A stretch of DNA of 64,000 bases, taken from Deltaproteobacteria bacterium. GTDB lineage: Bacteria; Myxococcota; Myxococcia; Myxococcales; SZAS-1. Below are positions 1-64,000 of this stretch, piece by piece; positions within the stretch are counted from its first letter, which is position 1, and every line of letters begins with the position of its first letter. The notes beneath the pieces are model-generated. The model made no database searches. It saw nothing but the letters and a program-made list of their open reading frames with translations, and was not told where the DNA came from. The position numbers and the translations under genes were made by a program. The DNA lies in assembly GCA_018266075.1 (NCBI GenBank), contig JAFEBB010000020.1:1-64000 (forward strand). The letters run 5' to 3'.

Positions 1-118
1 CCCTCTTCTGAGGGGGAGGGCCGGGGAGGGAGAGCGGGAACTGGACGACAGCAGACGATGTGGAAGCAGAGCGCCACGGCCGAGGTCGCCCTTCAATCCC
101 AGGCATCTCCGCCCCAGC
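1..118. other. intergenic edge, no gene seen
   Basis: Purine-rich, G-rich sequence with a short potential hairpin at the very start (CCCTC / GAGGG around a TTCT loop, positions 1-14). No frame here has an initiation signal or convincing codon use. It may be the tail of an intergenic region belonging to a gene outside the window. Confidence 0.3.
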
Positions 119-1075
119 TCAGTTCATGGGCCCTCTCGGCGGCCCGCCACTGAGCTCATTCAGCACGGCCACGAACTCATCCGGCGGTGTGAACGTGAGC
201 CGATTCGCGCTCATCTCGCTGGGCAAGCGGAGCAGCTTTCCGTGGTGCCACCAATACAGGTTCGGGCTCAGCGATCCCGGCCCTTCCTGAAACATCCCAA
301 ACGCCATCGAGATGAGCCCGTTGATCGCGCTCACCACGCGCATGTCGCGGATGGGGTGGAACAGCACCGCATGCCTGTGCGGCATGGCCACGAGCACGCC
401 GTGGTGTGCCGGTCTGTCGAGGAACGCCTCCAGCCTCAACGCATGCGAGGTGGTGAAGAAGCTGTCCCCAATCAGCGCATCGATGTTCACGCCACCACCG
501 ACCTCCACCACGCGTCGCTCGGGCGGCGGCTCGTGGGCGACGTTGTCGAGCCCCAGCCGGAAGAGGTCATCCTCGGTGACACCCCAGGCATCGGTCCTGG
601 CCTTGGCCACGCTTCGCACCGAGCTGGGGAGGTCGTACACCACCGCGGCCTCGACGCCCTCGGCCACCTTGCGATGGATGAGCTGGTCGCCGACCTCGGC
701 GCCGTACCCCGCGCTGTAGAGCCGCACCTTCACCTTGTCGCGCACGCGCTCGTAGCTGGCCTCGAGGCTCTCGATCTCGGCGCTCTCGCGGTTGGACTTG
801 ATGATGTTGTCGAGGTGCTCGGCGATGAGCGACTGCCAGCGCTCCGGCGGCTCGCGGTGGCAGAGCTGCGCCAGGTTCTGCAGCCCGAGGTGGTTGGGCT
901 CGCCCGCGCCCATCCGCACCTTGATGACGCCATTGCCAAACTCGAAGGGCAGCGCCCGCCGGGTGAGCTCCGCCTCGACGGTGTTCAGGAACTTCGCGTA
1001 CTCCGCATCGCTGAAGAACCGGGCCCACTCCGGCGCGGTGCCGCCGCTGCGAAAGTAGCGATCGAAGATCGTCAC
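119..1075 (-). CDS. uncharacterised 318-aa cytosolic protein
   Basis: I do not recognise a family with confidence. The protein has no signal peptide or membrane segment and is mixed alpha/beta in composition. It contains a central acidic, helical stretch and a C-terminal part with IRDMRVVSAINGL and NLYWWHHGKLLRL segments. Those have the look of DUF1444/YtpQ-like proteins, but this is only an impression. The start used is a GTG; AAAGGAG lies about 13 nt upstream, which is long, so translation could begin slightly differently. Codon use matches the neighbours. It stands alone, with the DUF559 gene 19 nt upstream on the same strand, so the two may be co-transcribed. Confidence 0.6.
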   Translation of the reverse strand: MTIFDRYFRSGGTAPEWARFFSDAEYAKFLNTVEAELTRRALPFEFGNGVIKVRMGAGEPNHLGLQNLAQLCHREPPERWQSLIAEHLDNIIKSNRESAEIESLEASYERVRDKVKVRLYSAGYGAEVGDQLIHRKVAEGVEAAVVYDLPSSVRSVAKARTDAWGVTEDDLFRLGLDNVAHEPPPERRVVEVGGGVNIDALIGDSFFTTSHALRLEAFLDRPAHHGVLVAMPHRHAVLFHPIRDMRVVSAINGLISMAFGMFQEGPGSLSPNLYWWHHGKLLRLPSEMSANRLTFTPPDEFVAVLNELSGGPPRGPMN

Positions 1076-1094
1076 GTCGTCCAGCCTACTCCTT

Positions 1095-1523
1095 TCAACC
1101 GAAGTCGGCTGTCACCCGTCCAGACGGCGCGTCGCGATTGACGGCATCGAGGACTGCAAGCAACACCGCCTCCACGTCCCGCTCGGCCTGCGCCGCGTCC
1201 ACGCGCAGCACGGTCATGCCCAAAGCCTCGAGGAAGCGCTGCCGGTAGGCGTCGTACTCGGGCATCTGCGCGTCGTCGAGCTCGAGAGCGAGCCGAAGCG
1301 AGGGCGCGTAGAAGTCCACGATGAACTGCGCAATCGGGTGCTTGCGGCGGAACTTGAGGCCACAGAAGGCGCGCCTGCGAAGTCGCGACCAAAGCAGGCC
1401 CTCGACCGACGTCTGCGCTCTTCGTTGCTGACGTGCTTTTTCGACGAGATCCGCGCGCGCACGCGCAGTCCAATCCCACCCCACCATCGCCCACCTCCCC
1501 CCGAAACACGGGAGAGGTAGCAC
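1095..1523 (-). CDS. DUF559 endonuclease-fold protein
   Basis: This 142-aa protein fits DUF559 (COG2852), small proteins related to very-short-patch-repair endonucleases with a PD-(D/E)XK-like fold. The diagnostic run is visible: EGLLWSRLRRR, then GLKFRRKHPIAQFIVDFYAP, then LALELD, then the RQRFLEALGMTVLR helix-strand. The D of VDF and the E of LELD are the expected acidic active-site positions. The usual ElDG-x-H segment reads ELDDAQM here, so the glycine and the histidine usually seen after it are replaced and the loop is short. Activity may be altered or lost. A second in-frame Met at residue 12 (position 1490) could be the true start. It sits between a repeat element (1541-1614) and an unknown gene. 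Confidence 0.75.
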   Translation of the reverse strand: MLPLPCFGGRWAMVGWDWTARARADLVEKARQQRRAQTSVEGLLWSRLRRRAFCGLKFRRKHPIAQFIVDFYAPSLRLALELDDAQMPEYDAYRQRFLEALGMTVLRVDAAQAERDVEAVLLAVLDAVNRDAPSGRVTADFG

Positions 1524-1540
1524 GGTGATCTGACATGGCG

Positions 1541-1614
1541 TCAGGCTTCCCCAGGCACGCTCGGGTGCGAAGTACCTGGGAAACGGTGACGGTGATCGGT
1601 GTGCGGTGATCGGA
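1541..1614. repeat. dispersed repeat, copy 1 (truncated), abutting the purL stop
   Basis: Positions 1541-1614 match 3891-3964 on the other side of purL in the same orientation. Shared blocks include AGGCTTCCCC, GGCACGCTCGG, GGGAAACGGTGACGGTGA and GTGCGGTGATCGG. The copy ends right at the purL stop codon (1615-1617) and lacks the right-hand inverted arm found in copy 2. This is a repeated intergenic element seen directly in the sequence; its mobility is not shown. Confidence 0.7.
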
Positions 1615-3828
1615 TTACTTGCCGAAGACCGCGCGCTCGAAGCCGCCGTGCCACGCTTCGGCAGCGAACGTCACCGGCACGTCGACGTGGCCTTCGATCA
1701 CCAGGCGCGCGCCGCCGACCTCGCCAATCCACGCGAACGGCACGCCCGCCTTCTTCGCCGCCGCCTCGACGGCGCTCGCCTGCGCGGGGTTCACGCTGAT
1801 CACCACGCGGCTCGCGTCCTCGCCGAAGAGCAGCGCATCCGCACGAACGGCGCTCTCGAGCTTCACGCGCGCCCCCAGCCGCTGCTCGCCCATCACACAG
1901 CACTCCGCCAGCGCCACCCCGAGCCCACCTTCGGCGCAGTCATGGGCGCTGTTCACCTGGCCCTGGCGCACCAGCTCACGCACCAGCTTCTGGAGCTTCG
2001 CCTCGGCCACGAGATCGAGCGACGGCGGCTTGCCCGCGGTCTTCCCATGCACGGCGAGTAGGTACTCCGAGCCGCCCAGCTCACCGCGTGTCGCGCCCAG
2101 CACGGCGATGCGATCGCCCGCATGGGCAAAGGCGCTGTGCGTGGTCTTGGCGCAGTCCGGCACCAGGCCCACGATGCCCACCGTCGGGGTGGGGAAGATG
2201 CCCTGGCCGTCGGTCTCGTTGTAGAGGCTCACGTTGCCGGACACGACGGGCACCTCGAGCGCCTTGCAGGCCTCCGAGATCCCATCGACCGCCTCGGAGA
2301 AGCTCCACATCACCTCGGGCTTCTCCGGATTGCCGAAGTTGAGGCAGTCGGTGAGTCCCAGCGGCTCGCCGCCCACGCACGACACATTTCGCGCGCACTC
2401 GGCCACCGCGAGCTTGGCGCCCTGGCGCGGGTCGAGCTCGCAGTAGCGGCCGTTGCAGTCCACCGCGAGCGCGAGGCCCACGGTGCCGCCTTCCACGCGC
2501 ACCACCGCTGCGTCGCCGCCGGGCCGCACCACGCCGCCGAGCCGCACCATGTGGTCGTACTGCCGGTACACCCAGCGCTTGCTGGCGATGGTCGGCCGCG
2601 CGAGCAAGGTGAGCAGCGTCGCGTTCAGGTCCTTCGGTGCGGGCAGCGAGAGCGGATCGAACGCCTGGGTCGCATCCAGCGACGCCGGCCGCTTCATGGG
2701 CCGCTGGTACTTCGGCGCGTCGTCGGTGAGCGGCGCCACGGGCAAATCCGCGACCTGCTTCTCGCCCTCGAAGATGCGCACCCGGCCGGTCTCGGTGACC
2801 TTGCCCACCACGGCGGCGTCGAGGTCCCACTTCTGGAAGATGCGGACGACCTCTTGCTCCTTGCCCGCGCGCGCCACGATGAGCATGCGCTCCTGGCTCT
2901 CGCTGAGCATGATCTCGTACGGCGTCATGCCCTTCTCGCGGCGGGGCACAGCGCCCACGTCGAGGTCGAGCCCCGAGCCCGCGCGCGCGGCCATCTCGAT
3001 GCTGGAGCTGGTCAGGCCGGCGGCGCCCATGTCCTGGATGCCCACCAGCAATTCCTCGCCGCGGGCGAAGAGCTCCAGGCATGCCTCGAGGAGCAGCTTC
3101 TCGGTGAACGGATCGCCGACCTGAACGGTGGGCCGCTTGGACTCGGTGGTGTCGTCGAACTCGGCGCTGGACATGGTCGCGCCGTGGATGCCGTCGCGGC
3201 CGGTCTTGGCGCCCACGTAGATGACGGGGTTGCCCACGCCGCTCGCGGTGCCGCGGAAGATCTTGTTCGCGGGCAACACGCCCACGGTGAAGGCGTTAAC
3301 CAAACAGTTACCGTTGTAGCGGGCGTCGAAGTACACCTCGCCGCCCACCGTCGGCACGCCCATGCAGTTGCCGTAGCCGCCAATTCCGGCCACCACGCCC
3401 TCGACGAGGTGCGCGGTCTTCGGGTGCGAGGGCTCGCCGAAGCGCAGCGAGTTCAGGTTGGCGATGGGGCGCGCGCCCATGGTGAAGACGTCGCGCATGA
3501 TGCCGCCCACGCCCGTGGCCGCGCCCTGATACGGCTCGATGTAGCTGGGGTGGTTGTGGCTCTCCATCTTGAAGGCGGCGGCCATGCCGTTGCCGATGTC
3601 GACGACGCCGGCGTTCTCGCCTGGGCCCTGGAGCACGCGCGGGCCGGTGGTGGGCAGGCGCTTCAAGTGGACGCGGGAGCTCTTGTACGAGCAGTGCTCG
3701 CTCCACATGGCGCTGAACACGCCGAGCTCGACCAGGTTCGGCTCGCGGCCGAGGAGCCCGACGATCTTCTCGTACTCATCGGGCTTGAGGCCGTGGCGGG
3801 AGATGACGTCGGCGGAGTGGGCGGTCAT
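1615..3828 (-). CDS. purL: phosphoribosylformylglycinamidine synthase subunit PurL
   Basis: Small-type PurL (737 aa), the FGAR amidotransferase subunit that works with PurQ and PurS to convert FGAR to FGAM in purine synthesis. The N-terminal hallmark [20 protein letters not shown] (from about residue 27) is present, followed by the [12 protein letters not shown]/substrate motif (about 86-94), GNGMAAAF, and the C-terminal [12 protein letters not shown] segment. Length fits the ~740-residue bacterial form, not the 1300-residue fused enzyme. An upstream in-frame TTG exists at 3867, but the ATG at 3828 gives the family's usual N-terminus, so I start there. No purQ or purS is seen in the window, so the pathway genes are scattered. 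A related repeat flanks it on each side (1541-1614, 3891-3995). Confidence 0.95.
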
Positions 3829-3890
3829 GGCGAAGCGCAAGGTGCCACTGTGAAACGTCACTCGCAACCGGGATTCGCGGGGCGGGGGTT

Positions 3891-3995
3891 CCAGGCTTCC
3901 CCCGGCACGCTCGGACGCTCGGTAACAGGGAAACGGTGACGGTGAACGAGGTGCGGTGATCGGCGCCGCGTCGGAGCGTGCCTGGGAAAGCCTGG
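3891..3995. repeat. dispersed inverted-repeat element, copy 2 (full length)
   Basis: A 105-bp element upstream of purL. Its ends are an inverted repeat: 3891-3912 pairs with 3974-3995 at 20 of 22 positions (CCAGGCTT..GGCACGCTC arms). The interior carries the GGGAAACGGTGACGGTGA and GTGCGGTGATCGG blocks shared with 1541-1614. The layout resembles a REP/MITE-like non-coding element. It contains no ORF of note and no target-site duplication that I can see. Confidence 0.7.
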
Positions 3996-4009
3996 CTTCC
4001 CGGCTGCTT

Positions 4010-4906
4010 CTACTTCGTCAAGTTCGCCCGCGGGCTCATCAGCAGGCCGTCCAGCGTGGCGGTGTAGTAGCCGTCGCGGTTCGGGTGGCCCGCGAGGCTC
4101 AGCCCGGTCTTGATGAACGAGTTCTTCCCGAGCCAATCCTCGCCGGGCTTGAACTCCACCTTGGCCTTCAACCGCGAGGTCTGCAGCGCCGGTGCGAGGT
4201 TGATGTCGCCGTCGGCCTTGGCGTCGATGTCGCCGCCCTGGAGGGTGAAGGTCTCGATGTTGGTCTTGCCCGACTCGGCCTTGAGCTTGACGTCCAAGGT
4301 CCCCAGGGTCGCCTTCGGCAGGTCGATCATGCTCACCGTGCCGCCGTTCAGCGCCAGCTCCTTGCCCGAGACCTTGATGCTGCCCACGGTCTTGGTGAAG
4401 TCGGTGGTGTTCACCGTCATGTCCACGTCGAACTTGAGCTTGCCCTCCATGTCCAGACCCACGAGCGGCTTGAGGCCCGCGCGCGCGAGCTCCAGGTTCT
4501 GGCCGTGCAGCTCGATGGCGGAGACGCCCTTGCTCTTGTTCGAGACGTAGCCGTCCACGTCGCCGCCGAAGGCGTGCGCGCTCACGTGCAGGCCGGGCGG
4601 GAAGAGGCCGGGCCGCACCGTGACCGAGTCGATGAGGAACGCGCTCGCGGGTGCGTCCGGCGCGGCGGTGCTCGCGGTGGGCTTGTCGCTGCTCACCATC
4701 ACGCCCTTCGCGGTCACGCCGAAGAAGAGCCCCGGCCCGAGCGAGGTCATGCTGAGCTGGTAGCCCTGCTGGCGCGCCTCATCGACGATGCGCGCTTGAA
4801 TCGCCTCGTAGGGCAGCGTGAGGTGGACGAAGAACGCCAGCGCGAGCAGGAAGAACGCCGGGTAGCCCACGTAGGGCAGCCACTTGGGAACCGCGCGACC
4901 AGGCAT
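4010..4906 (-). CDS. gspN: type II secretion system protein GspN
   Basis: Last gene of the gsp operon, 298 aa. One N-terminal membrane segment (about residues 12-31) is followed by a long periplasmic region of repeated beta-strand units (for example [19 protein letters not shown] and [19 protein letters not shown]). Myxobacterial GspN proteins look like this; the beta-rich part resembles AsmA/LptC-like lipid-handling repeats, which is my inference. GspN is an accessory protein absent from many T2SS clusters. It begins 3 nt after the gspM stop, so the two are very probably translated from one message. It is the 3' end of the operon; the dispersed repeat follows between it and purL. Confidence 0.85.
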
Positions 4907-4909
4907 CGT

Positions 4910-5470
4910 CTAGCTCCCCAGGTAGTAGGTGGAGACGGTGAACCACGCGTCGAGCACGGCGTCGTCGTCGCGCGGGCGAACTTGAAGGCGCGTCACGCGC
5001 ACCATGCCCGGGTTGTTCTCCACGTCGTTCAAGAACTTGGTGAGCTTGTCGAGCGGCACGTGGGTGAGGGTGACCTCCACGCTCGAGGCCAGGATCTTCG
5101 AGTCCTTGTCGTCGCCGGCGGGCGCCGAGCCCTTGTCGGTCATGCCGCCGATCTCCAGGCCGTCCTTCTTTCCCAGGTCCTCGAGGTAGCTGAAGAGGTT
5201 GCGCTGGGCGCTGCTCTTGAGCTTGCGCTCCACGTCCTGGCGCTGCTGCTCGGCCTGGCGGTAGCCGGCGGTGAGCTGCACCACCTCGCGGAGCTGCTTG
5301 GACTTGCCTTCGATGCGCGAGAGGCGCTTGCTGGCGGCGCGGGAGAGCCCGGTGCCGGCCAGGAAGATCACGAAGAGCGACAACACCACCGCCAGCAGGG
5401 CGAGCAGGTTGCGGTCGCGCTGCGAGAGACGCTCGAGGTAACTGCGGACGTCGTCGAGAGGGCTGGCCAT
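4910..5470 (-). CDS. gspM: type II secretion system protein GspM
   Basis: 186 aa, with a short cytoplasmic N-terminus ending in LERLSQRDRN, one membrane segment (about 21-40), a coiled-coil stretch (about 45-100) and a small ferredoxin-like periplasmic domain. This is the GspM pattern. GspM anchors and stabilises GspL in the inner-membrane assembly platform. The ATG lies 2 nt after the gspL stop region and 3 nt before gspN. Its position between gspL and gspN, rather than sequence alone, makes the call firm. Confidence 0.88.
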   Translation of the reverse strand: MASPLDDVRSYLERLSQRDRNLLALLAVVLSLFVIFLAGTGLSRAASKRLSRIEGKSKQLREVVQLTAGYRQAEQQRQDVERKLKSSAQRNLFSYLEDLGKKDGLEIGGMTDKGSAPAGDDKDSKILASSVEVTLTHVPLDKLTKFLNDVENNPGMVRVTRLQVRPRDDDAVLDAWFTVSTYYLGS

Positions 5471-5472
5471 GG

Positions 5473-7056
5473 TTACGAACCCTGGGCCGGCGGCGTCTGG
5501 CCGCAGCCCACTTCAATGTCGAGTTGGAAGTCGATCTTGGTGGGGTCCTTCTTGTCCTTCTCGGTCTTGCCGGGGTTGATGGCCGAGAAGCACTTGTAGG
5601 ACTTGAGCGCGTTGGAGAGCTTGTCGAGCGCCTCGTACGAGTCGACGGTGCCGCGCAACCGCATGCGGGAGAGCGAGATCTCCACCTCGTTGAGCTTGGC
5701 GCTGTTGTCCGACGGGATATGGTTGGCGGTCTCGGCGAGCAGCTCCACCGCGGAGACCGTGGGCAGCGAGGCCGCAGGCGCGTTGTGCTCGCGCAGCATG
5801 GAGAGCGCCACGGTGAAGTCGCGCTGGCCCTTGCTGAGCACCTTCTGGGTGACCTCGAAGAGCTTGTCGTCGAGCACCTTCTCGCGGGCGTCGAGCGCGT
5901 GGAGGCGCGCGAAGCCCTGCACGCCGCCGAGCAGCAGCAGCACGGCGGCGAAGGCGCCCAGGCGGCCCATCTTCTCCTTCACGAACTCGAAGTCGCTCTT
6001 GAAGGCGAAGTCGCCACGCCGCAGGTTGAAGCGCGTGGCCTTGTTGCCCGCGGGGCCGAGCTGCGCGCGCTGGGCGAGCGCCCACGACTGCGCCGCCACG
6101 GGCACCTCGGCCTGGGCCACCGCACCGGTGAGCTCCGCCGGCGGGTGCCAGAGCTGCGTGGGCACGCCCAGCTCGCGCGACAGCAGCTCGGCGAGGCCAG
6201 GAATGCGCGCGGTGCCGCCGCAGAGGTGCACACGCTGAACGGGGTGGCGGAAGCGGGCCTGGTTGGCGCGGAACGTCTGACGCAGCTCGCGCACCACCGG
6301 CTGCAGCCCGCGCAGGAGCGCGTTGTACGCGGCGAGGTCGTCGCCGGTGCGCGTGCGCTCGGTGAGGTCGGCGTACTTCTCCTTCCAGGTCTGGGCCTCG
6401 TCGGGGCCGACCTTGAAGTCTGCGCCGATCGCACGGGTCAGGTCCGCGCCGCCGCCGGCGAAGGAGCGCGCCAGCTCGCAGCCTCCGAGCGCGGTGCCCA
6501 GGGCCACGGAGATGCGCGAGTGCCCCAGGTCGACGATGGCGTGCACTTCCGAAGGCGCGTGCAGGCCCGTCGAGAGCAGCGTGGTGTAGACCAGCGAGGG
6601 CAGGGTGACCACCCGCGGCTCCACGCCGAAGCCCTGGAGCTGCTCCAGCAGCGCGCGCAGCTCGTCCTTGCGCATGGCGCCCACCAGCAGGTCGCTCTTC
6701 TGCGCGGTGGCGCCGGCCATGGCCTGGTAGTCGTAGGCGATGTCCTCGAGGTCGAAGAGCATCTGGCCTTCGACCTCAAACGGCAGCGTCTGCTCGATCT
6801 GCTTCTCGTTGTTGAAGGGCAGGGTGAGCACCTGCACCGCGGCGCCGAGGCCGGGCGTGTTCACCGCCACCTGGTCGGCGGCGAGGCCCTTGTCCTGCGC
6901 CAGGTGCTCCAGCGCGGCCTTGATCGCCGCGGCGCGGTCGCCCGGCTGCAGGCGCACCTCCGCGAAGCGCTTCACCGCGCTGCTGCGGAAGTTGGCCTCC
7001 ACCAGCAGCGCCTTGACGCTGTAGCTGCCCAGGTCGAGTCCGAGGATGCGGGCCAT
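5473..7056 (-). CDS. gspL: type II secretion system protein GspL, PilM-like
   Basis: 527 aa. The N-terminal ~340 residues form an actin/ASKHA-type PilM-like domain, starting MARILGLDLGSYSVKALLVE and including the DLGHSRISV phosphate-loop repeat and LCGGTARIPGL near 270-285. A single membrane segment lies at about 355-375, then a periplasmic domain with the coiled coil and ferredoxin-like fold expected of GspL. In the assembly platform GspL binds the GspE ATPase on the cytoplasmic side and GspM in the membrane. The well-preserved PilM-like signature underlines the kinship with type IV pili. The start codon directly abuts the gspK stop, so coupling is likely. Confidence 0.9.
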   Translation of the reverse strand: MARILGLDLGSYSVKALLVEANFRSSAVKRFAEVRLQPGDRAAAIKAALEHLAQDKGLAADQVAVNTPGLGAAVQVLTLPFNNEKQIEQTLPFEVEGQMLFDLEDIAYDYQAMAGATAQKSDLLVGAMRKDELRALLEQLQGFGVEPRVVTLPSLVYTTLLSTGLHAPSEVHAIVDLGHSRISVALGTALGGCELARSFAGGGADLTRAIGADFKVGPDEAQTWKEKYADLTERTRTGDDLAAYNALLRGLQPVVRELRQTFRANQARFRHPVQRVHLCGGTARIPGLAELLSRELGVPTQLWHPPAELTGAVAQAEVPVAAQSWALAQRAQLGPAGNKATRFNLRRGDFAFKSDFEFVKEKMGRLGAFAAVLLLLGGVQGFARLHALDAREKVLDDKLFEVTQKVLSKGQRDFTVALSMLREHNAPAASLPTVSAVELLAETANHIPSDNSAKLNEVEISLSRMRLRGTVDSYEALDKLSNALKSYKCFSAINPGKTEKDKKDPTKIDFQLDIEVGCGQTPPAQGS

Positions 7057-8466
7057 TTACTCTTCCCTCCAGTACAGGAGCTGGCCGAGCGCGTTGTCCG
7101 AGCGGACGACCGCGGTCAGCTTCTTCTGCACCTTGCCCACGTCGCCCTCGGCGTGGATGGAAAACGTCTCGGTGCGGTCCGAGAGGCGGATGTTGCTGCC
7201 GGCGTTCTGGGTGAGCGCGGGGTTCACCGCCACCTTGTTGGCCTGCAGGATGGCCACGAACTGCGGCACGGTCATGCCCATCCCCGGGAACATCTTGGTC
7301 ATCTCCAGGTCGCTCAAGATCTGCTGCACCGTGAGCGGGCTCTGCAGGTTGGGGTCGTTGGGGTTGTTGGCGGCCAGGTAGATATTCATGAGCATCATGA
7401 AAGGGTCGTCGGTGTTCACGTTGATGGCCCGGTTGATGTCCGGGTACACCGTGAGCCGGTCGCGGAAGGCGGCCATGAAGCGGTCCGAAACCCCGTCCAC
7501 ACGGTAGAGCTCGTCGAGGCTGTCGAAGGGAGCGTTCTTGGGCTTGTAGGTGGGCTTGTAGCGCGAGTACGGCTGCGTCTCGTCGGAGAAGCCGTCGACG
7601 AAGGGGTTCACCTGGTCGTCCGGGTTCATCGTCGAGGCGACCTGGTTGCTATCAATGAAATCCTTCATGTTGATGATGATGTCTTTGGCGGTGGTGCGCA
7701 CACCGTTGGCGTCCTCGTCGTCGTAGAGCCACTCGTAGCGCTTGTCGCCGAACATCAACATGGACTGCATGATCGCCACCTGCTGGATGCGGCCCGAGGG
7801 GATGTTCAGCCGGGCCACGTTCAGCTTGCTCTCCTCGTCTTCGATCTCCGCGTGGTAGCTGCCCTGGAAGTCGCCGAAGCTCTTCACCTTGCCCTTGCCG
7901 CCGGGCAGGCCGTCGCCCTCGCCGAACACGGGCGCCGTCTCGGACGTGGAGGCCGAGGCCTTCGTGGCCTCCTTGGCGTCGCTCTCCTGGAAGAAGTCGT
8001 CCTGGCCCATGGGCGCGCTGCTGCCGGCGCCGCCCAGGAAGAGTTGAATCATTCCCGAGTCGACAGGGATCAGCTTGTACAATTGGATGTTCAACCCGCC
8101 GCTCAGGCCCGGAATGCCGGCCAGGGCGCCGCCCGCGCCGCCCGCCCCGCCCAGCAGGTTGCCGAGCGCGCCGCCCGCACCGCCGAGCGCACCCAGGGGG
8201 TTCGAGGAGGCGAGCGGGCTCTTGTCGAGCTCGCGCTGGAAGTGGATGACCAGGCGGGAGAGGTTGAAGGCGCTCTTGGCCAGGAAGTACGCCCGCACCT
8301 CATCGCGCGCGTTGGCGGCGAGGTCGAGCTCCACGCGCGAGGAGTAGGTGAAGTCCACCACCACGGCCGTGAAGATGGCGATGGCGGTGAGCACCATGAT
8401 CAGGGCGATGCCCCGGTTCCTGGCGTGCGCGCGGCGGCGGTTCTTGTGAGTCGGCCGGTACCACAT
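7057..8466 (-). CDS. gspK: type II secretion minor pseudopilin GspK
   Basis: 469 aa from the ATG at 8466; a longer open frame upstream is not pseudopilin-like and overlaps gspJ. The N-terminus is basic, with a prepilin peptidase site NRG/IALIMVLTAIAIF (cleavage after Gly19). It lacks Glu at +5, which is typical of GspK, the tip pseudopilin. The SRVELDLAANARDEVRAYFLAKSA segment and the helical domain (FDSLDELYRVDGVSDRF, from about residue 290) are diagnostic. An unusual Gly/Ala-rich loop (about residues 88-125, GGAGGALGNLLGGAGGAGGA) interrupts the N-terminal core. GspK forms the tip complex with GspI and GspJ. Confidence 0.93.
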   Translation of the reverse strand: MWYRPTHKNRRRAHARNRGIALIMVLTAIAIFTAVVVDFTYSSRVELDLAANARDEVRAYFLAKSAFNLSRLVIHFQRELDKSPLASSNPLGALGGAGGALGNLLGGAGGAGGALAGIPGLSGGLNIQLYKLIPVDSGMIQLFLGGAGSSAPMGQDDFFQESDAKEATKASASTSETAPVFGEGDGLPGGKGKVKSFGDFQGSYHAEIEDEESKLNVARLNIPSGRIQQVAIMQSMLMFGDKRYEWLYDDEDANGVRTTAKDIIINMKDFIDSNQVASTMNPDDQVNPFVDGFSDETQPYSRYKPTYKPKNAPFDSLDELYRVDGVSDRFMAAFRDRLTVYPDINRAINVNTDDPFMMLMNIYLAANNPNDPNLQSPLTVQQILSDLEMTKMFPGMGMTVPQFVAILQANKVAVNPALTQNAGSNIRLSDRTETFSIHAEGDVGKVQKKLTAVVRSDNALGQLLYWREE

Positions 8467-8492
8467 CGTAAAATCCTGGATTGAAGAGTTCC

Positions 8493-9203
8493 TTACGAGT
8501 GCTGGATGGGCAGGCGCATGAAGAGCCGCGCCTCGGTGGAGTAGTTGATGTCCTTGCCGTTCTCGTCGACGCTGGTGATGGTGATGCGCACCCGCTCTGG
8601 GAGCCGGTCGCGCTCGCGGCGGGTGTCCCACTCCTCCACCCACTCGTGGCGGTTGTCGTCGTAGTACTCGAACTTGATCTTCTTCACGTCGTCGCTGAGC
8701 ACCATCTCCACGCCGCAGTCGTCGCTGCGACCGCCGCCGCGCTTGCAGGAGTCGGTCTCGGCCTCGAGGAGCGGGTTCTCGCGGCGGATGAGCACGTCGT
8801 GCGTGGACTCGCCCAGCTCGGCCTCGGGGTTGCGGCCCACGCGGTACTCGAAGACCGCCTGGTCGCTTTCCTTCGCATCCTTGTAGCGGCGCTGGTGGGC
8901 GAAGGCGGTGAAGCTGAGCTGCTCGCTGTCGCCCGAGAAGAACGTGGGCATGTCGCTCTTGTCGCGCCAGCGGGTGTGGTCGAAGTCATTCGACATGAAG
9001 GCCATGGAGATCTCCCGCGACATGCGGGTGAGCGCCACCTGGATGCCGCGGTAGTGCTCGCTCTCGGCCTCGATGACTTCCTTGGCGCGCAGCATCGGCC
9101 CGAACGACGCGTAGATCAGCCCGCCCATGATGGACACGATCGCCACGGCGATCATGACCTCCATCAGGGTGAAGCCCGCGTTCTTGGCAGCCTTGCGCTT
9201 CAT
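8493..9203 (-). CDS. gspJ: type II secretion minor pseudopilin GspJ
   Basis: 236 aa with a class III signal, KNAG/FTLMEVMIAVAIVS, cleaved after Gly10 and keeping Glu at +5 of the mature protein. The segment YRGIQVALTRMSREISMAF is the conserved long helix of GspJ, followed by beta-sheet blocks such as DKSDMPTFFSGDSEQLSF. It is a minor pseudopilin of the tip complex with GspI and GspK. It starts 9 nt after gspI and ends 26 nt before gspK. Confidence 0.93.
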   Translation of the reverse strand: MKRKAAKNAGFTLMEVMIAVAIVSIMGGLIYASFGPMLRAKEVIEAESEHYRGIQVALTRMSREISMAFMSNDFDHTRWRDKSDMPTFFSGDSEQLSFTAFAHQRRYKDAKESDQAVFEYRVGRNPEAELGESTHDVLIRRENPLLEAETDSCKRGGGRSDDCGVEMVLSDDVKKIKFEYYDDNRHEWVEEWDTRRERDRLPERVRITITSVDENGKDINYSTEARLFMRLPIQHS

Positions 9204-9212
9204 GATTGGTAA

Positions 9213-9986
9213 TTACTGATCCAGCACGTTCTGCTGAGGGTTGGACTGCGTGCTCGAGTTCTGTGGAGCCTGGTTGGTGGGCTGGCCCATGCTCACGATC
9301 TGCTCCACCACAGTGAACTCCTGCGGGTTCTTGCCATCCATCCAGGTGATGGTGAGGCGCACCTCGCGCACCATCTGTGTAATTTGAGAGATCATCATTT
9401 GAGCGGGGCCGGCCATGGCGCCGCCGAGCATGCCGCCCATGCCGCCGGCCATGCCGCCGATGGCGCTGGAGAGGCCGGGCGCGCCGCTGGCGCTGGTGCC
9501 GCTCGAGCCGCCCAGGCCGGTGAGGTTGCCGAGCATGTTGGCGAGGCCGCTGCCGGCGGCGCCGGGGTCGGGCATGCCGTTGCTGCTGCCGCCGGGATTG
9601 TTGGGATCGTCGGGGCCGCCGGAGCCGCCGAGGATCATGCTCACCAGCTTGGTAGGGTCGAGGTTGTCGGCCTTGGGGGCCACCACCTCGACTTTCCACT
9701 TGTACTGGGGGAAGCCCTCGTCCTCGAAGTTGCCGTCGCTGGGCGACATGTTCTCGCCCTCCGCGGGGAGGCCCTTCTCGTCGAGCTGGGTCTCGATGTC
9801 GAGCATCTTCCCGCGCGCCAGCATGGCCGCCACGTTGAGCTGCTTGGCGTACGAGTGCATGGCGATGGCGCCGGCGTTGATCTCCGAGAGCGCCACCAGC
9901 GCGATGGCGAGGATGGCCATGGCCACCATGACCTCGAGCAGTGTGAAGCCGCGCTGGCCGCGCGATTGTACAGTTCGCGCGCTCAT
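9213..9986 (-). CDS. gspI: type II secretion minor pseudopilin GspI with long low-complexity insert
   Basis: 257 aa, about twice the usual length of GspI (about 125). The prepilin site GQRG/FTLLEVMVAMAILAI (Gly13) is clear, followed by the standard ALSEINAGAIAMHSYAKQ helix. The beta-sheet core is split: PQYKWKVEVVAP (about 94-105) and VREVRLTITWMDGKNPQEF (about 206-224) flank an insert of roughly 75 residues rich in Gly, Met, Pro, Ser and Asp (about 119-195). A Gln/Asn/Pro-rich tail ends the protein. The start overlaps the gspH stop in an ATGA. The insert keeps the same codon bias, so it is not a sequencing frameshift. Confidence 0.9.
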   Translation of the reverse strand: MSARTVQSRGQRGFTLLEVMVAMAILAIALVALSEINAGAIAMHSYAKQLNVAAMLARGKMLDIETQLDEKGLPAEGENMSPSDGNFEDEGFPQYKWKVEVVAPKADNLDPTKLVSMILGGSGGPDDPNNPGGSSNGMPDPGAAGSGLANMLGNLTGLGGSSGTSASGAPGLSSAIGGMAGGMGGMLGGAMAGPAQMMISQITQMVREVRLTITWMDGKNPQEFTVVEQIVSMGQPTNQAPQNSSTQSNPQQNVLDQ

Positions 9987-10693
9987 TTGATGTCCTTGGG
10001 CAGCTCGAGCTCTTCGGCCACGGCCTTCACCTTGCCGGTGAGCGGCGAGACCTTGAGCGTGTAAACCGTCGAGCCCGAGCTCACATAGATTTGAGCCCGC
10101 TCGGTGTAGCCCTGCGGGAAGAAGTAGAGGAATGCCTGGCCCTTCGTGTAGCGCTCGCGCTGGTGATCCACCCAGACGCCGATGTCCACGCCCTTGGGCA
10201 GCGCCTGCTTCTCCACAGTGTCGTTGGTGAACTCGGAGAACTCGGCCTGCTTGAGGATGCGCTCCTTCTCGGCCTTCATCTCGTTGGCGTCAGTGAGGTT
10301 GAAGCCCGAGCTGCTGCTCATCTCCAATTCACGATCGAGCTTCTCTTTCTCGATCATGTCCTCGTCCTTGGCGCCGTCGCGGGCCTTCTCGCGCTCGGCG
10401 TTGAGGACGAAGTGACCCTGCGCGCACTCGGCCCAGTAGGCCTTGGCGTCGAGGTCGAACACCATGCGGCACGGCTTACCCGAGAGCGCGCTCTCGTTGT
10501 ACATGTAGCGGATGACGCCGGTGAGCTTGCTGGAAGCCTCCCGCGCGCGCACGCCGGTCACGCCTTCAATGGAAGGCACCACCGCGGCAAAGAGCAGCCC
10601 CACGATGAGCAGGGCGATGCCCAGCTCGATGAGCGTGAGGCCCGCCTGCCGCGCGGAGGCGAGGCGACGCATTCTGTAGAATGAAGACTTCAT
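9983..10693 (-). CDS. gspH: type II secretion minor pseudopilin GspH
   Basis: 236 aa from the ATG at 10693; a GTG two codons upstream (10699) is also possible. The AAGGAGG Shine-Dalgarno lies 10 nt before the ATG and 4 nt before the GTG. The prepilin site SARQAG/LTLIELGIALLIVG is followed by the GspH-type beta core (GVIRYMYNESALSGKPCRMVFDLDAKAYWAE). A charged, Lys/Glu-rich loop (about 105-150, KEKLDRELEMSSS and MKAEKERILKQAE) enlarges it beyond the usual ~170 residues. It is predicted to join the GspI-J-K tip to the GspG shaft. Confidence 0.9.
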   Translation of the reverse strand: MKSSFYRMRRLASARQAGLTLIELGIALLIVGLLFAAVVPSIEGVTGVRAREASSKLTGVIRYMYNESALSGKPCRMVFDLDAKAYWAECAQGHFVLNAEREKARDGAKDEDMIEKEKLDRELEMSSSSGFNLTDANEMKAEKERILKQAEFSEFTNDTVEKQALPKGVDIGVWVDHQRERYTKGQAFLYFFPQGYTERAQIYVSSGSTVYTLKVSPLTGKVKAVAEELELPKDIK

Positions 10694-10741
10694 ATTCACA
10701 TCGCCTCCTTTCCGGACTGCAAGTGGGCATGGCTCGCCGAG

Positions 10742-11170
10742 CTACTTGGTGGTGTCGTCCTTGCTCGAGATGTCGGCGTCGTCGTCGGTGCCACCGGGCG
10801 CGCCGTCGGCGCCGTAGCTGGTGATGACGGGCTTGCCGCCCTCGAGCACGTACACGTAGTCGTGGCCCCAGGGATCCTTGGGCGTGCTCTCGAGCTGCTT
10901 GCCGGTGACCAGCGCGCCGATGCCCTCGCCGGTGTCGGGGTACTTGCCCTTCTGCGTGTAGTAGAGCTTGAGCGCATTGCCGATGTTGCGGATGTCGAGC
11001 TTGGCGCGGTCGACCTTGGCCTTGTTGAGCTGGGGAACGACCGCGACGCCGACGGCCGCAGCGATCAGGCCGAGGATGGTGATCACCACCATGATCTCGA
11101 TGAGGGTCATGCCGCGGGCGTTGCGCCCGCCGCGGCGGAAGGTCTTGCGGTAGTGCGAGAAGCGGTTCAC
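10742..11170 (-). CDS. gspG: major pseudopilin GspG
   Basis: 142 aa. The prepilin site RNARG/MTLIEIMVVITILGLIA (Gly20, Glu at +5) is the standard GspG start, followed by the long helix QLNKAKVDRAKLDIRNIGNALKLYY and the GKYPDTGEGIGALV, DPWGHDYVYV segments. The aspartate-rich tail (DGAPGGTDDDADISSKDD) corresponds to the calcium-binding loop of known GspG structures. It is the shaft subunit of the pseudopilus, so it should be the most abundant product of the operon. A GTG start at 11170 is preceded by AAGGAG at 7-nt spacing. It ends 48 nt before the gspH start. Confidence 0.96.
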   Translation of the reverse strand: MNRFSHYRKTFRRGGRNARGMTLIEIMVVITILGLIAAAVGVAVVPQLNKAKVDRAKLDIRNIGNALKLYYTQKGKYPDTGEGIGALVTGKQLESTPKDPWGHDYVYVLEGGKPVITSYGADGAPGGTDDDADISSKDDTTK

Positions 11171-11213
11171 GTCGGTTCTCCTTGAAAGTTCGAATCAATA
11201 ATTGGGGAAATCG

Positions 11214-11360
11214 CTAACGCTGGGCTGCGCTCTCGAGCGGCGAGGGGGCAGGGCCCGGCTTGTAGAGTGTCCAACCCACGATGAGCAGCGAGGCGGCCAC
11301 CATCAGGGCCATGGCCACAGTCATGCGCATCGCGAGCCGTTGCTGGGTGTGAATGGACAT
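11214..11360 (-). CDS. 48-aa single-pass membrane peptide inside the gsp operon
   Basis: A small ORF (ATG at 11358-11360, TAG at 11214-11216) lies between gspF and gspG. The translation begins MSIHTQQRLAMRMTV, continues with a hydrophobic stretch (about residues 14-28), then WTLYKPGPAPSPLESAAQR. It reads as a small inner-membrane protein with a short cytoplasmic N-terminus and a Pro-rich periplasmic tail. It starts 12 nt after the gspF stop and ends 43 nt before gspG. GC-rich third positions are typical of the neighbours. The Shine-Dalgarno is weak, so translation may depend on coupling to gspF. I know of no named T2SS component of this kind; a role in the assembly platform is a guess from location. 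Confidence 0.6.
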   Translation of the reverse strand: MSIHTQQRLAMRMTVAMALMVAASLLIVGWTLYKPGPAPSPLESAAQR

Positions 11361-11372
11361 GGATGCGCTCGC

Positions 11373-12614
11373 TCAGTGGATGACCGTGTTGAGCTGCAGG
11401 ATGGGCATCAGAATCGAGAAGACGATGAAGGCCACCACGCCGCCCATGACCACGATGAGCACGGGCTCGAGCAGCGAGGTGAGCGCGCCAATGCGCACGT
11501 CCACCTGCGTCTCGTAGGCCGAGGCGACATTCATGAGCATCTCCTCGAGCTGACCGGAGCGCTCACCAATCGAAATCATGTGGTACACGAGCGGGGGAAA
11601 TTCGCCGGAGCGCTTGAGGGGCGCGGCGATGCTCTCGCCCTCGCGAATGCTCTCGCGCGCATCTTCAATCACCTTCGTGAGGATGCTGTTGGAGACGATG
11701 TTCTTCACGATGTCCATGCTCGCGAGGAGCGGGACGCCGCTCTTGAGCAGGGTGGATAGCGTGCGCGCAAAGCGGGCGATGGAGAGCATGCGCATCATGC
11801 TCCCGAAAATGGGCGCCTTGAGGGTGAAGCGGTCCCAGGTGGTCTTGCCCTTGGGCGAGGCCTTCCAGCGGAAGAAGGCGAAGACGCTCAGCACCGCGCC
11901 GGAGGCGAGCACGTACCAGTAGTCGCGCGTGAAGTTGGAGGCGAAGATGAGCGCGCGCGTGGTGAGCGGCAGCGTGACCTTGGCGTCCTCGAAGATCTTG
12001 GTGACCTTGGGCACGACGAAGGTAAACAAAATAATCAAGATCACCAGGCTCATCAGGATCATGATGGCCGGGTAGGTCATGGTGCCGATGACCTTCTGGC
12101 GCAGCTTGGCCGAGGCCTCGGTGAAGTCGGCGAGGCGCACCAGCACCACGTCGAGCGCGCCGGAGCTCTCGCCCGCGCGGATCATGTTCACGTACAGGCC
12201 GCTGAAGGCCTTGGGGTGCGCGCCCAGCGCGTCGGCGAGGCTGGAGCCCTCGTTCACGCGCTGCTTCACGTCGGAGAGGATGCGCTTGAGCTTCTCCTTC
12301 TCCATCTGATCGATGAGCGCCGTGAGCGCTTCGATGAGCGTCACGCCCGCGCCGATGAGCACCGCAAGCTGGCGGGTGAGGATGGAGATGTCTTCGGAGG
12401 AGATGCGCTCGGCGAACAGCGAGATGTTGATCTGGCCCGAGGGCTGGGCCTTGCCGCCGGCGGCCGCGGGCGCACCCTTCTCGCCGAGCACCTCGGTCAA
12501 GAAGATGCCCTCGCGGCGCAGGTTGGCGCGCAGGGTCTTCGGGCTGTCCGCGTCGCGGAGCCCGGTGATGGTCTTTCCGGCCTCGTTCAGGCCGCGATAC
12601 TCGAAGACCGGCAC
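11373..12614 (-). CDS. gspF: type II secretion inner-membrane platform protein GspF
   Basis: 413 aa, with two repeated GspF/PilC helical domains (about 70-175 and 270-385) and three membrane segments (about 180-201, 232-248, 383-405). Family signatures are ISILTRQLAVLIGAGVTLIEAL, the RAGESSGALD helix tip, and SIGERSGQLEEML in the second repeat. GspF is the polytopic core of the inner-membrane platform that couples GspE ATP hydrolysis to pseudopilus assembly. The GTG start is 3 nt after the gspE stop. Confidence 0.96.
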   Translation of the reverse strand: MPVFEYRGLNEAGKTITGLRDADSPKTLRANLRREGIFLTEVLGEKGAPAAAGGKAQPSGQINISLFAERISSEDISILTRQLAVLIGAGVTLIEALTALIDQMEKEKLKRILSDVKQRVNEGSSLADALGAHPKAFSGLYVNMIRAGESSGALDVVLVRLADFTEASAKLRQKVIGTMTYPAIMILMSLVILIILFTFVVPKVTKIFEDAKVTLPLTTRALIFASNFTRDYWYVLASGAVLSVFAFFRWKASPKGKTTWDRFTLKAPIFGSMMRMLSIARFARTLSTLLKSGVPLLASMDIVKNIVSNSILTKVIEDARESIREGESIAAPLKRSGEFPPLVYHMISIGERSGQLEEMLMNVASAYETQVDVRIGALTSLLEPVLIVVMGGVVAFIVFSILMPILQLNTVIH

Positions 12615-12617
12615 GGG

Positions 12618-14408
12618 TTAGGTGTCCTCTTGCGTGACGCGGAGCACTTCCTCCGCGGTGGTGATGCCCTGGACCACCTTGCGTGCGCCGTCGTCCATGA
12701 GCGTGCGCATGCCGTGGGCCACGGCGATCTGCTTGATGGTGTTGGAGTCCTTCTTGGCGAGGAGCATCTGACGAATGTCCTCGTCGATGAGCATGAGCTC
12801 ATAGATACCGGAGCGGCCCTTGTAGCCGTTCTTGTTGCACTCGGCGCAGCCAATGGGCTTGTACAATTGAGTTGTGCCGTACTCGCGCATGAGCTCGGGG
12901 GTGATGTTGAGCTCGGCGAGCTCTTCCTCGGTGGGCGTGTAGGCCTGCTTGCAGCTCTTGCAGAGCACGCGAATCAGGCGCTGGGCGAGCACGCCCACCA
13001 GCGAGCTGGCCACGAGGAAGGGCTCCACGCCCATTTCCACCAAGCGGGTGAGGGCACCGGGGGCGTCGTTGGTGTGAACGGTGCTCATCACCAGGTGGCC
13101 GGTGAGCGAGGCCTGGATGGCGATCTCCGCCGTCTCCAGGTCGCGGATTTCGCCGACGAGGATGACGTCCGGGTCCTGGCGCAAGAAGGAGCGCAGGCCG
13201 TTGGCGAAGGTGAGGCCAATCTTGGAGTTCACCGCCACCTGACCGATACCATTGAGCTGGTATTCGATAGGGTCCTCGACGGTGAGGATGTTGATGTCCG
13301 GCTTATTGATCTTGGTGAGCGCGGCATAGAGCGTGGTGGTCTTGCCGCTGCCGGTCGGGCCGGTCACCAGGATGATGCCGTGGCTCTTGTTGATGAGCCC
13401 GTCCATGATGCCGAGCTGCTGGTCGTTGAAGCCGATCTCCTTGAGGTCGAGGAGCACGGCGTTCTTGTCGAGCAGACGCAGCACCAGGCGCTCGCCGTGG
13501 CTGGTGGGCACTGTCGAGAGACGAATGTCGACGTCCTTGCCGGCGATCTTGATGCGGATGCGGCCGTCTTGCGGCAGGCGCGTCTCGGCGATGTTCAGGC
13601 CGCCGAGGATCTTGATGCGGCTCGCGATGGCCTTCTGGTAGCGCTTGGGCGGACGGATGACCTCGTGGAGCACGCCGTCGAGGCGGAAGCGCACCGCGAG
13701 ATACCGGTCCATCGGCTCGATGTGAATATCGCTCGCGCGCTCCTTCACGGCGCGGAACATGATCGAGTTGACCAACTTGATAATTGGCGCTTCGTCGCCC
13801 GAGGCGTCGAGGAGGTCTTGGGGCTCCTCGAGCTCGTGGGCGAGGGCGTCGAGGTTGTCGCCTTCCTCGAGGTCGTCGACGAGCGACTGGGCCTCGTCGG
13901 CGGCGCGGTCGTACGCCTGGTTGATGGCGTCGACGATCACCTGGCTCGGCGCCACGCGCGGGGTGACGGCCTGGCCGAGTAGCACGCGCACGCGGTCGAG
14001 CAGCGAGGTGTCGAGCGGATCCGCCACGGCGACGATGGCCGCTTCGCCCTCGTTGCCGAGCGCGAGCACCTTCGCCTGGCGGGCAAACTGAATGGGGATC
14101 TTCTTGAGCTTCTCCTCGTCGACCTGTGACGAGTCGAGCTCCTCGGAGAAGGGGAGGTCGAGCTGCACCGCGAGCGCGCGGAGCACCTCCACCTCGGTCA
14201 CCACCTTCATGCCGATGAGGAGCTCGCCGAGCCGGCCGCCCTTCTCTTGCTGCTGCGCCAGGGCCTCGTCGAGCTTCTCGCGCGGCAGCTTGGCCGTGTG
14301 GATGAGGATCTCGCCGAGCGGCCGGCCGCAGAGGTAGGCCGGGCTGTGCACCACCATCGCGGTGTTGGTGGGCTCGCGGGTCTCTGGCTGTGAGTCAAAG
14401 GACGGCAT
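12618..14408 (-). CDS. gspE: type II secretion ATPase GspE
   Basis: 596 aa cytoplasmic hexameric ATPase. An N-terminal N1E domain (about 25-170, LGEILIHTAKLPREKLDEAL) precedes the ATPase core. Walker A GPTGSGKT is at 350-357, the aspartate box VEDPIEYQLNGIGQ at about 377-390, Walker B QDPDVILVGEIRD at 411-423, and the His box LVMSTVHTND at 439-448. The zinc-binding tetracysteine is intact: CKSC (483, 486) and CAEC (521, 524). All catalytic elements are therefore present. It is followed by gspF after 3 nt and preceded by gspD after 79 nt. Confidence 0.97.
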   Translation of the reverse strand: MPSFDSQPETREPTNTAMVVHSPAYLCGRPLGEILIHTAKLPREKLDEALAQQQEKGGRLGELLIGMKVVTEVEVLRALAVQLDLPFSEELDSSQVDEEKLKKIPIQFARQAKVLALGNEGEAAIVAVADPLDTSLLDRVRVLLGQAVTPRVAPSQVIVDAINQAYDRAADEAQSLVDDLEEGDNLDALAHELEEPQDLLDASGDEAPIIKLVNSIMFRAVKERASDIHIEPMDRYLAVRFRLDGVLHEVIRPPKRYQKAIASRIKILGGLNIAETRLPQDGRIRIKIAGKDVDIRLSTVPTSHGERLVLRLLDKNAVLLDLKEIGFNDQQLGIMDGLINKSHGIILVTGPTGSGKTTTLYAALTKINKPDINILTVEDPIEYQLNGIGQVAVNSKIGLTFANGLRSFLRQDPDVILVGEIRDLETAEIAIQASLTGHLVMSTVHTNDAPGALTRLVEMGVEPFLVASSLVGVLAQRLIRVLCKSCKQAYTPTEEELAELNITPELMREYGTTQLYKPIGCAECNKNGYKGRSGIYELMLIDEDIRQMLLAKKDSNTIKQIAVAHGMRTLMDDGARKVVQGITTAEEVLRVTQEDT

Positions 14409-14487
14409 GGTTCACTCGGTCTCGGTACAGCGCTTCTTCAAACTCCGGGCCTGCGGCGATTCCTTCCAGCGTGCAAACAAGCGGTGG

Positions 14488-17313
14488 CTACTGCTCCTGC
14501 GGGCTCTGCGGCGGAGGCGGCGGCGCCGGGTTGGCGGGCGTGGCCGGGTTCTCCGCGGGGATGGGCGCGGGGGCGCCGGTGTGCACCTCGAACGAGGATG
14601 GCGGCACGCCCTCAGGCGTGCCCTCGGGACCTGCGCCTCCGGCTCCACCGGCCGGCCGGCCGGAAGGCGGCATGTTCGAGAGATCGGAGTTGGCGCGGTT
14701 GGCCGGGCCGATGAGCCGCTCGCCCGAGCCCACGCCGGACCCGCCGTTCTCCACCTTGTTGGCCTCGGCGCGCAGCTGGGTCCGCATCTTCGAGAGCGGC
14801 CCCGACTTGTGCGAGTAATCGATAAAGGCCTCGTACGCCTTCTCGTGGCCGTAGAACTCCTCCACGAACTCCTGACGCTCCTTGAGCTTGCGCTCGAAGA
14901 TGCGCTGGAAGTCGGACTGCTCGCGAATGATGTACGGCGTGAGGAACAACAAGAGATTCGTGCGGATCTTGTGGCGTGTCTCCTCGCGGAAGAGGTGACC
15001 GACGATCGGAATGTCGCCAAGGATGGGCACCTTGCTCACCGACTCGATGTTGTGCTCCTGGATGAGGCCGCCGATGACCACCGTCTGCTGGTCCTTCACG
15101 ACGATGGTGGTCTTGGCCGAGCGCTTCGAGGTGGTCGGGCCGAGCACGGGGTCCTGAGAGGCGATCTCTTCGGTCTGCTCGTCGACCACCATGCGGATGG
15201 TGTCGCCCTCGTTGATCTGCGGCTTGATCTTGAGCTTGAGCTCCACGTTCTGGCGCTGAATCGGCGCGAAGAAGGAGCCGAGACCGCCGAGGCCGGAGAG
15301 CGAGCCGAGGCCCGCGGTGCCGAGCGCGCTGGTGCCCGCGGCGCCGGCCACGCTGCCCAGCGTCGAGCCGAGCGACGACGGCGAGAAGCCCGCCTGAAAG
15401 GGCACGTTCTGGCCCACGGTGATCTCCGCCTCTTCATTGTCCGTGGTGAGGATGTGCGGCGTGCTGAGCACGTTGGCGTTGTTGTTGGTGGTGAGCGCGT
15501 GGATGAGCACGCCGAAGCTGGGAACGTTGATGCCGAACTTCTGCAGCGCGGGAATCGCCGGGCCCTGGAGGCCCGCGAGGAAGCCGCCGAAGCTCGCCAG
15601 GTTCAAGAGCGAGAACGAGGGAGGGAGGCCGGTGCCGCCGGGGTTGCTGCCCACGAGCGAGACGGCCTGGCCCTGCGAGTTGAACAGATTGGTATCAATC
15701 GGCGGGAGGCCGGTGTGCAGGCGCGCGCCGAAGTTGGTGTTGTCGTCGAGGTTGACCTCCATGATCACCGCCTCGACGAACACCTCGCGGCGGGCCAGGT
15801 CGAGCTTCTCGATGACCTTCACCAGGTTTCGATAGTCGGTATCGGAAGCGATGATCACCAGCGAGTTGGTGGCCTTCTCCGCGGTGATCTTCACCTCGCC
15901 GCTGAAGAGCTCGGCCATCGCCGGGCCCTTGCCGCCCCCGGGCTTGGCGCCGCCGGGGCCGCGCGCGCCGGCACCCTGGGTGAGGTTGGAGAGGGTATTC
16001 GCCAACTCTTCGGCGGCCGCGTTCTGCAAGTAATAAACGTGAACGCCACCCTCGCCGGCAGTGGGAACATCCAAGTCTTTAATGATTGTAAGAACCCGGT
16101 CGAACGACTTGTCCGGGCAGATCACGATGAGCTTGTTGGTGCGCTCGTCGGCGAGCACCAGGCGCAGCGAGGGCGTGCCCTCGTCGGCGCCGCCAGCGGT
16201 GTTGGTGGCGCCACCGGGCGGCGGGGTGAGGGGGCCGCCCTCCTTGTGAATCGGCGCGCCGGGCGGGGTCTTGGGCACCGAAAGCGCGCCCACGCGGGCG
16301 CCGGGCTGGCCCTTCTTCTGTTCGAAGATCTTGGTGAGCTTGTCGGCGAGGTCGCTCGCCGCCGCGTACTGCACCTGGACGATGTGCACCGAGTCCACGC
16401 CGCCGGGCTGGTCGAGCTGCTCGAGCACGCGCTCGAGGCGGTGCATGTTGGAGCCGACGTCATGGCAGATCAGGAGATCCGGCTGGAAGGGATCACACTG
16501 GCCGTTGGGCGTGACCAGGTTCGCGAGCGCGCCGCGCACCGGCTCGAGCTCCGAGTAGCGCACCCGGAAGATCTTGGTGACCATCATCTCGCTCTCGGGG
16601 ATTTTGTCCTGGTCCTCGAGGAAGGTGGGGATGGTGCTCTGGCGCGCGTTGCGCTTCTCCTCAATGCGCAGGAACTTGCCCACCGGATAGACGGCGAGGT
16701 TGTTGGCGTCGAGCGCGGAGAGGAAGGCCGCGTAGACCTCTTCGGCGGAGACGTAGGCCTCGCCGTGCTGCGGCCCGATGATGGTGATCTTGCCGCGGAT
16801 GTTCTCCGGCAAGATGAACATCTTGCCGGTCATGTCCGCGACCTGCTTCACCAACTCTTCGATATCGACCTTGTCGAATTGCAGCTTGAACTTGCCGCTC
16901 TTCGCCATCTGATCGCGCGGCAGCACGCGCTTCTCGACGTCGTCGCCCGCGTCCTTGCTGGCGGCGGTCGTGGGCGGGTTGGGTGCATTTCGGCCGCCGG
17001 CGCCCCGCGGGTTCGCGCGCGGGTTGCTGCTCGAGCCGCGGCTGCTCGCGTTGTCGGTGTTGGCCGCGGCGTCGTTCGCGGTGTTGGTGTTCGCCGGCGG
17101 CGGGATCGGATTCGGCGGCAGCCGTTTCTGCATCGGCGGCGCGCCCTGGCGCACCGGCGACGCCATGTGCGGCAGCACCGGCGCGTTGGGCTTGCCGAGC
17201 GAGGGCAGGCGAATCGGCGGCTTCTGCGGCTCGGCGTCCTGCGCTCGGGCGAGCGAGGGCACGGCCGTCGCGACGGCGAGCAACACGGGCAAGAGGCGGG
17301 TGTTCTGGGGCAT
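14488..17313 (-). CDS. gspD: type II secretion outer-membrane secretin GspD
   Basis: 941 aa. A Sec signal peptide (cleavage about ARA-QD at 23-26) is followed by a ~110-residue disordered Pro/Asn-rich region, then N0-N3 domains (N0 from about 135, FKLQFDKVDIEELVKQV) and the C-terminal secretin barrel. Barrel hallmarks are VLSTPHILTTDNEEAEITVGQNVPF and the KSAKTTIVVKDQQTVVIGGL region. A Gly/Ala/Leu/Ser-rich insert (about 638-680) sits in the secretin domain where the inner gate loop is expected. A Pro-rich tail ends the protein. GspD forms the outer-membrane channel. gspC lies 35 nt upstream. Confidence 0.95.
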   Translation of the reverse strand: MPQNTRLLPVLLAVATAVPSLARAQDAEPQKPPIRLPSLGKPNAPVLPHMASPVRQGAPPMQKRLPPNPIPPPANTNTANDAAANTDNASSRGSSSNPRANPRGAGGRNAPNPPTTAASKDAGDDVEKRVLPRDQMAKSGKFKLQFDKVDIEELVKQVADMTGKMFILPENIRGKITIIGPQHGEAYVSAEEVYAAFLSALDANNLAVYPVGKFLRIEEKRNARQSTIPTFLEDQDKIPESEMMVTKIFRVRYSELEPVRGALANLVTPNGQCDPFQPDLLICHDVGSNMHRLERVLEQLDQPGGVDSVHIVQVQYAAASDLADKLTKIFEQKKGQPGARVGALSVPKTPPGAPIHKEGGPLTPPPGGATNTAGGADEGTPSLRLVLADERTNKLIVICPDKSFDRVLTIIKDLDVPTAGEGGVHVYYLQNAAAEELANTLSNLTQGAGARGPGGAKPGGGKGPAMAELFSGEVKITAEKATNSLVIIASDTDYRNLVKVIEKLDLARREVFVEAVIMEVNLDDNTNFGARLHTGLPPIDTNLFNSQGQAVSLVGSNPGGTGLPPSFSLLNLASFGGFLAGLQGPAIPALQKFGINVPSFGVLIHALTTNNNANVLSTPHILTTDNEEAEITVGQNVPFQAGFSPSSLGSTLGSVAGAAGTSALGTAGLGSLSGLGGLGSFFAPIQRQNVELKLKIKPQINEGDTIRMVVDEQTEEIASQDPVLGPTTSKRSAKTTIVVKDQQTVVIGGLIQEHNIESVSKVPILGDIPIVGHLFREETRHKIRTNLLLFLTPYIIREQSDFQRIFERKLKERQEFVEEFYGHEKAYEAFIDYSHKSGPLSKMRTQLRAEANKVENGGSGVGSGERLIGPANRANSDLSNMPPSGRPAGGAGGAGPEGTPEGVPPSSFEVHTGAPAPIPAENPATPANPAPPPPPQSPQEQ

Positions 17314-17348
17314 GGTGGTCGGGCGGGCCTTGGGCCGCAGGGCTGCGG

Positions 17349-18311
17349 TTACTGGACGACGTCGTACTGCTTGTTGACCGTGCTGCCGTTGCGGTCGATT
17401 TCGATCTCGATGTGGCTCGAGTCTTTCAACTTGGCATAGGCCTCGAGGGCCTTGTCCGGGCTGTTGATCTCGAAGCCGTTGATGCGGCGGATGACGTCGC
17501 CGTTCTGGACGCCGATCTTCGAGTAGATGCTGTCGGGCCGGATGCTGAAGAGCTTGAAGCCGGTGGCCACGCCGTCCTTGAAGGCCGGCACGATGCGCGC
17601 CTGCATGGCCACGTCGTTCAGGTTCGACAGTGTCTTATCCAGTTCCGACTTCTGGACTTGATACTTGTTCTCGCCCACGGACCTGATGCCATTGCCGTTG
17701 ACGGTGGAGGGCGGCGGTTCGGTGTTGGCGACCTCGGTGGGCTTGGCCACGATGGCGGCCACGGGGCCGTTGCCCTCCTTGTCGTCGATGTACTCGCGGT
17801 GCCCGTTGTTGAGCACGATCACGCAGCCGTTGGGCTGGTCGTCCTTCGAGAACTCGGTGCAGTCGTCGAGGATGTCGAGGACCTTGGCGCCCTGGATTCG
17901 GTCGTCGACCATGTACGTGTCGTTGGTGTGCGCCTGCGTGTCCTCGATGACCGCGAAGGACCAGTACTTGTTCGTGGAGACCGTGGTGCCGAGCAGCCGC
18001 ACGTGCAGGGTGGTGTGCAGCGGCACGGAGGTGAGGTCGTCCTTCTTGGCGTCGCCGAGCGCGGGCTCCTTGAGCGCCACCTCGGGCTTGGGCAGCGGGA
18101 TGCCGGTGACGCGCGACATGGCCTCGGGATCCAGCCGGGTGGCCATGGCGTAGGCCGGCCGCGGCGCGGTCGACACTGGCGGGTTCACGTCGGGTGCACC
18201 CGCCAGCGCGCTCTCGGTGAACACGTTCAGCGCGCGCGCCACGAGCAGCGCGGCGAGCGCCAGGAAGAGCAGGTTCACTGCCCAGAAGTACTTGCGAAAC
18301 AAGAGCTCCAC
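17349..18311 (-). CDS. gspC: type II secretion protein GspC
   Basis: 320 aa, first gene of the operon. It has one N-terminal membrane segment (about 9-28), a HR domain (about 95-185, LHTTLHVRLLGTTVSTN) that in GspC proteins contacts secretin N0, and a C-terminal PDZ domain (about 235-320, FKLFSIRPDSIYSKIGVQNGDVI). GspC bridges the inner-membrane platform and GspD and may bind substrates. The start is a GTG at 18311, with GGAG 6 nt ahead. A perfect sigma-54 promoter lies at 18345-18360, so a leader of about 23 nt is predicted. Confidence 0.92.
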   Translation of the reverse strand: MELLFRKYFWAVNLLFLALAALLVARALNVFTESALAGAPDVNPPVSTAPRPAYAMATRLDPEAMSRVTGIPLPKPEVALKEPALGDAKKDDLTSVPLHTTLHVRLLGTTVSTNKYWSFAVIEDTQAHTNDTYMVDDRIQGAKVLDILDDCTEFSKDDQPNGCVIVLNNGHREYIDDKEGNGPVAAIVAKPTEVANTEPPPSTVNGNGIRSVGENKYQVQKSELDKTLSNLNDVAMQARIVPAFKDGVATGFKLFSIRPDSIYSKIGVQNGDVIRRINGFEINSPDKALEAYAKLKDSSHIEIEIDRNGSTVNKQYDVVQ

Positions 18312-18344
18312 GCGCCGTCTCCACCACCGGTTACCAGGTCATCA

Positions 18345-18360
18345 AGCAAGCCAGGTGCCA
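18345..18360 (-). promoter_or_regulatory. sigma-54 (-24/-12) promoter of the gsp operon
   Basis: On the minus strand the sequence reads TGGCACC-TGGC-TTGCT, an exact fit to the -24 (TGGCAC) and -12 (TTGC) elements with the obligatory spacing. The predicted start of transcription is near 18334, about 23 nt before the gspC GTG. A pair of TGTCACG half-sites lies 109-145 nt upstream of that point, where an enhancer-binding protein would be expected. Not experimentally shown. Confidence 0.75.
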
Positions 18361-18442
18361 TGAGGGTCGGATAACCCAAGGCCCCAAACAGCCCGAAAAT
18401 TCCGACGTTTGCCCGGCAGGCTGGCAAGCAGCCGGGACAAAA

Positions 18443-18479
18443 TGTCACGCCGTTCGGCCGCACAGGACCGGGCGTGACA
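18443..18479. promoter_or_regulatory. TGTCACG dyad upstream of gspC: enhancer site and/or terminator
   Basis: Inverted repeat TGTCACGCC (18443-18451) / GGCGTGACA (18471-18479), centres of the TGTCAC cores about 30 nt apart. The same TGTCAC core occurs twice upstream of the second gspC (19349-19355, 19381-19387), so it may be the binding site of a shared activator. On the minus strand the stem is followed by TTTT, so it could also act as a terminator for the gene ending at 18485. Both uses are possible. Confidence 0.5.
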
Positions 18480-18484
18480 AAGCG

Positions 18485-19264
18485 TCAATCGCGGAGCTCC
18501 AGGGCGATGTTCCGCGTCGAGCCCGCGCGCTCCAGGGAGACGACAGCGTGGCTGGCCGTGAGCAAGGCGGGCAGGTGGGCAGCGAGTGCGTCCAGGTTTC
18601 CGACGTCGATGCCGTCGACGCTGTGGATCACATCGCCGACCTGCAGGCCCAGCGCGGCAGCTGGACCGCCAGGCTGCACCCACAGCGCCGTCACGCCGCT
18701 GATTCTGCCGTTCTTCAGAACCGGGAGTACGCGCGCGCTGGTCAGCCAGAGATTCGGATCGGCGGCCAAGCGATTGCGCTCTACGTGGGTCAGCGTGGCC
18801 ACGACGTCGGGCTCGCGCTCCGAGCGCGCAGCCGCGATGGGACCGTCGAGGCCGACCGAGTGCAGCGTGTCTCCGCACCGGACGATCGCCCGGTCGCTCT
18901 CGACGGACTCGAGCACGCAATCGCCGAGAGAATCTCCGGGCAAGAGCGGCACCGCGCCGCGGCCTTCGTCGAGCAGCGCCCACGACCACGCGGCGTGATT
19001 CGACAAGACCGCCCCGCGCAGGTGCGCCATCGGCGGCGCCGGCGCCGGCGCCAGTGGCTGCGGTGCGCGCGGGCTGATGCCGAACACGCGCGCCATCTGG
19101 ATTTCGTCGAGTGTCACATGCGGATTGGGCGCCGGACTGGACAGTTTTGGCACGAAGAACAGTGGCTCCACGGCGGCGTCCACCACGGCGCTCACCGCCA
19201 GGGCGATGAGCAGCGCAGCGGCACCGACCCCCATCAAGTCCAGCCAGCGAAAGGCGCAGCGCAT
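18485..19264 (-). CDS. free-standing second GspC-like PDZ protein
   Basis: 259 aa with the same plan as GspC: an N-terminal membrane segment (about 9-33), a linker rich in Pro/Ala, a HR-like domain (about 85-150, HLRGAVLSNHAAWSWALLDEG and GDSLGDCVLESV), and a C-terminal PDZ domain (about 185-259, GVTALWVQPGGPAAALGLQVGDVI). I chose the ATG at 19264 because GGGAG lies 5 nt before it and because a TTG start at 19297 falls inside the promoter. It has its own perfect sigma-54 promoter (19293-19308). It may be an alternative GspC giving the secreton different substrate or secretin contacts; that is inference. It ends 173 nt upstream of gspC. Confidence 0.8.
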   Translation of the reverse strand: MRCAFRWLDLMGVGAAALLIALAVSAVVDAAVEPLFFVPKLSSPAPNPHVTLDEIQMARVFGISPRAPQPLAPAPAPPMAHLRGAVLSNHAAWSWALLDEGRGAVPLLPGDSLGDCVLESVESDRAIVRCGDTLHSVGLDGPIAAARSEREPDVVATLTHVERNRLAADPNLWLTSARVLPVLKNGRISGVTALWVQPGGPAAALGLQVGDVIHSVDGIDVGNLDALAAHLPALLTASHAVVSLERAGSTRNIALELRD

Positions 19265-19292
19265 GATCGCTCCCGGGAATGGCTTCCGGGAG

Positions 19293-19308
19293 AGCAAGCG
19301 CGGTGCCA
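19293..19308 (-). promoter_or_regulatory. sigma-54 (-24/-12) promoter of the second gspC
   Basis: Minus strand TGGCACC-GCGC-TTGCT, a perfect -24/-12 match with correct spacing. Predicted transcription start near 19282, leader about 18 nt to the ATG at 19264. It shares the TGGCACC-N4-TTGCT form with the gspC promoter. Confidence 0.75.
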
Positions 19309-19348
19309 GCGGGAAGTGCGCGAGATCGCGTGCGTCGATCCGGTCGCG

Positions 19349-19387
19349 TGTGACAATCGGCGCCGATCGACACGCGTCGATGTGACA
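19349..19387. promoter_or_regulatory. putative enhancer-binding site cluster upstream of the second gspC
   Basis: Two TGTGACA (TGTCACA on the minus strand) elements at 19349-19355 and 19381-19387 are direct repeats 32 nt apart, roughly three helical turns. Between them are a perfect palindrome ATCGGCGCCGAT (19356-19367) and a dyad ATCGAC-ACGC-GTCGAT (19366-19381). The cluster lies about 67-105 nt upstream of the predicted start at 19282, a normal distance for an NtrC-type activator. The response regulator gene ends at 19388, so the cluster fills the gap. Confidence 0.5.
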
Positions 19388-20800
<1,413 letters not shown>

Positions 20801-20839
20801 GGCGGGAATAAACCGCGAGGGTCGTCGCAGATTCCGTGA

Positions 20840-21178
20840 TCAGCCGACGGCGAGCAGCTCCACCTCGAAGATCAGCGTCGCGCCGGGCGGGATGGCGCCG
20901 GGGAAGCCGCGGTCCCCGTAGGCCAGGTTCGAAGGAATGGTCAGCTTGCGCTTCTCGCCCACCTTCATGCCCGCGACGCCCTCGTCCCAGCCGCGGATCA
21001 CCTGGCCGGCCCCGAGCTGGAAGGGGAAGGGCCGGCCGCGGTCGACGGAGGAGTCGAACTTCTTCCCGTCGGTGAGCCAGCCCGTGTAGTGCACGGTGAC
21101 CTTCTTTCCCGCGGTGGCCTCGGGGCCGGTGCCGGTCTGAAGCACGTCGTAGGTCAGGCCGCTGGCGGTGGTGGGCAT
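20840..21178 (-). CDS. FKBP-type peptidyl-prolyl isomerase
   Basis: 112 aa single-domain FKBP without a signal peptide, so probably cytosolic. Characteristic motifs are [48 protein letters not shown], and [14 protein letters not shown], which together form the FK506-binding pocket with the conserved Tyr, Phe, Asp, Val-Ile and Trp positions. The start is the ATG at 21178, which gives the usual short N-terminus; a longer frame reads into the neighbouring gene antisense. Catalyses cis-trans isomerisation of prolyl bonds. Confidence 0.95.
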
Positions 21179-21234
21179 GGTGCGCTTTCTGGCCGCGGTC
21201 GCGGCCGTTCGCGTGGAGCTGCGGTGGAGCGATA

Positions 21235-24200
21235 CTACGGTGTGAGCACCCGCACCGACGCGGGTTCGAGCTGAATGCCGATGTAGCGGCCGCCGTCGTC
21301 CGGGTATTCGACGATGTCCGAGAAGTTGGCGTCGAGCTGCGCGGCGGAGTCGTTCTGCCAGGTGCCGTCGGCGGCCTGGTGGAGCACGAAGAACCCCGGG
21401 AAGCCGAAGCCGGCGGCCACGATCTCCGCGCCGCCGTCGGGCAGGTCCACCTCGAAAGCTCGGCGCACGACGCCGCCGTTGTTGTTGAGGCCGGCGACGG
21501 GCGCGGCGAGGCCCACGCCCGTGGTCTCGTCGAAGGCGAAGAGGCCCTGGCTGCTGCCGCAGCACGGGTTGGACGGGAACCCGCGGATGTTTCCGCCGTT
21601 CTGGCCCGGGCAGCCCGCGGAGCCCTCGATGAGGACGATGGGCGCGTCTTGCACGAAGGTGCCCTTGTTGTCCTGGCCGCAGCTGGGCCAGAACCCGCCA
21701 CCGCCGTCGGTGAGCTCGGTGCCACCGAAGAGGAAGGGGCCACCGTCCGCGGACACGAACGGACTGCCACTGGGCTCGGTGACCACCAGCGCGCCTCCCG
21801 TGTACACCGCGTACCGGAAGCCGGACTTGTCGACGCCGTAGGCCGCCAGGTTCTGGAGCGCGCCGGAGGCCACCACGCTCGTGGCCGGGTCCACGGAGAG
21901 GCTGCTGCCCTCGGCCGTGAGGTGCAGCGCGTGCACGTCGCCGCTCTGGAGGTCGGCGAGCAGCGCCCAGGCCGCGTCGTCGCGGGCGGGATCCGCCCAG
22001 AGGCTCTGCACCTGGTCGATCATCGTCAGCGTGCCGGCGTCGGTGAGGAGCGGGACGGGCGTGGGGCTCGCGTCGATCTGGGTGGCGTCGGGGTAGCGCA
22101 GGGCCACCCAGCTGCTTCCTTCGACGGCCAGCGTCCAGAGCTCGCCGCCGTTGCGCAGGGCGATGCCGGTGGGCGAGGGATCCATCGTCTGCTCCAGGCT
22201 CATGTACGCGAGGCTGCTGCGGACGCCCGGAGGCCCGCCCTGGCTGGGCGGCGTGTTGTCGGCGGTGGCGAAGAGGTCGATGGAGCGCGCGAGGATGTCC
22301 TCGGCGGCCACGAGCGTGCCGCCGTCCACGGCGATGACCGAGAGGCTCGCCACGATGCCGGACACTTCATACTGCTCGCCCTCGGAGAACTGACGCTTGG
22401 CGGCGCCGGGGTAGAACTCCAGGCCCGCGGTGGTGGCGATGCAGAGGTCGTCGAGGCCGTCGCCGTTGAAGTCCATGGCCGCGAGCGCCGTGGGCTGGAC
22501 CTCCGCGGACCCGCCGTCGGCGGCCTGGCCGGGCGACTCCAGCGCCGGCAGGTGGTGGGCCACCCACGGGTCGAACTCCAGTTGGCAGCTCCCGTTGCGG
22601 TGCAGGAGCAGCCAGCGCTCGCCCGCGAAGCTCTTTGTCCGCGACACGCCGAGCGCGATGGCGCGGATGGACGGGAGCGGCACGGCGTCGATCACGGACT
22701 CGTCGGGCGCCAGGGTCTGCTCCTGGCCGCCGCCGGGCAGGCCGACGTTCTGGAGATCGGTCACGCTGCCGCCGCACGCGCTCCCCGGCGGATCGAAGGT
22801 GACCAGCTGCGAGCCGCCGCCAGCGGGGAGGTTGATGGCGTAGAACGACTGCCCGCCCACGTCGTCGAGGGTGGCCAGGCCCACCAGGTTCATCGCCTTG
22901 TCGTTGGCGTCCGGGTTCACCGGGGTGCTGAAGAGCGTGCCCGGCGAGGCGATGCCGTCGAGCTCCGCGAGGTTCTGGGTGCCGCCGTCCTGCCGCACGC
23001 TCATGAGCTCCGCGGCGCCCCAGGGCTGGCCGTTGACGTCGGTGGCCACGAAGACCCGCTCCGGCGAGCGATCGGCCTGCTGGGCCGGGAGCGGCTTCAC
23101 CTGGCCGCCGTCGTTCTGGAGATCGAAGCCGATCTGGCCGAGCACCTCGTCCACGTTCACCTGGAACCCGCCGACCACCAGCAGCTGCCCGGGCGCGAGC
23201 AACCCGGGGAAGCCGTCGCCGCAGTAGGGCATGAGGCCGCGCGAGAGGCGCCCGCCGCCCGGGAGCGACTCGTAGAGCTCCACCGCGCTGCTCGTCGCGG
23301 GCGTCGCCGGCACGGGCACGCCGCACACCCGGCAGCTGAAGTCGCCCTGGCCGTCGTTGGCGCAGGCCGCGTGCGGCCCGCCATCGGGGACGCCGCACGA
23401 GTTGCTGAAGCACGCGAACTCGTTTGGGCCCGGGCCCGGGAGGCAGTCGGCCGGGCCGCAGTCGTAGCCGCCGAAGCCGTCGTCATGGCACTGGAAGAGG
23501 CCGCAGTCGAAGGCGCCGGGCCCGGTGGAACGGCAGGGGAGCGGGGTGCTGCCACCGTCGGGCTCGTTGATGAAGGCGCCGCAGGTGTAGCCGCCGTCGC
23601 CGAAGGGCTGGTAGCACTGGGAGTGCGTCTCGCTGAGCACGCAGTTGCCATTTGGGCCACAATTCACCGCCGCGTTGCAGAGCAGATTTCCGGAGTTGGT
23701 GGTCACGCAGTACTTCGAGCACTGAAACTGCGGGCCGTAGGTCTGGTAGCCCGCGTCCGCCGGAACGCAGTCGAGTTGCGCGCCGTCGTCGCTGCAGTGG
23801 AGGCCCTGCGCGTCGACGGTGCAGAGGACCGAGGTCTCCGAGCCGCTCGGGGTGTACTCCGGGGCGTAGCACTGCGGGTTGTTGTTGCTGTCGAGCCCGC
23901 AGCCGAAGAGCTGCGAGCCCGGGCCGGCGTCGGGCCAGCAGGCAGACTGCGGATGCGGGTTGCAGTCGGGCGTTAAGTTCTTGCCGCCGCCGCCCAACTG
24001 ATGGGCCTGCTGGTAGCGCACGAGCACGTCGGCCATGCCGTCGCCGGTGACGTCCGCGAGCGTCACGTCCTTCACCTGGTTGTTGCCGCCGGGGATGATG
24101 AGGTTGCGCCCCGTCGTGGGGACCGCTCCGCCGTACACGAACCCGAGCGTGGCGCTTCCGCCCACGTCCAGGCCTTGCAGCATCAGGTCCTGAAAGCCGT

Positions 24201-25185
24201 CGCCGTCGACGTCGCCCACGCGCAGGGTCTGGGGCACGAGCACCGGCGCGCTGAGCTGCGGGTTGGCCACGGTGACGTACAGGTCGCTGCTCGGGACGCC
24301 GGCGTTGGGATCGTCGTCCACCAGCAGCAGGTGATCCACGGTGTTGGCGTTGGGCCCGGCGGTGTACGTGAGGCCGTTGACGCTGCCGTGGCTGGAGTTG
24401 CCGTTCCAGGCCAGCTCGAAGTGGAAGGTGCCCGCGCCGCGGCCTCCCGAGGCGGAGAGGCTCACCAAGTCACCGGGGCGCACCACGCCGGAGACGGGCG
24501 ACGCCACCAGCGGCGGGAGCTGCGAGGCGGGCGTGTTCACCGAGACGGTGAGCTGCACCACGTTCGCCGGGTTCGGCGTGGCCGCGTTGAACTCCACGGC
24601 GTCGAGCGCGGTGTACGTGTACGTGTTGGTGCCGGTCGGATCGTAGGGCGGGAGCAGGAACGTGATCTGGGTGAGGGTGCGATCGACGATCTGGAACGGC
24701 GCGCCCGCGTCGCAGGTGCCGAACGACGCGCCCGCCGGCGGGAGGATCTGGTAGGGCGCGGCGCCGCCGCCCACGGTGACGTGGACCTCGCTGCACTCGT
24801 TCCCCGAGGTGCCCTGCTGCGAGGCGGAGAACGGCGCGCCAACGGTCACGGTGACGTCGAAGGTGCCGCCGTCCCCGTCCGTGACGTGCACCACGTCGCG
24901 CTGGTTTGGGTTGAGGCAAGCCGCGTAGCTGGAGATGGCGCCTCCATCGTCGGGCGCGAGCAGACCGCAGCCTCCATCGAGGTGCAGCTCCGACGAGTAC
25001 GTGAACGGCGGCACACCGCTGGTCACGGTGAGCGTGTCCACCTCATCGGGCGCGGGCGTGAGCGTCGAAGGGGAGACCTTGAGCTGGGGCGGCGGGGACG
25101 GAGGCGCGTTCTGGGTTTGGGGCGCCGTGAAGCTCCGGCCGCAGCCCGCCAAGACCACCAAGGCCACCAACGCCACACGCCGCAT
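21235..25185 (-). CDS. large Cys-rich FG-GAP/VCBS-type lipoprotein
   Basis: 1316 aa from the ATG at 25185 (GGGGAG Shine-Dalgarno 5 nt ahead). The N-terminus is a lipoprotein signal, [15 protein letters not shown], with Cys at about residue 15, then Pro-rich, Ig-like beta domains (about 35-300). FG-GAP/VCBS calcium-binding blades are seen in [30 protein letters not shown] and [18 protein letters not shown] (DxDxDGxxD pattern). Between about 420 and 640 is a remarkable stretch with more than 25 cysteines, in short units such as [19 protein letters not shown]. Surface protein of unknown function. Repeated DGG spacing is typical of myxobacterial secreted proteins. It could be exported by the adjacent T2SS. 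Confidence 0.85.
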
Positions 25186-25243
25186 GGATCGCTCCCCGCT
25201 CACTGTCGGGGATTAGATGCGGAGCGCTGCCTGGCGTCCAGCG

Positions 25244-25969
25244 TCAGCGACCGGACTGGATGGTCCGGAACGCGCGCATGAACTCGTCGATCTCCGTGGA
25301 AAACGCGGCCCGTCCTCGCTCGGCGGCGGCCATGCGGATGCGGCGCTTGGTCGATTGATACGCCGAGGGCTTGAGCTGTCCCAGCCGGCGCGCCTGGGCC
25401 GCGGCCTTCTCGCGCACCTGCTCCAATGGGCCGACCTCCTGCACGATGCCCATGCGCAGCGCCTCCTCGGGCGGCACCAGCGTGCCGTGGAGGCAAACCG
25501 GGATGATGGCCGCAGCGGGCACGGTCTCGCGGGCGATCTCCACGATGAAGCTCGGCAGCGGCACGCCGATGGCGACCTCAGAGAGGCCAATTCGATACGT
25601 CCCCTCGGCGGCCACGCGGATGTCGGCGCCCAGGGCGAGCACGGCGCCGCCGGCGATGGCGTGCCCGGTGATGGCCGCGACCACCGGCTTGGGGAAGGTG
25701 AAGAGCCGCGTGGTGGTGGCGCAGAGGTGCTCGAGGGTCTTCTTGAAATCGGCCTCGTTCAGCGTGGGCAGGAGCTTGAGGTCGAGGCCGGCGGAGAAGA
25801 AGCCATCGCGGCCGGCGAGGACCACCGCAGAGAGGTCGGGATCGCGCTCGCAGGCGTCGAGCGTGGTGTCGAGCTGGGTGAGGAACTCGTCCTGGATGGC
25901 GTTGGCCTTGGCGTCGTCGAGGTGGATGAAGCCCAGGCCCTCGCGCTTCTCGAGCGTCAGTCGTTTCAT
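25244..25969 (-). CDS. enoyl-CoA hydratase/isomerase family protein
   Basis: 241 aa crotonase-fold protein. The oxyanion-hole segments are visible: GRDGFFSAGLDLKLL (about 53-67) and ITGHAIAGGAVLALGADIRVA (about 100-120). The usual catalytic Glu pair of hydratases is not clear: the ...GLSEVAIGVPLP region carries one Glu (near 131), so it may be an isomerase or another crotonase-type enzyme rather than a classical hydratase. ATG at 25969. It is upstream of the large lipoprotein on the same strand (58-nt gap). It probably acts in fatty-acid or amino-acid catabolism. Confidence 0.85.
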   Translation of the reverse strand: MKRLTLEKREGLGFIHLDDAKANAIQDEFLTQLDTTLDACERDPDLSAVVLAGRDGFFSAGLDLKLLPTLNEADFKKTLEHLCATTTRLFTFPKPVVAAITGHAIAGGAVLALGADIRVAAEGTYRIGLSEVAIGVPLPSFIVEIARETVPAAAIIPVCLHGTLVPPEEALRMGIVQEVGPLEQVREKAAAQARRLGQLKPSAYQSTKRRIRMAAAERGRAAFSTEIDEFMRAFRTIQSGR

Positions 25970-26053
25970 GGCGGTCTCCAGAGGCGCGCATCCTAATGTC
26001 GAGGTCTGTCGATTGCCCACCGCGACCCGACCTGGGCGCGTAAATTTTCCACC

Positions 26054-26695
26054 GTGCTCCTCACCGTCCACGACCACGCGCTGCCCGACGCCGAGTTCCG
26101 CGCGCTCTGGAAGCAGCTTCGCGCCGTGGGCAACGAGCGCCTGCGCCAGGGCTACTGGACCACGTTCTGGTACGACTTCGGACCGCCGCGAAACGCCGTC
26201 GATCGCGCGGTGCTGCGGCTGCGCGAGCGCTTCGGCGGTTGGGATGCGAAGGGCGTCGAGTGGTGGCTCGGCCGGACGGATCTGCGGCGCGTGCCCATCG
26301 AGCTCCACGCCGATCGCGACAACCACCTCTTCGACGACACCGGCCAGCTTCGGCATCCGAATCAGAGCTCGGTGCTCTACTTCAACCGCGTGAAGGGCGG
26401 GGCGCTGATGGTGCTCGACCAGAAGCAATCGCGCGATCTGAAGCGGCTGATTCCGGCGACCGCGCGCGATTGGGCGCTGGCGGCGCCGCGCCCAAACCGG
26501 TTCGTGCACTTTCCCGGCGATCGGGTGCACGCCGTCCTCGACGCCAACAACGAGCTTCCCAGCAAGCCCCTGAAGGGTCCGCCCACGCCGATTCGCTGGG
26601 CGCTGGTGGTGAACTGGTGGCGTCGGCGTCCGCGGCGGGTGCCCGAGTGGGACGGCCGCATCTACCCTGCGTTGGCGCTTCCGCCTGTGCCATGA
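26054..26695 (+). CDS. 2OG-Fe(II) oxygenase-like protein
   Basis: 213 aa, GTG start. The C-terminal half matches the prolyl-hydroxylase-like 2-oxoglutarate/iron oxygenase core. His85-x-Asp87 in IELHADRDN, the strand GGALMVLDQ, then PNRFVHFPGDRVHAVL with a candidate third iron ligand His159, and RWALVVNWW with Arg181 placed to bind 2-oxoglutarate. All of the facial triad and the anchoring arginine are therefore present. Substrate unknown. Its stop overlaps the start of the following TPR gene in an ATGA, so the two are coupled. Confidence 0.7.
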   Translation: MLLTVHDHALPDAEFRALWKQLRAVGNERLRQGYWTTFWYDFGPPRNAVDRAVLRLRERFGGWDAKGVEWWLGRTDLRRVPIELHADRDNHLFDDTGQLRHPNQSSVLYFNRVKGGALMVLDQKQSRDLKRLIPATARDWALAAPRPNRFVHFPGDRVHAVLDANNELPSKPLKGPPTPIRWALVVNWWRRRPRRVPEWDGRIYPALALPPVP

Positions 26696-27288
26696 TGCGC
26701 CAAATGGGACTCTTCAAGAGCGACCCCCAGGCGGAAGACAAGAAGGCGCTGTCCGAGGCCCTCGACGAGCTCAAGGCGCGTCCTTCCGACGTGCGCCTGC
26801 TCATGAAGGCCGCCGAGGCGTCGCACAAGCTGGGTCAGGGGTTCGAGTCGGCGAGGTACTACGCGCAGGCAGCGAATCGCTACTCGGAGGAGGGCTTTCT
26901 CCTCAAGGCCGTGGCCGTGAACAAGATCGCCGCGGGGCTCTTGCCGGATGCGCCGGAGCTGATGGAGCAAGAGGCGGAGTTCTACGCGCAGCTCGAGCTG
27001 GTGCAGGACGCGTTCGAGAGCCTGAAGAAGGCCATCGCGCTGCACGAGAAGCGCGGCGACAAGGTGAATGCGTTTGCTGCGCGCCGGAAGCTGCTCGCGG
27101 TGGATCCGGACAACGCCGCGGGACGCGTGGCGCTCGCCGAGTTCTTCGTCACGCAGGGCAAGGTCAACGAGGCGCTCGAAGAGCTGGCGAAGGTCGCGGT
27201 GCAGCTGCACCTGCACGGCAAGCACCGCGATCGCGACAAGGTGAACGCGCGCGTGGCGTATCTGAAGAAGAAGCTGATGCCGGCGTAG
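26692..27288 (+). CDS. tetratricopeptide-repeat protein
   Basis: 198 aa, all-helical, with about four TPR units (for example DVRLLMKAAEASHKLGQGFE and AAGRVALAEFFVTQGKVNEA). No signal peptide. The start ATG at 26692 overlaps the upstream stop; an ATG at 26704 (MGLFK) is an alternative. Coupling to the oxygenase-like gene suggests a shared complex or pathway. TPR proteins are protein-interaction scaffolds; the partner is unknown. Confidence 0.85.
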   Translation: MMRQMGLFKSDPQAEDKKALSEALDELKARPSDVRLLMKAAEASHKLGQGFESARYYAQAANRYSEEGFLLKAVAVNKIAAGLLPDAPELMEQEAEFYAQLELVQDAFESLKKAIALHEKRGDKVNAFAARRKLLAVDPDNAAGRVALAEFFVTQGKVNEALEELAKVAVQLHLHGKHRDRDKVNARVAYLKKKLMPA

Positions 27289-27339
27289 AACTCGTGGCCG
27301 CGACGCACGAGCCTGCCCCAACCTGACAAGCAAGAGATC

Positions 27340-27372
27340 GCACCTTGTGCGCAGCTGTGCACCTTGCGCAGC
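27340..27372 (+). repeat. imperfect direct repeat before a promoter-like site
   Basis: GCACCTTGTGCGCAGC (27340-27355) is repeated as GCACCTTGCGCAGC (27359-27372), 19 nt apart, about two helical turns. The second copy overlaps the predicted -35 at 27364, so it could be an operator. Function unknown. Confidence 0.35.
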
Positions 27373-27392
27373 GCGATCGGCGCTCGTTACCA
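27364..27392 (+). promoter_or_regulatory. sigma-70-like promoter before the 18-codon ORF
   Basis: TTGCGC (27364-27369), a 17-nt spacer and TTACCA (27387-27392). The -10 is weak by strict consensus but acceptable in GC-rich DNA. Transcription would begin just before the Shine-Dalgarno at 27407. Confidence 0.35.
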
Positions 27393-27421
27393 TTCCTCCG
27401 CTGACGAAAGGAGGTGATGCG

Positions 27422-27478
27422 ATGTCGAGCCATACTCAGGTGGTCGCCATGCGCGTCGCCTCGACGGGTGCGGAGTAG
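27422..27478 (+). CDS. 18-codon peptide ORF with ideal Shine-Dalgarno
   Basis: MSSHTQVVAMRVASTGAE, ending at TAG. A near-complete anti-16S match AAAGGAGGTGAT lies at 27407-27418, with 7 nt between the GGAGG core and the ATG. A strong terminator follows at 27519-27558, so the transcript would be about 160 nt. The peptide is not dominated by one amino acid, so it is not a classical attenuator leader. After the TAG the frame stays open for 18 codons before TGA. Either a real micro-peptide or a leader for the gene at 27602. Confidence 0.4.
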   Translation: MSSHTQVVAMRVASTGAE

Positions 27479-27518
27479 AGCCGTACCGTCGACGCGATCG
27501 GGCGGGTGACCGCCGTGG

Positions 27519-27558
27519 CGCCCGGGAGACACTGACGCTCCCGGGCGTCTTATTTTTT
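27519..27558 (+). terminator. strong intrinsic terminator
   Basis: Stem CGCCCGGGAG (27519-27528) / CTCCCGGGCG (27538-27547), a perfect 10 bp around a 9-nt loop, followed by TCTTATTTTTT. It ends the short transcript above and lies 44 nt before the next ATG at 27602. Confidence 0.85.
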
Positions 27559-27601
27559 CCCCGCTTGCGAGCCGGCCCGCCCCGCGACACGCTTGCTCCC
27601 G

Positions 27602-28288
27602 ATGCCCAAGCGCCCCTCCGCCAAGCGCCCGCGCTCGAAGAAGTCGCCGACGCCGCCGCCCCGGCCGTCGCAGCCGAGTCGATCGGTCGTCGCCCGGCCG
27701 CTGGTGCGCCGGTCGCCCGCGCTCAAGCCCGCGCCGGCCACGCACGAGCCGAGCCTTCATGTGCCCGAGCCCGAGGTGAAGTCGCTGCCGGTGGAGATCG
27801 ATCCCAAGCGGCTCGAGGCTGGCCTCGCGAAGCTCAAGGGCGAGGTCACCCACTGGGTGAACAAGGGGCGCTACACGAAGGTGCGCATCAAGATCTTCGA
27901 CAAGCCGCTCTTGCCAGATTTGCCGATCGGCGTCGTGGCCGCGGCCGAGGGGCTCTCGTTCATGCTGCTCGGGCCGCTCCAGGCCGTGCTTGGAAACCTC
28001 GTCGGGACGGCGGTGCTGAATGTGGAACTCATCTCGGACGCCGTGCACCACGTCAACCGCGGACGCGAGCTGCTGCTGGCCGGCGAGCTGCAAGCGGCTC
28101 TCGCGCAGTTCCGGACGGCGCTGGCGATCGATCGCGGCTGCGCGGCGGCGCACCTGCACATCGGGATCGCGCACAAGCTGCAAGGCGATCGCGAGGGCGC
28201 GCGGGTGAGCTTTGAGAAGGCCGCCGAGCTCGATGCGAAGGGGCCGAGCGGGCTCGAGGCCGAGAAGCTGCTGGCGACGCTGCGCTAA
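27602..28288 (+). CDS. basic N-terminus, TPR-containing protein
   Basis: 228 aa from ATG 27602. Residues 1-45 are Lys/Arg/Pro/Ser rich and probably disordered. A middle domain (about 60-145) includes THWVNKGRYTKVRIKIFDKP and a hydrophobic segment LGPLQAVLGNLVGTAVLNVE, which looks like a small alpha/beta domain. C-terminal TPR helices follow (VNRGRELLLAGELQAALAQF, AHLHIGIAHKLQGDREGARV). No signal peptide. It ends 3 nt from the convergent ppsA gene. Family not recognised. Confidence 0.75.
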   Translation: MPKRPSAKRPRSKKSPTPPPRPSQPSRSVVARPLVRRSPALKPAPATHEPSLHVPEPEVKSLPVEIDPKRLEAGLAKLKGEVTHWVNKGRYTKVRIKIFDKPLLPDLPIGVVAAAEGLSFMLLGPLQAVLGNLVGTAVLNVELISDAVHHVNRGRELLLAGELQAALAQFRTALAIDRGCAAAHLHIGIAHKLQGDREGARVSFEKAAELDAKGPSGLEAEKLLATLR

Positions 28289-28291
28289 GGG

Positions 28292-30640
28292 CTACGCGCG
28301 CTTCGCGCTCCGCCGCGTATGCTCGAGCAGCAGCTTCCGCTCTGCGCTGCCCACGGCGTTTCGCGCCGCATCCACCGCGTCGGCGTTGACGCTGATCGAC
28401 GTGATGCCGAAGCGCACCAGGTGCTCCGCGAACTCCGGGCGATTCGACGGCGCCTGCCCGCAGAGCGACGAGGTGAGGCCATGCGTGCGGCAGGCGCTGA
28501 TGATGCGTGCGATGGCGTCGAGCACGGCGGCGTCGCTCTCGTCGAAGAGCTCGCTGCAGGTCTCCGAGTCGCGATCCACGCCGAGCATGAGCTGGGTCAG
28601 GTCGTTGCTGCCAATGGAGACACCATCGATGCCCAGGCTGGCGTACTCGGGGATGCGGTACGCCACCGACGGGACCTCTGCCATCACCCAGCGATGCAAG
28701 CCGCGCTGCTTGCCCAGCGGGCTGCGGTCCACCAGCTCGAGGCACGCCTCCAGCTCCCACTTCGTCCGGACGAAGGGGATCATCAGGTGCAGGTTGGGCG
28801 TCTCCTCGCGCACGCGGGCCAGCGTCTCCAGCTCGAGCTGGAAGAGCTCCGGGTCGCGCACGTAGCGATAGCAGCCGCGATACCCGATCATCGGGTTCTC
28901 TTCGCGTGGCTCGAACTTCTCGCCGCCGCTGAGGCCCCGGAACTCATTCGTCCGGAAGTCGTACGAGCGGTACACCACTGGCCGGTTCCCGAACGGGCGC
29001 GTGATCTGCAGGAGGGCGCGGCTCATCGCCTCCACGAACTGCGCCTTGCCGCCTTCGGCGATGAGCTGCTTGGGGTGCTTTCCGCCCAGCGCGCCGCTGA
29101 TCATGAACTCCGCGCGCAGCAGGCCCACGCCGTCGACGGGCAGCGCCGCGGCCTGCTCGGCCTGCTCGGGCATGGCCAGGTTGACGTAGAGCTTCGTGGC
29201 CAGCGGCTCGCGCGAGAAGGCCACGCTCCGCACCGCCGGCGTGACCACCGGGCGAGCGGCGACGGCGCCCGCCGAGACGATGCCCTTGTCACCGTCGACG
29301 GTCACCTGCTCGCCGTTGCGCAGGACACGGGTGGCGCTTCGCGTGCCGACCACGCACGGCAAGCCGAGCTCGCGGCTCACGATCGCGGCATGGCAGGTCA
29401 TGCCGCCGCCGTCGGTGACGAGCGCCGCCGCGCGACGCAAGGTTGGCAGCCAATCCGGCGACGTCATCGGCGCGACCAGGACCTCGCCGCGCTGGAGCTG
29501 CTCGCCCTCGCGGGGATCGCGCAGCACGCGCACCGGCCCGCTCACGACGCCCGGCGATGCGGCGAGCCCGGTCACCAGCGGCGTGCTGGGCTGTGGCGAT
29601 GACGTGGTCGCGGCCGGCGCGTCGTGCAGGGTGGTGATGGGCCGCGACTGCACGAGCACGAACCCCTGGCCCTCGTCCGCCCACTCGATGTCCTGGGGCT
29701 TGCCGTAGTGGGCCTCCACGCGCACGGCGAGGTCCGCCAACTCCAGCGCCTCCGCGTCGGTCAGCACGCGCGCATGGGCGATCTCGGGGCTGAGGCTCTC
29801 CTTGCGGTCGTGGCCGTCGTCGCCGCGGACGATGCGGAAGCTCTTCTCTCCCACCCGCGCTTCGACGATCGCGTGCCGGCTGCGCGAGACGACATAGGTG
29901 TCGGGTTCGACCTGGCCGCCGACCACCACCTCGCCGAGCCCGAAGGCGCCCTCGATGACGATGCGGTCGCGGTTGCCGTGAGAGGGATCGACCGTGAACA
30001 TCACGCCCGCTCGCCGCGACTCGACCAGCCGCTGGACGACCACGGCGATGGTGGGCTCTTCGGTGAGGCCGCGCGCCTTGCGGTAGGCCACCACGCGCTC
30101 GCCGTACAGCGAGGCCCAGCAGTCGATGATGCGCGCGAAGAGCTCGGCTTCACCGCGGACGTGCGTGAAGGTCTCGTGCATTCCCGCGAACGAGGTGCCG
30201 GCGGCGTCCTCCGCGGTGGCCGACGAGCGAACCGCGACGACCGCGTCCGCCCCGAGCTTGGCGAAGGCCGCGGCGATGGGCTTGCGCACCGGGGCCGGCA
30301 GCTCCACGCGCTGCACGAGCGCGCGCATCTCCGCGCACGACCGCGCCAGGTTCGCGGCGCTCTCCGCAGAGGACGACGGATCCGCCGGCACCGCCCCGAA
30401 CCTCCGCTGCAGCTCGGCGCGCACGCCGGCCGCCTCCAGCGTGGCCAGGAAGGCCTCGGCCGTGACCACGAATCCCCGGGGCACCGTGAACCCCGCGCCG
30501 ATGAGCTCGCCAAGGTTCGCGCCCTTGCCCCCCACGTGGGAGACGTCGCGCAGGGACACGCTGTCGAGGTCCATCACCGCGCGCGGCGACGTGTTCGCCA
30601 CCGTGCCCGTGGGCACGCCATTGGATTGCTCCACAATCAT
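28292..30640 (-). CDS. ppsA: phosphoenolpyruvate synthase
   Basis: 782 aa from the ATG at 30640; the frame upstream is not PpsA-like. The N-terminal ATP-grasp domain begins [20 protein letters not shown], includes [25 protein letters not shown]. The phosphohistidine domain has [20 protein letters not shown] (His about 413), and the C-terminal TIM barrel ends with [18 protein letters not shown]. The full set of catalytic residues is present. PpsA makes PEP from pyruvate at the cost of two ATP equivalents, which suits a gluconeogenic or low-energy state. It overlaps the uspA-like stop by an ATGA. Transcribed after the SDR and UspA genes from one sigma-54-like promoter. It ends 3 nt from the convergent TPR gene. 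Confidence 0.95.
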
Positions 30641-31062
30641 GTCCGCCTCCGCTTGATCACGAGAACGTCGCACTTCGCTTGCTCGAGAACGTCGCTGGTC
30701 ACCGCGCCGAGCTCTCCGTGCTGCGAGCCGTCGCCGTGGGCGCCGACGACGATCACGTCCGCCTTTGCGTCGCTTGCGGCTTCGCAAATGGCCGTCGCGC
30801 GCCGGCCCTGACCCACGACCAGGCTGCACGCCAGCTGCTTCGGCATGCTGTCGCGCAGCGCCTCCAGGCCGCGCATCAGCTCGGCCCGCATGCGCTCGTC
30901 CAGGCGCCGCTCGTCGACGCTCGTGTCGAGCTCGCTCACCGCGACGTCGGGCGCGCGGAAGAGCACCAACCGGGCGCCGGTGGCGAGGGCCAGGTCACGC
31001 GCGGCGGCGAGCACGTCGCGCGCGCTCGGCGCGACATCCAGGGCGGCAAGGATGCATTTCAT
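30637..31062 (-). CDS. universal stress protein UspA family
   Basis: 141 aa single Usp domain: N-terminal [20 protein letters not shown] and C-terminal DVIVVGAHG...[17 protein letters not shown]. The ATP-binding loop G-2x-G-9x-G(S/T) is degenerate: G107-AH-G110 is followed by eight residues and GA instead of nine and GS, so it may be a non-ATP-binding type. Cytosolic. It lies 15 nt after the SDR gene and overlaps ppsA by 4 nt. UspA proteins respond to starvation and stress. Confidence 0.88.
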
Positions 31063-31077
31063 CTTGGGCTCCTCGGG

Positions 31078-31839
31078 CTACTGCGCCACGTACCCGCCAT
31101 CGACCAGCATGGGGTGGCCGTTCACGAACGACGCATCCTTCGAGGCCAGGAAGAGCACCGCCTTCGCGATCTCCGCCGACTCGCCCAGGCGGTGCGCGGG
31201 GTGCATGGCCGCGATCGCCGCTTCCATCGCGGGCTCGCGGGTGATGCCCGCGCGCTCGAGCATCGGCGTCTTGATGAAGCCCGGGCACACCGCGTTGATG
31301 CGGATGCCGCGCGCGGCGAACTCGATGGCCGCCGTCTTGGTGAGGCCCAGCACGCCATGCTTCGCGGCCACGTAGGCGCCCGCGTTGGCGAAGCCCACGG
31401 TGCCCAGGATGGAGGCGTTGTTCACGATGGCGCCTGCGCCCTGGCGCGACATCACCTGCAGCTCCTGCTTCATGCAGTGGAAGACGCCGCTGAGGTTCAC
31501 GGCCAGCACCCGCTGCCAGTCGGCTTCCGCGAGGGCGTCGAGTGGGGCCTGAGCGCCCTCGATGCCTGCATTGTTGAAGGCCACGTCGAGCCGGCCGAAC
31601 GCCTTCACCGTGCCCTCCACGAGCGCCGCCACCTGCTCGGGATCGGAGACGTCGCAGGCGCGACCCACCGCCCGGCCTCCGGCCTTCTTGATGGTGCTCG
31701 CGGCGCGCTCGGCGGCGCCGGGGTTCACGTCCGAGACCACGACCTGGGCCCCTTCGTCTCCAAACGCGAGCGCGGTCTCCAGGCCAATGCCCGAGCCTGC
31801 GCCGGTAACGAGGACCACGGAATCTGCGAAGCGCTTCAT
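31078..31839 (-). CDS. short-chain dehydrogenase/reductase
   Basis: 253 aa classical SDR. The NAD(P)-binding TGAGSGIG is at 12-19, NNAG near 89-92 and the catalytic S143, Y156, K160 triad (NASILG, YVAAK). The C-terminal VLFLASKDASFVNGHPMLVDGGY is typical. SDVNP at the second strand suggests an NAD preference (Asp at the end of beta-2). Substrate unknown. First gene of the operon with uspA-like and ppsA genes, predicted leader about 25 nt from the sigma-54-like promoter. Confidence 0.92.
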   Translation of the reverse strand: MKRFADSVVLVTGAGSGIGLETALAFGDEGAQVVVSDVNPGAAERAASTIKKAGGRAVGRACDVSDPEQVAALVEGTVKAFGRLDVAFNNAGIEGAQAPLDALAEADWQRVLAVNLSGVFHCMKQELQVMSRQGAGAIVNNASILGTVGFANAGAYVAAKHGVLGLTKTAAIEFAARGIRINAVCPGFIKTPMLERAGITREPAMEAAIAAMHPAHRLGESAEIAKAVLFLASKDASFVNGHPMLVDGGYVAQ

Positions 31840-31874
31840 GTCTGTGCCCCTGAGTTGGATTGATGCGACTGGTT

Positions 31875-31890
31875 TGCGAGCGGCGTGCCG
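31875..31890 (-). promoter_or_regulatory. sigma-54-like promoter of the SDR-UspA-PpsA operon
   Basis: Minus strand CGGCACG-CCGC-TCGCA. Positions match the -24/-12 layout (GG and GC spaced exactly), with CGGC for TGGC and TCGC for TTGC. Transcription would begin near 31864, 25 nt before the ATG at 31839, with AGGGG in between as Shine-Dalgarno. Confidence 0.55.
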
Positions 31891-31913
31891 GCGGTCGTTC
31901 GCCGGCAGTCGAG

Positions 31914-31999
31914 TGCGCGGGCGCGCAGCGCGTGCGTCGAGCTGAGGCTTGGCCGTGCTCGGGCGCAAGGCCTGCACTTCATCGCCGCGGGCGCGCCCG
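31914..31999. promoter_or_regulatory. dyads between the divergent sigma-54-like promoters
   Basis: TGCGCG-GG-CGCGCA (31914-31927), and CGGGCGCGCCCG (31988-31999), a perfect 12-bp palindrome nested in a larger ATCGCC/GGCGAT pair (31981-32010). The first is 80-130 bp from the start of the right-hand unit, where an activator could sit. GC-rich DNA produces such dyads by chance. Confidence 0.3.
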
Positions 32000-32010
32000 T
32001 CGCGGGCGAT

Positions 32011-32026
32011 TGGCACGCCGCCTGCT
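32011..32026 (+). promoter_or_regulatory. sigma-54-like promoter of the small-protein/CBS operon
   Basis: TGGCACG-CCGC-CTGCT: a full -24 element and a -12 element with one change (CTGC for TTGC). Predicted start near 32037, about 22 nt before the ATG at 32059. It shares the literal string GGCACGCCGC with the divergent promoter. Confidence 0.6.
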
Positions 32027-32058
32027 CATGTGGTTCGGGACTTCACATGGAGGGACAC

Positions 32059-32232
32059 ATGATCCGCAGCACCAAGAAGCAGAATCGCGGCAACCGCATC
32101 ACCACCACGCTGGGCTCGCTCCTCTCGGCGGCCTACGAGGTCTCCGGCCAGGAGCCCCGCCGCGCCGCGGCCATGCTCGAGCGCGGCGAGCTCGGGCGCC
32201 TGCTGGTGGGCGCCAAGCTCAAGTTCCTCTAA
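32059..32232 (+). CDS. 57-aa basic protein
   Basis: MIRSTKKQNRGNRITTT..., ending RLLVGAKLKFL. Positively charged N-terminus, then an amphipathic helical middle (LGSLLSAAYEVSGQEPRRAAAMLERGELGRLL). GGAGGG lies 5 nt before the ATG. No known family. It is the first gene after the sigma-54-like promoter and 20 nt ahead of the CBS gene. The position suggests a stress-time regulator or ribosome-associated factor; that is a guess. Confidence 0.65.
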   Translation: MIRSTKKQNRGNRITTTLGSLLSAAYEVSGQEPRRAAAMLERGELGRLLVGAKLKFL

Positions 32233-32252
32233 GGCACCTACGCGGAGGCAAC

Positions 32253-32948
32253 ATGAACCCGACCGCCAAGACCTGGGATCCCGAGCGCATCACCGTGCAG
32301 CGACGACAGACCCTCGGCGGCGCGTCCTCGGACGGCCCGGCCGAGACGGTCCACTGTCCGGCCCGGGAGCGAACCCTCTCGCTCGATGAGTGCCTCGAGT
32401 GCCACGCCTCGGACGGCTTCGTGGACGAGAACGGCTCGCGCTTCGTCCGCTGCCGGCGGCTCGCGCTCGCCGGGCAGCTCCAGCCGCGACGACATGGGCG
32501 GCTCGCGGAGGCTGCGGCGAGCCAGGTGTTCGAGGTCATGTCCGCCGATGTGACCTGCGCGCGCGAGGACCTGAGCGCCGAGGAGCTGGCCAAGCTGCTG
32601 CTCGAGCGCGGCTACCAGGGTGTGCCGGTGGTCGATGGGGAAGGGCACCCCACAGGTGTGGTGTCGCTCGCGGACCTCGTCGCATCCGTCGACGCCAACA
32701 AGCCGGGCGCGCGTGAGGTGCTCCGCGATCGAGACGGCGCGCTCGCGGATCGCAACGTGGGCGAGCTGATGACGCCGGGCGCGGTGGTGGTGTCCGAGTC
32801 GGCGAGCGTCTTCGAGGCCGCGCGGCTCATGGCGCACCGACTGATTCACCGGCTCCCGGTGGTGAACGGCGAGAACCAGGTGGTGGGGGTGATCACCTCC
32901 ATCGATGTGCTGCGCTGGCTCGCCTCCCAGGCGAAGACCGAACCCTGA
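32253..32948 (+). CDS. CBS-domain pair protein with N-terminal zinc-ribbon-like motif
   Basis: 231 aa. A Cys-rich N-terminus (CPARERTLSLDECLECHASDG...VRCRR, about 35-68) has four cysteines that could bind zinc. Two CBS domains follow: about 93-150 (VFEVMSADVTCAREDLSAEE, VSLADLVAS) and about 165-225 (VGELMTPGAVVVSESASVF, ITSIDVLRWL). CBS pairs bind adenine nucleotides such as AMP, ATP and SAM and report energy state. The Shine-Dalgarno GGAGG is 5 nt before the ATG. It is convergent with the PfkB gene. Confidence 0.85.
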   Translation: MNPTAKTWDPERITVQRRQTLGGASSDGPAETVHCPARERTLSLDECLECHASDGFVDENGSRFVRCRRLALAGQLQPRRHGRLAEAAASQVFEVMSADVTCAREDLSAEELAKLLLERGYQGVPVVDGEGHPTGVVSLADLVASVDANKPGAREVLRDRDGALADRNVGELMTPGAVVVSESASVFEAARLMAHRLIHRLPVVNGENQVVGVITSIDVLRWLASQAKTEP

Positions 32949-32969
32949 GCAGGACCTGCGCTCCGGACC

Positions 32970-33899
32970 TCAGAGCTCGACCAGCTCGACGTCCGGAGCG
33001 AGCCGTGCCACATCGTCTGCGGTGCCCAGCGCGGTACCCGGGCGCATCGCCGTCGCCGCGCCAGCCGCCGTTCCCAGGCGGAGACCCTGGTGGAGCGGCA
33101 GCGCGCGCGCCAGCGCCACCGCGATGCCCGCCACCATCGAGTCTCCCGAGCCCACCGTGCTCTGAACCTCCACGCGTGGCGGCCGCACGTGCCACGCCGC
33201 TTCCGCGGTGGCGCAGATGGCGCCGTCACCGCCCATGGAGATCACCGCAGCGCCGAGGCCGCGCGCCACGAGCTCGCGCGCCGCTGCCACGATCGCCGCG
33301 CGATCGCCGAGAGGACGGCCGAGCAGCGCCTCCGCCTCGCGGACGTTCGGCTTGATCACGTCGGGTCTCGCCTCCAGCCCGCTCAGGAAGCACGGCCCCG
33401 AGGCATCCAGGACCACGCGAACCCCGTGCGTCCGTGCGCGCGCGATGAGCCGCGCATACACGTCGTCGGGCACACCGGGCGCCAGGCTGCCAGCGAGCAC
33501 GAGCACGCGTCCGGCCTGCATCCAGAAGTCGAGGGTCTCGAGCAGCTCGCGGAGCGCGCCCTCGTCCACCTTCGGGCCGGCGTTGTAGAGGCTGGTGCTC
33601 CCGTGCGAGGCGCCGTCCACGACGGTGACATCGATGCGGGTCTCACCGGGCACGCGCACGAAGTGGCTTTGAACGCGCTCCGCGTCGAGCGCGGCCTGCA
33701 CCATGTCGCCAGTGTGGCCTCCGAGGAATCCAAAGGCCACGGTTGGCCAGCCCAGGCGGTGCGCCATGCGCGAGACGTTGATGCCCTTGCCGGCCGGGTC
33801 GAGCTGCGCGGCGCGAGAGCGGTTCACCTCGCCGAGCTGAAAGCGCGGAACCCATGCGGTGAGATCCACGGCGGGGTTCACGGTCAACGTCAGGATCAT
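32970..33899 (-). CDS. PfkB-family hexose kinase (1-phosphofructokinase-like)
   Basis: 309 aa. Starts MILTLTVNPAVDLTAWVPRF, the typical opening of PfkB/LacC/FruK proteins. GKGINVSRMAHRLG (37-50), NAGP, and the catalytic STVGSGDSMVAG motif with Asp253 are present. The substrate is a sugar phosphate: 6-phosphofructokinase (Pfk-2), FruK or tagatose-6-phosphate kinase are all possible. No PTS gene is nearby, which favours the Pfk-2 role. A weaker sigma-54-like site lies at 33931-33946. It converges with the CBS gene. Confidence 0.88.
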   Translation of the reverse strand: MILTLTVNPAVDLTAWVPRFQLGEVNRSRAAQLDPAGKGINVSRMAHRLGWPTVAFGFLGGHTGDMVQAALDAERVQSHFVRVPGETRIDVTVVDGASHGSTSLYNAGPKVDEGALRELLETLDFWMQAGRVLVLAGSLAPGVPDDVYARLIARARTHGVRVVLDASGPCFLSGLEARPDVIKPNVREAEALLGRPLGDRAAIVAAARELVARGLGAAVISMGGDGAICATAEAAWHVRPPRVEVQSTVGSGDSMVAGIAVALARALPLHQGLRLGTAAGAATAMRPGTALGTADDVARLAPDVELVEL

Positions 33900-33930
33900 G
33901 GCTCGCTCCGACGGCGTCAGCGCCTGTGAC

Positions 33931-33946
33931 TTCATGGGCCGTGCCA
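33931..33946 (-). promoter_or_regulatory. weak sigma-54-like site upstream of pfkB-like gene
   Basis: Minus strand TGGCACG-GCCC-ATGAA. The -24 element is perfect, but the -12 element has only the G of TTGC in register. Predicted start near 33921, 22 nt before the ATG. The same leader length as the two neighbouring promoters is the main reason for listing it. Confidence 0.35.
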
Positions 33947-34099
33947 TGGACGTGGTGGCGGGGGATGGAGCTGACGCTGCAGCGCTTGCGCTCACCGCCA
34001 AGGAGGCGCAGGCGTTGCGGGCGTCATCGCCTGGCCCCCCCCGGCGCGCGCTGCGCGGGTCTTGCTCCTTCTGCGCACGTGAGGCGATCACCCCAATCC

Positions 34100-34963
34100 A
34101 TGCTCCGAGCACCAGGCCCGGCTCCGCTCTCGCCGACGGATTGGCTCGAGCTCGCGTTTCTCATCTGGGCGGGCAGCGTGGCCGTCGTGGTCAGGCCCGA
34201 GGTGATGTGGAACATCGGTGCGGCGGCGGTGGTGGTGGTCGTGTTCGCCCGGCTGGCGCCCGGACATCCCTGGGCAGCCCGGATCCACGACCTCTCACCC
34301 ATCGTGGCCATCATTCTCTTCTTCGAGCTCTGCGGTCCGCTCGTGGATTCGTCGGCGCCTTCGCTGATTGACGGGAGCCTTCGCGCCACCGACGTTCGCT
34401 ACTTCAGCGTGGTCGGAGAGGCGTGGCGAGACGCGCTCCACCGCCCGGCGTGGCTCACGGATCTGGCCTCGGTGAGCTACGTGAGCTTCTACTTCATCCC
34501 CACGGCCATCGCCCTGACGCTCCACGCGCAGGGGCGGGCGCACGAGTTCCGACGCTTTGCGTTCACGCTCACCGCCACGTTCTTCGCCTCGTACGTCCTC
34601 TACTTCGTGACGCCCGCGCTCGGGCCGCGGCTGCCTCCGGCCGTCGAGGATCACGTGCTCGGCGGAGGTGTGGTGAGCGCGTGGGTGCGCCACTTCGTGC
34701 ACGCCTTGGAAGGGGCACCGCTCGACGCCTTCCCCAGCGGCCACACCGCGGGCTCGCTGGTGTTCGCGGTCCTGGGCTCGCGAGCGTTCCCGCGCTGGGC
34801 GCCGGCGCTGGTCGCGTCGGCGGCGCTGATCATCTTCTCGACGGTGTACCTCTCGTACCACTACGTCACCGACGTGGCGGGAGGTGCGGCGCTCGCTGCG
34901 GCGATGCTCGGACTGCAGCCGTGGCTCGACGCGCTCGCCGATCCAACCGCCGAACAGCGCTGA
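34100..34963 (+). CDS. PAP2-type membrane phosphatase / inositolphosphotransferase
   Basis: 287 aa with about six membrane segments. The catalytic motifs are visible: a Lys/Arg-poor C1 region, the C2 motif FPSGHTAGSLVFAVLG (about 213-228), and C3 YLSYHYVTDVAGG (about 254-266, His and Asp). The spacing of GP, PSGH and YHYxxD is that of the Aur1/PAP2_3 subgroup that acts on lipid phosphates or transfers inositol phosphate. ATG at 34100 chosen because the earlier frame is highly basic and not membrane-like. Confidence 0.85.
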   Translation: MLRAPGPAPLSPTDWLELAFLIWAGSVAVVVRPEVMWNIGAAAVVVVVFARLAPGHPWAARIHDLSPIVAIILFFELCGPLVDSSAPSLIDGSLRATDVRYFSVVGEAWRDALHRPAWLTDLASVSYVSFYFIPTAIALTLHAQGRAHEFRRFAFTLTATFFASYVLYFVTPALGPRLPPAVEDHVLGGGVVSAWVRHFVHALEGAPLDAFPSGHTAGSLVFAVLGSRAFPRWAPALVASAALIIFSTVYLSYHYVTDVAGGAALAAAMLGLQPWLDALADPTAEQR

Positions 34964-34984
34964 TTGGCGCACGAAAGCGGGTGC

Positions 34985-35188
34985 TCAGGCCTCGGGCATT
35001 CGCGCGAGCGCGTCGAAGAACACGAGCACCGGGATCTGCTCGGAGCCCGTGGGCATCGGCGGGAAGAACGCGCGCTGCTCGTAGAAGGGAACCCGGTACT
35101 GCGCGCGGGCGAGGATGCGGTTCACCTCGCGCTCGCGGCACTTCGTGGCGGTCTCGGGTGACGTGTGCGGGTGGCGCAGGCAACTCAT
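34985..35188 (-). CDS. 67-aa protein or 3' remnant
   Basis: Reads MSCLRHPHTSPETATKCRER, then VNRILARAQYRVPFYEQRAFFPPM and IPVLVFFDALARMPEA. Third codon positions are almost all G/C, so the frame looks coding, but no Shine-Dalgarno precedes the ATG. The C-terminal half looks like a normal globular protein end. It could be a short gene or the leftover of a longer one whose 5' part was lost near 35190. Family not recognised. Confidence 0.4.
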   Translation of the reverse strand: MSCLRHPHTSPETATKCREREVNRILARAQYRVPFYEQRAFFPPMPTGSEQIPVLVFFDALARMPEA

Positions 35189-35304
35189 TGCCGGTTCACG
35201 TACCCCAGACGAGGATTTTCTGTCCACCCCGTTGATGATCGAATTGGTTTCGAGTCGACGCGTGAAGCTCTCGAGCGTTCGCCACACGATCGCTCAGCGA
35301 ATGA

Positions 35305-35431
35305 ACGGCACCTTGGGCAGCAGCGACGCGGAGGCGGCCCGTACGGCATCGGCTCCCGGGGCACCTATCAGGTCACCGCGACGTTCGACTCGGCCAACCC
35401 CGACTGCAGTTGCTCGGACTCCTGCGGCTGA
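35305..35431 (+). pseudogene. remnant of a secreted Cys-rich protein overlapping fabF
   Basis: A frame ending at TGA 35429-35431 gives [19 protein letters not shown] then [11 protein letters not shown], with GC-rich wobble positions and a beta-strand/Cys tail. I have seen this kind of RGTYxVTAxFD...PDCSC segment near the end of polymorphic or extracellular-injection-associated proteins, from memory and unverified. No upstream start or full domain is present. Its end overlaps the fabF 3' end by 64 bp on the other strand. Confidence 0.35.
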
Positions 35432-36687
35432 TTCTCAGCGCGGGTGAACACGAGCACTGCGTTCGTCCCGCCGAACCCGAACGACGTGTTCATCACCGCG
35501 TTCAACTGCCGCTCGCGCGCGCGGTTCGGCACGTAGTCGAGGTCACATGCCGGGTCCGGGTCGTCGTAGTTGATGGTCGGCGGAATCACCCCGTGTTGCA
35601 GTGACAGCACGCAGAACGCCGCCTCGACACTCCCCGCTGCGCCGAGCAGGTGGCCCGTCATCGATTTCGTCGAGCTCACCGCGAGATCTTGCGCGTGCTC
35701 CCCGAACGCGAGCTTCAGCGCCTTGGTCTCATGGGTGTCGTTGAGCGGCGTCGAGGTCCCGTGCGCGTTGACGTAGTTGATGGCGTCGGGCGCGAGCCCG
35801 GCATCTTGAAGCGCGAGTCGCATGCACGCTGCCGCGCGCTCGCCGTTCTCGGTAGGCTGCGTGAGGTGGTGCGCATCGGAATTGGCGCCGTAGCCCGCGA
35901 CCTCCGCCAGGATCGGCGCGCCGCGACGTCGGGCCAGGCTCTCCTCCTCGAGGATCAACACGCCAGCGCCTTCGCCGATGACGAAGCCATCGCGGCCGCG
36001 ATCGAACGGGCGACTCGCGCGCTGGGGATCGTCGTTGCGCTGCGAGAGCGCGCGCATGGCCTCGAAGCCGCCGACGCCGAGCTTGGTGATCGCCGCCTCC
36101 GACGAGCCCACGATCATCGCGTCGGTTCGACCGGTGCGCACCGACCAGAGCGCCTCGCCAATCGCGTGCGCGCCCGTGGAGCACGCGGCCACCGGTGACC
36201 AGTTCGGACCAGCGGCCCCGGTGCGCATGCTCACCAGGCCCGAAGCGGTGTTCGCCAGGATCTTGAGGATGAACATCGGCGAGAGCCGCCCGAAGTTGGA
36301 CGCGAGCGCCTTCTCGTGGCCCTCTTCGGCCGACGCCAGCCCGCCAACTCCCGAGCCAATCAGCACGCCCACGCGCGTCGGCTCGTAGCCGCTTGGCTTG
36401 TCGAGCCCGATGGGCAGGCCGCTCGCGCGCAGCGCCATCTCTGCGGCGGCCACGGCGTATTGGGCAAAGAGGTCGATCCGGCGCGCGTCTTTGCGGTCCA
36501 TCCAGGCTCCGGGCTCGAAGTCGTTCACCTGGCCGGCGATGCGCGTCTGGAGCCCGCCGTCCTCGAAGCGGGTGATTCGGCCGATGCCCGACGTGCCGCG
36601 GACGAGCGCCTCCCAGCTCGCTTCCACCCCGGTTGCCAAGGGCGTCACGAGCCCGAGGCCGGTCACCACCACGCGTCGAGAAGTCAT
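35368..36687 (-). CDS. fabF: beta-ketoacyl-ACP synthase II
   Basis: 439 aa condensing enzyme of fatty-acid elongation. The thiolase-fold triad is intact: Cys169 in [15 protein letters not shown], His309 in [12 protein letters not shown], His345 in [14 protein letters not shown]. The N-terminal [17 protein letters not shown] is standard FabF. The last ~22 residues (after [13 protein letters not shown]) are beyond the usual end and arise over the remnant on the other strand. It is not next to acpP or fabG, so it may be a second KAS II. Upstream lies a 414-bp region with a TGTCACAC dyad. Confidence 0.95.
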
Positions 36688-37101
36688 GCGCGCAGCCTGT
36701 CACACGCGGATCAGGCGGAGGCGCGAGGTCGAGCGCGAGTGTGACCGCGCCGACGCGGATCGCCGCGGACGTCGAGCGACGAACCGCACGGCCGTCCGCT
36801 TCCGTCGGGCCCAGGAAGATCCGGCCCGCGACCATCGTTGAACGAGTCGGAGCCACGCCCCGAGGCGAGGCGCGTCGGGAGCACCGGCGCGCAAGAGGAC
36901 GACCCTTTCGCCCAGAGCGGCCATCCCCGCCTGTCGCGCGGCTCCTGAGCGGCTTTCCGTGGGCCGCTTGCCGGCCGGCTGCGTCGCGTGCCTTCCAGGT
37001 CCGCCCCGCCGCCCGGCCGGCGTTTTTTTGTGAAGGCTCGCACTTGACTCGCAGTCGCCCGGCGCGCTTTCTTGCCGGCCGTTTCCCGGAGCAACACACA
37101 C
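36688..37101. other. gene-poor gap with dyad and an orphan terminator
   Basis: The 414 bp between fabF and the coiled-coil gene have no convincing ORF. TGTCACAC (36698-36705) and GTGTGAC (36739-36745) form a spaced dyad just upstream of fabF, possibly an operator. CGCCG/CGGCG (37007-37011, 37018-37022) followed by seven T (37023-37029) is a plus-strand terminator with no gene before it, so a small RNA from within the gap is possible. TTGACT at 37044-37049 may be the -35 of the gene at 37102. Confidence 0.4.
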
Positions 37102-37965
37102 ATGGATTCCTTGGGGTACATCCTCTTTGGCGTCGCGGCGGTCGCCGCGGTCATCTTCTATTTCCTCCGTCAGCAGGACGCCGCGCGCGCCAACGAGCTC
37201 GCTGGTCGCGCCGAGAAGGCCGAGAAGGAGCTCGCCACGCTCAAGCAGGACGGCGGCTCGCGCAAGGAGACCCTGGAGGCCCGCACCAAGGAGCTGGCCG
37301 AAGTGAAGGAGAAGCTCCGCGACGCCAAGAAGCGCCTCCACGAGGAGAAGGAGACCAACCGCAAGAGCGACATCGAGCACGCGGTGGCCCAGACCGAGCG
37401 CGAAGCCCAGGCCCAGATCGAGGCGGCGCGTCGCGAGGCCGCCGAGGCCCAGCTGGAGATCAAGCGGCTGAAGACGGAGCTCGAGACCAAGGGCGCCAAG
37501 CGCCCCAAGACCGAGTCCAAGCCGGTGGAGCAGAAGACGGAGGTCAAGGTCGACCTCGCCGCGCCGGAGACCCCGGCCGCGCCCGTCGAGCCCCAGAAGC
37601 CCCGCGAGCTCACCAAGGTGGAGCAGGATCGCATCTCGCTGCTCGAGCGCCAGGCCGTGAAACAGGCCGAGCGCGTGAAGCAGCTCGAAGAAGACCTGAA
37701 GCGCATGCAGCGCCGCGCCGAGGGCAACGACAAGGTCTACCGCGTGGCCAAGAGCGAGGCCGATCAGGCCCGCGCGCGCATGGCCGGCGTGGAGAAGCGC
37801 ATGAACCAGGCGCTGCTCGAGCTCGACAAGCTCCGCCAGCGTGCATTCAAGGCCGGTCTCACCAACGAGATCGTCTCGGCGCAGGCCGAGGCCGAGGCGG
37901 AGACCGTCAAGGCCGTGGCCACCTCGCCCGCGGACGTGCCGCTGGCGCCCGAGGCGAAGGCCTAG
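37102..37965 (+). CDS. membrane-anchored coiled-coil protein
   Basis: 287 aa. One N-terminal membrane segment (about 4-22, YILFGVAAVAAVIFYFL) is followed by a long Lys/Glu/Ala coiled coil (about 30-150 and 190-265) interrupted by a Pro-rich stretch (about 150-185, APETPAAPVEPQKP). There is no enzymatic domain. Its shape recalls envelope scaffold proteins such as TolA or DivIVA-like spacers, only by shape. Convergent with the lipoprotein gene; a shared terminator separates them. Confidence 0.7.
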   Translation: MDSLGYILFGVAAVAAVIFYFLRQQDAARANELAGRAEKAEKELATLKQDGGSRKETLEARTKELAEVKEKLRDAKKRLHEEKETNRKSDIEHAVAQTEREAQAQIEAARREAAEAQLEIKRLKTELETKGAKRPKTESKPVEQKTEVKVDLAAPETPAAPVEPQKPRELTKVEQDRISLLERQAVKQAERVKQLEEDLKRMQRRAEGNDKVYRVAKSEADQARARMAGVEKRMNQALLELDKLRQRAFKAGLTNEIVSAQAEAEAETVKAVATSPADVPLAPEAKA

Positions 37966-37989
37966 TTCCGTCGAAAGTCGATTCTCTCT

Positions 37990-38027
37990 CGTGGCCCGGG
38001 GCTCGTCCTCGGGCCACGATTGTTTTT
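37990..38027. terminator. intrinsic terminator between convergent genes
   Basis: CGTGGCCCG (37990-37998) / CGGGCCACG (38010-38018), a 9-bp perfect stem followed by ATTGTTTTT. It ends the plus-strand coiled-coil gene; the next gene on the minus strand ends 5 nt further on, and the minus-strand side lacks a T-run. Confidence 0.75.
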
Positions 38028-38031
38028 GGGG

Positions 38032-40053
38032 TTAGTGGCAGGTCCCCGGCGCCGCCACGTTGTTGCTGCCCGTGAGCACCGAGCCCGCGAGCACCTCGTG
38101 GTAGTCGCGGTGCGTGCTGGTGTGCTGCGGCGGGACCTCGTCGAACATCATGTTCGTGGTGTCCACGATGGTCGTCGAGGGCAGGGTGGGCAGCGCGGAG
38201 ACGTATACGCCGTAGGCCGTTCCGCCGTCGCCGCTGTAGCAGATGGCCTCGTTGATCTGGCCGGTGCCCGCGGTGAAGTCCCACCACGCGGTGGCGTTGT
38301 TGGGCGCGGGCGCCGCGGTGGAGCTCACGAAGAACTGCGCTTGCCCGTTCGCGTACGCGTGCACGCCGGTCATCTGCGCGAGCACCGCCTGGCCGTCGAA
38401 GACCACGCCGCCAGCGGGGCTGGGGTTGCCGCCCACCGCCGTGCCCAAGAGGCTCTCGGCGTTGGCCGCCACGTCGACGCTGTCCAGCGACCAGGCGACG
38501 TGGTTCGCGTCGCTCGCCGTGCTCCGGCCGCCGAGGTACACGCCCGCGCTGCCGTTGAACCACGCGGTCACGCCCTGGAGGTTCAGCGACACCGACTCGG
38601 CGTTGTTGTCGGTGTTGGCCCAGATGCCGTAGCTGCTGTTCTGGTTGAAGGTGCTCCCGCTCACCGTGACGTCGCCGGACTGGACGAGGAGTCCCGTGGT
38701 GTTCGGCGCGAGCACGCCGAAGGCGCTCTGATCCACCGTGACCGGGGTCGCGTCGAGGGTGGACACACGCATGCCCACCACGCAGCGGTAGGCATCGACC
38801 GTGTCCACGCTGGCGGCGCAGTGTCCGGCGACGCTGAGGCAGGTGTCGGCCTGCGGGGTGCCCGTGCCTCCCGAGCCGTCGAAGCGGACGGCCTCGAGCT
38901 GCACGCCGCCGTCGTCGCTGCACGCGACAATCGTGCTTCCCGGCTGTCCCACCGGCAGGCCGAAGGTCACGCCCCGAACCACGTCGCCCGCGCTGAGGTC
39001 CACCCAGGGTGAGGACGACGGCGTCGCTGCCGCGTTCCAGAAGTACGCGCGCGCGTCGCACGCGGTGGCGCTGGAGCAGGCGTCATTGGTGATGGTGAGG
39101 TTGGGCGGGAGCTGCAAGTTGGGCTGGGCCTGCACGAACTTGCCGGGCGAGGCCGGTCCCGCGAGCGCCCAGGTCACCGTGCCCGAGCCCGATACGTCCG
39201 CGGTCACGCCGCCGTCGGTGAGCCAGGTGGGCTCGTTGCGCCCCGACACGCCGCCGCCGTCCTGCGCCACGTAGGCGAAGCCGTTGAGCACGTTCGGGGT
39301 CACCACGTCGCCCGCGTTGTAGCTGGCGCCGGCCTGCCACGCTGCGGGCAAGCTCACGCCGGTCAGCCGGATCGTGGCGGGTGTCCCGCCGTCGCCGGCG
39401 ACGCGTGCCAAGGCGTCCGACAGCAGGTGGAAGCTGCACGCAGTCGGCGCGGGCGCGCCGGTGGGCGACACGCCCGCGTCGGGGCCGCCGTCGCCGAGGA
39501 AGACGTAGAACGTCGGCGGCGCGCCGGCATCGTAGTCCGCGCACACGCACGCGCCGGCTGCGCACACCAAGCCGCCCGCCGAGCAGTCCGTGGCCGAGGC
39601 CCACACCGCGCAGCCCGCGTCGTCATGGCCGCTACAGGTGAGGATGGTGGTGCCATCGCCGGCGCAGCTCGGGCCCGCATCGGCCGCGCAGCCGCCGCCC
39701 ACCTCGACCGCCGGATCGGGGCAGAGGGTGCCGCTCGAACCGCTCGAGCCGCTCGACGATCCCGACGACGAGCCGCTGCTGCCGCTCGAGCTGCCGCTGC
39801 CGGTGGAGCCGCTGGAGCCGGTGCTGGCGCTGGCGGTGCTGGCGCCGCTCGAGCCGCTGGAGGTCGTGGCCGAGGTGGAACCGCTGGAGACTTCACAGTG
39901 GCCAAAGCCGTTGGTGTCGGCGCTGTCGTGGGTGCAGAAGGGCGTCTCGGTGGGGCAGTCCGCGTCGACGTTGCAGAGCGCGCCCTCGAGCTTGACCGAG
40001 CAGCCGCCGAGGACAATCGCCGCGAGCGCGGCGAGCAGGGTAGAGCGCTTCAT
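38032..40053 (-). CDS. lipoprotein with Cys module, Ser/Gly stalk and beta-helix-like domain
   Basis: 673 aa. The lipobox MKRSTLLAALAAIVLGGCS gives an acylated Cys at 18. Next is a small cysteine module (CNVDADCPTETPFC), then a ~55-residue Ser/Gly/Thr stalk (about 56-108), then a second Cys cluster, then a large domain with short repeated strand-turn units (VTVSGSTFNQNSSYGIWAN, VDVAANAESLLG) resembling a right-handed parallel beta helix. Surface exposed. Overlaps the PEGA gene by one base (TGATG), so coupled to it. Confidence 0.8.
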   Translation of the reverse strand: MKRSTLLAALAAIVLGGCSVKLEGALCNVDADCPTETPFCTHDSADTNGFGHCEVSSGSTSATTSSGSSGASTASASTGSSGSTGSGSSSGSSGSSSGSSSGSSGSSGTLCPDPAVEVGGGCAADAGPSCAGDGTTILTCSGHDDAGCAVWASATDCSAGGLVCAAGACVCADYDAGAPPTFYVFLGDGGPDAGVSPTGAPAPTACSFHLLSDALARVAGDGGTPATIRLTGVSLPAAWQAGASYNAGDVVTPNVLNGFAYVAQDGGGVSGRNEPTWLTDGGVTADVSGSGTVTWALAGPASPGKFVQAQPNLQLPPNLTITNDACSSATACDARAYFWNAAATPSSSPWVDLSAGDVVRGVTFGLPVGQPGSTIVACSDDGGVQLEAVRFDGSGGTGTPQADTCLSVAGHCAASVDTVDAYRCVVGMRVSTLDATPVTVDQSAFGVLAPNTTGLLVQSGDVTVSGSTFNQNSSYGIWANTDNNAESVSLNLQGVTAWFNGSAGVYLGGRSTASDANHVAWSLDSVDVAANAESLLGTAVGGNPSPAGGVVFDGQAVLAQMTGVHAYANGQAQFFVSSTAAPAPNNATAWWDFTAGTGQINEAICYSGDGGTAYGVYVSALPTLPSTTIVDTTNMMFDEVPPQHTSTHRDYHEVLAGSVLTGSNNVAAPGTCH

Positions 40054-40961
40054 CAGAACGAACCCTCGACGAAGAAGAGCGTCACCGCGGCGACCCCGGC
40101 GACGGCGCCCACGCCGTAGCAGACGTTGGACACCATCTGCTGGGTATGGGCCGAGTTGTAGGCGTTGGTGTTGAGCGTCCCGAGGCTGGTGACGCCCGAG
40201 TGCTTCGAGGCGTCGTGCAGGGTGTTCGCGTTGTTCTGTGCGCTGATGCCCATGACCACGCCGCCGGCGATCGCCGCGGCCGCTACGCCCGCGGCCACCC
40301 AGGTGTACACGCGGTGCGGCTCGGGGCTGACGTTCTGGTTGAGCCCGCCAGCGGGGCCGTCGTGCTTCTCTTCCGGGTGCGCATCGGCGCGCGGCGTGAG
40401 GTCGGCGGTGGCGTGCAGGGCCACGCTGAGCTCCAGCGAGCGATCGGCGGCGATGGTCACCTTGCGCGTGTCGGGCGCGAACCCCGGCGCCTCGACTTTG
40501 ACTTCGTGCTGGCCTGGCGCGAGCTCCACCGACATCGGCGAGGCCCCGTGCGACACGCCGTCCACCGACACGGTGGCGCCGGAGGGCTCGGAGTAGACGA
40601 CGAGCTGCTGCACGCCCTTCTGCTGCAAGCGCTTCTCGAGGTTCGCGATGGCCGTCTCGACGGTGGCCTTGTCCTCGGCGTTGGGCGTCTCGCGCAGATA
40701 GAGGTGGTAGTTGCGCAGCGCGCTGGGGATGTCGCCGAGCTTCTCGTAGCACTGGGCGATGTTGTAGCGGAGCACGCCTGCCGGCCTGGCCTGGTACGCG
40801 GCGTCGAACTCGTGGATGGCGGTGGTGTAGTCCGCCTTGCGGTACGCGTCGGTGCCAGCCTTGAAGTGGGCCTTGGCGTCCTCGAGCGCGTCGGCGCGGG
40901 CGAGGCCGGGCACGGCGGCGAGCAGCGCCGTGGCGGAGAGCAGAGTCCAGAGCAGCTTCAT
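40053..40961 (-). CDS. TPR and PEGA-domain envelope protein
   Basis: 302 aa from the ATG at 40961 (AAGGA 7 nt ahead). Signal peptide (1-22), TPR helices (about 25-110, YTTAIHEFDAAYQARPAGVLRY), a PEGA domain (about 118-185, LVVYSEPSGATVSVDGVSHG), a linker and two C-terminal hydrophobic segments (about 220-240, 280-298). PEGA domains are extracytoplasmic, often linked to cell-surface or kinase proteins. It sits 44 nt after the kinase gene and overlaps the lipoprotein, so the three genes look like one operon. Confidence 0.85.
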   Translation of the reverse strand: MKLLWTLLSATALLAAVPGLARADALEDAKAHFKAGTDAYRKADYTTAIHEFDAAYQARPAGVLRYNIAQCYEKLGDIPSALRNYHLYLRETPNAEDKATVETAIANLEKRLQQKGVQQLVVYSEPSGATVSVDGVSHGASPMSVELAPGQHEVKVEAPGFAPDTRKVTIAADRSLELSVALHATADLTPRADAHPEEKHDGPAGGLNQNVSPEPHRVYTWVAAGVAAAAIAGGVVMGISAQNNANTLHDASKHSGVTSLGTLNTNAYNSAHTQQMVSNVCYGVGAVAGVAAVTLFFVEGSF

Positions 40962-41005
40962 CGGTTGTCCTTGCGGTCGGCCCGGCGGTGGTGCGGGCAC
41001 GGGCG

Positions 41006-42820
<1,815 letters not shown>

Positions 42821-42882
42821 CGAGCCAGCGAGACTAGCAACCCGATCGCCACGCGCCAAAAGAATGACGGTGCGCGAAAACT

Positions 42883-43632
42883 TCAGGCTCCGGTGGGGGC
42901 GAGCGCGGGCAGCGGCTCGGAGGCGAAGCGGGTGAACGGCAAGCCGCCGATCGTGCGGCCCACGCTGCCCAGGAAGCCCCAGATCGCCTGGGTGAAGCCG
43001 CCCGGAACGAGGTTGTGCTCGAAGGCGTATCGCATCATCGCCTCCTGGTTCTCGCGGAACGCCTCGGCCTCGAGGTTGCGCAGCCGCACGATCTCCGCCT
43101 CGCGCTGGGCGTCGTCGGGCAGGTACTTCTTGGCCACGGCGTGGCAGTAGCGGAGGTGGCGGGCCTCGTCCTTGGAGATCTGCACGAACACGTCCGCCGA
43201 CTCGGGATCGATCGGCCGGAACGCCTGCTCCAGCAGCGCGAACTGGTTCAGCGCGCGCTCCTCGATCACCAGCAGCACCAGGTACGCCATGGCCGCGTCG
43301 CGCTCGGTGGTGATGGGCTTGCTCAAGAAGCCGCCGGTCCGGGCGTCGATGCGATCCAGCAGGCGCAGCTCGGGCGGCGCGGGGTGCAGCGTGCCGCCGT
43401 TGCGGATGGCCGCGTCGCCGAAGAGCTTCTGGTGCCGCAGCTCATCGTCGCGGTGGCGCTGCACCACCTTCTTGAGCGCGTCGTCGGTCACCAGGCCCTC
43501 GATGGCGTCGAAGATGCGGCCCTCGTCGGAGCCCTCGGCGTCGGAGGCCAGATTGAGGATGTGCGCCCGGCCCTGGGGCGTCGAGGCGAGCATGCTGGCG
43601 AAGCGGACGGTGAGGCGATCGGTGAACTTCAT
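42883..43632 (-). CDS. ferritin-like diiron domain protein
   Basis: 249 aa all-helical protein. ExxH pairs for a dinuclear iron centre are visible: E64-x-x-H67 in RDDELRHQKL, E124/E125 in LVIEERALNQF, E156-x-x-H159 in KDEARHLRYC. This suits the ferritin-like superfamily (rubrerythrin/COQ7-type). Substrate or role unknown: oxidative stress or hydroxylation. Shine-Dalgarno AAGGAG 7 nt before ATG. Its promoter carries a second copy of the TetR operator (43665-43693), so the TetR protein next door probably represses it. They are 106 nt apart on the same strand. Confidence 0.85.
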   Translation of the reverse strand: MKFTDRLTVRFASMLASTPQGRAHILNLASDAEGSDEGRIFDAIEGLVTDDALKKVVQRHRDDELRHQKLFGDAAIRNGGTLHPAPPELRLLDRIDARTGGFLSKPITTERDAAMAYLVLLVIEERALNQFALLEQAFRPIDPESADVFVQISKDEARHLRYCHAVAKKYLPDDAQREAEIVRLRNLEAEAFRENQEAMMRYAFEHNLVPGGFTQAIWGFLGSVGRTIGGLPFTRFASEPLPALAPTGA

Positions 43633-43664
43633 GGCGAGGCTCCTTGGGTTCGGCCGGGTAGTAC

Positions 43665-43693
43665 AACTGACTGCATTGGTTTTCTGGTCAATC
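43665..43693. promoter_or_regulatory. second TetR operator, upstream of the ferritin-like gene
   Basis: AACTGACT (43665-43672), 13 nt, GGTCAATC (43686-43693). Compared with the 44345-44373 operator, 6 of 8 left and 7 of 8 right bases match, with identical spacing. It sits 33-61 nt upstream of the ferritin-like ATG, over the promoter. Confidence 0.6.
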
Positions 43694-43738
43694 GTGGGCG
43701 TGGCACGTTTCGCTGCGGCTGCAGATGAAAAGGGAGGG

Positions 43739-44344
43739 CTAGGAGTGGTGGTGGCCGTGCGTCCGGGGCTTGAGCCCGTTCAGCACCAGGTCCACGCCCG
43801 ACTTCCCGCGCTTCGCGAAGCGCTCAGCGCGGTCGGCGTGGTGGCCGTGGAAGATGAAGGTGGAGAGCTGGACGTCCTGGAGGATGCTCGCGACCTCGTC
43901 GATGTCGATGTCGTCGCGGAAGACCTTCTGCTTGATGCCGATGCGCAAGATCTCGCGGACGTTGGCGCCGCCGAGCTCGCGCAGGCCGTCGATGCGGTCG
44001 TGCCAGCCGGAGACGAGGAGCAGCGGGCAGTCGCCGTAGAGCAGGTCACGCACGAGCGGGTGGTGCTCGAGCCGCTGGGCGGAGGTGATCGCCGCGAGCG
44101 GGATGAGCTGGTCGGCCGGCACGGCGGGGTCGATCACCTGCGAGACCTCGGCGGTCCAGGCCTGAACCTCGCGGCGGAGCGCCTGGTAGAAGAGGTCTTC
44201 CTTGGACTCGGCGGCCAGGTAGATGGTGCCCTTGGCCACGCCCGCGCGCTTGGCGATCTCGTCGACGGACGCCTTCTTGAACCCGAACTGGGTGAAGGCC
44301 CGAACCGCCTCGGACAGGATGCACTCGCGCTTGGCTTGCTCCAT
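43739..44344 (-). CDS. TetR-family transcriptional repressor
   Basis: 201 aa. N-terminal HTH is typical: ILSEAVRAFTQFGFKKASVDEIAKRAGVAKGTIYLAAESKEDLF (residues 9-52, only outlined). The C-terminal ligand domain is not of a recognised class. The protein ends HGHHHS, a short His-rich tail. The promoter (TTGACA-N17-TAGATT) is almost entirely covered by its operator, and the ATG lies right at the predicted start, so the mRNA would be leaderless. It likely represses itself and the ferritin-like gene. Confidence 0.93.
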   Translation of the reverse strand: MEQAKRECILSEAVRAFTQFGFKKASVDEIAKRAGVAKGTIYLAAESKEDLFYQALRREVQAWTAEVSQVIDPAVPADQLIPLAAITSAQRLEHHPLVRDLLYGDCPLLLVSGWHDRIDGLRELGGANVREILRIGIKQKVFRDDIDIDEVASILQDVQLSTFIFHGHHADRAERFAKRGKSGVDLVLNGLKPRTHGHHHS

Positions 44345-44373
44345 GACTGACCAAATCTAAGAAACGGTCAGTC
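44345..44373. promoter_or_regulatory. TetR operator at its own start
   Basis: GACTGACC (44345-44352) and GGTCAGTC (44366-44373), a perfect dyad with a 13-nt centre. It overlaps the -10 and most of the spacer of the tetR promoter, so binding would shut off transcription. Confidence 0.75.
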
Positions 44374-44382
44374 GGGTGTCAA
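44354..44382 (-). promoter_or_regulatory. sigma-70 promoter of the tetR gene
   Basis: TTGACA (44377-44382 on the minus strand), 17-nt spacer, TAGATT (44354-44359). The predicted start is at the ATG (44342-44344), so no leader remains for a Shine-Dalgarno. The best sigma-70 match in the window. Confidence 0.7.
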
Positions 44383-44490
44383 GGCGACCCTCGCGGGGAA
44401 GTGAGCGGAACGCTGGCATCGGCCGAACGAACCACGACCCACGATCGGGCGAAATTGACCGTGTCCCAGGCGGGTGTTACGCACCTCGCC

Positions 44491-46173
44491 ATGCTTCCGC
44501 GCTTGCTCGTCGCCTCACTCGCCGTGCTCGCGCTCGCCGGCTGCAAGAAGCCCAAGCCGCCGCCCGCCAAGCCCGCTGAGCCCAAGGTCGACACCGCGTT
44601 CGTCGAGGGCGCCTGGTCGCCGGCGCTGCTCGAGGGAACGCCCAAGCAGGGCGGCACGCTCGTGGTGCGCTTGCCGCTCGAGCCGTCGTCGCTGAACCGG
44701 ATCATCGCGTCGGATCTGTGGCTCACGCGCATGGTGCGGCCGGCCGTGTACGAGACCCTGCTGCGCGTCGACGGCGCCACCCAGCCCGAGTACCCGCTCC
44801 GGCCCTGCCTGGCCACGGGCTACGACGAATCGCCCGACCACCTCACGTACACGTTCCACCTTCGCCAGGGCGTGAAGTTCCACGACGGCGCGCCGTTCAC
44901 CGCGAAGGATGTCGTCGCCACGTTCGACAAGCTGATGAACCCCAAGGTGAACGCCCAGTCCATGCGCGCGCTCGTGGAAGGGCTCACCAGCTGGAAGGCG
45001 CTCGACCCGTACACCGTGGAGTTCAAGTTCAAGGAGCCGTTCTACCTGGCGCTCCGGCAGCTCGCGGCGAGCGTGCCCATCATGCCCGCCTCGATCGAGA
45101 AGCTCTCGGCCGAGGAGTTCAACACCCAGGCGCCCATCAACCGGGCGCCGAATGGGACGGGGCCGTGGCGCTTCGAGAAGTGGACCACCGGCCAGGAGAT
45201 CGCCTTCGTCCGCAACGACGCCTACTGGGACGACACCCGCAAGCCGCACCTCGACAAGCTCGTCTTCCGCGTGGTGGGCGACGTGGACGCCGCGTACGAG
45301 CAGATGGCCGCGGGCGAGCTCGACGTGCTCCCCAACATCCAGGCCAAGCAGTGGGTGCGCATGGGCGATGACCCGCGCGTGGTGGCCAACTACCGGCGCT
45401 TCCGCTACTTCAACAACAACTACGGCTTCCTCGCCTGGAACGAGAAGCGGCCGGTCTTCGCCGACAAGCGCGTGCGCCTCGCGCTGGCCGAGCTCTTCGA
45501 TCAAGACAGCTTCAACGAGAACCTCGCCTACGGCCTGGAGCTGCGCACCGAGTGCATCTTCTTCGAGGCCTCGCCGGCCTGCGATCCGGAGATGAAACCG
45601 ATCCGTTATGATCCCGAAGACGCCAAGAAGCAGCTCGTGGCCGCCGGCTGGGCGGATCACGACGGCGACGGCATCCTCGACAAGGACGGCGAGCCCTTCC
45701 GGTTCCGGCTCATGGTGCCGCCGGGCAACGAGAAGCTCGTGGCCATGGCCACCGTGCTGCAGCAGGCCTACCAGGCCGTGGGCATCGACATGCAGATCGA
45801 GAAGCCCGAGTGGACGGTGATGCTCAAGCGCATGCACGAGCACGACTTCGACGCGGCGACCATGCTCTGGGGCCTCAACGACGTGGAGGGCGACCCGTAC
45901 CAGGTGTGGCACTCCAGCCAGGCCAAGGGCGGCTCCAACTGGGTGAGCTTCGACGACCCCGCGGCCGACAAGCTCATCGAGCAAGGCCGCCGCGAGTTCG
46001 ACCCGACCAAGCGCAACCTCATCTGGCGCGCGCTCGGCCGCGAGATCCACGACCAGCAGCCGTACATGATGCTCACCGTGCGTCCGGAGCTGGAGGCGGT
46101 GCGCAAGCCGTTTCGCGGGATGAAGCCCTCGCTCGCGTACTACGACTTCTCCACCTGGTGGCTGGACCAGTAG
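44491..46173 (+). CDS. ABC peptide-transporter substrate-binding lipoprotein (orphan)
   Basis: 560 aa. The lipobox VLALAGC places the lipid-modified Cys at 18. The rest matches SBP family 5 (OppA/DppA): KQGGTLVVRLPLEPSSLNR, YTFHLRQGVKFHDGAPFTAKDVVATF, APNGTGPWRFEKW, RVRLALAELFDQDSF. Binds oligopeptides or nickel-type ligands in the periplasm. No permease or ATPase gene is next to it, so it is an orphan within the window. A TTGACC-N17-TACGCA site (44455-44483) just before the ATG may be a promoter. GNAT follows after 6 nt. Confidence 0.9.
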   Translation: MLPRLLVASLAVLALAGCKKPKPPPAKPAEPKVDTAFVEGAWSPALLEGTPKQGGTLVVRLPLEPSSLNRIIASDLWLTRMVRPAVYETLLRVDGATQPEYPLRPCLATGYDESPDHLTYTFHLRQGVKFHDGAPFTAKDVVATFDKLMNPKVNAQSMRALVEGLTSWKALDPYTVEFKFKEPFYLALRQLAASVPIMPASIEKLSAEEFNTQAPINRAPNGTGPWRFEKWTTGQEIAFVRNDAYWDDTRKPHLDKLVFRVVGDVDAAYEQMAAGELDVLPNIQAKQWVRMGDDPRVVANYRRFRYFNNNYGFLAWNEKRPVFADKRVRLALAELFDQDSFNENLAYGLELRTECIFFEASPACDPEMKPIRYDPEDAKKQLVAAGWADHDGDGILDKDGEPFRFRLMVPPGNEKLVAMATVLQQAYQAVGIDMQIEKPEWTVMLKRMHEHDFDAATMLWGLNDVEGDPYQVWHSSQAKGGSNWVSFDDPAADKLIEQGRREFDPTKRNLIWRALGREIHDQQPYMMLTVRPELEAVRKPFRGMKPSLAYYDFSTWWLDQ

Positions 46174-46179
46174 CCCATC

Positions 46180-46686
46180 ATGCGCGAGCTCGAGACCGAT
46201 CGGCTGCTCCTGCGGCCGCTGACGCCCGACGACCTCCCCTGGATCGCCGAGCTCTACGCCGACCCCGAGATCGGCCGGTGGCTGGGCGGCACGCGCACGC
46301 GCGCCCAGGCCGCCGAGAGCCTCGACCGCATGTGGAACCTGTTCCGCGAGCAGGGCTTCGGGCTCATGGCCGCGGTGGAGAAGCTCACCGGGCAGTGCAT
46401 CGGCCGGTGCGGCTACCTCGTGCAGAGCGTCGAGGGCCGCCAGGAGCTGGAGCTGGCGTGGGCGATCGCGCGCGAGCGGTGGGGGCGCGGCTTTGCGACG
46501 GAGGCCGCGGCGGCGTTGCGCGACCACGCGTTCGGCGCGATGGGGCGAGAGCGGGTGATCTCGCTGGTGCGCCCCGAGAACGTTGCGTCGGCCGCGGTGG
46601 CGAAGAAGATCGGCATGCAGGTGGAAGGCGAGGTGCCCTTCCGCGGCGACGTGGTGGATCTCTGGGCGCTCGCGAAACCTTCCTGA
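46180..46686 (+). CDS. GNAT-family N-acetyltransferase (RimJ/RimL type)
   Basis: 168 aa. MRELETDRLLLRPLTPDDLPWIAELYADPEIGRWLGG is the RimJ/RimL opening; the acetyl-CoA segment is ELAWAIARERWGRGFATEAAAALRDHAF (Gln/Arg-x-x-Gly-x-Gly/Ala form), and the Asn of RPENVASAAVAKKIGM is typical. It could acetylate a ribosomal protein N-terminus, a small amine or an antibiotic. It starts 6 nt after the binding-protein gene. Confidence 0.9.
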   Translation: MRELETDRLLLRPLTPDDLPWIAELYADPEIGRWLGGTRTRAQAAESLDRMWNLFREQGFGLMAAVEKLTGQCIGRCGYLVQSVEGRQELELAWAIARERWGRGFATEAAAALRDHAFGAMGRERVISLVRPENVASAAVAKKIGMQVEGEVPFRGDVVDLWALAKPS

Positions 46687-46701
46687 TCCCCGCGAATCTC
46701 C

Positions 46702-46730
46702 TTGCCAGCCGCGGCCCACCGCAATTAGCT
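46702..46730 (+). promoter_or_regulatory. sigma-70-like promoter of the MBL gene
   Basis: TTGCCA (46702-46707), 17-nt spacer, TTAGCT (46725-46730), 25 nt before the ATG at 46756. Moderate match in GC-rich DNA. Confidence 0.35.
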
Positions 46731-46755
46731 GCGGGCCGTTCACAGGGAGACCCTC

Positions 46756-47643
46756 ATGCGAATCTTGAAGGCAGTTCTTGGAAGCGCCGTGATGTTCCTC
46801 GCCGCGTCGGCCCTCGCCGCGGGTGCTCCTCCGCCCGCTCACCCGACCGGTGCGCCCGCTGGAGGCCACGTTGGCCCGGTGAACGCCAAGCCTCCTCCGG
46901 CAGGCGCCCCGAAGGGCAACGCCGGTGGCGCGGGAAAGGCCGAGGTGACCTGGTGGGGCCACGCCGCGTTCATCGTGAAGAGCCCGGGCGGCGCCATCAT
47001 CGCCATCGATCCCTGGCTGCAGAATCCGCGCGCTCCGCAGGGCGCCCCGCAGCCGGACGCGCTCGACGCCATCCTCGTCACCCACGCGCACTCCGACCAC
47101 GTGGGCAACACGCTCGACCTCGCGACGAAGACGCAGGCAACGGTCGTCGGCTCGTACGAGCTCATCGCGCAGCTGGGCGTGGCCAAGGGCAACGGCCTCA
47201 ACGCCGGCGGCTCCATGCGCATCAAGGACGTGACCATCACGGCCGTGCCCGCGGTGCACTCGAGCGGCTACGTGGCCAACCCGGCGGACCAGACCGCGAA
47301 GCCCGTCTACGGCGGCGCGCCGCTGGGCTACATCATCGCCATCGACCACGGCACGACCCTCTACCACGCGGGCGACACCGACTACTTCGCGGGCATGAGC
47401 TACATCGCCGAGCGCTTCAAGCCCACCGTGGCCATGCTGCCCATCGGCGGCCAGTACACCATGGACCCCATGGGCGCCGCGTACGCCGCCAAGGCCCTCA
47501 AGGTGAAGACCGTGGTGCCCATGCACTTCGGCACCTTCCCTGCGCTCTCGGGCACCCCGGCCGATCTGACCGCGGCCATCAAGACCGTGCACGCCACCTC
47601 GAAGGTCGAGGAGCTCCAGCCCGGCGTGGCCACCTGGCTGTAG
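46756..47643 (+). CDS. exported metallo-beta-lactamase-fold hydrolase (UPF0173-like)
   Basis: 295 aa with a signal peptide (about 1-22, FLAASALAAG) and a Pro/Gly-rich spacer. MBL motifs HAHSDHVG (110-117, metal ligands), then AVPAVHSSG (near 176) and AGDTDYFAGM (near 203), and MHFGTFP near the end are in the UPF0173/UlaG order. Hydrolyses an unknown ester or lactone. Signal-peptide-bearing members of this family are less common. Shine-Dalgarno GGGAG 6 nt ahead. Confidence 0.88.
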   Translation: MRILKAVLGSAVMFLAASALAAGAPPPAHPTGAPAGGHVGPVNAKPPPAGAPKGNAGGAGKAEVTWWGHAAFIVKSPGGAIIAIDPWLQNPRAPQGAPQPDALDAILVTHAHSDHVGNTLDLATKTQATVVGSYELIAQLGVAKGNGLNAGGSMRIKDVTITAVPAVHSSGYVANPADQTAKPVYGGAPLGYIIAIDHGTTLYHAGDTDYFAGMSYIAERFKPTVAMLPIGGQYTMDPMGAAYAAKALKVKTVVPMHFGTFPALSGTPADLTAAIKTVHATSKVEELQPGVATWL

Positions 47644-47667
47644 TATTTAGTTAAAGAGTAGCTCCGG

Positions 47668-47696
47668 AGGCCCGCCTGCGAGAGCAGCGCGGGCCT
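47668..47696 (+). terminator. hairpin after the MBL gene
   Basis: AGGCCCGC (47668-47675) / GCGGGCCT (47689-47696), an 8-bp perfect stem around a 13-nt loop. There is no strong T-run after it, so termination efficiency is uncertain. Confidence 0.45.
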
Positions 47697-47724
47697 TCGC
47701 GTCTTCGGGGTATGCTCGCCGCGC

Positions 47725-48444
47725 ATGCGACGCGCCATGCTCACTGCGCTGCTCCTCGCGGGCTGCGGCTCGGGTCCGCAGGCGCCGCCGCCGTTCGAGG
47801 GCTGCGATCAGGGTGCAGCCCAGCACGTCTCGAGCCTGCTCGAGGCCAACCAGGGCCGCTGCACTGTCGACACCGATTGCACCACGGTCATCGTGGCGCT
47901 CTCGTGTCTCAACGAGGGCGAGCAGCCGGTGCTCGCGGCGGATCAGGCGGCGGTCGAGGACCAGCTCGCGCAGCTCGACAAGCAGTTCTGCACCGGCAGC
48001 AGTTGCAGCTCCACGACGGGCGGCGGCTTCGGCGAGACGGCGGTGTGCAGCTTCGGCACGTGCCAGTTCGGCGAGCCCGACTCCGGCTTGCAAGATCCGC
48101 CGGGCTTCGGCGGCTACTTCCACGAGCTTGGAATTCCCCAGGCGCTCAACCTCGCGCTCACGCCCACCGGAACGTACTCGGCCACGCTCTACGGCTGCAC
48201 CACGCAGTCGGCCTTCGGCGGCACGTGGTTCTCCAACGGCGACGACGGCGGCTTGCTCACCTTCGAGCACGGCCTGGACACCACGCTGGTCGGAGTTGGC
48301 GATGGTGGCGTGCTCTTCACGAGCGGCCCGCTCTTCTTCGACGACGGCGGGCCGGACGCGCTCGCGCCCGGCGCCGTCTGCGCGGTCTGCGACGGCGGCG
48401 CGCCGGTGGCGCTCGTGCCGTGCGATCACCCGTTTGGATTCTGA
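47725..48444 (+). CDS. Cys-rich lipoprotein of unknown function
   Basis: 239 aa. Lipobox MLTALLLAGC; the acylated Cys is at about 14. A short Cys cluster (CDQGAAQH, CTVDTDC, CTGSSCSSTTGG, CSFGTC, CTTQ) is followed by a segment with DGG spacing (DGGLLTFEHG, VGDGGVL) as in other lipoproteins of the window. No known domain. It ends one base from the convergent DUF2135 gene. Confidence 0.7.
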   Translation: MRRAMLTALLLAGCGSGPQAPPPFEGCDQGAAQHVSSLLEANQGRCTVDTDCTTVIVALSCLNEGEQPVLAADQAAVEDQLAQLDKQFCTGSSCSSTTGGGFGETAVCSFGTCQFGEPDSGLQDPPGFGGYFHELGIPQALNLALTPTGTYSATLYGCTTQSAFGGTWFSNGDDGGLLTFEHGLDTTLVGVGDGGVLFTSGPLFFDDGGPDALAPGAVCAVCDGGAPVALVPCDHPFGF

Positions 48445-48445
48445 G

Positions 48446-49159
48446 TCAGCGCGGCGGCGAGTCGACGCGGAAGCTGCCCACGTCGATGTTCTCGTCTTCG
48501 CGCGTGAACGAGACGCGGAAGCGATGGCGCCGCTCCGCTGGCGTGAAGGGATGCACCACCGCGAGCACCTCGGCGTGCGTCTGCGCGGCGCTGCCCACGT
48601 CGTACGCGGCGACTGCGACCTCGTAGACGCCCGCGGTCGCGTGATCCTGCGCGAAGATCTCCGGACCGAAGCCGTCGGTGTCATCGACCTCGAGCGCGCC
48701 GCCAGCAGCCGTGTGTCGATTGCCGTAGTCGCACTCCTCGCCGGAGGGATCGGTCACGTGCAGATCGAGGTCGGTGCCCGCGGTGTCCCAGGTGAGGAGC
48801 ACCACCACGTCGGGCGCGGGCACAGCAGCGTAGAGCGTGACCGCGTCGCGGCCGACGCCCGCCTCGTTGCGAGCGCTCACCTCGAGCGTCACCTCGCCCG
48901 GCGGCAAGAGCAGCTTGGCCTCGAAGCGACCGCCGCTCACGTTCACGGGCACGTCCAGGCCGGCCATGCTCACGTGCGCGACCGTGACGTGCTTGTCGCT
49001 CACCGTGCCCTGGATGGTCGCGAGGCGCTGCCGCGTCCAGCCGGGCCGCGGCGAGAGCAGGCGCACCTTCGGCGGCGCCTCGACGACGGGCTTGTGCGCC
49101 GGTCCGGATTGGGTCGGCGCGGCGTGCAGCGCGAGGAGCAGGGCGAGCGCGGCGATCAC
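48446..49159 (-). CDS. DUF2135 (YfaP-like) exported protein
   Basis: 237 aa from a GTG at 49159 that overlaps the upstream stop (GTGA). Signal peptide (about 1-16), an Ig-like strand domain (about 30-120, TIQGTVSDKHVTVAHVSMAG), then DUF2135 (about 125-230, VVLLTWDTAGTDLDLHVTDP, GGALEVDDTDGFGPEIF). This matches E. coli YfaP in the yfa operon. It is the last gene of the coupled set. Function unknown; associated with the alpha-2-macroglobulin protein. Confidence 0.82.
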   Translation of the reverse strand: MIAALALLLALHAAPTQSGPAHKPVVEAPPKVRLLSPRPGWTRQRLATIQGTVSDKHVTVAHVSMAGLDVPVNVSGGRFEAKLLLPPGEVTLEVSARNEAGVGRDAVTLYAAVPAPDVVVLLTWDTAGTDLDLHVTDPSGEECDYGNRHTAAGGALEVDDTDGFGPEIFAQDHATAGVYEVAVAAYDVGSAAQTHAEVLAVVHPFTPAERRHRFRVSFTREDENIDVGSFRVDSPPR

Positions 49160-52100
49160 GGCGAGCCCTCCGGTCCGGCCTCGATGTCCAGCTCCGACTG
49201 CGCCGAGCGCCCCGAGAGCTCGCCCGCCACAGCCAGCGCCGGCGGCGCCACGTAGTGCCCCGCGAGCGAGGCGCGCGCGAGGTAGGCCACGGTCGTCGCC
49301 GGCCCGTCGCCGGTCACGAGCGCGAGGTGCACGCGATCGCCGAGGAACGCCACGGCCCCGCCGCGATCCACGAGCTCCGACGCCGGATCGGTTTTGCCCG
49401 GCTGCGCCACGGGCGTGAGCCCGGCAGGAAAGCGATCGTCGATCTGCAGCACGTCGTGCGGCGACGCGCCGGTCACCGTGAGCTCCACCCAGACCTCCGC
49501 GCCGCGCGCGACCTTGCCCTCGAGCGGCACGCGCTCCACGCGATCGCCCGTTCGCTTCACGCGGAAGAGCTTGCGCTCCACGCGCAGCTCGCCCGCCTGG
49601 CCCGCCGGCTCCGCGCGCGCGCGCGCCAGCTCGAAGAACACCGGTCCGCCCTGGATCTTGAGCTGCGCCGGTCCGCCCGAGCCGTAGAGCAGCGCCGAGG
49701 TGCCGGGCGTCACGCGCGCCTCTGCGCCCGCGCCCGACGCCTGCAGGTGCACCGTGCCGGCGCGATCCGGGAGCGCTTTCCCAGCAGCGGCCAGCGCGAG
49801 CGGAATGAGCACGCCCGACTCGCCGCGGCCCCACACGGCCTGATCGCGCGCCGAGATGAGGTAGCGCAAGCCGGCGGCGATGCGAGGCGAGCTGGGGCGC
49901 GCCGTGGCCAATGCAAGCGTCGCCCACGCGGTGTCGCCCAGCGCCTGGATGCTGGCCGGCGTGCGCGGGTCGCAGCCCTCGTCGCTCCAGCAAGCACGGT
50001 TTCCGGCAGCGCCGGCCTTGCGCTCCAGCCGCGCGGCCAGCTCCGCGGCGCGCGCGTCCTGGTGGTGGTTCGCTGCGAGCAGCGTGAGCGCGGCCAGCGA
50101 CTCGGGCGCCAGCGCGTCGAGCGCGTTGTCATCGAGCGAGGGCGGCGTGGCGTCGAGTGCCAGCGCCGCCATCGCGAAGCCCGAACCCTTGAGCGGATCC
50201 GACGCGAGCCGTCCACGGACGCGCTCCAGCCACTCCGGCGGCACACCGGCTCCGGCATTCTGCGCGCGCGTGAGCAGCCAGAGCGCCAGCGCGGTGCGAG
50301 AGCGGTCGTACGGCGCACCTGGGAACGCGCCGAGCTCACCCGTTGGCTCGAGCAGCGCCACGACCTCCGCCGCCGCGGCCGAGAGCCCCGCGGGATCGGG
50401 CCGCAGCGCGGTCGCCGCGACCGCGGTCGAGAGATCCGAGAGCCGCGCGTCGGTCTCGAGCTTGGGCCGCGCGGGCAGCGTGAGCAGCTCGAACGCGCCC
50501 GGGCGCGGCGCGGCGTGGCGGGCGTCGGCGAGCAGTCGCAAGAGCCCCAGCGGTCCGCTCACCACGCGCAGGCGAAGCGTCCCTTCCTCGCCTTCATCGC
50601 CGAGCCGAACGTTCCCCGAGGGCGCCTCGCCGGCCTGCACCGTCACCCACTCTTCGCCGGAGATGACCGGCACGCGCCCGGAGAGCAGTGCGCGGCCGCC
50701 GGTCTCGATCTTGTAGTCGGGGTGCTGCGCATCGAGCGAGAGCGTGGCGTCGAGGCTTCCCGACGCGGGCACGGCCAGGCTGCGGCCATCGACGAGCGCG
50801 GTGGCTGCAGCGCCGGCCGTCGAGAGCCCCACGCGCGCCAGCGCGCGATCGCTGGCGCGAATGGCCGCGGGCAGATGCGGGATCGCGGCCACGCCGGGCG
50901 CCTCGAGCTGCGCCGACGCCGAGAGCAGCGCGGGCAGTCCGCGCGGATCCGGTCCGGGCAGCGCAGCGAGCACCGTCGCCTCGACCGCGCGCGCGTCGCC
51001 GGCCGGCAGCACCAGTCGGGTGGTCCCGGTGCGATCTGTCGGCGGCAGCCGCTCGAGGTGATCGAGCGTGGCGTGCGGCAGGCGCGCCTGCGTGGTCCCC
51101 AATCCCTTCTGCGGCGTGAACGCGGCGGGCCCGAGCAGCGGCGCGTGCGGCCGACCGGCGCTTGCGGACTGACCGGCACTCCGGAACTCGAGCGAGACAT
51201 CGGTGCGCCCCTCGGCCGAGGGATCGGGATCGAGGTAGCTCGCCAGCGGCGGCGCGAGCGAGGGCAGGGCGGCGGCGGCGCGCCAGCTCGCGAGCGGGGC
51301 CACGTTGGCCAGCGGCCGCTGCTGCGCGTCGCGCGCGTGCACCACGAGCTCGAGCGTGTCCGGCCGCGGTCCGGGCTGGAGCTGGGCCTCCAGGTGACCG
51401 GTCTCCGCGGCGGTGACGCGCACGGTCCGCGTGGCCGAGTAGCTCTGGCCGTTGAGCACCGCGACAGCCGAGAACGTCACGCCGCCGGCGCTGGTGAGCT
51501 TCTGGGTGAGCATCGCGCTCGAGCCGTGGATGGCCACCACCTCGCCGTGGACATCGCTGCCGAGCTCAGTCGTCACCAGCGCGCTGCCCGACTCGAAGGG
51601 CGCGAAGAGCAGCACCCGCGCGGTCTCGCCCGGCGCGTAGCTCGGCTTGTCGGGGACGAGCGTGAGCTCATCGGGCGTGAACGGAATGTCGCCGCCGTGC
51701 GCGCTCGCGAAGAGCACGCCGTCGGCCACGCGCGTCTCGCCGGCGAGCACCTCGAGCTCTTCGTAGCCGGCCTGCAGCACCGGCACGCCGACGGTCGCGA
51801 GTCCGGTCGCGGGAACGTCGACGGAGAACGAGCTCGGCGGCGCCGACGACGCCTCGCCGCCCGGTCCGAGTCGAACCGCGGTGGCACGCAGCGTGAGCTT
51901 AGCGAACGCAGGTCGACCCTCAGCATCGCTCGCGCGCAGGGCGATGAGCGCGCTCTCGCCCGGCGCGACCACGCGATGCTCCGGCGTCAAGGCGACGTGC
52001 ACCGGCCCGCGGAGCTTGGTCAGCGTCGCCTCGCACGGCGCGCGATGTCCCCATCCATCGACGGCAGCGGCAGAGAGCGTGAAGCGCGCGTCGGGGCCAT

Positions 52101-53412
52101 CGGGCAGCTCGACGTCGAACTTCGAGGTGCCGTCGGGCTCACCGGTGGCTTCGCCTTCGTCGACGACCTCCGTGATCGGCGGGCCGTCGCCCGATGCCTC
52201 GAGCGGCGTTCGCAGGAGCCGCCACTCGATGTGTGCGGCCACCGGCCCGCCCGCACCGTCGCGCGCGTGCACGATCGCCGTAGCGTGATCGCCTGCGAGC
52301 TGCAGCGACGCGGCCGCCGTGAGATCCGGCACCGGCGGATCGCGAATCCACACCTCACCCGCAGCCGCGCGACCCTCCACGTCGACGACGAGATGGCCCA
52401 GGCCCGGCGCGGATTCTTCGGGGAGCGGCAGCTCGCCGGAGAAGACGCCCTCCACATCCTGTCGCGCGAGCCCCGTGGCCACGACGGTTCCGCGGCCGTC
52501 CTCGAGGGAAACGGTGAGATCGCGTGCGCTCGACGGCGGCGGCCGCTCCGCGCCCACGAAGCGCAGCACCTCACCGGGACGCGCTTCACCGCGCGTCGGC
52601 GCCACCCACACGCGCGAGCCCTTGGCGCGACCCGGAACCGAGGGGAGCTCGAGCACCGCCCAGTCGTTGTCCGCGTGGGCGAGCGCGCGCGTCGCACGCG
52701 CGGCGGGCTTGAGCTGCAAAGCGCCCTGCGCCGTGGTCGTGCCCTTCGCGGGCGCCGCGCCGGGTCCGCTCAGCATGACCTGCACGCCGCCGCGACCTTC
52801 GCCGGTGCGCGCGTCGGCCGCGAAGAGCCAGAGCTGCGAGGACGAGTGCCGCACCGCGAGCGCGAGCTTCGACACCAGCGCCACCGCGTAGCCCGCCTGC
52901 GCGCCCGCGACGCCCTCCACGAGGTACACGCCCGACGGCAGCGGCCCGAGATCCACATCGCAGTAGTGGTGCGCCTCGGCGCCGCCGCAAGGCATGATCC
53001 AGCGACGCAAGAGCGGCTCGCCGCGAAGGAAGGGCAGCTCGCGCGGCGCGTCGACGAGGTCGCCCGGCGCGAGCAGCTTCAGCGCGGACTGGGCGGCGTC
53101 GGTGAGCAGCGATTCGACTTCGGTGTGCAGGCTCTGTCGCAGGCCCGCAGCTCCACGCGCGAGCACGGCCGGCGGACTCGCCGCGCGCGCGGCATTGGCC
53201 GGAGGCGCCGCGGAGACCGCCGACACGTCGTCGGCGCCGGAGAGGAAGCGCTCCGGATCCTTGAGCTGGTAGAGCCGCACATCGAGCGTGGTCGCGCCTT
53301 CGAGCTCGGCGCGCACCACGGCGCCCGGCGCGTCGGGCAGGAACGCGCGGTCCACCGAGAGGAAGACCTTGGGCTGCGCGGTGAGCGCGAGCGCGAGCAG
53401 CGGCGCGATCAT
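49156..53412 (-). CDS. alpha-2-macroglobulin-like protein without thioester (YfaS/MagD type)
   Basis: 1418 aa, with a signal peptide of about 13 residues (IAPLLALALTAQ) and a chain of about ten macroglobulin beta domains (for example ITEVVDEGEATGEPDGTSKF). The helical TED-like region near 1050-1200 (PYDRSRTALALWLLTRAQN) has no CxEQ thioester. The protein is therefore of the thioester-less YfaS/MagD class rather than the YfhM class. Periplasmic, thought to guard against proteases. It overlaps the DUF1175 gene by ATGA (53409-53412) and DUF2135 by GTGA. Confidence 0.85.
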   Translation of the reverse strand: MIAPLLALALTAQPKVFLSVDRAFLPDAPGAVVRAELEGATTLDVRLYQLKDPERFLSGADDVSAVSAAPPANAARAASPPAVLARGAAGLRQSLHTEVESLLTDAAQSALKLLAPGDLVDAPRELPFLRGEPLLRRWIMPCGGAEAHHYCDVDLGPLPSGVYLVEGVAGAQAGYAVALVSKLALAVRHSSSQLWLFAADARTGEGRGGVQVMLSGPGAAPAKGTTTAQGALQLKPAARATRALAHADNDWAVLELPSVPGRAKGSRVWVAPTRGEARPGEVLRFVGAERPPPSSARDLTVSLEDGRGTVVATGLARQDVEGVFSGELPLPEESAPGLGHLVVDVEGRAAAGEVWIRDPPVPDLTAAASLQLAGDHATAIVHARDGAGGPVAAHIEWRLLRTPLEASGDGPPITEVVDEGEATGEPDGTSKFDVELPDGPDARFTLSAAAVDGWGHRAPCEATLTKLRGPVHVALTPEHRVVAPGESALIALRASDAEGRPAFAKLTLRATAVRLGPGGEASSAPPSSFSVDVPATGLATVGVPVLQAGYEELEVLAGETRVADGVLFASAHGGDIPFTPDELTLVPDKPSYAPGETARVLLFAPFESGSALVTTELGSDVHGEVVAIHGSSAMLTQKLTSAGGVTFSAVAVLNGQSYSATRTVRVTAAETGHLEAQLQPGPRPDTLELVVHARDAQQRPLANVAPLASWRAAAALPSLAPPLASYLDPDPSAEGRTDVSLEFRSAGQSASAGRPHAPLLGPAAFTPQKGLGTTQARLPHATLDHLERLPPTDRTGTTRLVLPAGDARAVEATVLAALPGPDPRGLPALLSASAQLEAPGVAAIPHLPAAIRASDRALARVGLSTAGAAATALVDGRSLAVPASGSLDATLSLDAQHPDYKIETGGRALLSGRVPVISGEEWVTVQAGEAPSGNVRLGDEGEEGTLRLRVVSGPLGLLRLLADARHAAPRPGAFELLTLPARPKLETDARLSDLSTAVAATALRPDPAGLSAAAAEVVALLEPTGELGAFPGAPYDRSRTALALWLLTRAQNAGAGVPPEWLERVRGRLASDPLKGSGFAMAALALDATPPSLDDNALDALAPESLAALTLLAANHHQDARAAELAARLERKAGAAGNRACWSDEGCDPRTPASIQALGDTAWATLALATARPSSPRIAAGLRYLISARDQAVWGRGESGVLIPLALAAAGKALPDRAGTVHLQASGAGAEARVTPGTSALLYGSGGPAQLKIQGGPVFFELARARAEPAGQAGELRVERKLFRVKRTGDRVERVPLEGKVARGAEVWVELTVTGASPHDVLQIDDRFPAGLTPVAQPGKTDPASELVDRGGAVAFLGDRVHLALVTGDGPATTVAYLARASLAGHYVAPPALAVAGELSGRSAQSELDIEAGPEGSP

Positions 53413-54128
53413 GGGGCCGCCCCTGGCCCGACGATGCGCCAGCGGAAGTAGCCCTGGAACGCCGGGTTCGCCGCGTCGGGGCGCCAGGTGGGATCCGGGT
53501 GCTGGCGGAGCGCGTCGAGGGTGGTGACGCGCACTTCGCCCGCGTCATGCTCGCGCGGACCGGTGTGGTACACGACCCGCCCGTTGCCCAGATAGATCAT
53601 CGCGTGCGACACGCCGCGGCCGAGCTCGCCATAGAGCAGCACGTCGCCGCGCGCCGGCGATTCGTTTGAACGCAAAGGACGTGCGCTCCCGCGAACGAGC
53701 CGCTCGGCCGTGGCGCTCGCGGCGAAGTCGCGCTCCACGTGCGTCGGGTCGAAAGGGCCTGCGCCGATCCGGAACATTCGCTCGCCGAGGATCGGCACCG
53801 GCGTGTGGAAGCGCTCGATGTCCGCCGAAGCGCCAGGCAACGGCGGCGAGCTGCGCAGCCAGGTCGCGTCGTGGCGGGCGAGGGCCGCGCGATAGGCGAA
53901 GCGAAGCAGGCCCGCGCAGTCGTGTTGCGCCGTGTCCCAGCGTGGATCCGGCGCCTGAGCTTGCGCCTCGGCGACGAGCGCGAACCACTCCAGGAACGCG
54001 GCGCGATCCGCGTGCGTCACCAGCTCGGCTGCGTCGGGATAGCCGTCGCCATCGCGATCGGCCACGTCCAGCGCGGTCGGCGCAGGCGCAAGCAACGCGA
54101 GGCCAAGGAGCGCGCAGAGCCACTTCAT
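53409..54128 (-). CDS. DUF1175 (YfaT-like) exported protein
   Basis: 239 aa with a signal peptide (about 1-20, WLCALLGLALLAPAPTALD). DUF1175 features: DVADRDGDGYPDAAEL, an NlpC/P60-like core with WDTAQHDCAGLLRFAYRAAL (Cys candidate nucleophile near 68) and GRGVSHAMIYLGNGRVVYHTG (His candidate near 170). That suggests a Cys/His hydrolase fold, possibly a peptidase or amidase. Matches YfaT by operon position. Overlaps both neighbours by 4 nt. Confidence 0.78.
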   Translation of the reverse strand: MKWLCALLGLALLAPAPTALDVADRDGDGYPDAAELVTHADRAAFLEWFALVAEAQAQAPDPRWDTAQHDCAGLLRFAYRAALARHDATWLRSSPPLPGASADIERFHTPVPILGERMFRIGAGPFDPTHVERDFAASATAERLVRGSARPLRSNESPARGDVLLYGELGRGVSHAMIYLGNGRVVYHTGPREHDAGEVRVTTLDALRQHPDPTWRPDAANPAFQGYFRWRIVGPGAAP

Positions 54129-55786
54129 GGCGCGCCTCCGTCCTTGGATTCGCGCTTGGGCTCGATGGGCCGCAGCGTGGGCAGCACCGGTCCCCAGGCC
54201 TCGTGGCCGTCCTTGGTGCGCTCCAGCTTCGCGAGCAGCGGCGGCTCGGTGCGCAGCGCGGCCGCGAGCGCGTCGAGCTCGGCCGGTGCGTGGCGCTTGC
54301 TGCCTGTCGCTGCGCGCCCGAGCAGCCCCGCAAGCTCGGCGGCATCGAGATATATCGAAAACGGACCGCTGGGCGTGGCGCGCTGCACGCGCGCCGGATC
54401 GCCCTCGAGCTTGAGGGCGCTCGGCGCGGTCGACATCGCGAGCATCGGGCCCAGCTCCGCCCAGCACACGGCCGCGGGACTGCCTTCGCAGCGCGCACCG
54501 GGAGCGAGCTCGTCGCGGTGCGCGGGCGGGGCGCGGAAGAGCGCGGGCGCGAGCGCATCGAGAGCCGGCGTGGCGGGCGAGCGCGTGCTCAGCGCCAACA
54601 GGTGCTGCGCCGGTCGGTGCGGCTCGGGCGGCGCGTTCTTGGCCAGCTCCACGGCCGGCTCGGGCTCGGCCTCGCGACTGAGCGCGTAGAGCGCGTGGCC
54701 CTCGAGCGCGGGCTCGAGCGCGGCCTGGACCTGGGCGAGCAGGGCGCGGCCCGCGAGCGCGTGGGCATCCGGCGGACCGGCATCCGGCGCGCCGCCGTCG
54801 AGGGGAGCGCCGGTGTCGACGGGCTCCGGAAGCGCGAGCAGCTCGCTGAGGCTCGCCTCGCGCCAGAGCGCGAGCGCGGCATTGGGCGGCAAGGGCAACG
54901 GCGGCCCTGGCTGTCCGAAGGTGCCGTGCGCGCGTCGAACGCCGAGCTCCACGCCGGAGTCCGTCCAGCGAAAGCCGACCCAGGAGAGCCCCGCCAGCGC
55001 GCGCGCGCCCGTGCCGAGCGACGGACTCCGCAGCGCGACCTCCGTGTCGATCGCGGCGAAGCCACGGTCATGCGCCGCTTGCGACTGGACCGCGTGAACT
55101 GCGGGCTGCTCCGTCGCGGCGGCCTGACCGAGCGCCACGTCGAGCGCGGCCTTGAGCCAGGCGTCGTCGCTCGCGAGCAAGAGCCGATCGCGCAGGACCA
55201 CGTAGTAGAGCTGGTGCGTGCCGTCGACGCGCAGCGCGCGCACGGGAAGGCCGCGGTGCCGGTCCACGCGAAGCGCGCTCGCCGACGGGTGCACCGCCTC
55301 CAGCATCTGCGCCAATTTCAGCGCGCCCTGCTGCGAGGCGCTCACCGACTTGAGCACCAGCAGATCGAACCCGCCGCGCGCGCGCGGACGCACGGCCACC
55401 GCCAGCGGGCCATCGAGCAGATCGCCGAGCGCTTCGTCGCCAATGGGATTTCGCGAGAGGTCGTTCAAGCGCTGCGCGAGCGCCGTCAATGTCGCGCCCG
55501 CACCGGACAACGCCAGCGCCCGATCGCTGCCCGATTTCTGCAGCGCCAAGAACCACGCGCTCTCCTGCACCTGCCGCGCGAGCGCGCGTCCGTCGGCGGT
55601 CTCGGCGTAGAGCAGCACCGGTCCGGGCACGGCGGCCGAGAGCGCGGCCGGCTGGGCGCCGGGCAGGTCGGCGAGCGGTACGCCCACGTCGTACGCGCGC
55701 GGGCCCGCACCCTCGCCGCAGCGACACGCGCCCGACGCGAGCAGCAGCACGAGCGGCAGCGCGCGAACCGGGTGTCGAACGTTCAC
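54125..55786 (-). CDS. DUF2138 (YfaA-like) lipoprotein-like protein
   Basis: 553 aa from a GTG at 55786 that overlaps the upstream stop (GTGA). Signal with VLLLASGACRCGEG, possibly a lipobox (ASGAC). YfaA of E. coli is about 560 aa, so length agrees. Segments VPGPVLLYAETADGRALARQVQES and the DLLVLKSVSASQQGALKLAQ region are typical of DUF2138. Function unknown. Coupled to DUF1175 by ATGA. Confidence 0.72.
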   Translation of the reverse strand: MNVRHPVRALPLVLLLASGACRCGEGAGPRAYDVGVPLADLPGAQPAALSAAVPGPVLLYAETADGRALARQVQESAWFLALQKSGSDRALALSGAGATLTALAQRLNDLSRNPIGDEALGDLLDGPLAVAVRPRARGGFDLLVLKSVSASQQGALKLAQMLEAVHPSASALRVDRHRGLPVRALRVDGTHQLYYVVLRDRLLLASDDAWLKAALDVALGQAAATEQPAVHAVQSQAAHDRGFAAIDTEVALRSPSLGTGARALAGLSWVGFRWTDSGVELGVRRAHGTFGQPGPPLPLPPNAALALWREASLSELLALPEPVDTGAPLDGGAPDAGPPDAHALAGRALLAQVQAALEPALEGHALYALSREAEPEPAVELAKNAPPEPHRPAQHLLALSTRSPATPALDALAPALFRAPPAHRDELAPGARCEGSPAAVCWAELGPMLAMSTAPSALKLEGDPARVQRATPSGPFSIYLDAAELAGLLGRAATGSKRHAPAELDALAAALRTEPPLLAKLERTKDGHEAWGPVLPTLRPIEPKRESKDGGAP

Positions 55787-56451
55787 GGAGCGGGGCGGGT
55801 GGGGCGCTTCTTGCGCTGGGTCGGGCGCTTGCCGCGCTTGGCGGCGGGCTTGGCCTTGGCGGCCTTCTTGGCCGGCTTCGGCGCAGCGGGCGCTTCGGCT
55901 TCGGCCTCGTCGCGCGCGAACTCGTCCACTTCGGCGCCGCGCTTTCGGCGGAACTCTTCCACCGCCTCGCGCGAGAACAGCCGCTTGCCCTCGGCGAGCG
56001 CGTCCTCGAAGACCTGCTTGAGCGTCTCGCGCGCGGAGGGATCCTCGAAGTACTTCGTCGCCACCTGGCCCATCGCCCAGGTGACGGCGAACGCGTACGG
56101 CGCGCTGAGCACGCCGCCCAGGCCGGGGAGGAGGAACTTGGTCGCCGTGGTGAAGAGCTGCCGCGCGAGCAGGCCTGCCCCGCACACGCTGGCCAGCTCC
56201 ACCAGCACGCTCTTCGCTTCCTTGAGGTTGAGCACGCGGCCGTGGACTCGGCCCACGGCCATCACCATCGCGGCCTGGATGGGCGTGATGGCAACGAAGT
56301 CCACCAGCGGGATGGGCGCGAGCACCACCGCGCCCGCGGCCAGCGACGACATCTGCACCAGGTCGCGCGCGGCGGCCTTGCGCTGTTCGGGCGTGAGGTC
56401 GTGGCGGGCGGGGCCCTGCGCGGCCTTCTTGAGCGTGTCGAGCCAGCCCAT
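55783..56451 (-). CDS. DUF697-like membrane protein
   Basis: 222 aa from the ATG at 56451 (AAGGGG Shine-Dalgarno). DUF697-type core, MSSLAAGAVVLAPIPLVDFV then ITPIQAAMVMAVGRVHG, with two membrane helices and a third at about 100-130. The tail is Lys/Ala/Pro rich (about 190-222, AKAKPAAKRGKRPTQRKK). It is the first gene of the operon and overlaps the DUF2138 GTG start. DUF697 proteins are inner-membrane proteins with no settled role. Confidence 0.75.
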   Translation of the reverse strand: MGWLDTLKKAAQGPARHDLTPEQRKAAARDLVQMSSLAAGAVVLAPIPLVDFVAITPIQAAMVMAVGRVHGRVLNLKEAKSVLVELASVCGAGLLARQLFTTATKFLLPGLGGVLSAPYAFAVTWAMGQVATKYFEDPSARETLKQVFEDALAEGKRLFSREAVEEFRRKRGAEVDEFARDEAEAEAPAAPKPAKKAAKAKPAAKRGKRPTQRKKRPTRPAP

Positions 56452-56581
56452 GGCGGTCCCCTTTTGGTCGCGACGGCGCTCGCAGTGTGCCCCAAGGCGC
56501 GCCCCGGCGCACGCGTGCAACACGGGGGCGGCGGCCGTGTTCCCGGGCGGGGATCGCACAACGATCTTTGCGTTCGCAACA

Positions 56582-56595
56582 TTCGTTGCTACGAA
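56582..56595 (+). promoter_or_regulatory. palindrome TTCGT-TGCT-ACGAA before the START gene
   Basis: A 5-bp-arm dyad in an AT-richer patch 31 nt before the GTG at 56627. TACGAA (56590-56595) with TTTGCG (56567-56572) 17 nt before it could be a sigma-70 promoter that the dyad overlaps. Low confidence. Confidence 0.3.
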
Positions 56596-56626
56596 TTCAG
56601 CACGCGAATCAAAGAGGGGCTGAATC

Positions 56627-57226
56627 GTGCGAGCGTGGCTGGTCTTGGCGGTGCTGGCGCTGTCGAACGTGGCCTGGGCGGAGGAGCCCGGCTGGCGCGT
56701 CTACGACGAGAAGGACGGCATCACCTACGAAGTGCGCAGCGTCCCGGGCTCGAGCTTCGACGAGTACCGCGCGAGCGTGACCATCCCCAAGACTCCGCAG
56801 GAGACGCTCGGCGCCATCTGGGCCGCGGTGACGGACAAGTCGCCGCGCAAGCAGATGCGCAGCACCTTCATTCGCGAGCAGCCCGACGAGGTCGTCGTCT
56901 ACCAGCAGATCTCGGTGCCGGCCATCAGCGACCGCGACGCCACCTTCCGCATCTGGAAGTCGCCGCCTGCGAATGACGGCACGGTGCAGGTGCACTTCGA
57001 GGCCGCCAACGATCTCGGGCCGCCGCCGAACCCCAAGTACGTGCGGCTCACGCAGGTGCAGGGCTCGTGGCAGGTGGCACCCACCCCCGACGGCAAGACG
57101 CGCCTCGTCTACACCTCGCACAGCGATCCCGGCGGCTCGGTGCCCGCGTTCATCACCCGCGGCGCGCAGAAGGACCACATGGTCGTCGACGTGACCGGCA
57201 TCCTGAAGCGGCTCGGCCTGCGCTGA
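56627..57226 (+). CDS. exported START-domain (SRPBCC) protein
   Basis: 199 aa, GTG start, signal peptide (1-18, LALSNVAWA cleavage). START fold strands: GWRVYDEKDGITYEVRSVPG, FDEYRASVTIPKTPQETL, ISDRDATFRIWKSP, VRLTQVQGSWQVAPTPDGK, VYTSHSDPGGSVPAFI. Binds a hydrophobic ligand such as a lipid in the periplasm. The ligand is unknown. Confidence 0.85.
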   Translation: MRAWLVLAVLALSNVAWAEEPGWRVYDEKDGITYEVRSVPGSSFDEYRASVTIPKTPQETLGAIWAAVTDKSPRKQMRSTFIREQPDEVVVYQQISVPAISDRDATFRIWKSPPANDGTVQVHFEAANDLGPPPNPKYVRLTQVQGSWQVAPTPDGKTRLVYTSHSDPGGSVPAFITRGAQKDHMVVDVTGILKRLGLR

Positions 57227-57242
57227 AATCGACGCGTCGGCG

Positions 57243-58313
57243 CTACGGCTCGACGGTGGCCTCGCGTCCACTCGGGGGCGGCGGTCCGCCCTGGGGCGCG
57301 CGCGCGCCGAGCAGCACGGCTACCCAGCGCAGCTCGGGGATGTCGTCGCAGACGATCTGCATCACCATCAAGAGCGGCACGCCCAAGAGCATCCCCACCG
57401 GGCCCCACATCCACCCGAAGAACGGCACCGACACGAACGCGGCCAGCGGCGAGAGCCCGAAGCTCCGCCCCACCAGCCGCGGCTCGAGGATGGTGTTCAG
57501 CCCGGTGTGCAGCACCGTGTAGCCCACCAGGAGCACCAACGCGCGCCCGGGCCCAATCTGCAGCAGCGCCACGATCACCGGCGGGATCGTCGCCAGGATC
57601 GAGCCGATGCTCGGCAAGAAATATAAAACAAAGGTTAACAAGCCCCAGAGCGGGGCGAACTCCACGCCCATCACCACGGTGAAGCACGCGGTGAGCACGC
57701 CGTCCACCAGGCCCATGCCCGTCTTGAAGCCCAGGTAGCGCTGCAGCCGGTTGAGCACGCTGCGGACTTGATGCACGCGCTTGGGGTCGCCGCGCGAGGC
57801 CAGCGACACCAGCTTGGCCGCCGTCTGGTCCGCCTCGAGCAGCGTGAAGAGCATGATCAGGAAGATGATCAGCGCCTGCGACACGATGCCGCCCACGCCC
57901 GCCAGCAGCCCCTCGAGGAACGGCACCAGCGAGCTGGGCTGCAGCGCCTCCACCAGCGAGTCGTTTACGTGGAAGCCGCGCGCCTCCAGCGGTGCAAAGA
58001 GCCCGGTGAAGAGCGCCATGAACCGCTGCTCGTAGCGCGGCGCCTCGCTCACGAACTGGGCGATGGAGCCGCCCACCACGCCGAGCAGGACGAGGACCAC
58101 GGCGAGGTCGATGATGGTGGTGGCCAGCACCGCGGGCACGCGCGGGAAGTGGCGCGCCTGGAGCCAGCGCAAGAGGGGCAGGCTGAAGATCGCCGCGAGC
58201 AGCCCCAGCAGCGAGGGCAGCACCCAGGGCGCGGCCGCCTTGAGCCCGGCGATGACCACCACCAGCGCGGCCGCGGCCAACAGTCCCCGCGCGCGAATGG
58301 GCGGCGCCCGCAT
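57243..58313 (-). CDS. AI-2E family transporter (YdiK/PerM-like)
   Basis: 356 aa with about eight membrane segments. The YdiK/TqsA-type signature is FAPLWGLLTFVLYFLPSIGS with LEPRLVGRSFGLSPLAAFVSV, plus the extracellular FHVNDSLVEA loop. Members export diverse small molecules; the name comes from TqsA. GGAGG lies 4 nt before the ATG at 58313. The next gene (58401) is divergent. Confidence 0.9.
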   Translation of the reverse strand: MRAPPIRARGLLAAAALVVVIAGLKAAAPWVLPSLLGLLAAIFSLPLLRWLQARHFPRVPAVLATTIIDLAVVLVLLGVVGGSIAQFVSEAPRYEQRFMALFTGLFAPLEARGFHVNDSLVEALQPSSLVPFLEGLLAGVGGIVSQALIIFLIMLFTLLEADQTAAKLVSLASRGDPKRVHQVRSVLNRLQRYLGFKTGMGLVDGVLTACFTVVMGVEFAPLWGLLTFVLYFLPSIGSILATIPPVIVALLQIGPGRALVLLVGYTVLHTGLNTILEPRLVGRSFGLSPLAAFVSVPFFGWMWGPVGMLLGVPLLMVMQIVCDDIPELRWVAVLLGARAPQGGPPPPSGREATVEP

Positions 58314-58400
58314 GACACCTCCAGACGCAAAGGTAGGGAGCGTGGGCCCGTTCGGCGAGGGGGGATGCCGGAAGGCCGGCGGAGGGAGTAGCGTTCGCGC

Positions 58401-58961
58401 GTGCGCGTGTGGACGCTTCCCAACGTCATCACCTTCCTGCGGCTGCTGGCGGTGCCGGCCTTCGCCGTGGCGCACGCCACGCACCGGCCGGTCTGGGCGC
58501 TCGTGCTCTTCGTCGGCGCGGGGATCTCCGACGGCCTCGACGGCCTGCTCGCACGCGTGCTGGACCAGCGCAGCCGGCTGGGCGCGCTCCTGGATCCGGT
58601 GGCCGACAAGACGCTCATCACCACCGCGCTCATCGCGCTCACCCTCACCGGGCAGCTGCCGCTCTGGTTCCTGCTCACGGCGCTGGCGCGGGAGGGGGTG
58701 CTGGTGCTGGGCGCGCTGGCGGTGTCGATGCGCGGCTGGCAGGTGCCGGCGCGGCCCGCGCGGCTGGGCAAGTACGCCGTCTTCTTTCAGCTCGCGGCGG
58801 TGACCCTGGGGCTGGTGTCGCGGCTGCCAGGCTGGAACGCGCAGCTCTCGAGCGCGCTGCTCGCGGCCACGCTGCTCGCGGCGGAGTGCATCGTGCTCAG
58901 CATGGCGCAGTACGCGTGGCAGTTCGGGTCGATGCTCTCGCGGCGGCCGGCGTCGAGCTAA
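58401..58961 (+). CDS. CDP-alcohol phosphatidyltransferase (PgsA-like)
   Basis: 186 aa with several membrane helices. The signature DG-x2-AR-x8-G-x3-D-x3-D is complete: SDGLDGLLARVLDQRSRLGA followed by LLDPVADK. This family makes phosphatidylglycerophosphate, cardiolipin or phosphatidylinositol-type lipids; PgsA or CrdS-like function is likely, not proven. GTG start at 58401. It is 9 nt ahead of the acyltransferase, so lipid enzymes are together. Confidence 0.88.
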   Translation: MRVWTLPNVITFLRLLAVPAFAVAHATHRPVWALVLFVGAGISDGLDGLLARVLDQRSRLGALLDPVADKTLITTALIALTLTGQLPLWFLLTALAREGVLVLGALAVSMRGWQVPARPARLGKYAVFFQLAAVTLGLVSRLPGWNAQLSSALLAATLLAAECIVLSMAQYAWQFGSMLSRRPASS

Positions 58962-58970
58962 GCTCGGCGC

Positions 58971-60311
58971 ATGGTCTACGCCTTCTTTCGCTGGGTCTTC
59001 GCGACGGCGCTGTCGATCTACTACCGCTGGACGATCACCGAGGGCGCCATCCCAAACGATGGCCCGCTGGTGATCTGCGGGAACCACCCCAACGGCCTCA
59101 TCGATCCCGTGGCGGTGATGCGCCTGACGAAGCGGCCGGTGCGCTTCATGGCCAAGGCGCCCATCTTCAAGATGCCGGTGCTCGGCTGGATCGTGAAGGG
59201 CATGAAGTGCCTGCCCGTGTACCGCAAGCAGGACGACCCTTCGCAGATGAACAAGAACGACGAGACGTTCAAAGCGGCGCACGCGGCGCTCGCCGAGGGC
59301 GACTGCATCTGCATCTTCCCCGAGGGCCGCAGCCACAGTGACCCCGGGCTCTCGCCGCTCAAGACCGGCGCGGCGCGCATCGCGTTGGGTGCCGAGAGCG
59401 AGAAGGGTTTTTCACTCGGGGTGAAGTTCGTGCCCGTGGGCCTGGTGTACCGGCGCAAGGGCGTGTTCCGGAGCGAGGTGGCTGTCGCTGTGGGCGAGCC
59501 GATCGCGGCGGCGAGCATGCGCGCGGAGTTCGAGCGCGATCCGGTGGCGGCGTCGAAGGCCCTCACCGAGAAGCTCGACGAGGCGCTGCACAAGGTCACG
59601 GTGAACCTCGACACCTGGGAGGATCTGCCGCTCATCGAGGCGGCGTCGCGGCTGTACAAGGCCGAGCGCAAGACGCCGGGCGATCTGCGGCCGTACGCGG
59701 CGGGCCTTTCGGCGCTGCGCGAGCGCGATCCGGCGCGGCTCGAGTCGGTGCGACGGCGCATCCTCTCCTTCGACGGCTACCTGCACGCGCTGCGTCTCCC
59801 CGCCGACGAGCTCGATCACGTGCGGCCCTTCCGCGCCTTGCGCTTCACGGTGGTGCAGCTCGCGCGGTTCCTGCTCGGTGTCGCGCCGGCGGCGGTGGGC
59901 GTGATCGCCTACGTCGTGCCGTACCAGCTGATTCGAGCGCTGGTGGCGGTGGTGAAGCTCGAGGAGGACATCCGCTCCAGCGTGAAGCTGGGCGTCGGCG
60001 TGCTGCTCTTTCCTGCGTGGACGGCGCTGCTCACCTGGCTGCTGTGGCGCCAGCTCGGCACGCCCGGGCTTTTGGACGCAGCGGCGCTGCCGTTCTGCGG
60101 GCTCTTCGCGCTCGCGTTCATCGAATCGGAGAAGGCCGCGTTCGCCGACGCGCGCGCATACCTGGCGCTGCGTGCGCACGGCACGCTGCGCGAGCGGCTG
60201 CTCACCCGGCGTAAGGCGCTGGTCGATGAGCTCGAGCTGCTTGGAAAAGAGACCGGTGTGCTCGATGCGTCGGGCGCGGCGCAGGTCAGCTCTCAGCGCG
60301 CGGAGATGTAG
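58971..60311 (+). CDS. glycerol-3-phosphate/1-acylglycerol acyltransferase
   Basis: 446 aa. The PlsC fold in residues 1-220 has the acceptor motif NHPNGLID with His39 and Asp45, spaced as HX5D rather than the usual HX4D. The second block is FPEGRSHSD (116-124). The HX5D spelling is like yeast Gat1/Gat2-type enzymes. The C-terminal ~220 residues hold three to four membrane segments (about 300-390) not found in the simple PlsC. It likely acylates glycerol-3-phosphate or lysophosphatidate. The 3' end overlaps the convergent Sel1 gene by 19 bp. Confidence 0.82.
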   Translation: MVYAFFRWVFATALSIYYRWTITEGAIPNDGPLVICGNHPNGLIDPVAVMRLTKRPVRFMAKAPIFKMPVLGWIVKGMKCLPVYRKQDDPSQMNKNDETFKAAHAALAEGDCICIFPEGRSHSDPGLSPLKTGAARIALGAESEKGFSLGVKFVPVGLVYRRKGVFRSEVAVAVGEPIAAASMRAEFERDPVAASKALTEKLDEALHKVTVNLDTWEDLPLIEAASRLYKAERKTPGDLRPYAAGLSALRERDPARLESVRRRILSFDGYLHALRLPADELDHVRPFRALRFTVVQLARFLLGVAPAAVGVIAYVVPYQLIRALVAVVKLEEDIRSSVKLGVGVLLFPAWTALLTWLLWRQLGTPGLLDAAALPFCGLFALAFIESEKAAFADARAYLALRAHGTLRERLLTRRKALVDELELLGKETGVLDASGAAQVSSQRAEM

Positions 60312-60973
60312 CGGAGCGCGTTGCTGTCCCAATCGCAGCGGCCGTCGCTCTGGCACGCGCAGGCGGGTTGGTAGCCGTCGCTGCAGGAGCGCTTCAGGAG
60401 CTCGATCTCTTTCTTGTTGTCGCGTTCGACGCCGAGCCCGCGCGCATAGAACGACGCCAGGACGTAGCAGGCGTTGTTCGCGCCCGCATCGCAGCTCGTC
60501 GCGCAGAGCGCCGCGGCGCGGGCCGGGTCGCGCGCGGTGCCCATGCCGTTGCCCACGAGGAAGCCGAGCAGGTAGCACGAGTTTCTGTCCTTGGCGTCGC
60601 AGGCGTGGCCGAGCGACTTCACCGCGTCGGCCGCGTGCGAGCTGAGCTCGTACGTTGCCACCTGCCAGCCGAACTTCTGGCAGCCATCGAACGAGCCCAG
60701 ATCGCACGCGCGCTGGTAGGCCATCGCCGCGTGGTCGTCGGGGCCGAAGAAGGTGTACGAGAGCGAGCTGTTGTAGTCCGATCCGTCGAATGCATCGCCG
60801 AGCGCCATGCACTGCGCGACGTCGCCCTTGTCGCAGCCGGCGCGCTTCTCGGGGAACTTGCGACCCTGCATGCAGCCGCCGCACGCGAAGCCGGGCAGGA
60901 GCACCAGGAACACGCCCACGCCCAGGATGAACATCACCGAGAAGTACATGCGGCTGGCGGCGGCGTTGTACAT
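60293..60973 (-). CDS. Sel1-like repeat, Cys-rich exported protein
   Basis: 226 aa. Signal anchor (about 12-32, VMFILGVGVFLVLLPGFACGGC), then Sel1-type alpha-helical repeats with Cys: AGCDKGDVAQCMALGDAF, ACDLGSFDGCQKFGW, ACDAKDRNSCYLLGFLVGNG, SCDAGANNACYVLASFYARG. The Cys pairs occur about every 36 residues. Probably periplasmic. It follows the lipoprotein gene after 4 nt. Its 3' end overlaps the acyltransferase 3' end. Confidence 0.85.
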   Translation of the reverse strand: MYNAAASRMYFSVMFILGVGVFLVLLPGFACGGCMQGRKFPEKRAGCDKGDVAQCMALGDAFDGSDYNSSLSYTFFGPDDHAAMAYQRACDLGSFDGCQKFGWQVATYELSSHAADAVKSLGHACDAKDRNSCYLLGFLVGNGMGTARDPARAAALCATSCDAGANNACYVLASFYARGLGVERDNKKEIELLKRSCSDGYQPACACQSDGRCDWDSNALRYISAR

Positions 60974-60977
60974 GCGG

Positions 60978-61805
60978 CTACCCGTCGGTGGGCAGCGGCG
61001 GCGTGAGCGCCACGCTGCGGTACGACTCCACCAGGCTCGCCTGCGGCGTCCCGAGGTTCACGCCGAGCAGCAGCACGTCGGTGTCGGGCGTGCGCCACTC
61101 GGCCATCCAGCCGCCGGGGGAGGGCGGGGGCGGGAGCGGCTGGCCGTTGACGTCGTTGGCGATGATCGCGATCTGCATCGCATCGAGCGTGAGGCGCACC
61201 GCGGCGAAGTCGAGCCAGCACGCGTCGCGCACGGGGTGGAAGACGCCTGCGGGCGGAACCGCAGGCAAGATCGCCGCGGCCGCGTGCACGTGACTGGCGC
61301 CGCTCGCCACGTGACCGACGTTTCCCACATGGCCACCGCCGCCGCCGCTGTGCGCCACGATGGCCACGATGATGCCGACGACGAGCACCGCCGCGGCCAC
61401 CGCTGCGACAGTCAGGGCCACGTCCTCGTCGTGGTTGCGCGCACCGGGCGGTGGCAGCGGAGTTCCGAGCTTGCGCGAGAGCACGTCGAAGCTGGCGTCG
61501 AAGTCGCCGGGTGTGCCGGTGGGCGGGTCGTACTGCACGGTGACCGTGGCCAGGTGCCCGTCGGGGAAGCTGTAGGTGACCCAGGCCGGCCTGCCTTCGA
61601 TGTTCTCGTGATGCCGGTAGGTGATGGGATCCGGGTGCTCGGCGCCCTCGACGAGCGGCTTGAGCTCCTCGGGCGTCTGGCCCCACTTCGCGCCCTCGAA
61701 GCCCTCCGCGCTCCGATAGGCGTCGCGGTCCGCGGGCGGGAGCGCGCCGGTGTGCGCGCAGCCCGCGAGCAGCGCGAGCACCAGGGCCGACAGCTTCCGT
61801 CGCAT
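60978..61805 (-). CDS. lipoprotein with a single membrane segment, unknown function
   Basis: 275 aa from ATG 61805. Lipobox LALLAGCAH. Mature part begins with EGFEGAKWGQTPEELKPLV, reminiscent of small periplasmic domains. A hydrophobic segment lies at about 135-155 (ALTVAAVAAAVLVVGIIVAIVA), followed by a Gly/His-rich stretch (SGGGGGHVGNVGHVASGASHVH) and a beta-rich end. No family recognised. Transcribed with the Sel1 gene. Confidence 0.65.
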   Translation of the reverse strand: MRRKLSALVLALLAGCAHTGALPPADRDAYRSAEGFEGAKWGQTPEELKPLVEGAEHPDPITYRHHENIEGRPAWVTYSFPDGHLATVTVQYDPPTGTPGDFDASFDVLSRKLGTPLPPPGARNHDEDVALTVAAVAAAVLVVGIIVAIVAHSGGGGGHVGNVGHVASGASHVHAAAAILPAVPPAGVFHPVRDACWLDFAAVRLTLDAMQIAIIANDVNGQPLPPPPSPGGWMAEWRTPDTDVLLLGVNLGTPQASLVESYRSVALTPPLPTDG

Positions 61806-61923
61806 GCGCACCTCGTCCGAGCGCATCGACTAAAGCAGCCTTCGCGCGCCGTGCCCAGGAACACCCGGGGCGCGGCGGCGATTGGGGCTGACCGGACGGG
61901 CAGGTTTGTGCTTAGTTTCGGCC

Positions 61924-62292
61924 ATGCGCCTCCGCCTCGCCGTCCTCGGTGCCCTGGCCGCCCTCGCGCTCTGCGCGCAGGGCTGCAGCTCGAGCTGCTC
62001 CCAGAACTCCGACTGCCTCAATGCCTTGTGGACCTGCGACACCGCCAAGGGCGAGTGCGTGCCGCCGCCGGACCAGGCGCCGAGCAGCAGCGTGTCGTCG
62101 GGCTCCTCGTCGGGATCGGTCGCCGGTTCGGGAAGCAGCGGCGCGTCGTCGAGCAGCGCGTCGTCTTCGTCGAGCAGCTCGGGCAGCAGCGCGTCGTCGT
62201 CGTCCTCGAGCGGCTCCAGCGGATCGACGGGCAGCGGCAGCTCGAGCAGCTCCAGCTCCGGCTCGAGCGGGACCTCCGGCAGCACAGCCTAG
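61924..62292 (+). CDS. Ser/Gly-rich stalk lipoprotein-like protein
   Basis: 122 aa. Signal peptide (LRLAVLGALAALALCAQGC), Cys module with CSQNSDCLNALWTCDTAKGEC spacing, then a 75-residue Ser/Gly tail. The same module order (C...DC...C...C then Ser/Gly) occurs in the 673-aa lipoprotein at 38032, but here the C-terminal domain is missing. The stop TAG overlaps the desaturase stop (CTAG). It could be a truncated relative. Confidence 0.7.
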   Translation: MRLRLAVLGALAALALCAQGCSSSCSQNSDCLNALWTCDTAKGECVPPPDQAPSSSVSSGSSSGSVAGSGSSGASSSSASSSSSSSGSSASSSSSSGSSGSTGSGSSSSSSSGSSGTSGSTA

Positions 62293-63206
62293 GCGACGCG
62301 CTCCGGCGCTCTCGCCGCGTCGGTCACCGACCTGGGCAGCTCGCCGTGGACGCTCTCGGGAGCGAGCTTCGGCAGGATTTGCGCGCTTCGCGCCGGAAGC
62401 AGCGACCAGTGCAAGGTCGGCTTCTCGTGGTGCGCGGCGTGGTGGCCGATGTTGAAGGTGAGCAGGTTGAACCGCGCCGACAGATGGCTGTGGCTCCCGC
62501 TCATGTGCGAGGTCATCGGCAGGTTCAGGTGGTGGTCGTAGGAGATGTGCCACACGCCCCAGGCCACGAGCAGGTTGGGCACCAGGATGAAGCCCGCGAA
62601 CGCGATGGGATCGCGCCAGGCCAGCGCCCCGGCGACGAGGCACGCCACCGCGAACTGCGCCACCGCGCGCGGGCGCGGATCGGCCCGGCCCTCGGCGGCC
62701 TGCGCACACGCGATGCGCCACGCGTCGCGGAGCACGGTCAGGTTGCCGAAGACCACGTAGTGCCAGCGCGACACGTCGCGCCCCGTGCGGAGATCCCGGG
62801 TCCGCGCCGGATCCTTCTTGGGCGTGAGGTAGTGCCGGTGGTGGCCGTTGACGTGGTGCTGCTCCCAGAGCGCGGTCACATAGCCGGACATCAACGCCAG
62901 CTCGAGGTCGTAGAGAAAGTTGAGCGGGCGCGACCAGAACACGCCGAGGTGGCTCTGGTTGTGCTGCACGTACGCCACCGAGGAGCGGAAGAAGAGCACG
63001 GGCAGGAGCAGCAGGCCCTCGGCCCAGAGCGGCATGTGCACCACGAACGGCAGCAGCGAGAGGGCCACCGTCACCTGCATCCACCCGAGCGACCAGAGGT
63101 CGGCGCGGTACCGGAGCAGCCCGCGTCGACGTCGAATCGCCTGGGGTGCGGCGATGGGTTTGGCCAGAGGTTGGGCGTCGGGAGGCGAGACTCGAGCTGT
63201 GACCAT
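62289..63206 (-). CDS. fatty-acid desaturase
   Basis: 305 aa integral membrane desaturase. Three histidine boxes are complete: HNQSH (82-86), HHVNGHH (117-123), HHAAHH (255-260), the eight-plus His ligands of the diiron centre. Membrane helices flank them. Introduces a cis double bond in acyl chains, with membrane-fluidity roles. The stop codon overlaps the convergent stalk protein. The dyad CCGAC-GATA-GTCGG (63210-63223) is directly before the ATG. Confidence 0.9.
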   Translation of the reverse strand: MVTARVSPPDAQPLAKPIAAPQAIRRRRGLLRYRADLWSLGWMQVTVALSLLPFVVHMPLWAEGLLLLPVLFFRSSVAYVQHNQSHLGVFWSRPLNFLYDLELALMSGYVTALWEQHHVNGHHRHYLTPKKDPARTRDLRTGRDVSRWHYVVFGNLTVLRDAWRIACAQAAEGRADPRPRAVAQFAVACLVAGALAWRDPIAFAGFILVPNLLVAWGVWHISYDHHLNLPMTSHMSGSHSHLSARFNLLTFNIGHHAAHHEKPTLHWSLLPARSAQILPKLAPESVHGELPRSVTDAARAPERVA

Positions 63207-63209
63207 TAC

Positions 63210-63223
63210 CCGACGATAGTCGG
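63210..63223. promoter_or_regulatory. dyad at the desaturase start
   Basis: CCGAC (63210-63214), GATA, GTCGG (63219-63223), 4 nt before the ATG at 63206. It covers the place where the Shine-Dalgarno should be and could be an operator or an RNA hairpin controlling translation. Confidence 0.35.
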
Positions 63224-63264
63224 AGCCATGTCACAGCATCATCAGCAATCGCCGGGGTGCGAGC

Positions 63265-63435
63265 TCAGTCGGCCTTTTTCTGTGGATTGGCCGTTGGCGG
63301 GACGCTGTCACCGTGCTGGCGGGCGAGCAGCAGCTTGAGCTCTCTCCAGCGCGCTTCCTCGGCGGCTGTGAGCTGCGCCTGCTTCTGGCGCTCGTGCAGC
63401 TCTTGAAACTCGCGGACCCACGTGGTGGCTTCCAT
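63265..63435 (-). CDS. 56-aa helical micro-protein
   Basis: MEATTWVREFQELHERQKQA, then QLTAAEEARWRELKLLLARQ, then a Pro/Lys tail. A helical hairpin with the WREL repeat-like element seen at the N-terminus of some myxobacterial PilZ proteins (from memory). No Shine-Dalgarno at good distance. Function unknown. Confidence 0.5.
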   Translation of the reverse strand: MEATTWVREFQELHERQKQAQLTAAEEARWRELKLLLARQHGDSVPPTANPQKKAD

Positions 63436-63542
63436 CGTTTGCGCCTCGGCCCCCCGAGGTTGGACGGCCAGAACCCGTTTCAGGCCCACCTCCAAGACCG
63501 CCCGCTGCGCCGACCGGTCACGGGGTGGGGTTCCAAGACCCG

Positions 63543-63686
63543 CTAGGGCAAGGGAACGTCCTCGACCTGCATCACCGTCGCGCCCAGCTGCGCGCGCAGG
63601 GCGAGGGCGCGGATGCGCCGCGGGTCGTGCGGCTTCTCCGCGAGGACGAAGAGGAGATCCACCAGCTCTTCGATTAGCGGGTTCAT
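63543..63686 (-). CDS. 47-aa micro-protein
   Basis: MNPLIEELVDLLFVLAEKPH, then DPRRIRALALRAQLGATVMQ, then VEDVPLP. GGGAG 5 nt before the ATG at 63686. A short amphipathic protein; no family recognised. It lies between the two other small ORFs and the ECF sigma gene. Confidence 0.45.
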   Translation of the reverse strand: MNPLIEELVDLLFVLAEKPHDPRRIRALALRAQLGATVMQVEDVPLP

Positions 63687-63849
63687 GGACGCTCCCGGGC
63701 TCATGACAGGACATACGCAGGCCCGCCCCAATCGGGAGAAAACTCTCATCAAGCGTGCGGAATCGTTGGACATCGGCGCGGGGTCGGGGCACGAGGCGAG
63801 GCGCGTTTCTCCCGTTTCGCGCCCTCGCGCGTATGTGCATCAGGAGCCC

Positions 63850-64000
63850 GTGCCGCTCGACCGCACCATCCTCCTTCGCTTCCGGGCCGGCGACGCCTCC
63901 GCGTTTGCGGAGGTGATGCGGGAGTTCGATTCGCTGGTGCGCTCGGTGGTTCGTCGGCACTGGCAGAGCGAGTTCGAGCGCGAGGAAGCCATGCAGGAAG
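63850..64000 (+). CDS. ECF-type RNA polymerase sigma factor, 5' end
   Basis: Partial, cut at the window edge. The frame from GTG 63850 gives VPLDRTILLRFRAGDASAFA then EVMREFDSLVRSVVRRHWQS..., like sigma-70 region 2 of an ECF factor. AGGAG lies 3 nt ahead of the GTG; an earlier GTG at 63835 in the same frame is possible. The missing regions 2.4 to 4 lie outside the window. Confidence 0.6.
   Translation, partial: MPLDRTILLRFRAGDASAFAEVMREFDSLVRSVVRRHWQSEFEREEAMQE

Follow-up and report, generated by a model that had tools for sequence, protein, structure and literature searches.

The analysed window covers 64,000 nt, positions 1-64,000 of contig JAFEBB010000020.1 (GCA_018266075.1), from a myxobacterial genome of 7.84 Mb in 166 contigs (G000). 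In this window, a minus-strand group of genes encoding a short-chain dehydrogenase (SDR), a universal stress protein (Usp) and a PEP synthase (PPS) is separated by 219 bp from a plus-strand pair encoding a 57-aa protein and a CBS protein, and a PfkB-family kinase gene lies on the minus strand beyond this pair (Table 1). With gaps of 15 nt between the SDR and Usp genes and 20 nt between the 57-aa and CBS genes, in addition to the overlap listed in the table, SDR-Usp-PPS and 57-aa-CBS are plausible operons.

Table 1. Genes, sigma-54 elements and NmpR-type boxes in the window. Mismatches of -24/-12 elements were counted against TGGCACGN4TTGCW.
Feature	Position	Strand	Remarks
ppsA, pyruvate, water dikinase (PEP synthase)	28292..30640	-	Pfam PPDK_N/PEP-utilizers; final gene of SDR-Usp-PPS unit
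Universal stress protein (Usp)	30637..31062	-	Pfam Usp, 61 bits; 4-nt overlap with ppsA
Short-chain dehydrogenase (SDR)	31078..31839	-	Pfam adh_short_C2; leads minus-strand unit; ATG 31839
57-aa protein	32059..32232	+	ATG 32059; homologues in G000 contig C2 and in G060
CBS protein	32253..32948	+	Pfam CBS, 108 bits; two CBS domains, Cys-containing N-terminal segment; homologues found
PfkB-family kinase, 1-phosphofructokinase type	32970..33899	-	Pfam PfkB; TIGR03828 above cut-off; ATG 33899
-24/-12 element CGGCACGCCGCTCGCA, SDR-Usp-PPS	31875..31890	-	predicted start 31864; 2 mismatches
-24/-12 element TGGCACGCCGCCTGCT, 57-aa-CBS	32011..32026	+	predicted start 32037; 1 mismatch
Weak -24/-12 element TGGCACGGCCCATGAA, kinase gene	33931..33946	-	predicted start 33920; 2 mismatches
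NmpR-type box GCGCAGCGCGTGCGT	31923..31937		1 deviation; common to both divergent promoters
NmpR-type box GCGCAAGGCCTGCAC	31963..31977		1 deviation; 25 nt from box 31923..31937
NmpR-type box GCGCAAGCGCTGCAG	33977..33991	-	2 deviations; promoter-proximal, kinase gene
NmpR-type box CCGCAACGCCTGCGC	34006..34020	-	1 deviation; 14 nt from box 33977..33991
-24/-12 site TGGCACCGCGCTTGCT	19293-19308		one of two best in window; activator/PDZ operon
-24/-12 site TGGCACCTGGCTTGCT	18345-18360		one of two best in window; activator/PDZ operon

The PPS protein exceeded the cut-off of TIGR01418 and is thus a true pyruvate, water dikinase. The kinase had been labelled Pfk-2-like in the initial annotation, but it belongs to the 1-phosphofructokinase (1-PFK) type instead, scoring 328.5 bits against TIGR03828 (cut-off 292); the Pfk-2 identity was rejected (NF007632, 169.6 bits, below the cut-off of 353). 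The 57-aa protein matched no Pfam or NCBIfam family, and its single-sequence fold consisted of three helices with a mean pLDDT of 70, too weak for a structure search. A first scan of the genome contigs with the CBS protein as query gave no match.

A -24/-12-like site had been claimed ahead of each of these three units, and all three were confirmed, as was the sequence common to the two divergent sites, GGCACGCCGC. The 22-25 nt given as their spacing holds for the distance from the predicted start site to the ATG (25, 22 and 21 nt for the SDR, 57-aa and kinase genes), but not for that from the end of the -12 element to the ATG (36, 33 and 32 nt, respectively). Each element points to its gene from within 400 bp of the start, and two of them are weak matches. 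The GG at -24, the GC at -12 and the 10 bp between them are present at 31875 and 32011; the kinase site at 33931 has the GG at -24 but GA for GC at -12. With an approximate sigma-54 matrix, the sites at 31875, 32011 and 33931 scored 11.4, 15.8 and 11.3 and ranked 6th, 3rd and 7th in the 64 kb, so that 32011 alone stands out; this matrix and the register window used below were chosen here, partly after the sites had been seen. The two top-scoring sites (18345 and 19293) belong to a separate activator/PDZ operon. Across the window, matches to TGGCACGN4TTGCW with up to 2 mismatches were no more frequent than by chance (9 vs 11 expected).

Genome G000 carries one copy of rpoN, the sigma-54 gene, and 52 matches to sigma-54 activator domains, about 40 of them full-length. 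The 66 G000 sites with at most 1 mismatch to TGGCACGN4TTGCW are nearly all intergenic, many of them beside activator genes, and most lie 10-90 nt ahead of a start codon. Because near-consensus sites in this genome are nearly all intergenic and mostly stand just before gene starts, the 32011 match is very likely a genuine one. It is this location relative to genes which speaks for the -24/-12 consensus in G000, and not the genome count of the strict TGGCACGN5TGC (21 vs 66 in the reversed control), which provides no evidence. In relatives, strong -24/-12 sites are frequent at CBS genes.

Upstream of the three elements lie two pairs of boxes resembling the enhancer of Myxococcus xanthus NmpR, which consists of paired GCGCA-N5-TGCGC boxes (PMC11841059). 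The GCA-N5-TGC core is perfect in 4/4 boxes. One pair is centred between the divergent promoters, its distances to their two -24 boxes being 34 and 33 nt (33 nt for the SDR site at 31875); the second pair is 31 nt from the -24 box of the kinase site. The three sites therefore have a common upstream layout, a pair of GCA-N5-TGC boxes with a spacing of 25 or 14 nt and, after another 31-34 nt, a -24 box. In M. xanthus, nmpU and one gene each for a CBS protein and a Usp are described as controlled by NmpR; box spacings there are 14-15, 24 and 5 nt, the 5-nt spacing is published for pilR, and a 28-nt box pair did not bind NmpR (PMC11841059). Compared with these spacings, the kinase pair has 14 nt and the divergent pair, with 25 nt, is off by one from 24. 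Judged by its geometry, the central pair (31923-31977) can serve both divergent promoters.

The full layout occurred exactly three times in the window, each time at one of the flagged sites, and was found in 0/500 dinucleotide shuffles of the whole window and in 0/5000 shuffles of each of the two intergenic regions. When the published NmpR rule served as the model for a looser scan (per box up to 2 deviations from GCGCA-N5-TGCGC, and 5-50 nt between the boxes, these thresholds being external), the same three sites only were returned, and 1/200 shuffles reached three. Single NmpR-type boxes showed no excess in the window (16 vs 21 expected); only their paired, phased arrangement did. Counts of -24/-12 matches and of single boxes are not evidence, since neither was enriched. 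In stretches of G000 totalling about 0.63 Mb with overlaps, 14/16 layouts fell into one 6-nt register bin (30-35 nt), against 0 in the reversed control, and this fixed register lends credence to the two weak promoters at 31875 and 33931. A loose whole-layout pattern was also counted across the order (21 vs 10 in the control for G000, 17 vs 3 for G109, 13 vs 2 for G060); many genomes of the order had no excess, and the pattern was judged too unspecific.

In the relative G109, a homologue of the CBS gene adjoins genes for an NtrC-type activator, Hsp20, Usp proteins and more CBS proteins, with sigma-54 sites ahead of the activator, the Hsp20 gene and a second CBS gene. The orthologue of NmpR in G000 (C17:16781-18115) is 74% identical to this activator and is flanked by genes for a hybrid kinase, a response regulator and a protoglobin histidine kinase, in a neighbourhood of Usp, CBS, acetate kinase and cytochrome bd genes. 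The top PDB match of the protoglobin kinase was the globin-coupled histidine kinase 5ohe (1.4e-56). Judged by its genes, the C17 locus is the NmpRSTU system of M. xanthus, and loci of the same gene content are present in Archangium, Pyxidicoccus and Corallococcus. The stretch C17:4001-24000 as a whole holds the NmpRSTU-like locus, cydAB, acetate kinase, two Usp genes and one CBS gene, several promoters having the NmpR-type layout. A CBS-rich locus on contig C16 of G060 has perfect NmpR box pairs, one of them symmetric between divergent genes.

Outside the window, G000 has the same layout ahead of Usp, CBS, cytochrome-bd, nmpU and P-type-ATPase-Usp units. Besides the three units of the window, the regulon predicted on the basis of the layout, from the examined stretches (about 0.63 Mb with overlaps) and pattern matches, comprises Usp-nmpU-nmpT-nmpS on C17; a unit encoding a 102-aa protein together with Usp, and a 90-aa protein on its divergent side; cydAB (cytochrome bd) behind the gene of a release-factor-like protein; DoxX and, divergent from it, a CBS protein; P-type ATPase-Usp; an ATPase resembling PilB/GspE; a membrane protein resembling YgaP; and Hsp20 (contig C13, L194:8051-8521, minus strand), where the sigma-54 site is strong and two boxes with 5-nt spacing lie 33 nt from its -24 box. 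Units led by the layout include 4/10 of the Usp genes of G000. Divergent promoters with the layout were found at three places in G000 (in the window, on C17 and on C8), all of them symmetric and with 25-nt spacing.

The systems of G000 and M. xanthus share an NtrC-type NmpR with a hybrid kinase, response regulator and protoglobin kinase, as well as paired boxes before sigma-54 sites and CBS, Usp and nmpU among the targets (PMC11841059). M. xanthus NmpR is worked by a haem oxygen sensor and its targets are driven under low oxygen; the targets named include cbb3 oxidase, hemN-hemerythrin and pilR, and in the text consulted PEP synthase, SDR and 1-PFK are not among them (PMC11841059). In contrast to these, the targets predicted here add PEP synthase, SDR, a 1-PFK-type kinase, cytochrome bd and the 57-aa protein, and divergent promoters appear to share one central pair. 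The type of system is known from M. xanthus; newly predicted are the set of targets and the sharing of an enhancer by divergent promoters. The AfGcHK/Nmp homologue of Anaeromyxobacter sp. Fw109-5 is likewise a globin-coupled oxygen-sensing kinase; there, nmpR lies upstream of nmpS in opposite orientation, as in the C17 locus, a CBS gene adjoins nmpU, and the target genes are stated to be unknown (PMC11841059).

The boxes, their spacing and register, rpoN and the NmpRSTU orthologues are present in the G000 sequence, and from these we infer that the three units are co-regulated and that NmpR binds and induces them. They probably form a segment of the NmpR regulon of G000, a low-oxygen sigma-54 programme. 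Because likely sigma-54 promoters coincide with matching paired NmpR sites, this island of genes for stress and for PEP and sugar-phosphate metabolism is probably switched on at low oxygen, the direction of the response being taken from M. xanthus by analogy. The sigma-54 control of all three units suggested by the initial annotation is supported at the sequence level by the single rpoN, the working consensus and the paired enhancers in fixed register, and its energy or low-oxygen programme gains support from the enhancer match and from the NmpRSTU orthologues with their protoglobin kinase. Its interpretation was thus right for the most part, and NmpR can now be proposed as the specific regulator.

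By analogy with M. xanthus, NmpU would be active and NmpS silent in the presence of oxygen. When oxygen falls, the protoglobin kinase NmpU would stop signalling, and the hybrid kinase NmpS would phosphorylate the NtrC-type activator NmpR. NmpR would then bind the paired GCGCA-N5-TGCGC-like boxes and activate the sigma-54 polymerase at the -24/-12 elements, which lie 31-34 nt away. The symmetric pair at 31923-31977 would serve the SDR-Usp-PPS and 57-aa-CBS promoters, and the kinase gene would rely on a separate pair, spaced by the canonical 14 nt. Such a circuit may control PEP and sugar-phosphate flow and the adenylate state as respiration slows; that PEP synthase and the 1-PFK-type kinase serve at low oxygen to hold PEP and sugar phosphates is our guess.

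As alternative activators of the same promoters and enhancers, two NmpR paralogues on contig C12 (C12:128206-129555 and C12:131407-132735) have to be considered, in which case the signal might not be oxygen. Both flank a Usp gene and are 55-56% identical to NmpR over the full length; with recognition helices near-identical to that of NmpR, they may recognise its boxes as well. However, the strong sigma-54 promoter beside C12a is without a box pair, whereas several promoters around nmpRSTU on C17, that of the Usp-nmpU operon included, carry one, and we regard control by a paralogue as unlikely. Slightly less likely still is that 32011 alone is a real sigma-54 promoter and that the SDR and kinase sites are chance matches, with housekeeping promoters in use. 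The scores of these two sites are ordinary in 64 kb, and the kinase site has the altered -12 element; but both are in register with enhancer pairs, promoters of the same set scoring as low as 9.5-10.2 still keep this register, and no sigma-70-like site was found in the three-unit region, though this test is weak where DNA is GC-rich. DNA of this composition often contains single GCGCA-N5-TGCGC-like boxes and loose -24/-12 matches, and GC-rich palindromic intergenic DNA might mimic boxes and promoters with no common regulation; the shuffles and the share of layout-led Usp genes make this very improbable. The window's own sigma-54 activator (19388-20800), 11 kb off and beside the two strongest -24/-12 sites, was rejected as the regulator because its recognition helix differs (AARTIYRKLERE), and with no composite NmpR-type layout found by its sites there is hardly any chance that the units belong to its regulon.

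Regulation by NmpR would extend a very recently described oxygen-sensing regulon of M. xanthus to an uncharacterised myxobacterial family, through a promoter layout that is precise and searchable. PEP and sugar-phosphate metabolism would then be predicted to lie within the reach of low-oxygen signals. A broader proposal, towards which we lean somewhat less than against it, is that NmpR promoters follow a strict, helically phased grammar of boxes 14 or 25 nt apart and about 33 nt from the -24 box (in a few cases 22 or 44), that a symmetric 25-nt pair fires two divergent promoters, and that in this lineage an oxygen sensor wired to PEP synthase and the 1-PFK-type kinase sets central carbon flow, as the sigma-54 counterpart of a dormancy programme.

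The genes of the DosR regulon of M. tuberculosis include Usp, CBS, PfkB-type and Hsp20 genes, and DosR is a LuxR/NarL-type regulator that works without sigma-54. In both systems, haem oxygen sensing would lead to a response regulator, and the sets of Usp, CBS, Hsp20 and PfkB genes resembling the mycobacterial dormancy regulon are predicted to be assembled under sigma-54 here. The comparison with mycobacterial dormancy made in the initial annotation stands only as an analogy: the regulator here is of the NtrC type, and a DosR-like box (up to 3 mismatches) had 0 matches in the window.

The low-oxygen Usp loci of Pseudomonas and Burkholderia are under FNR/Anr-type control. The FNR/Anr box TTGATN4ATCAA had no match between 28400 and 47211, the flagged intergenic regions included. 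These loci are induced by low oxygen (cited in PMC11841059), as predicted here for Usp, but no FNR-like box is present at the flagged regions. In the window as a whole, FNR-like matches with up to 2 mismatches numbered 12 vs 3.6 expected (0/100 shuffles), mostly at 1-21000 and in coding DNA, with none in the flagged region.

The 57-aa protein belongs to a short-protein family with a T-LG-L-AA core, of which three members were found. A -24/-12-like site lies upstream of each (the window copy, the paralogue on G000 contig C2 and the G060 homologue), and an NmpR pair was present at the window copy only. Since none was found at the paralogue or the G060 homologue, the family itself is not tied to NmpR.

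Elsewhere in the window, the minus-strand region 17349-20800 encodes a response-regulator sigma-54 activator followed by two PDZ-domain proteins, one of them weakly similar to type II secretion protein C. A large FG-GAP repeat protein (1322 aa) is encoded by the minus-strand region 21235-25203; it resembles a TcdB-middle-type domain weakly, scoring below the cut-off.
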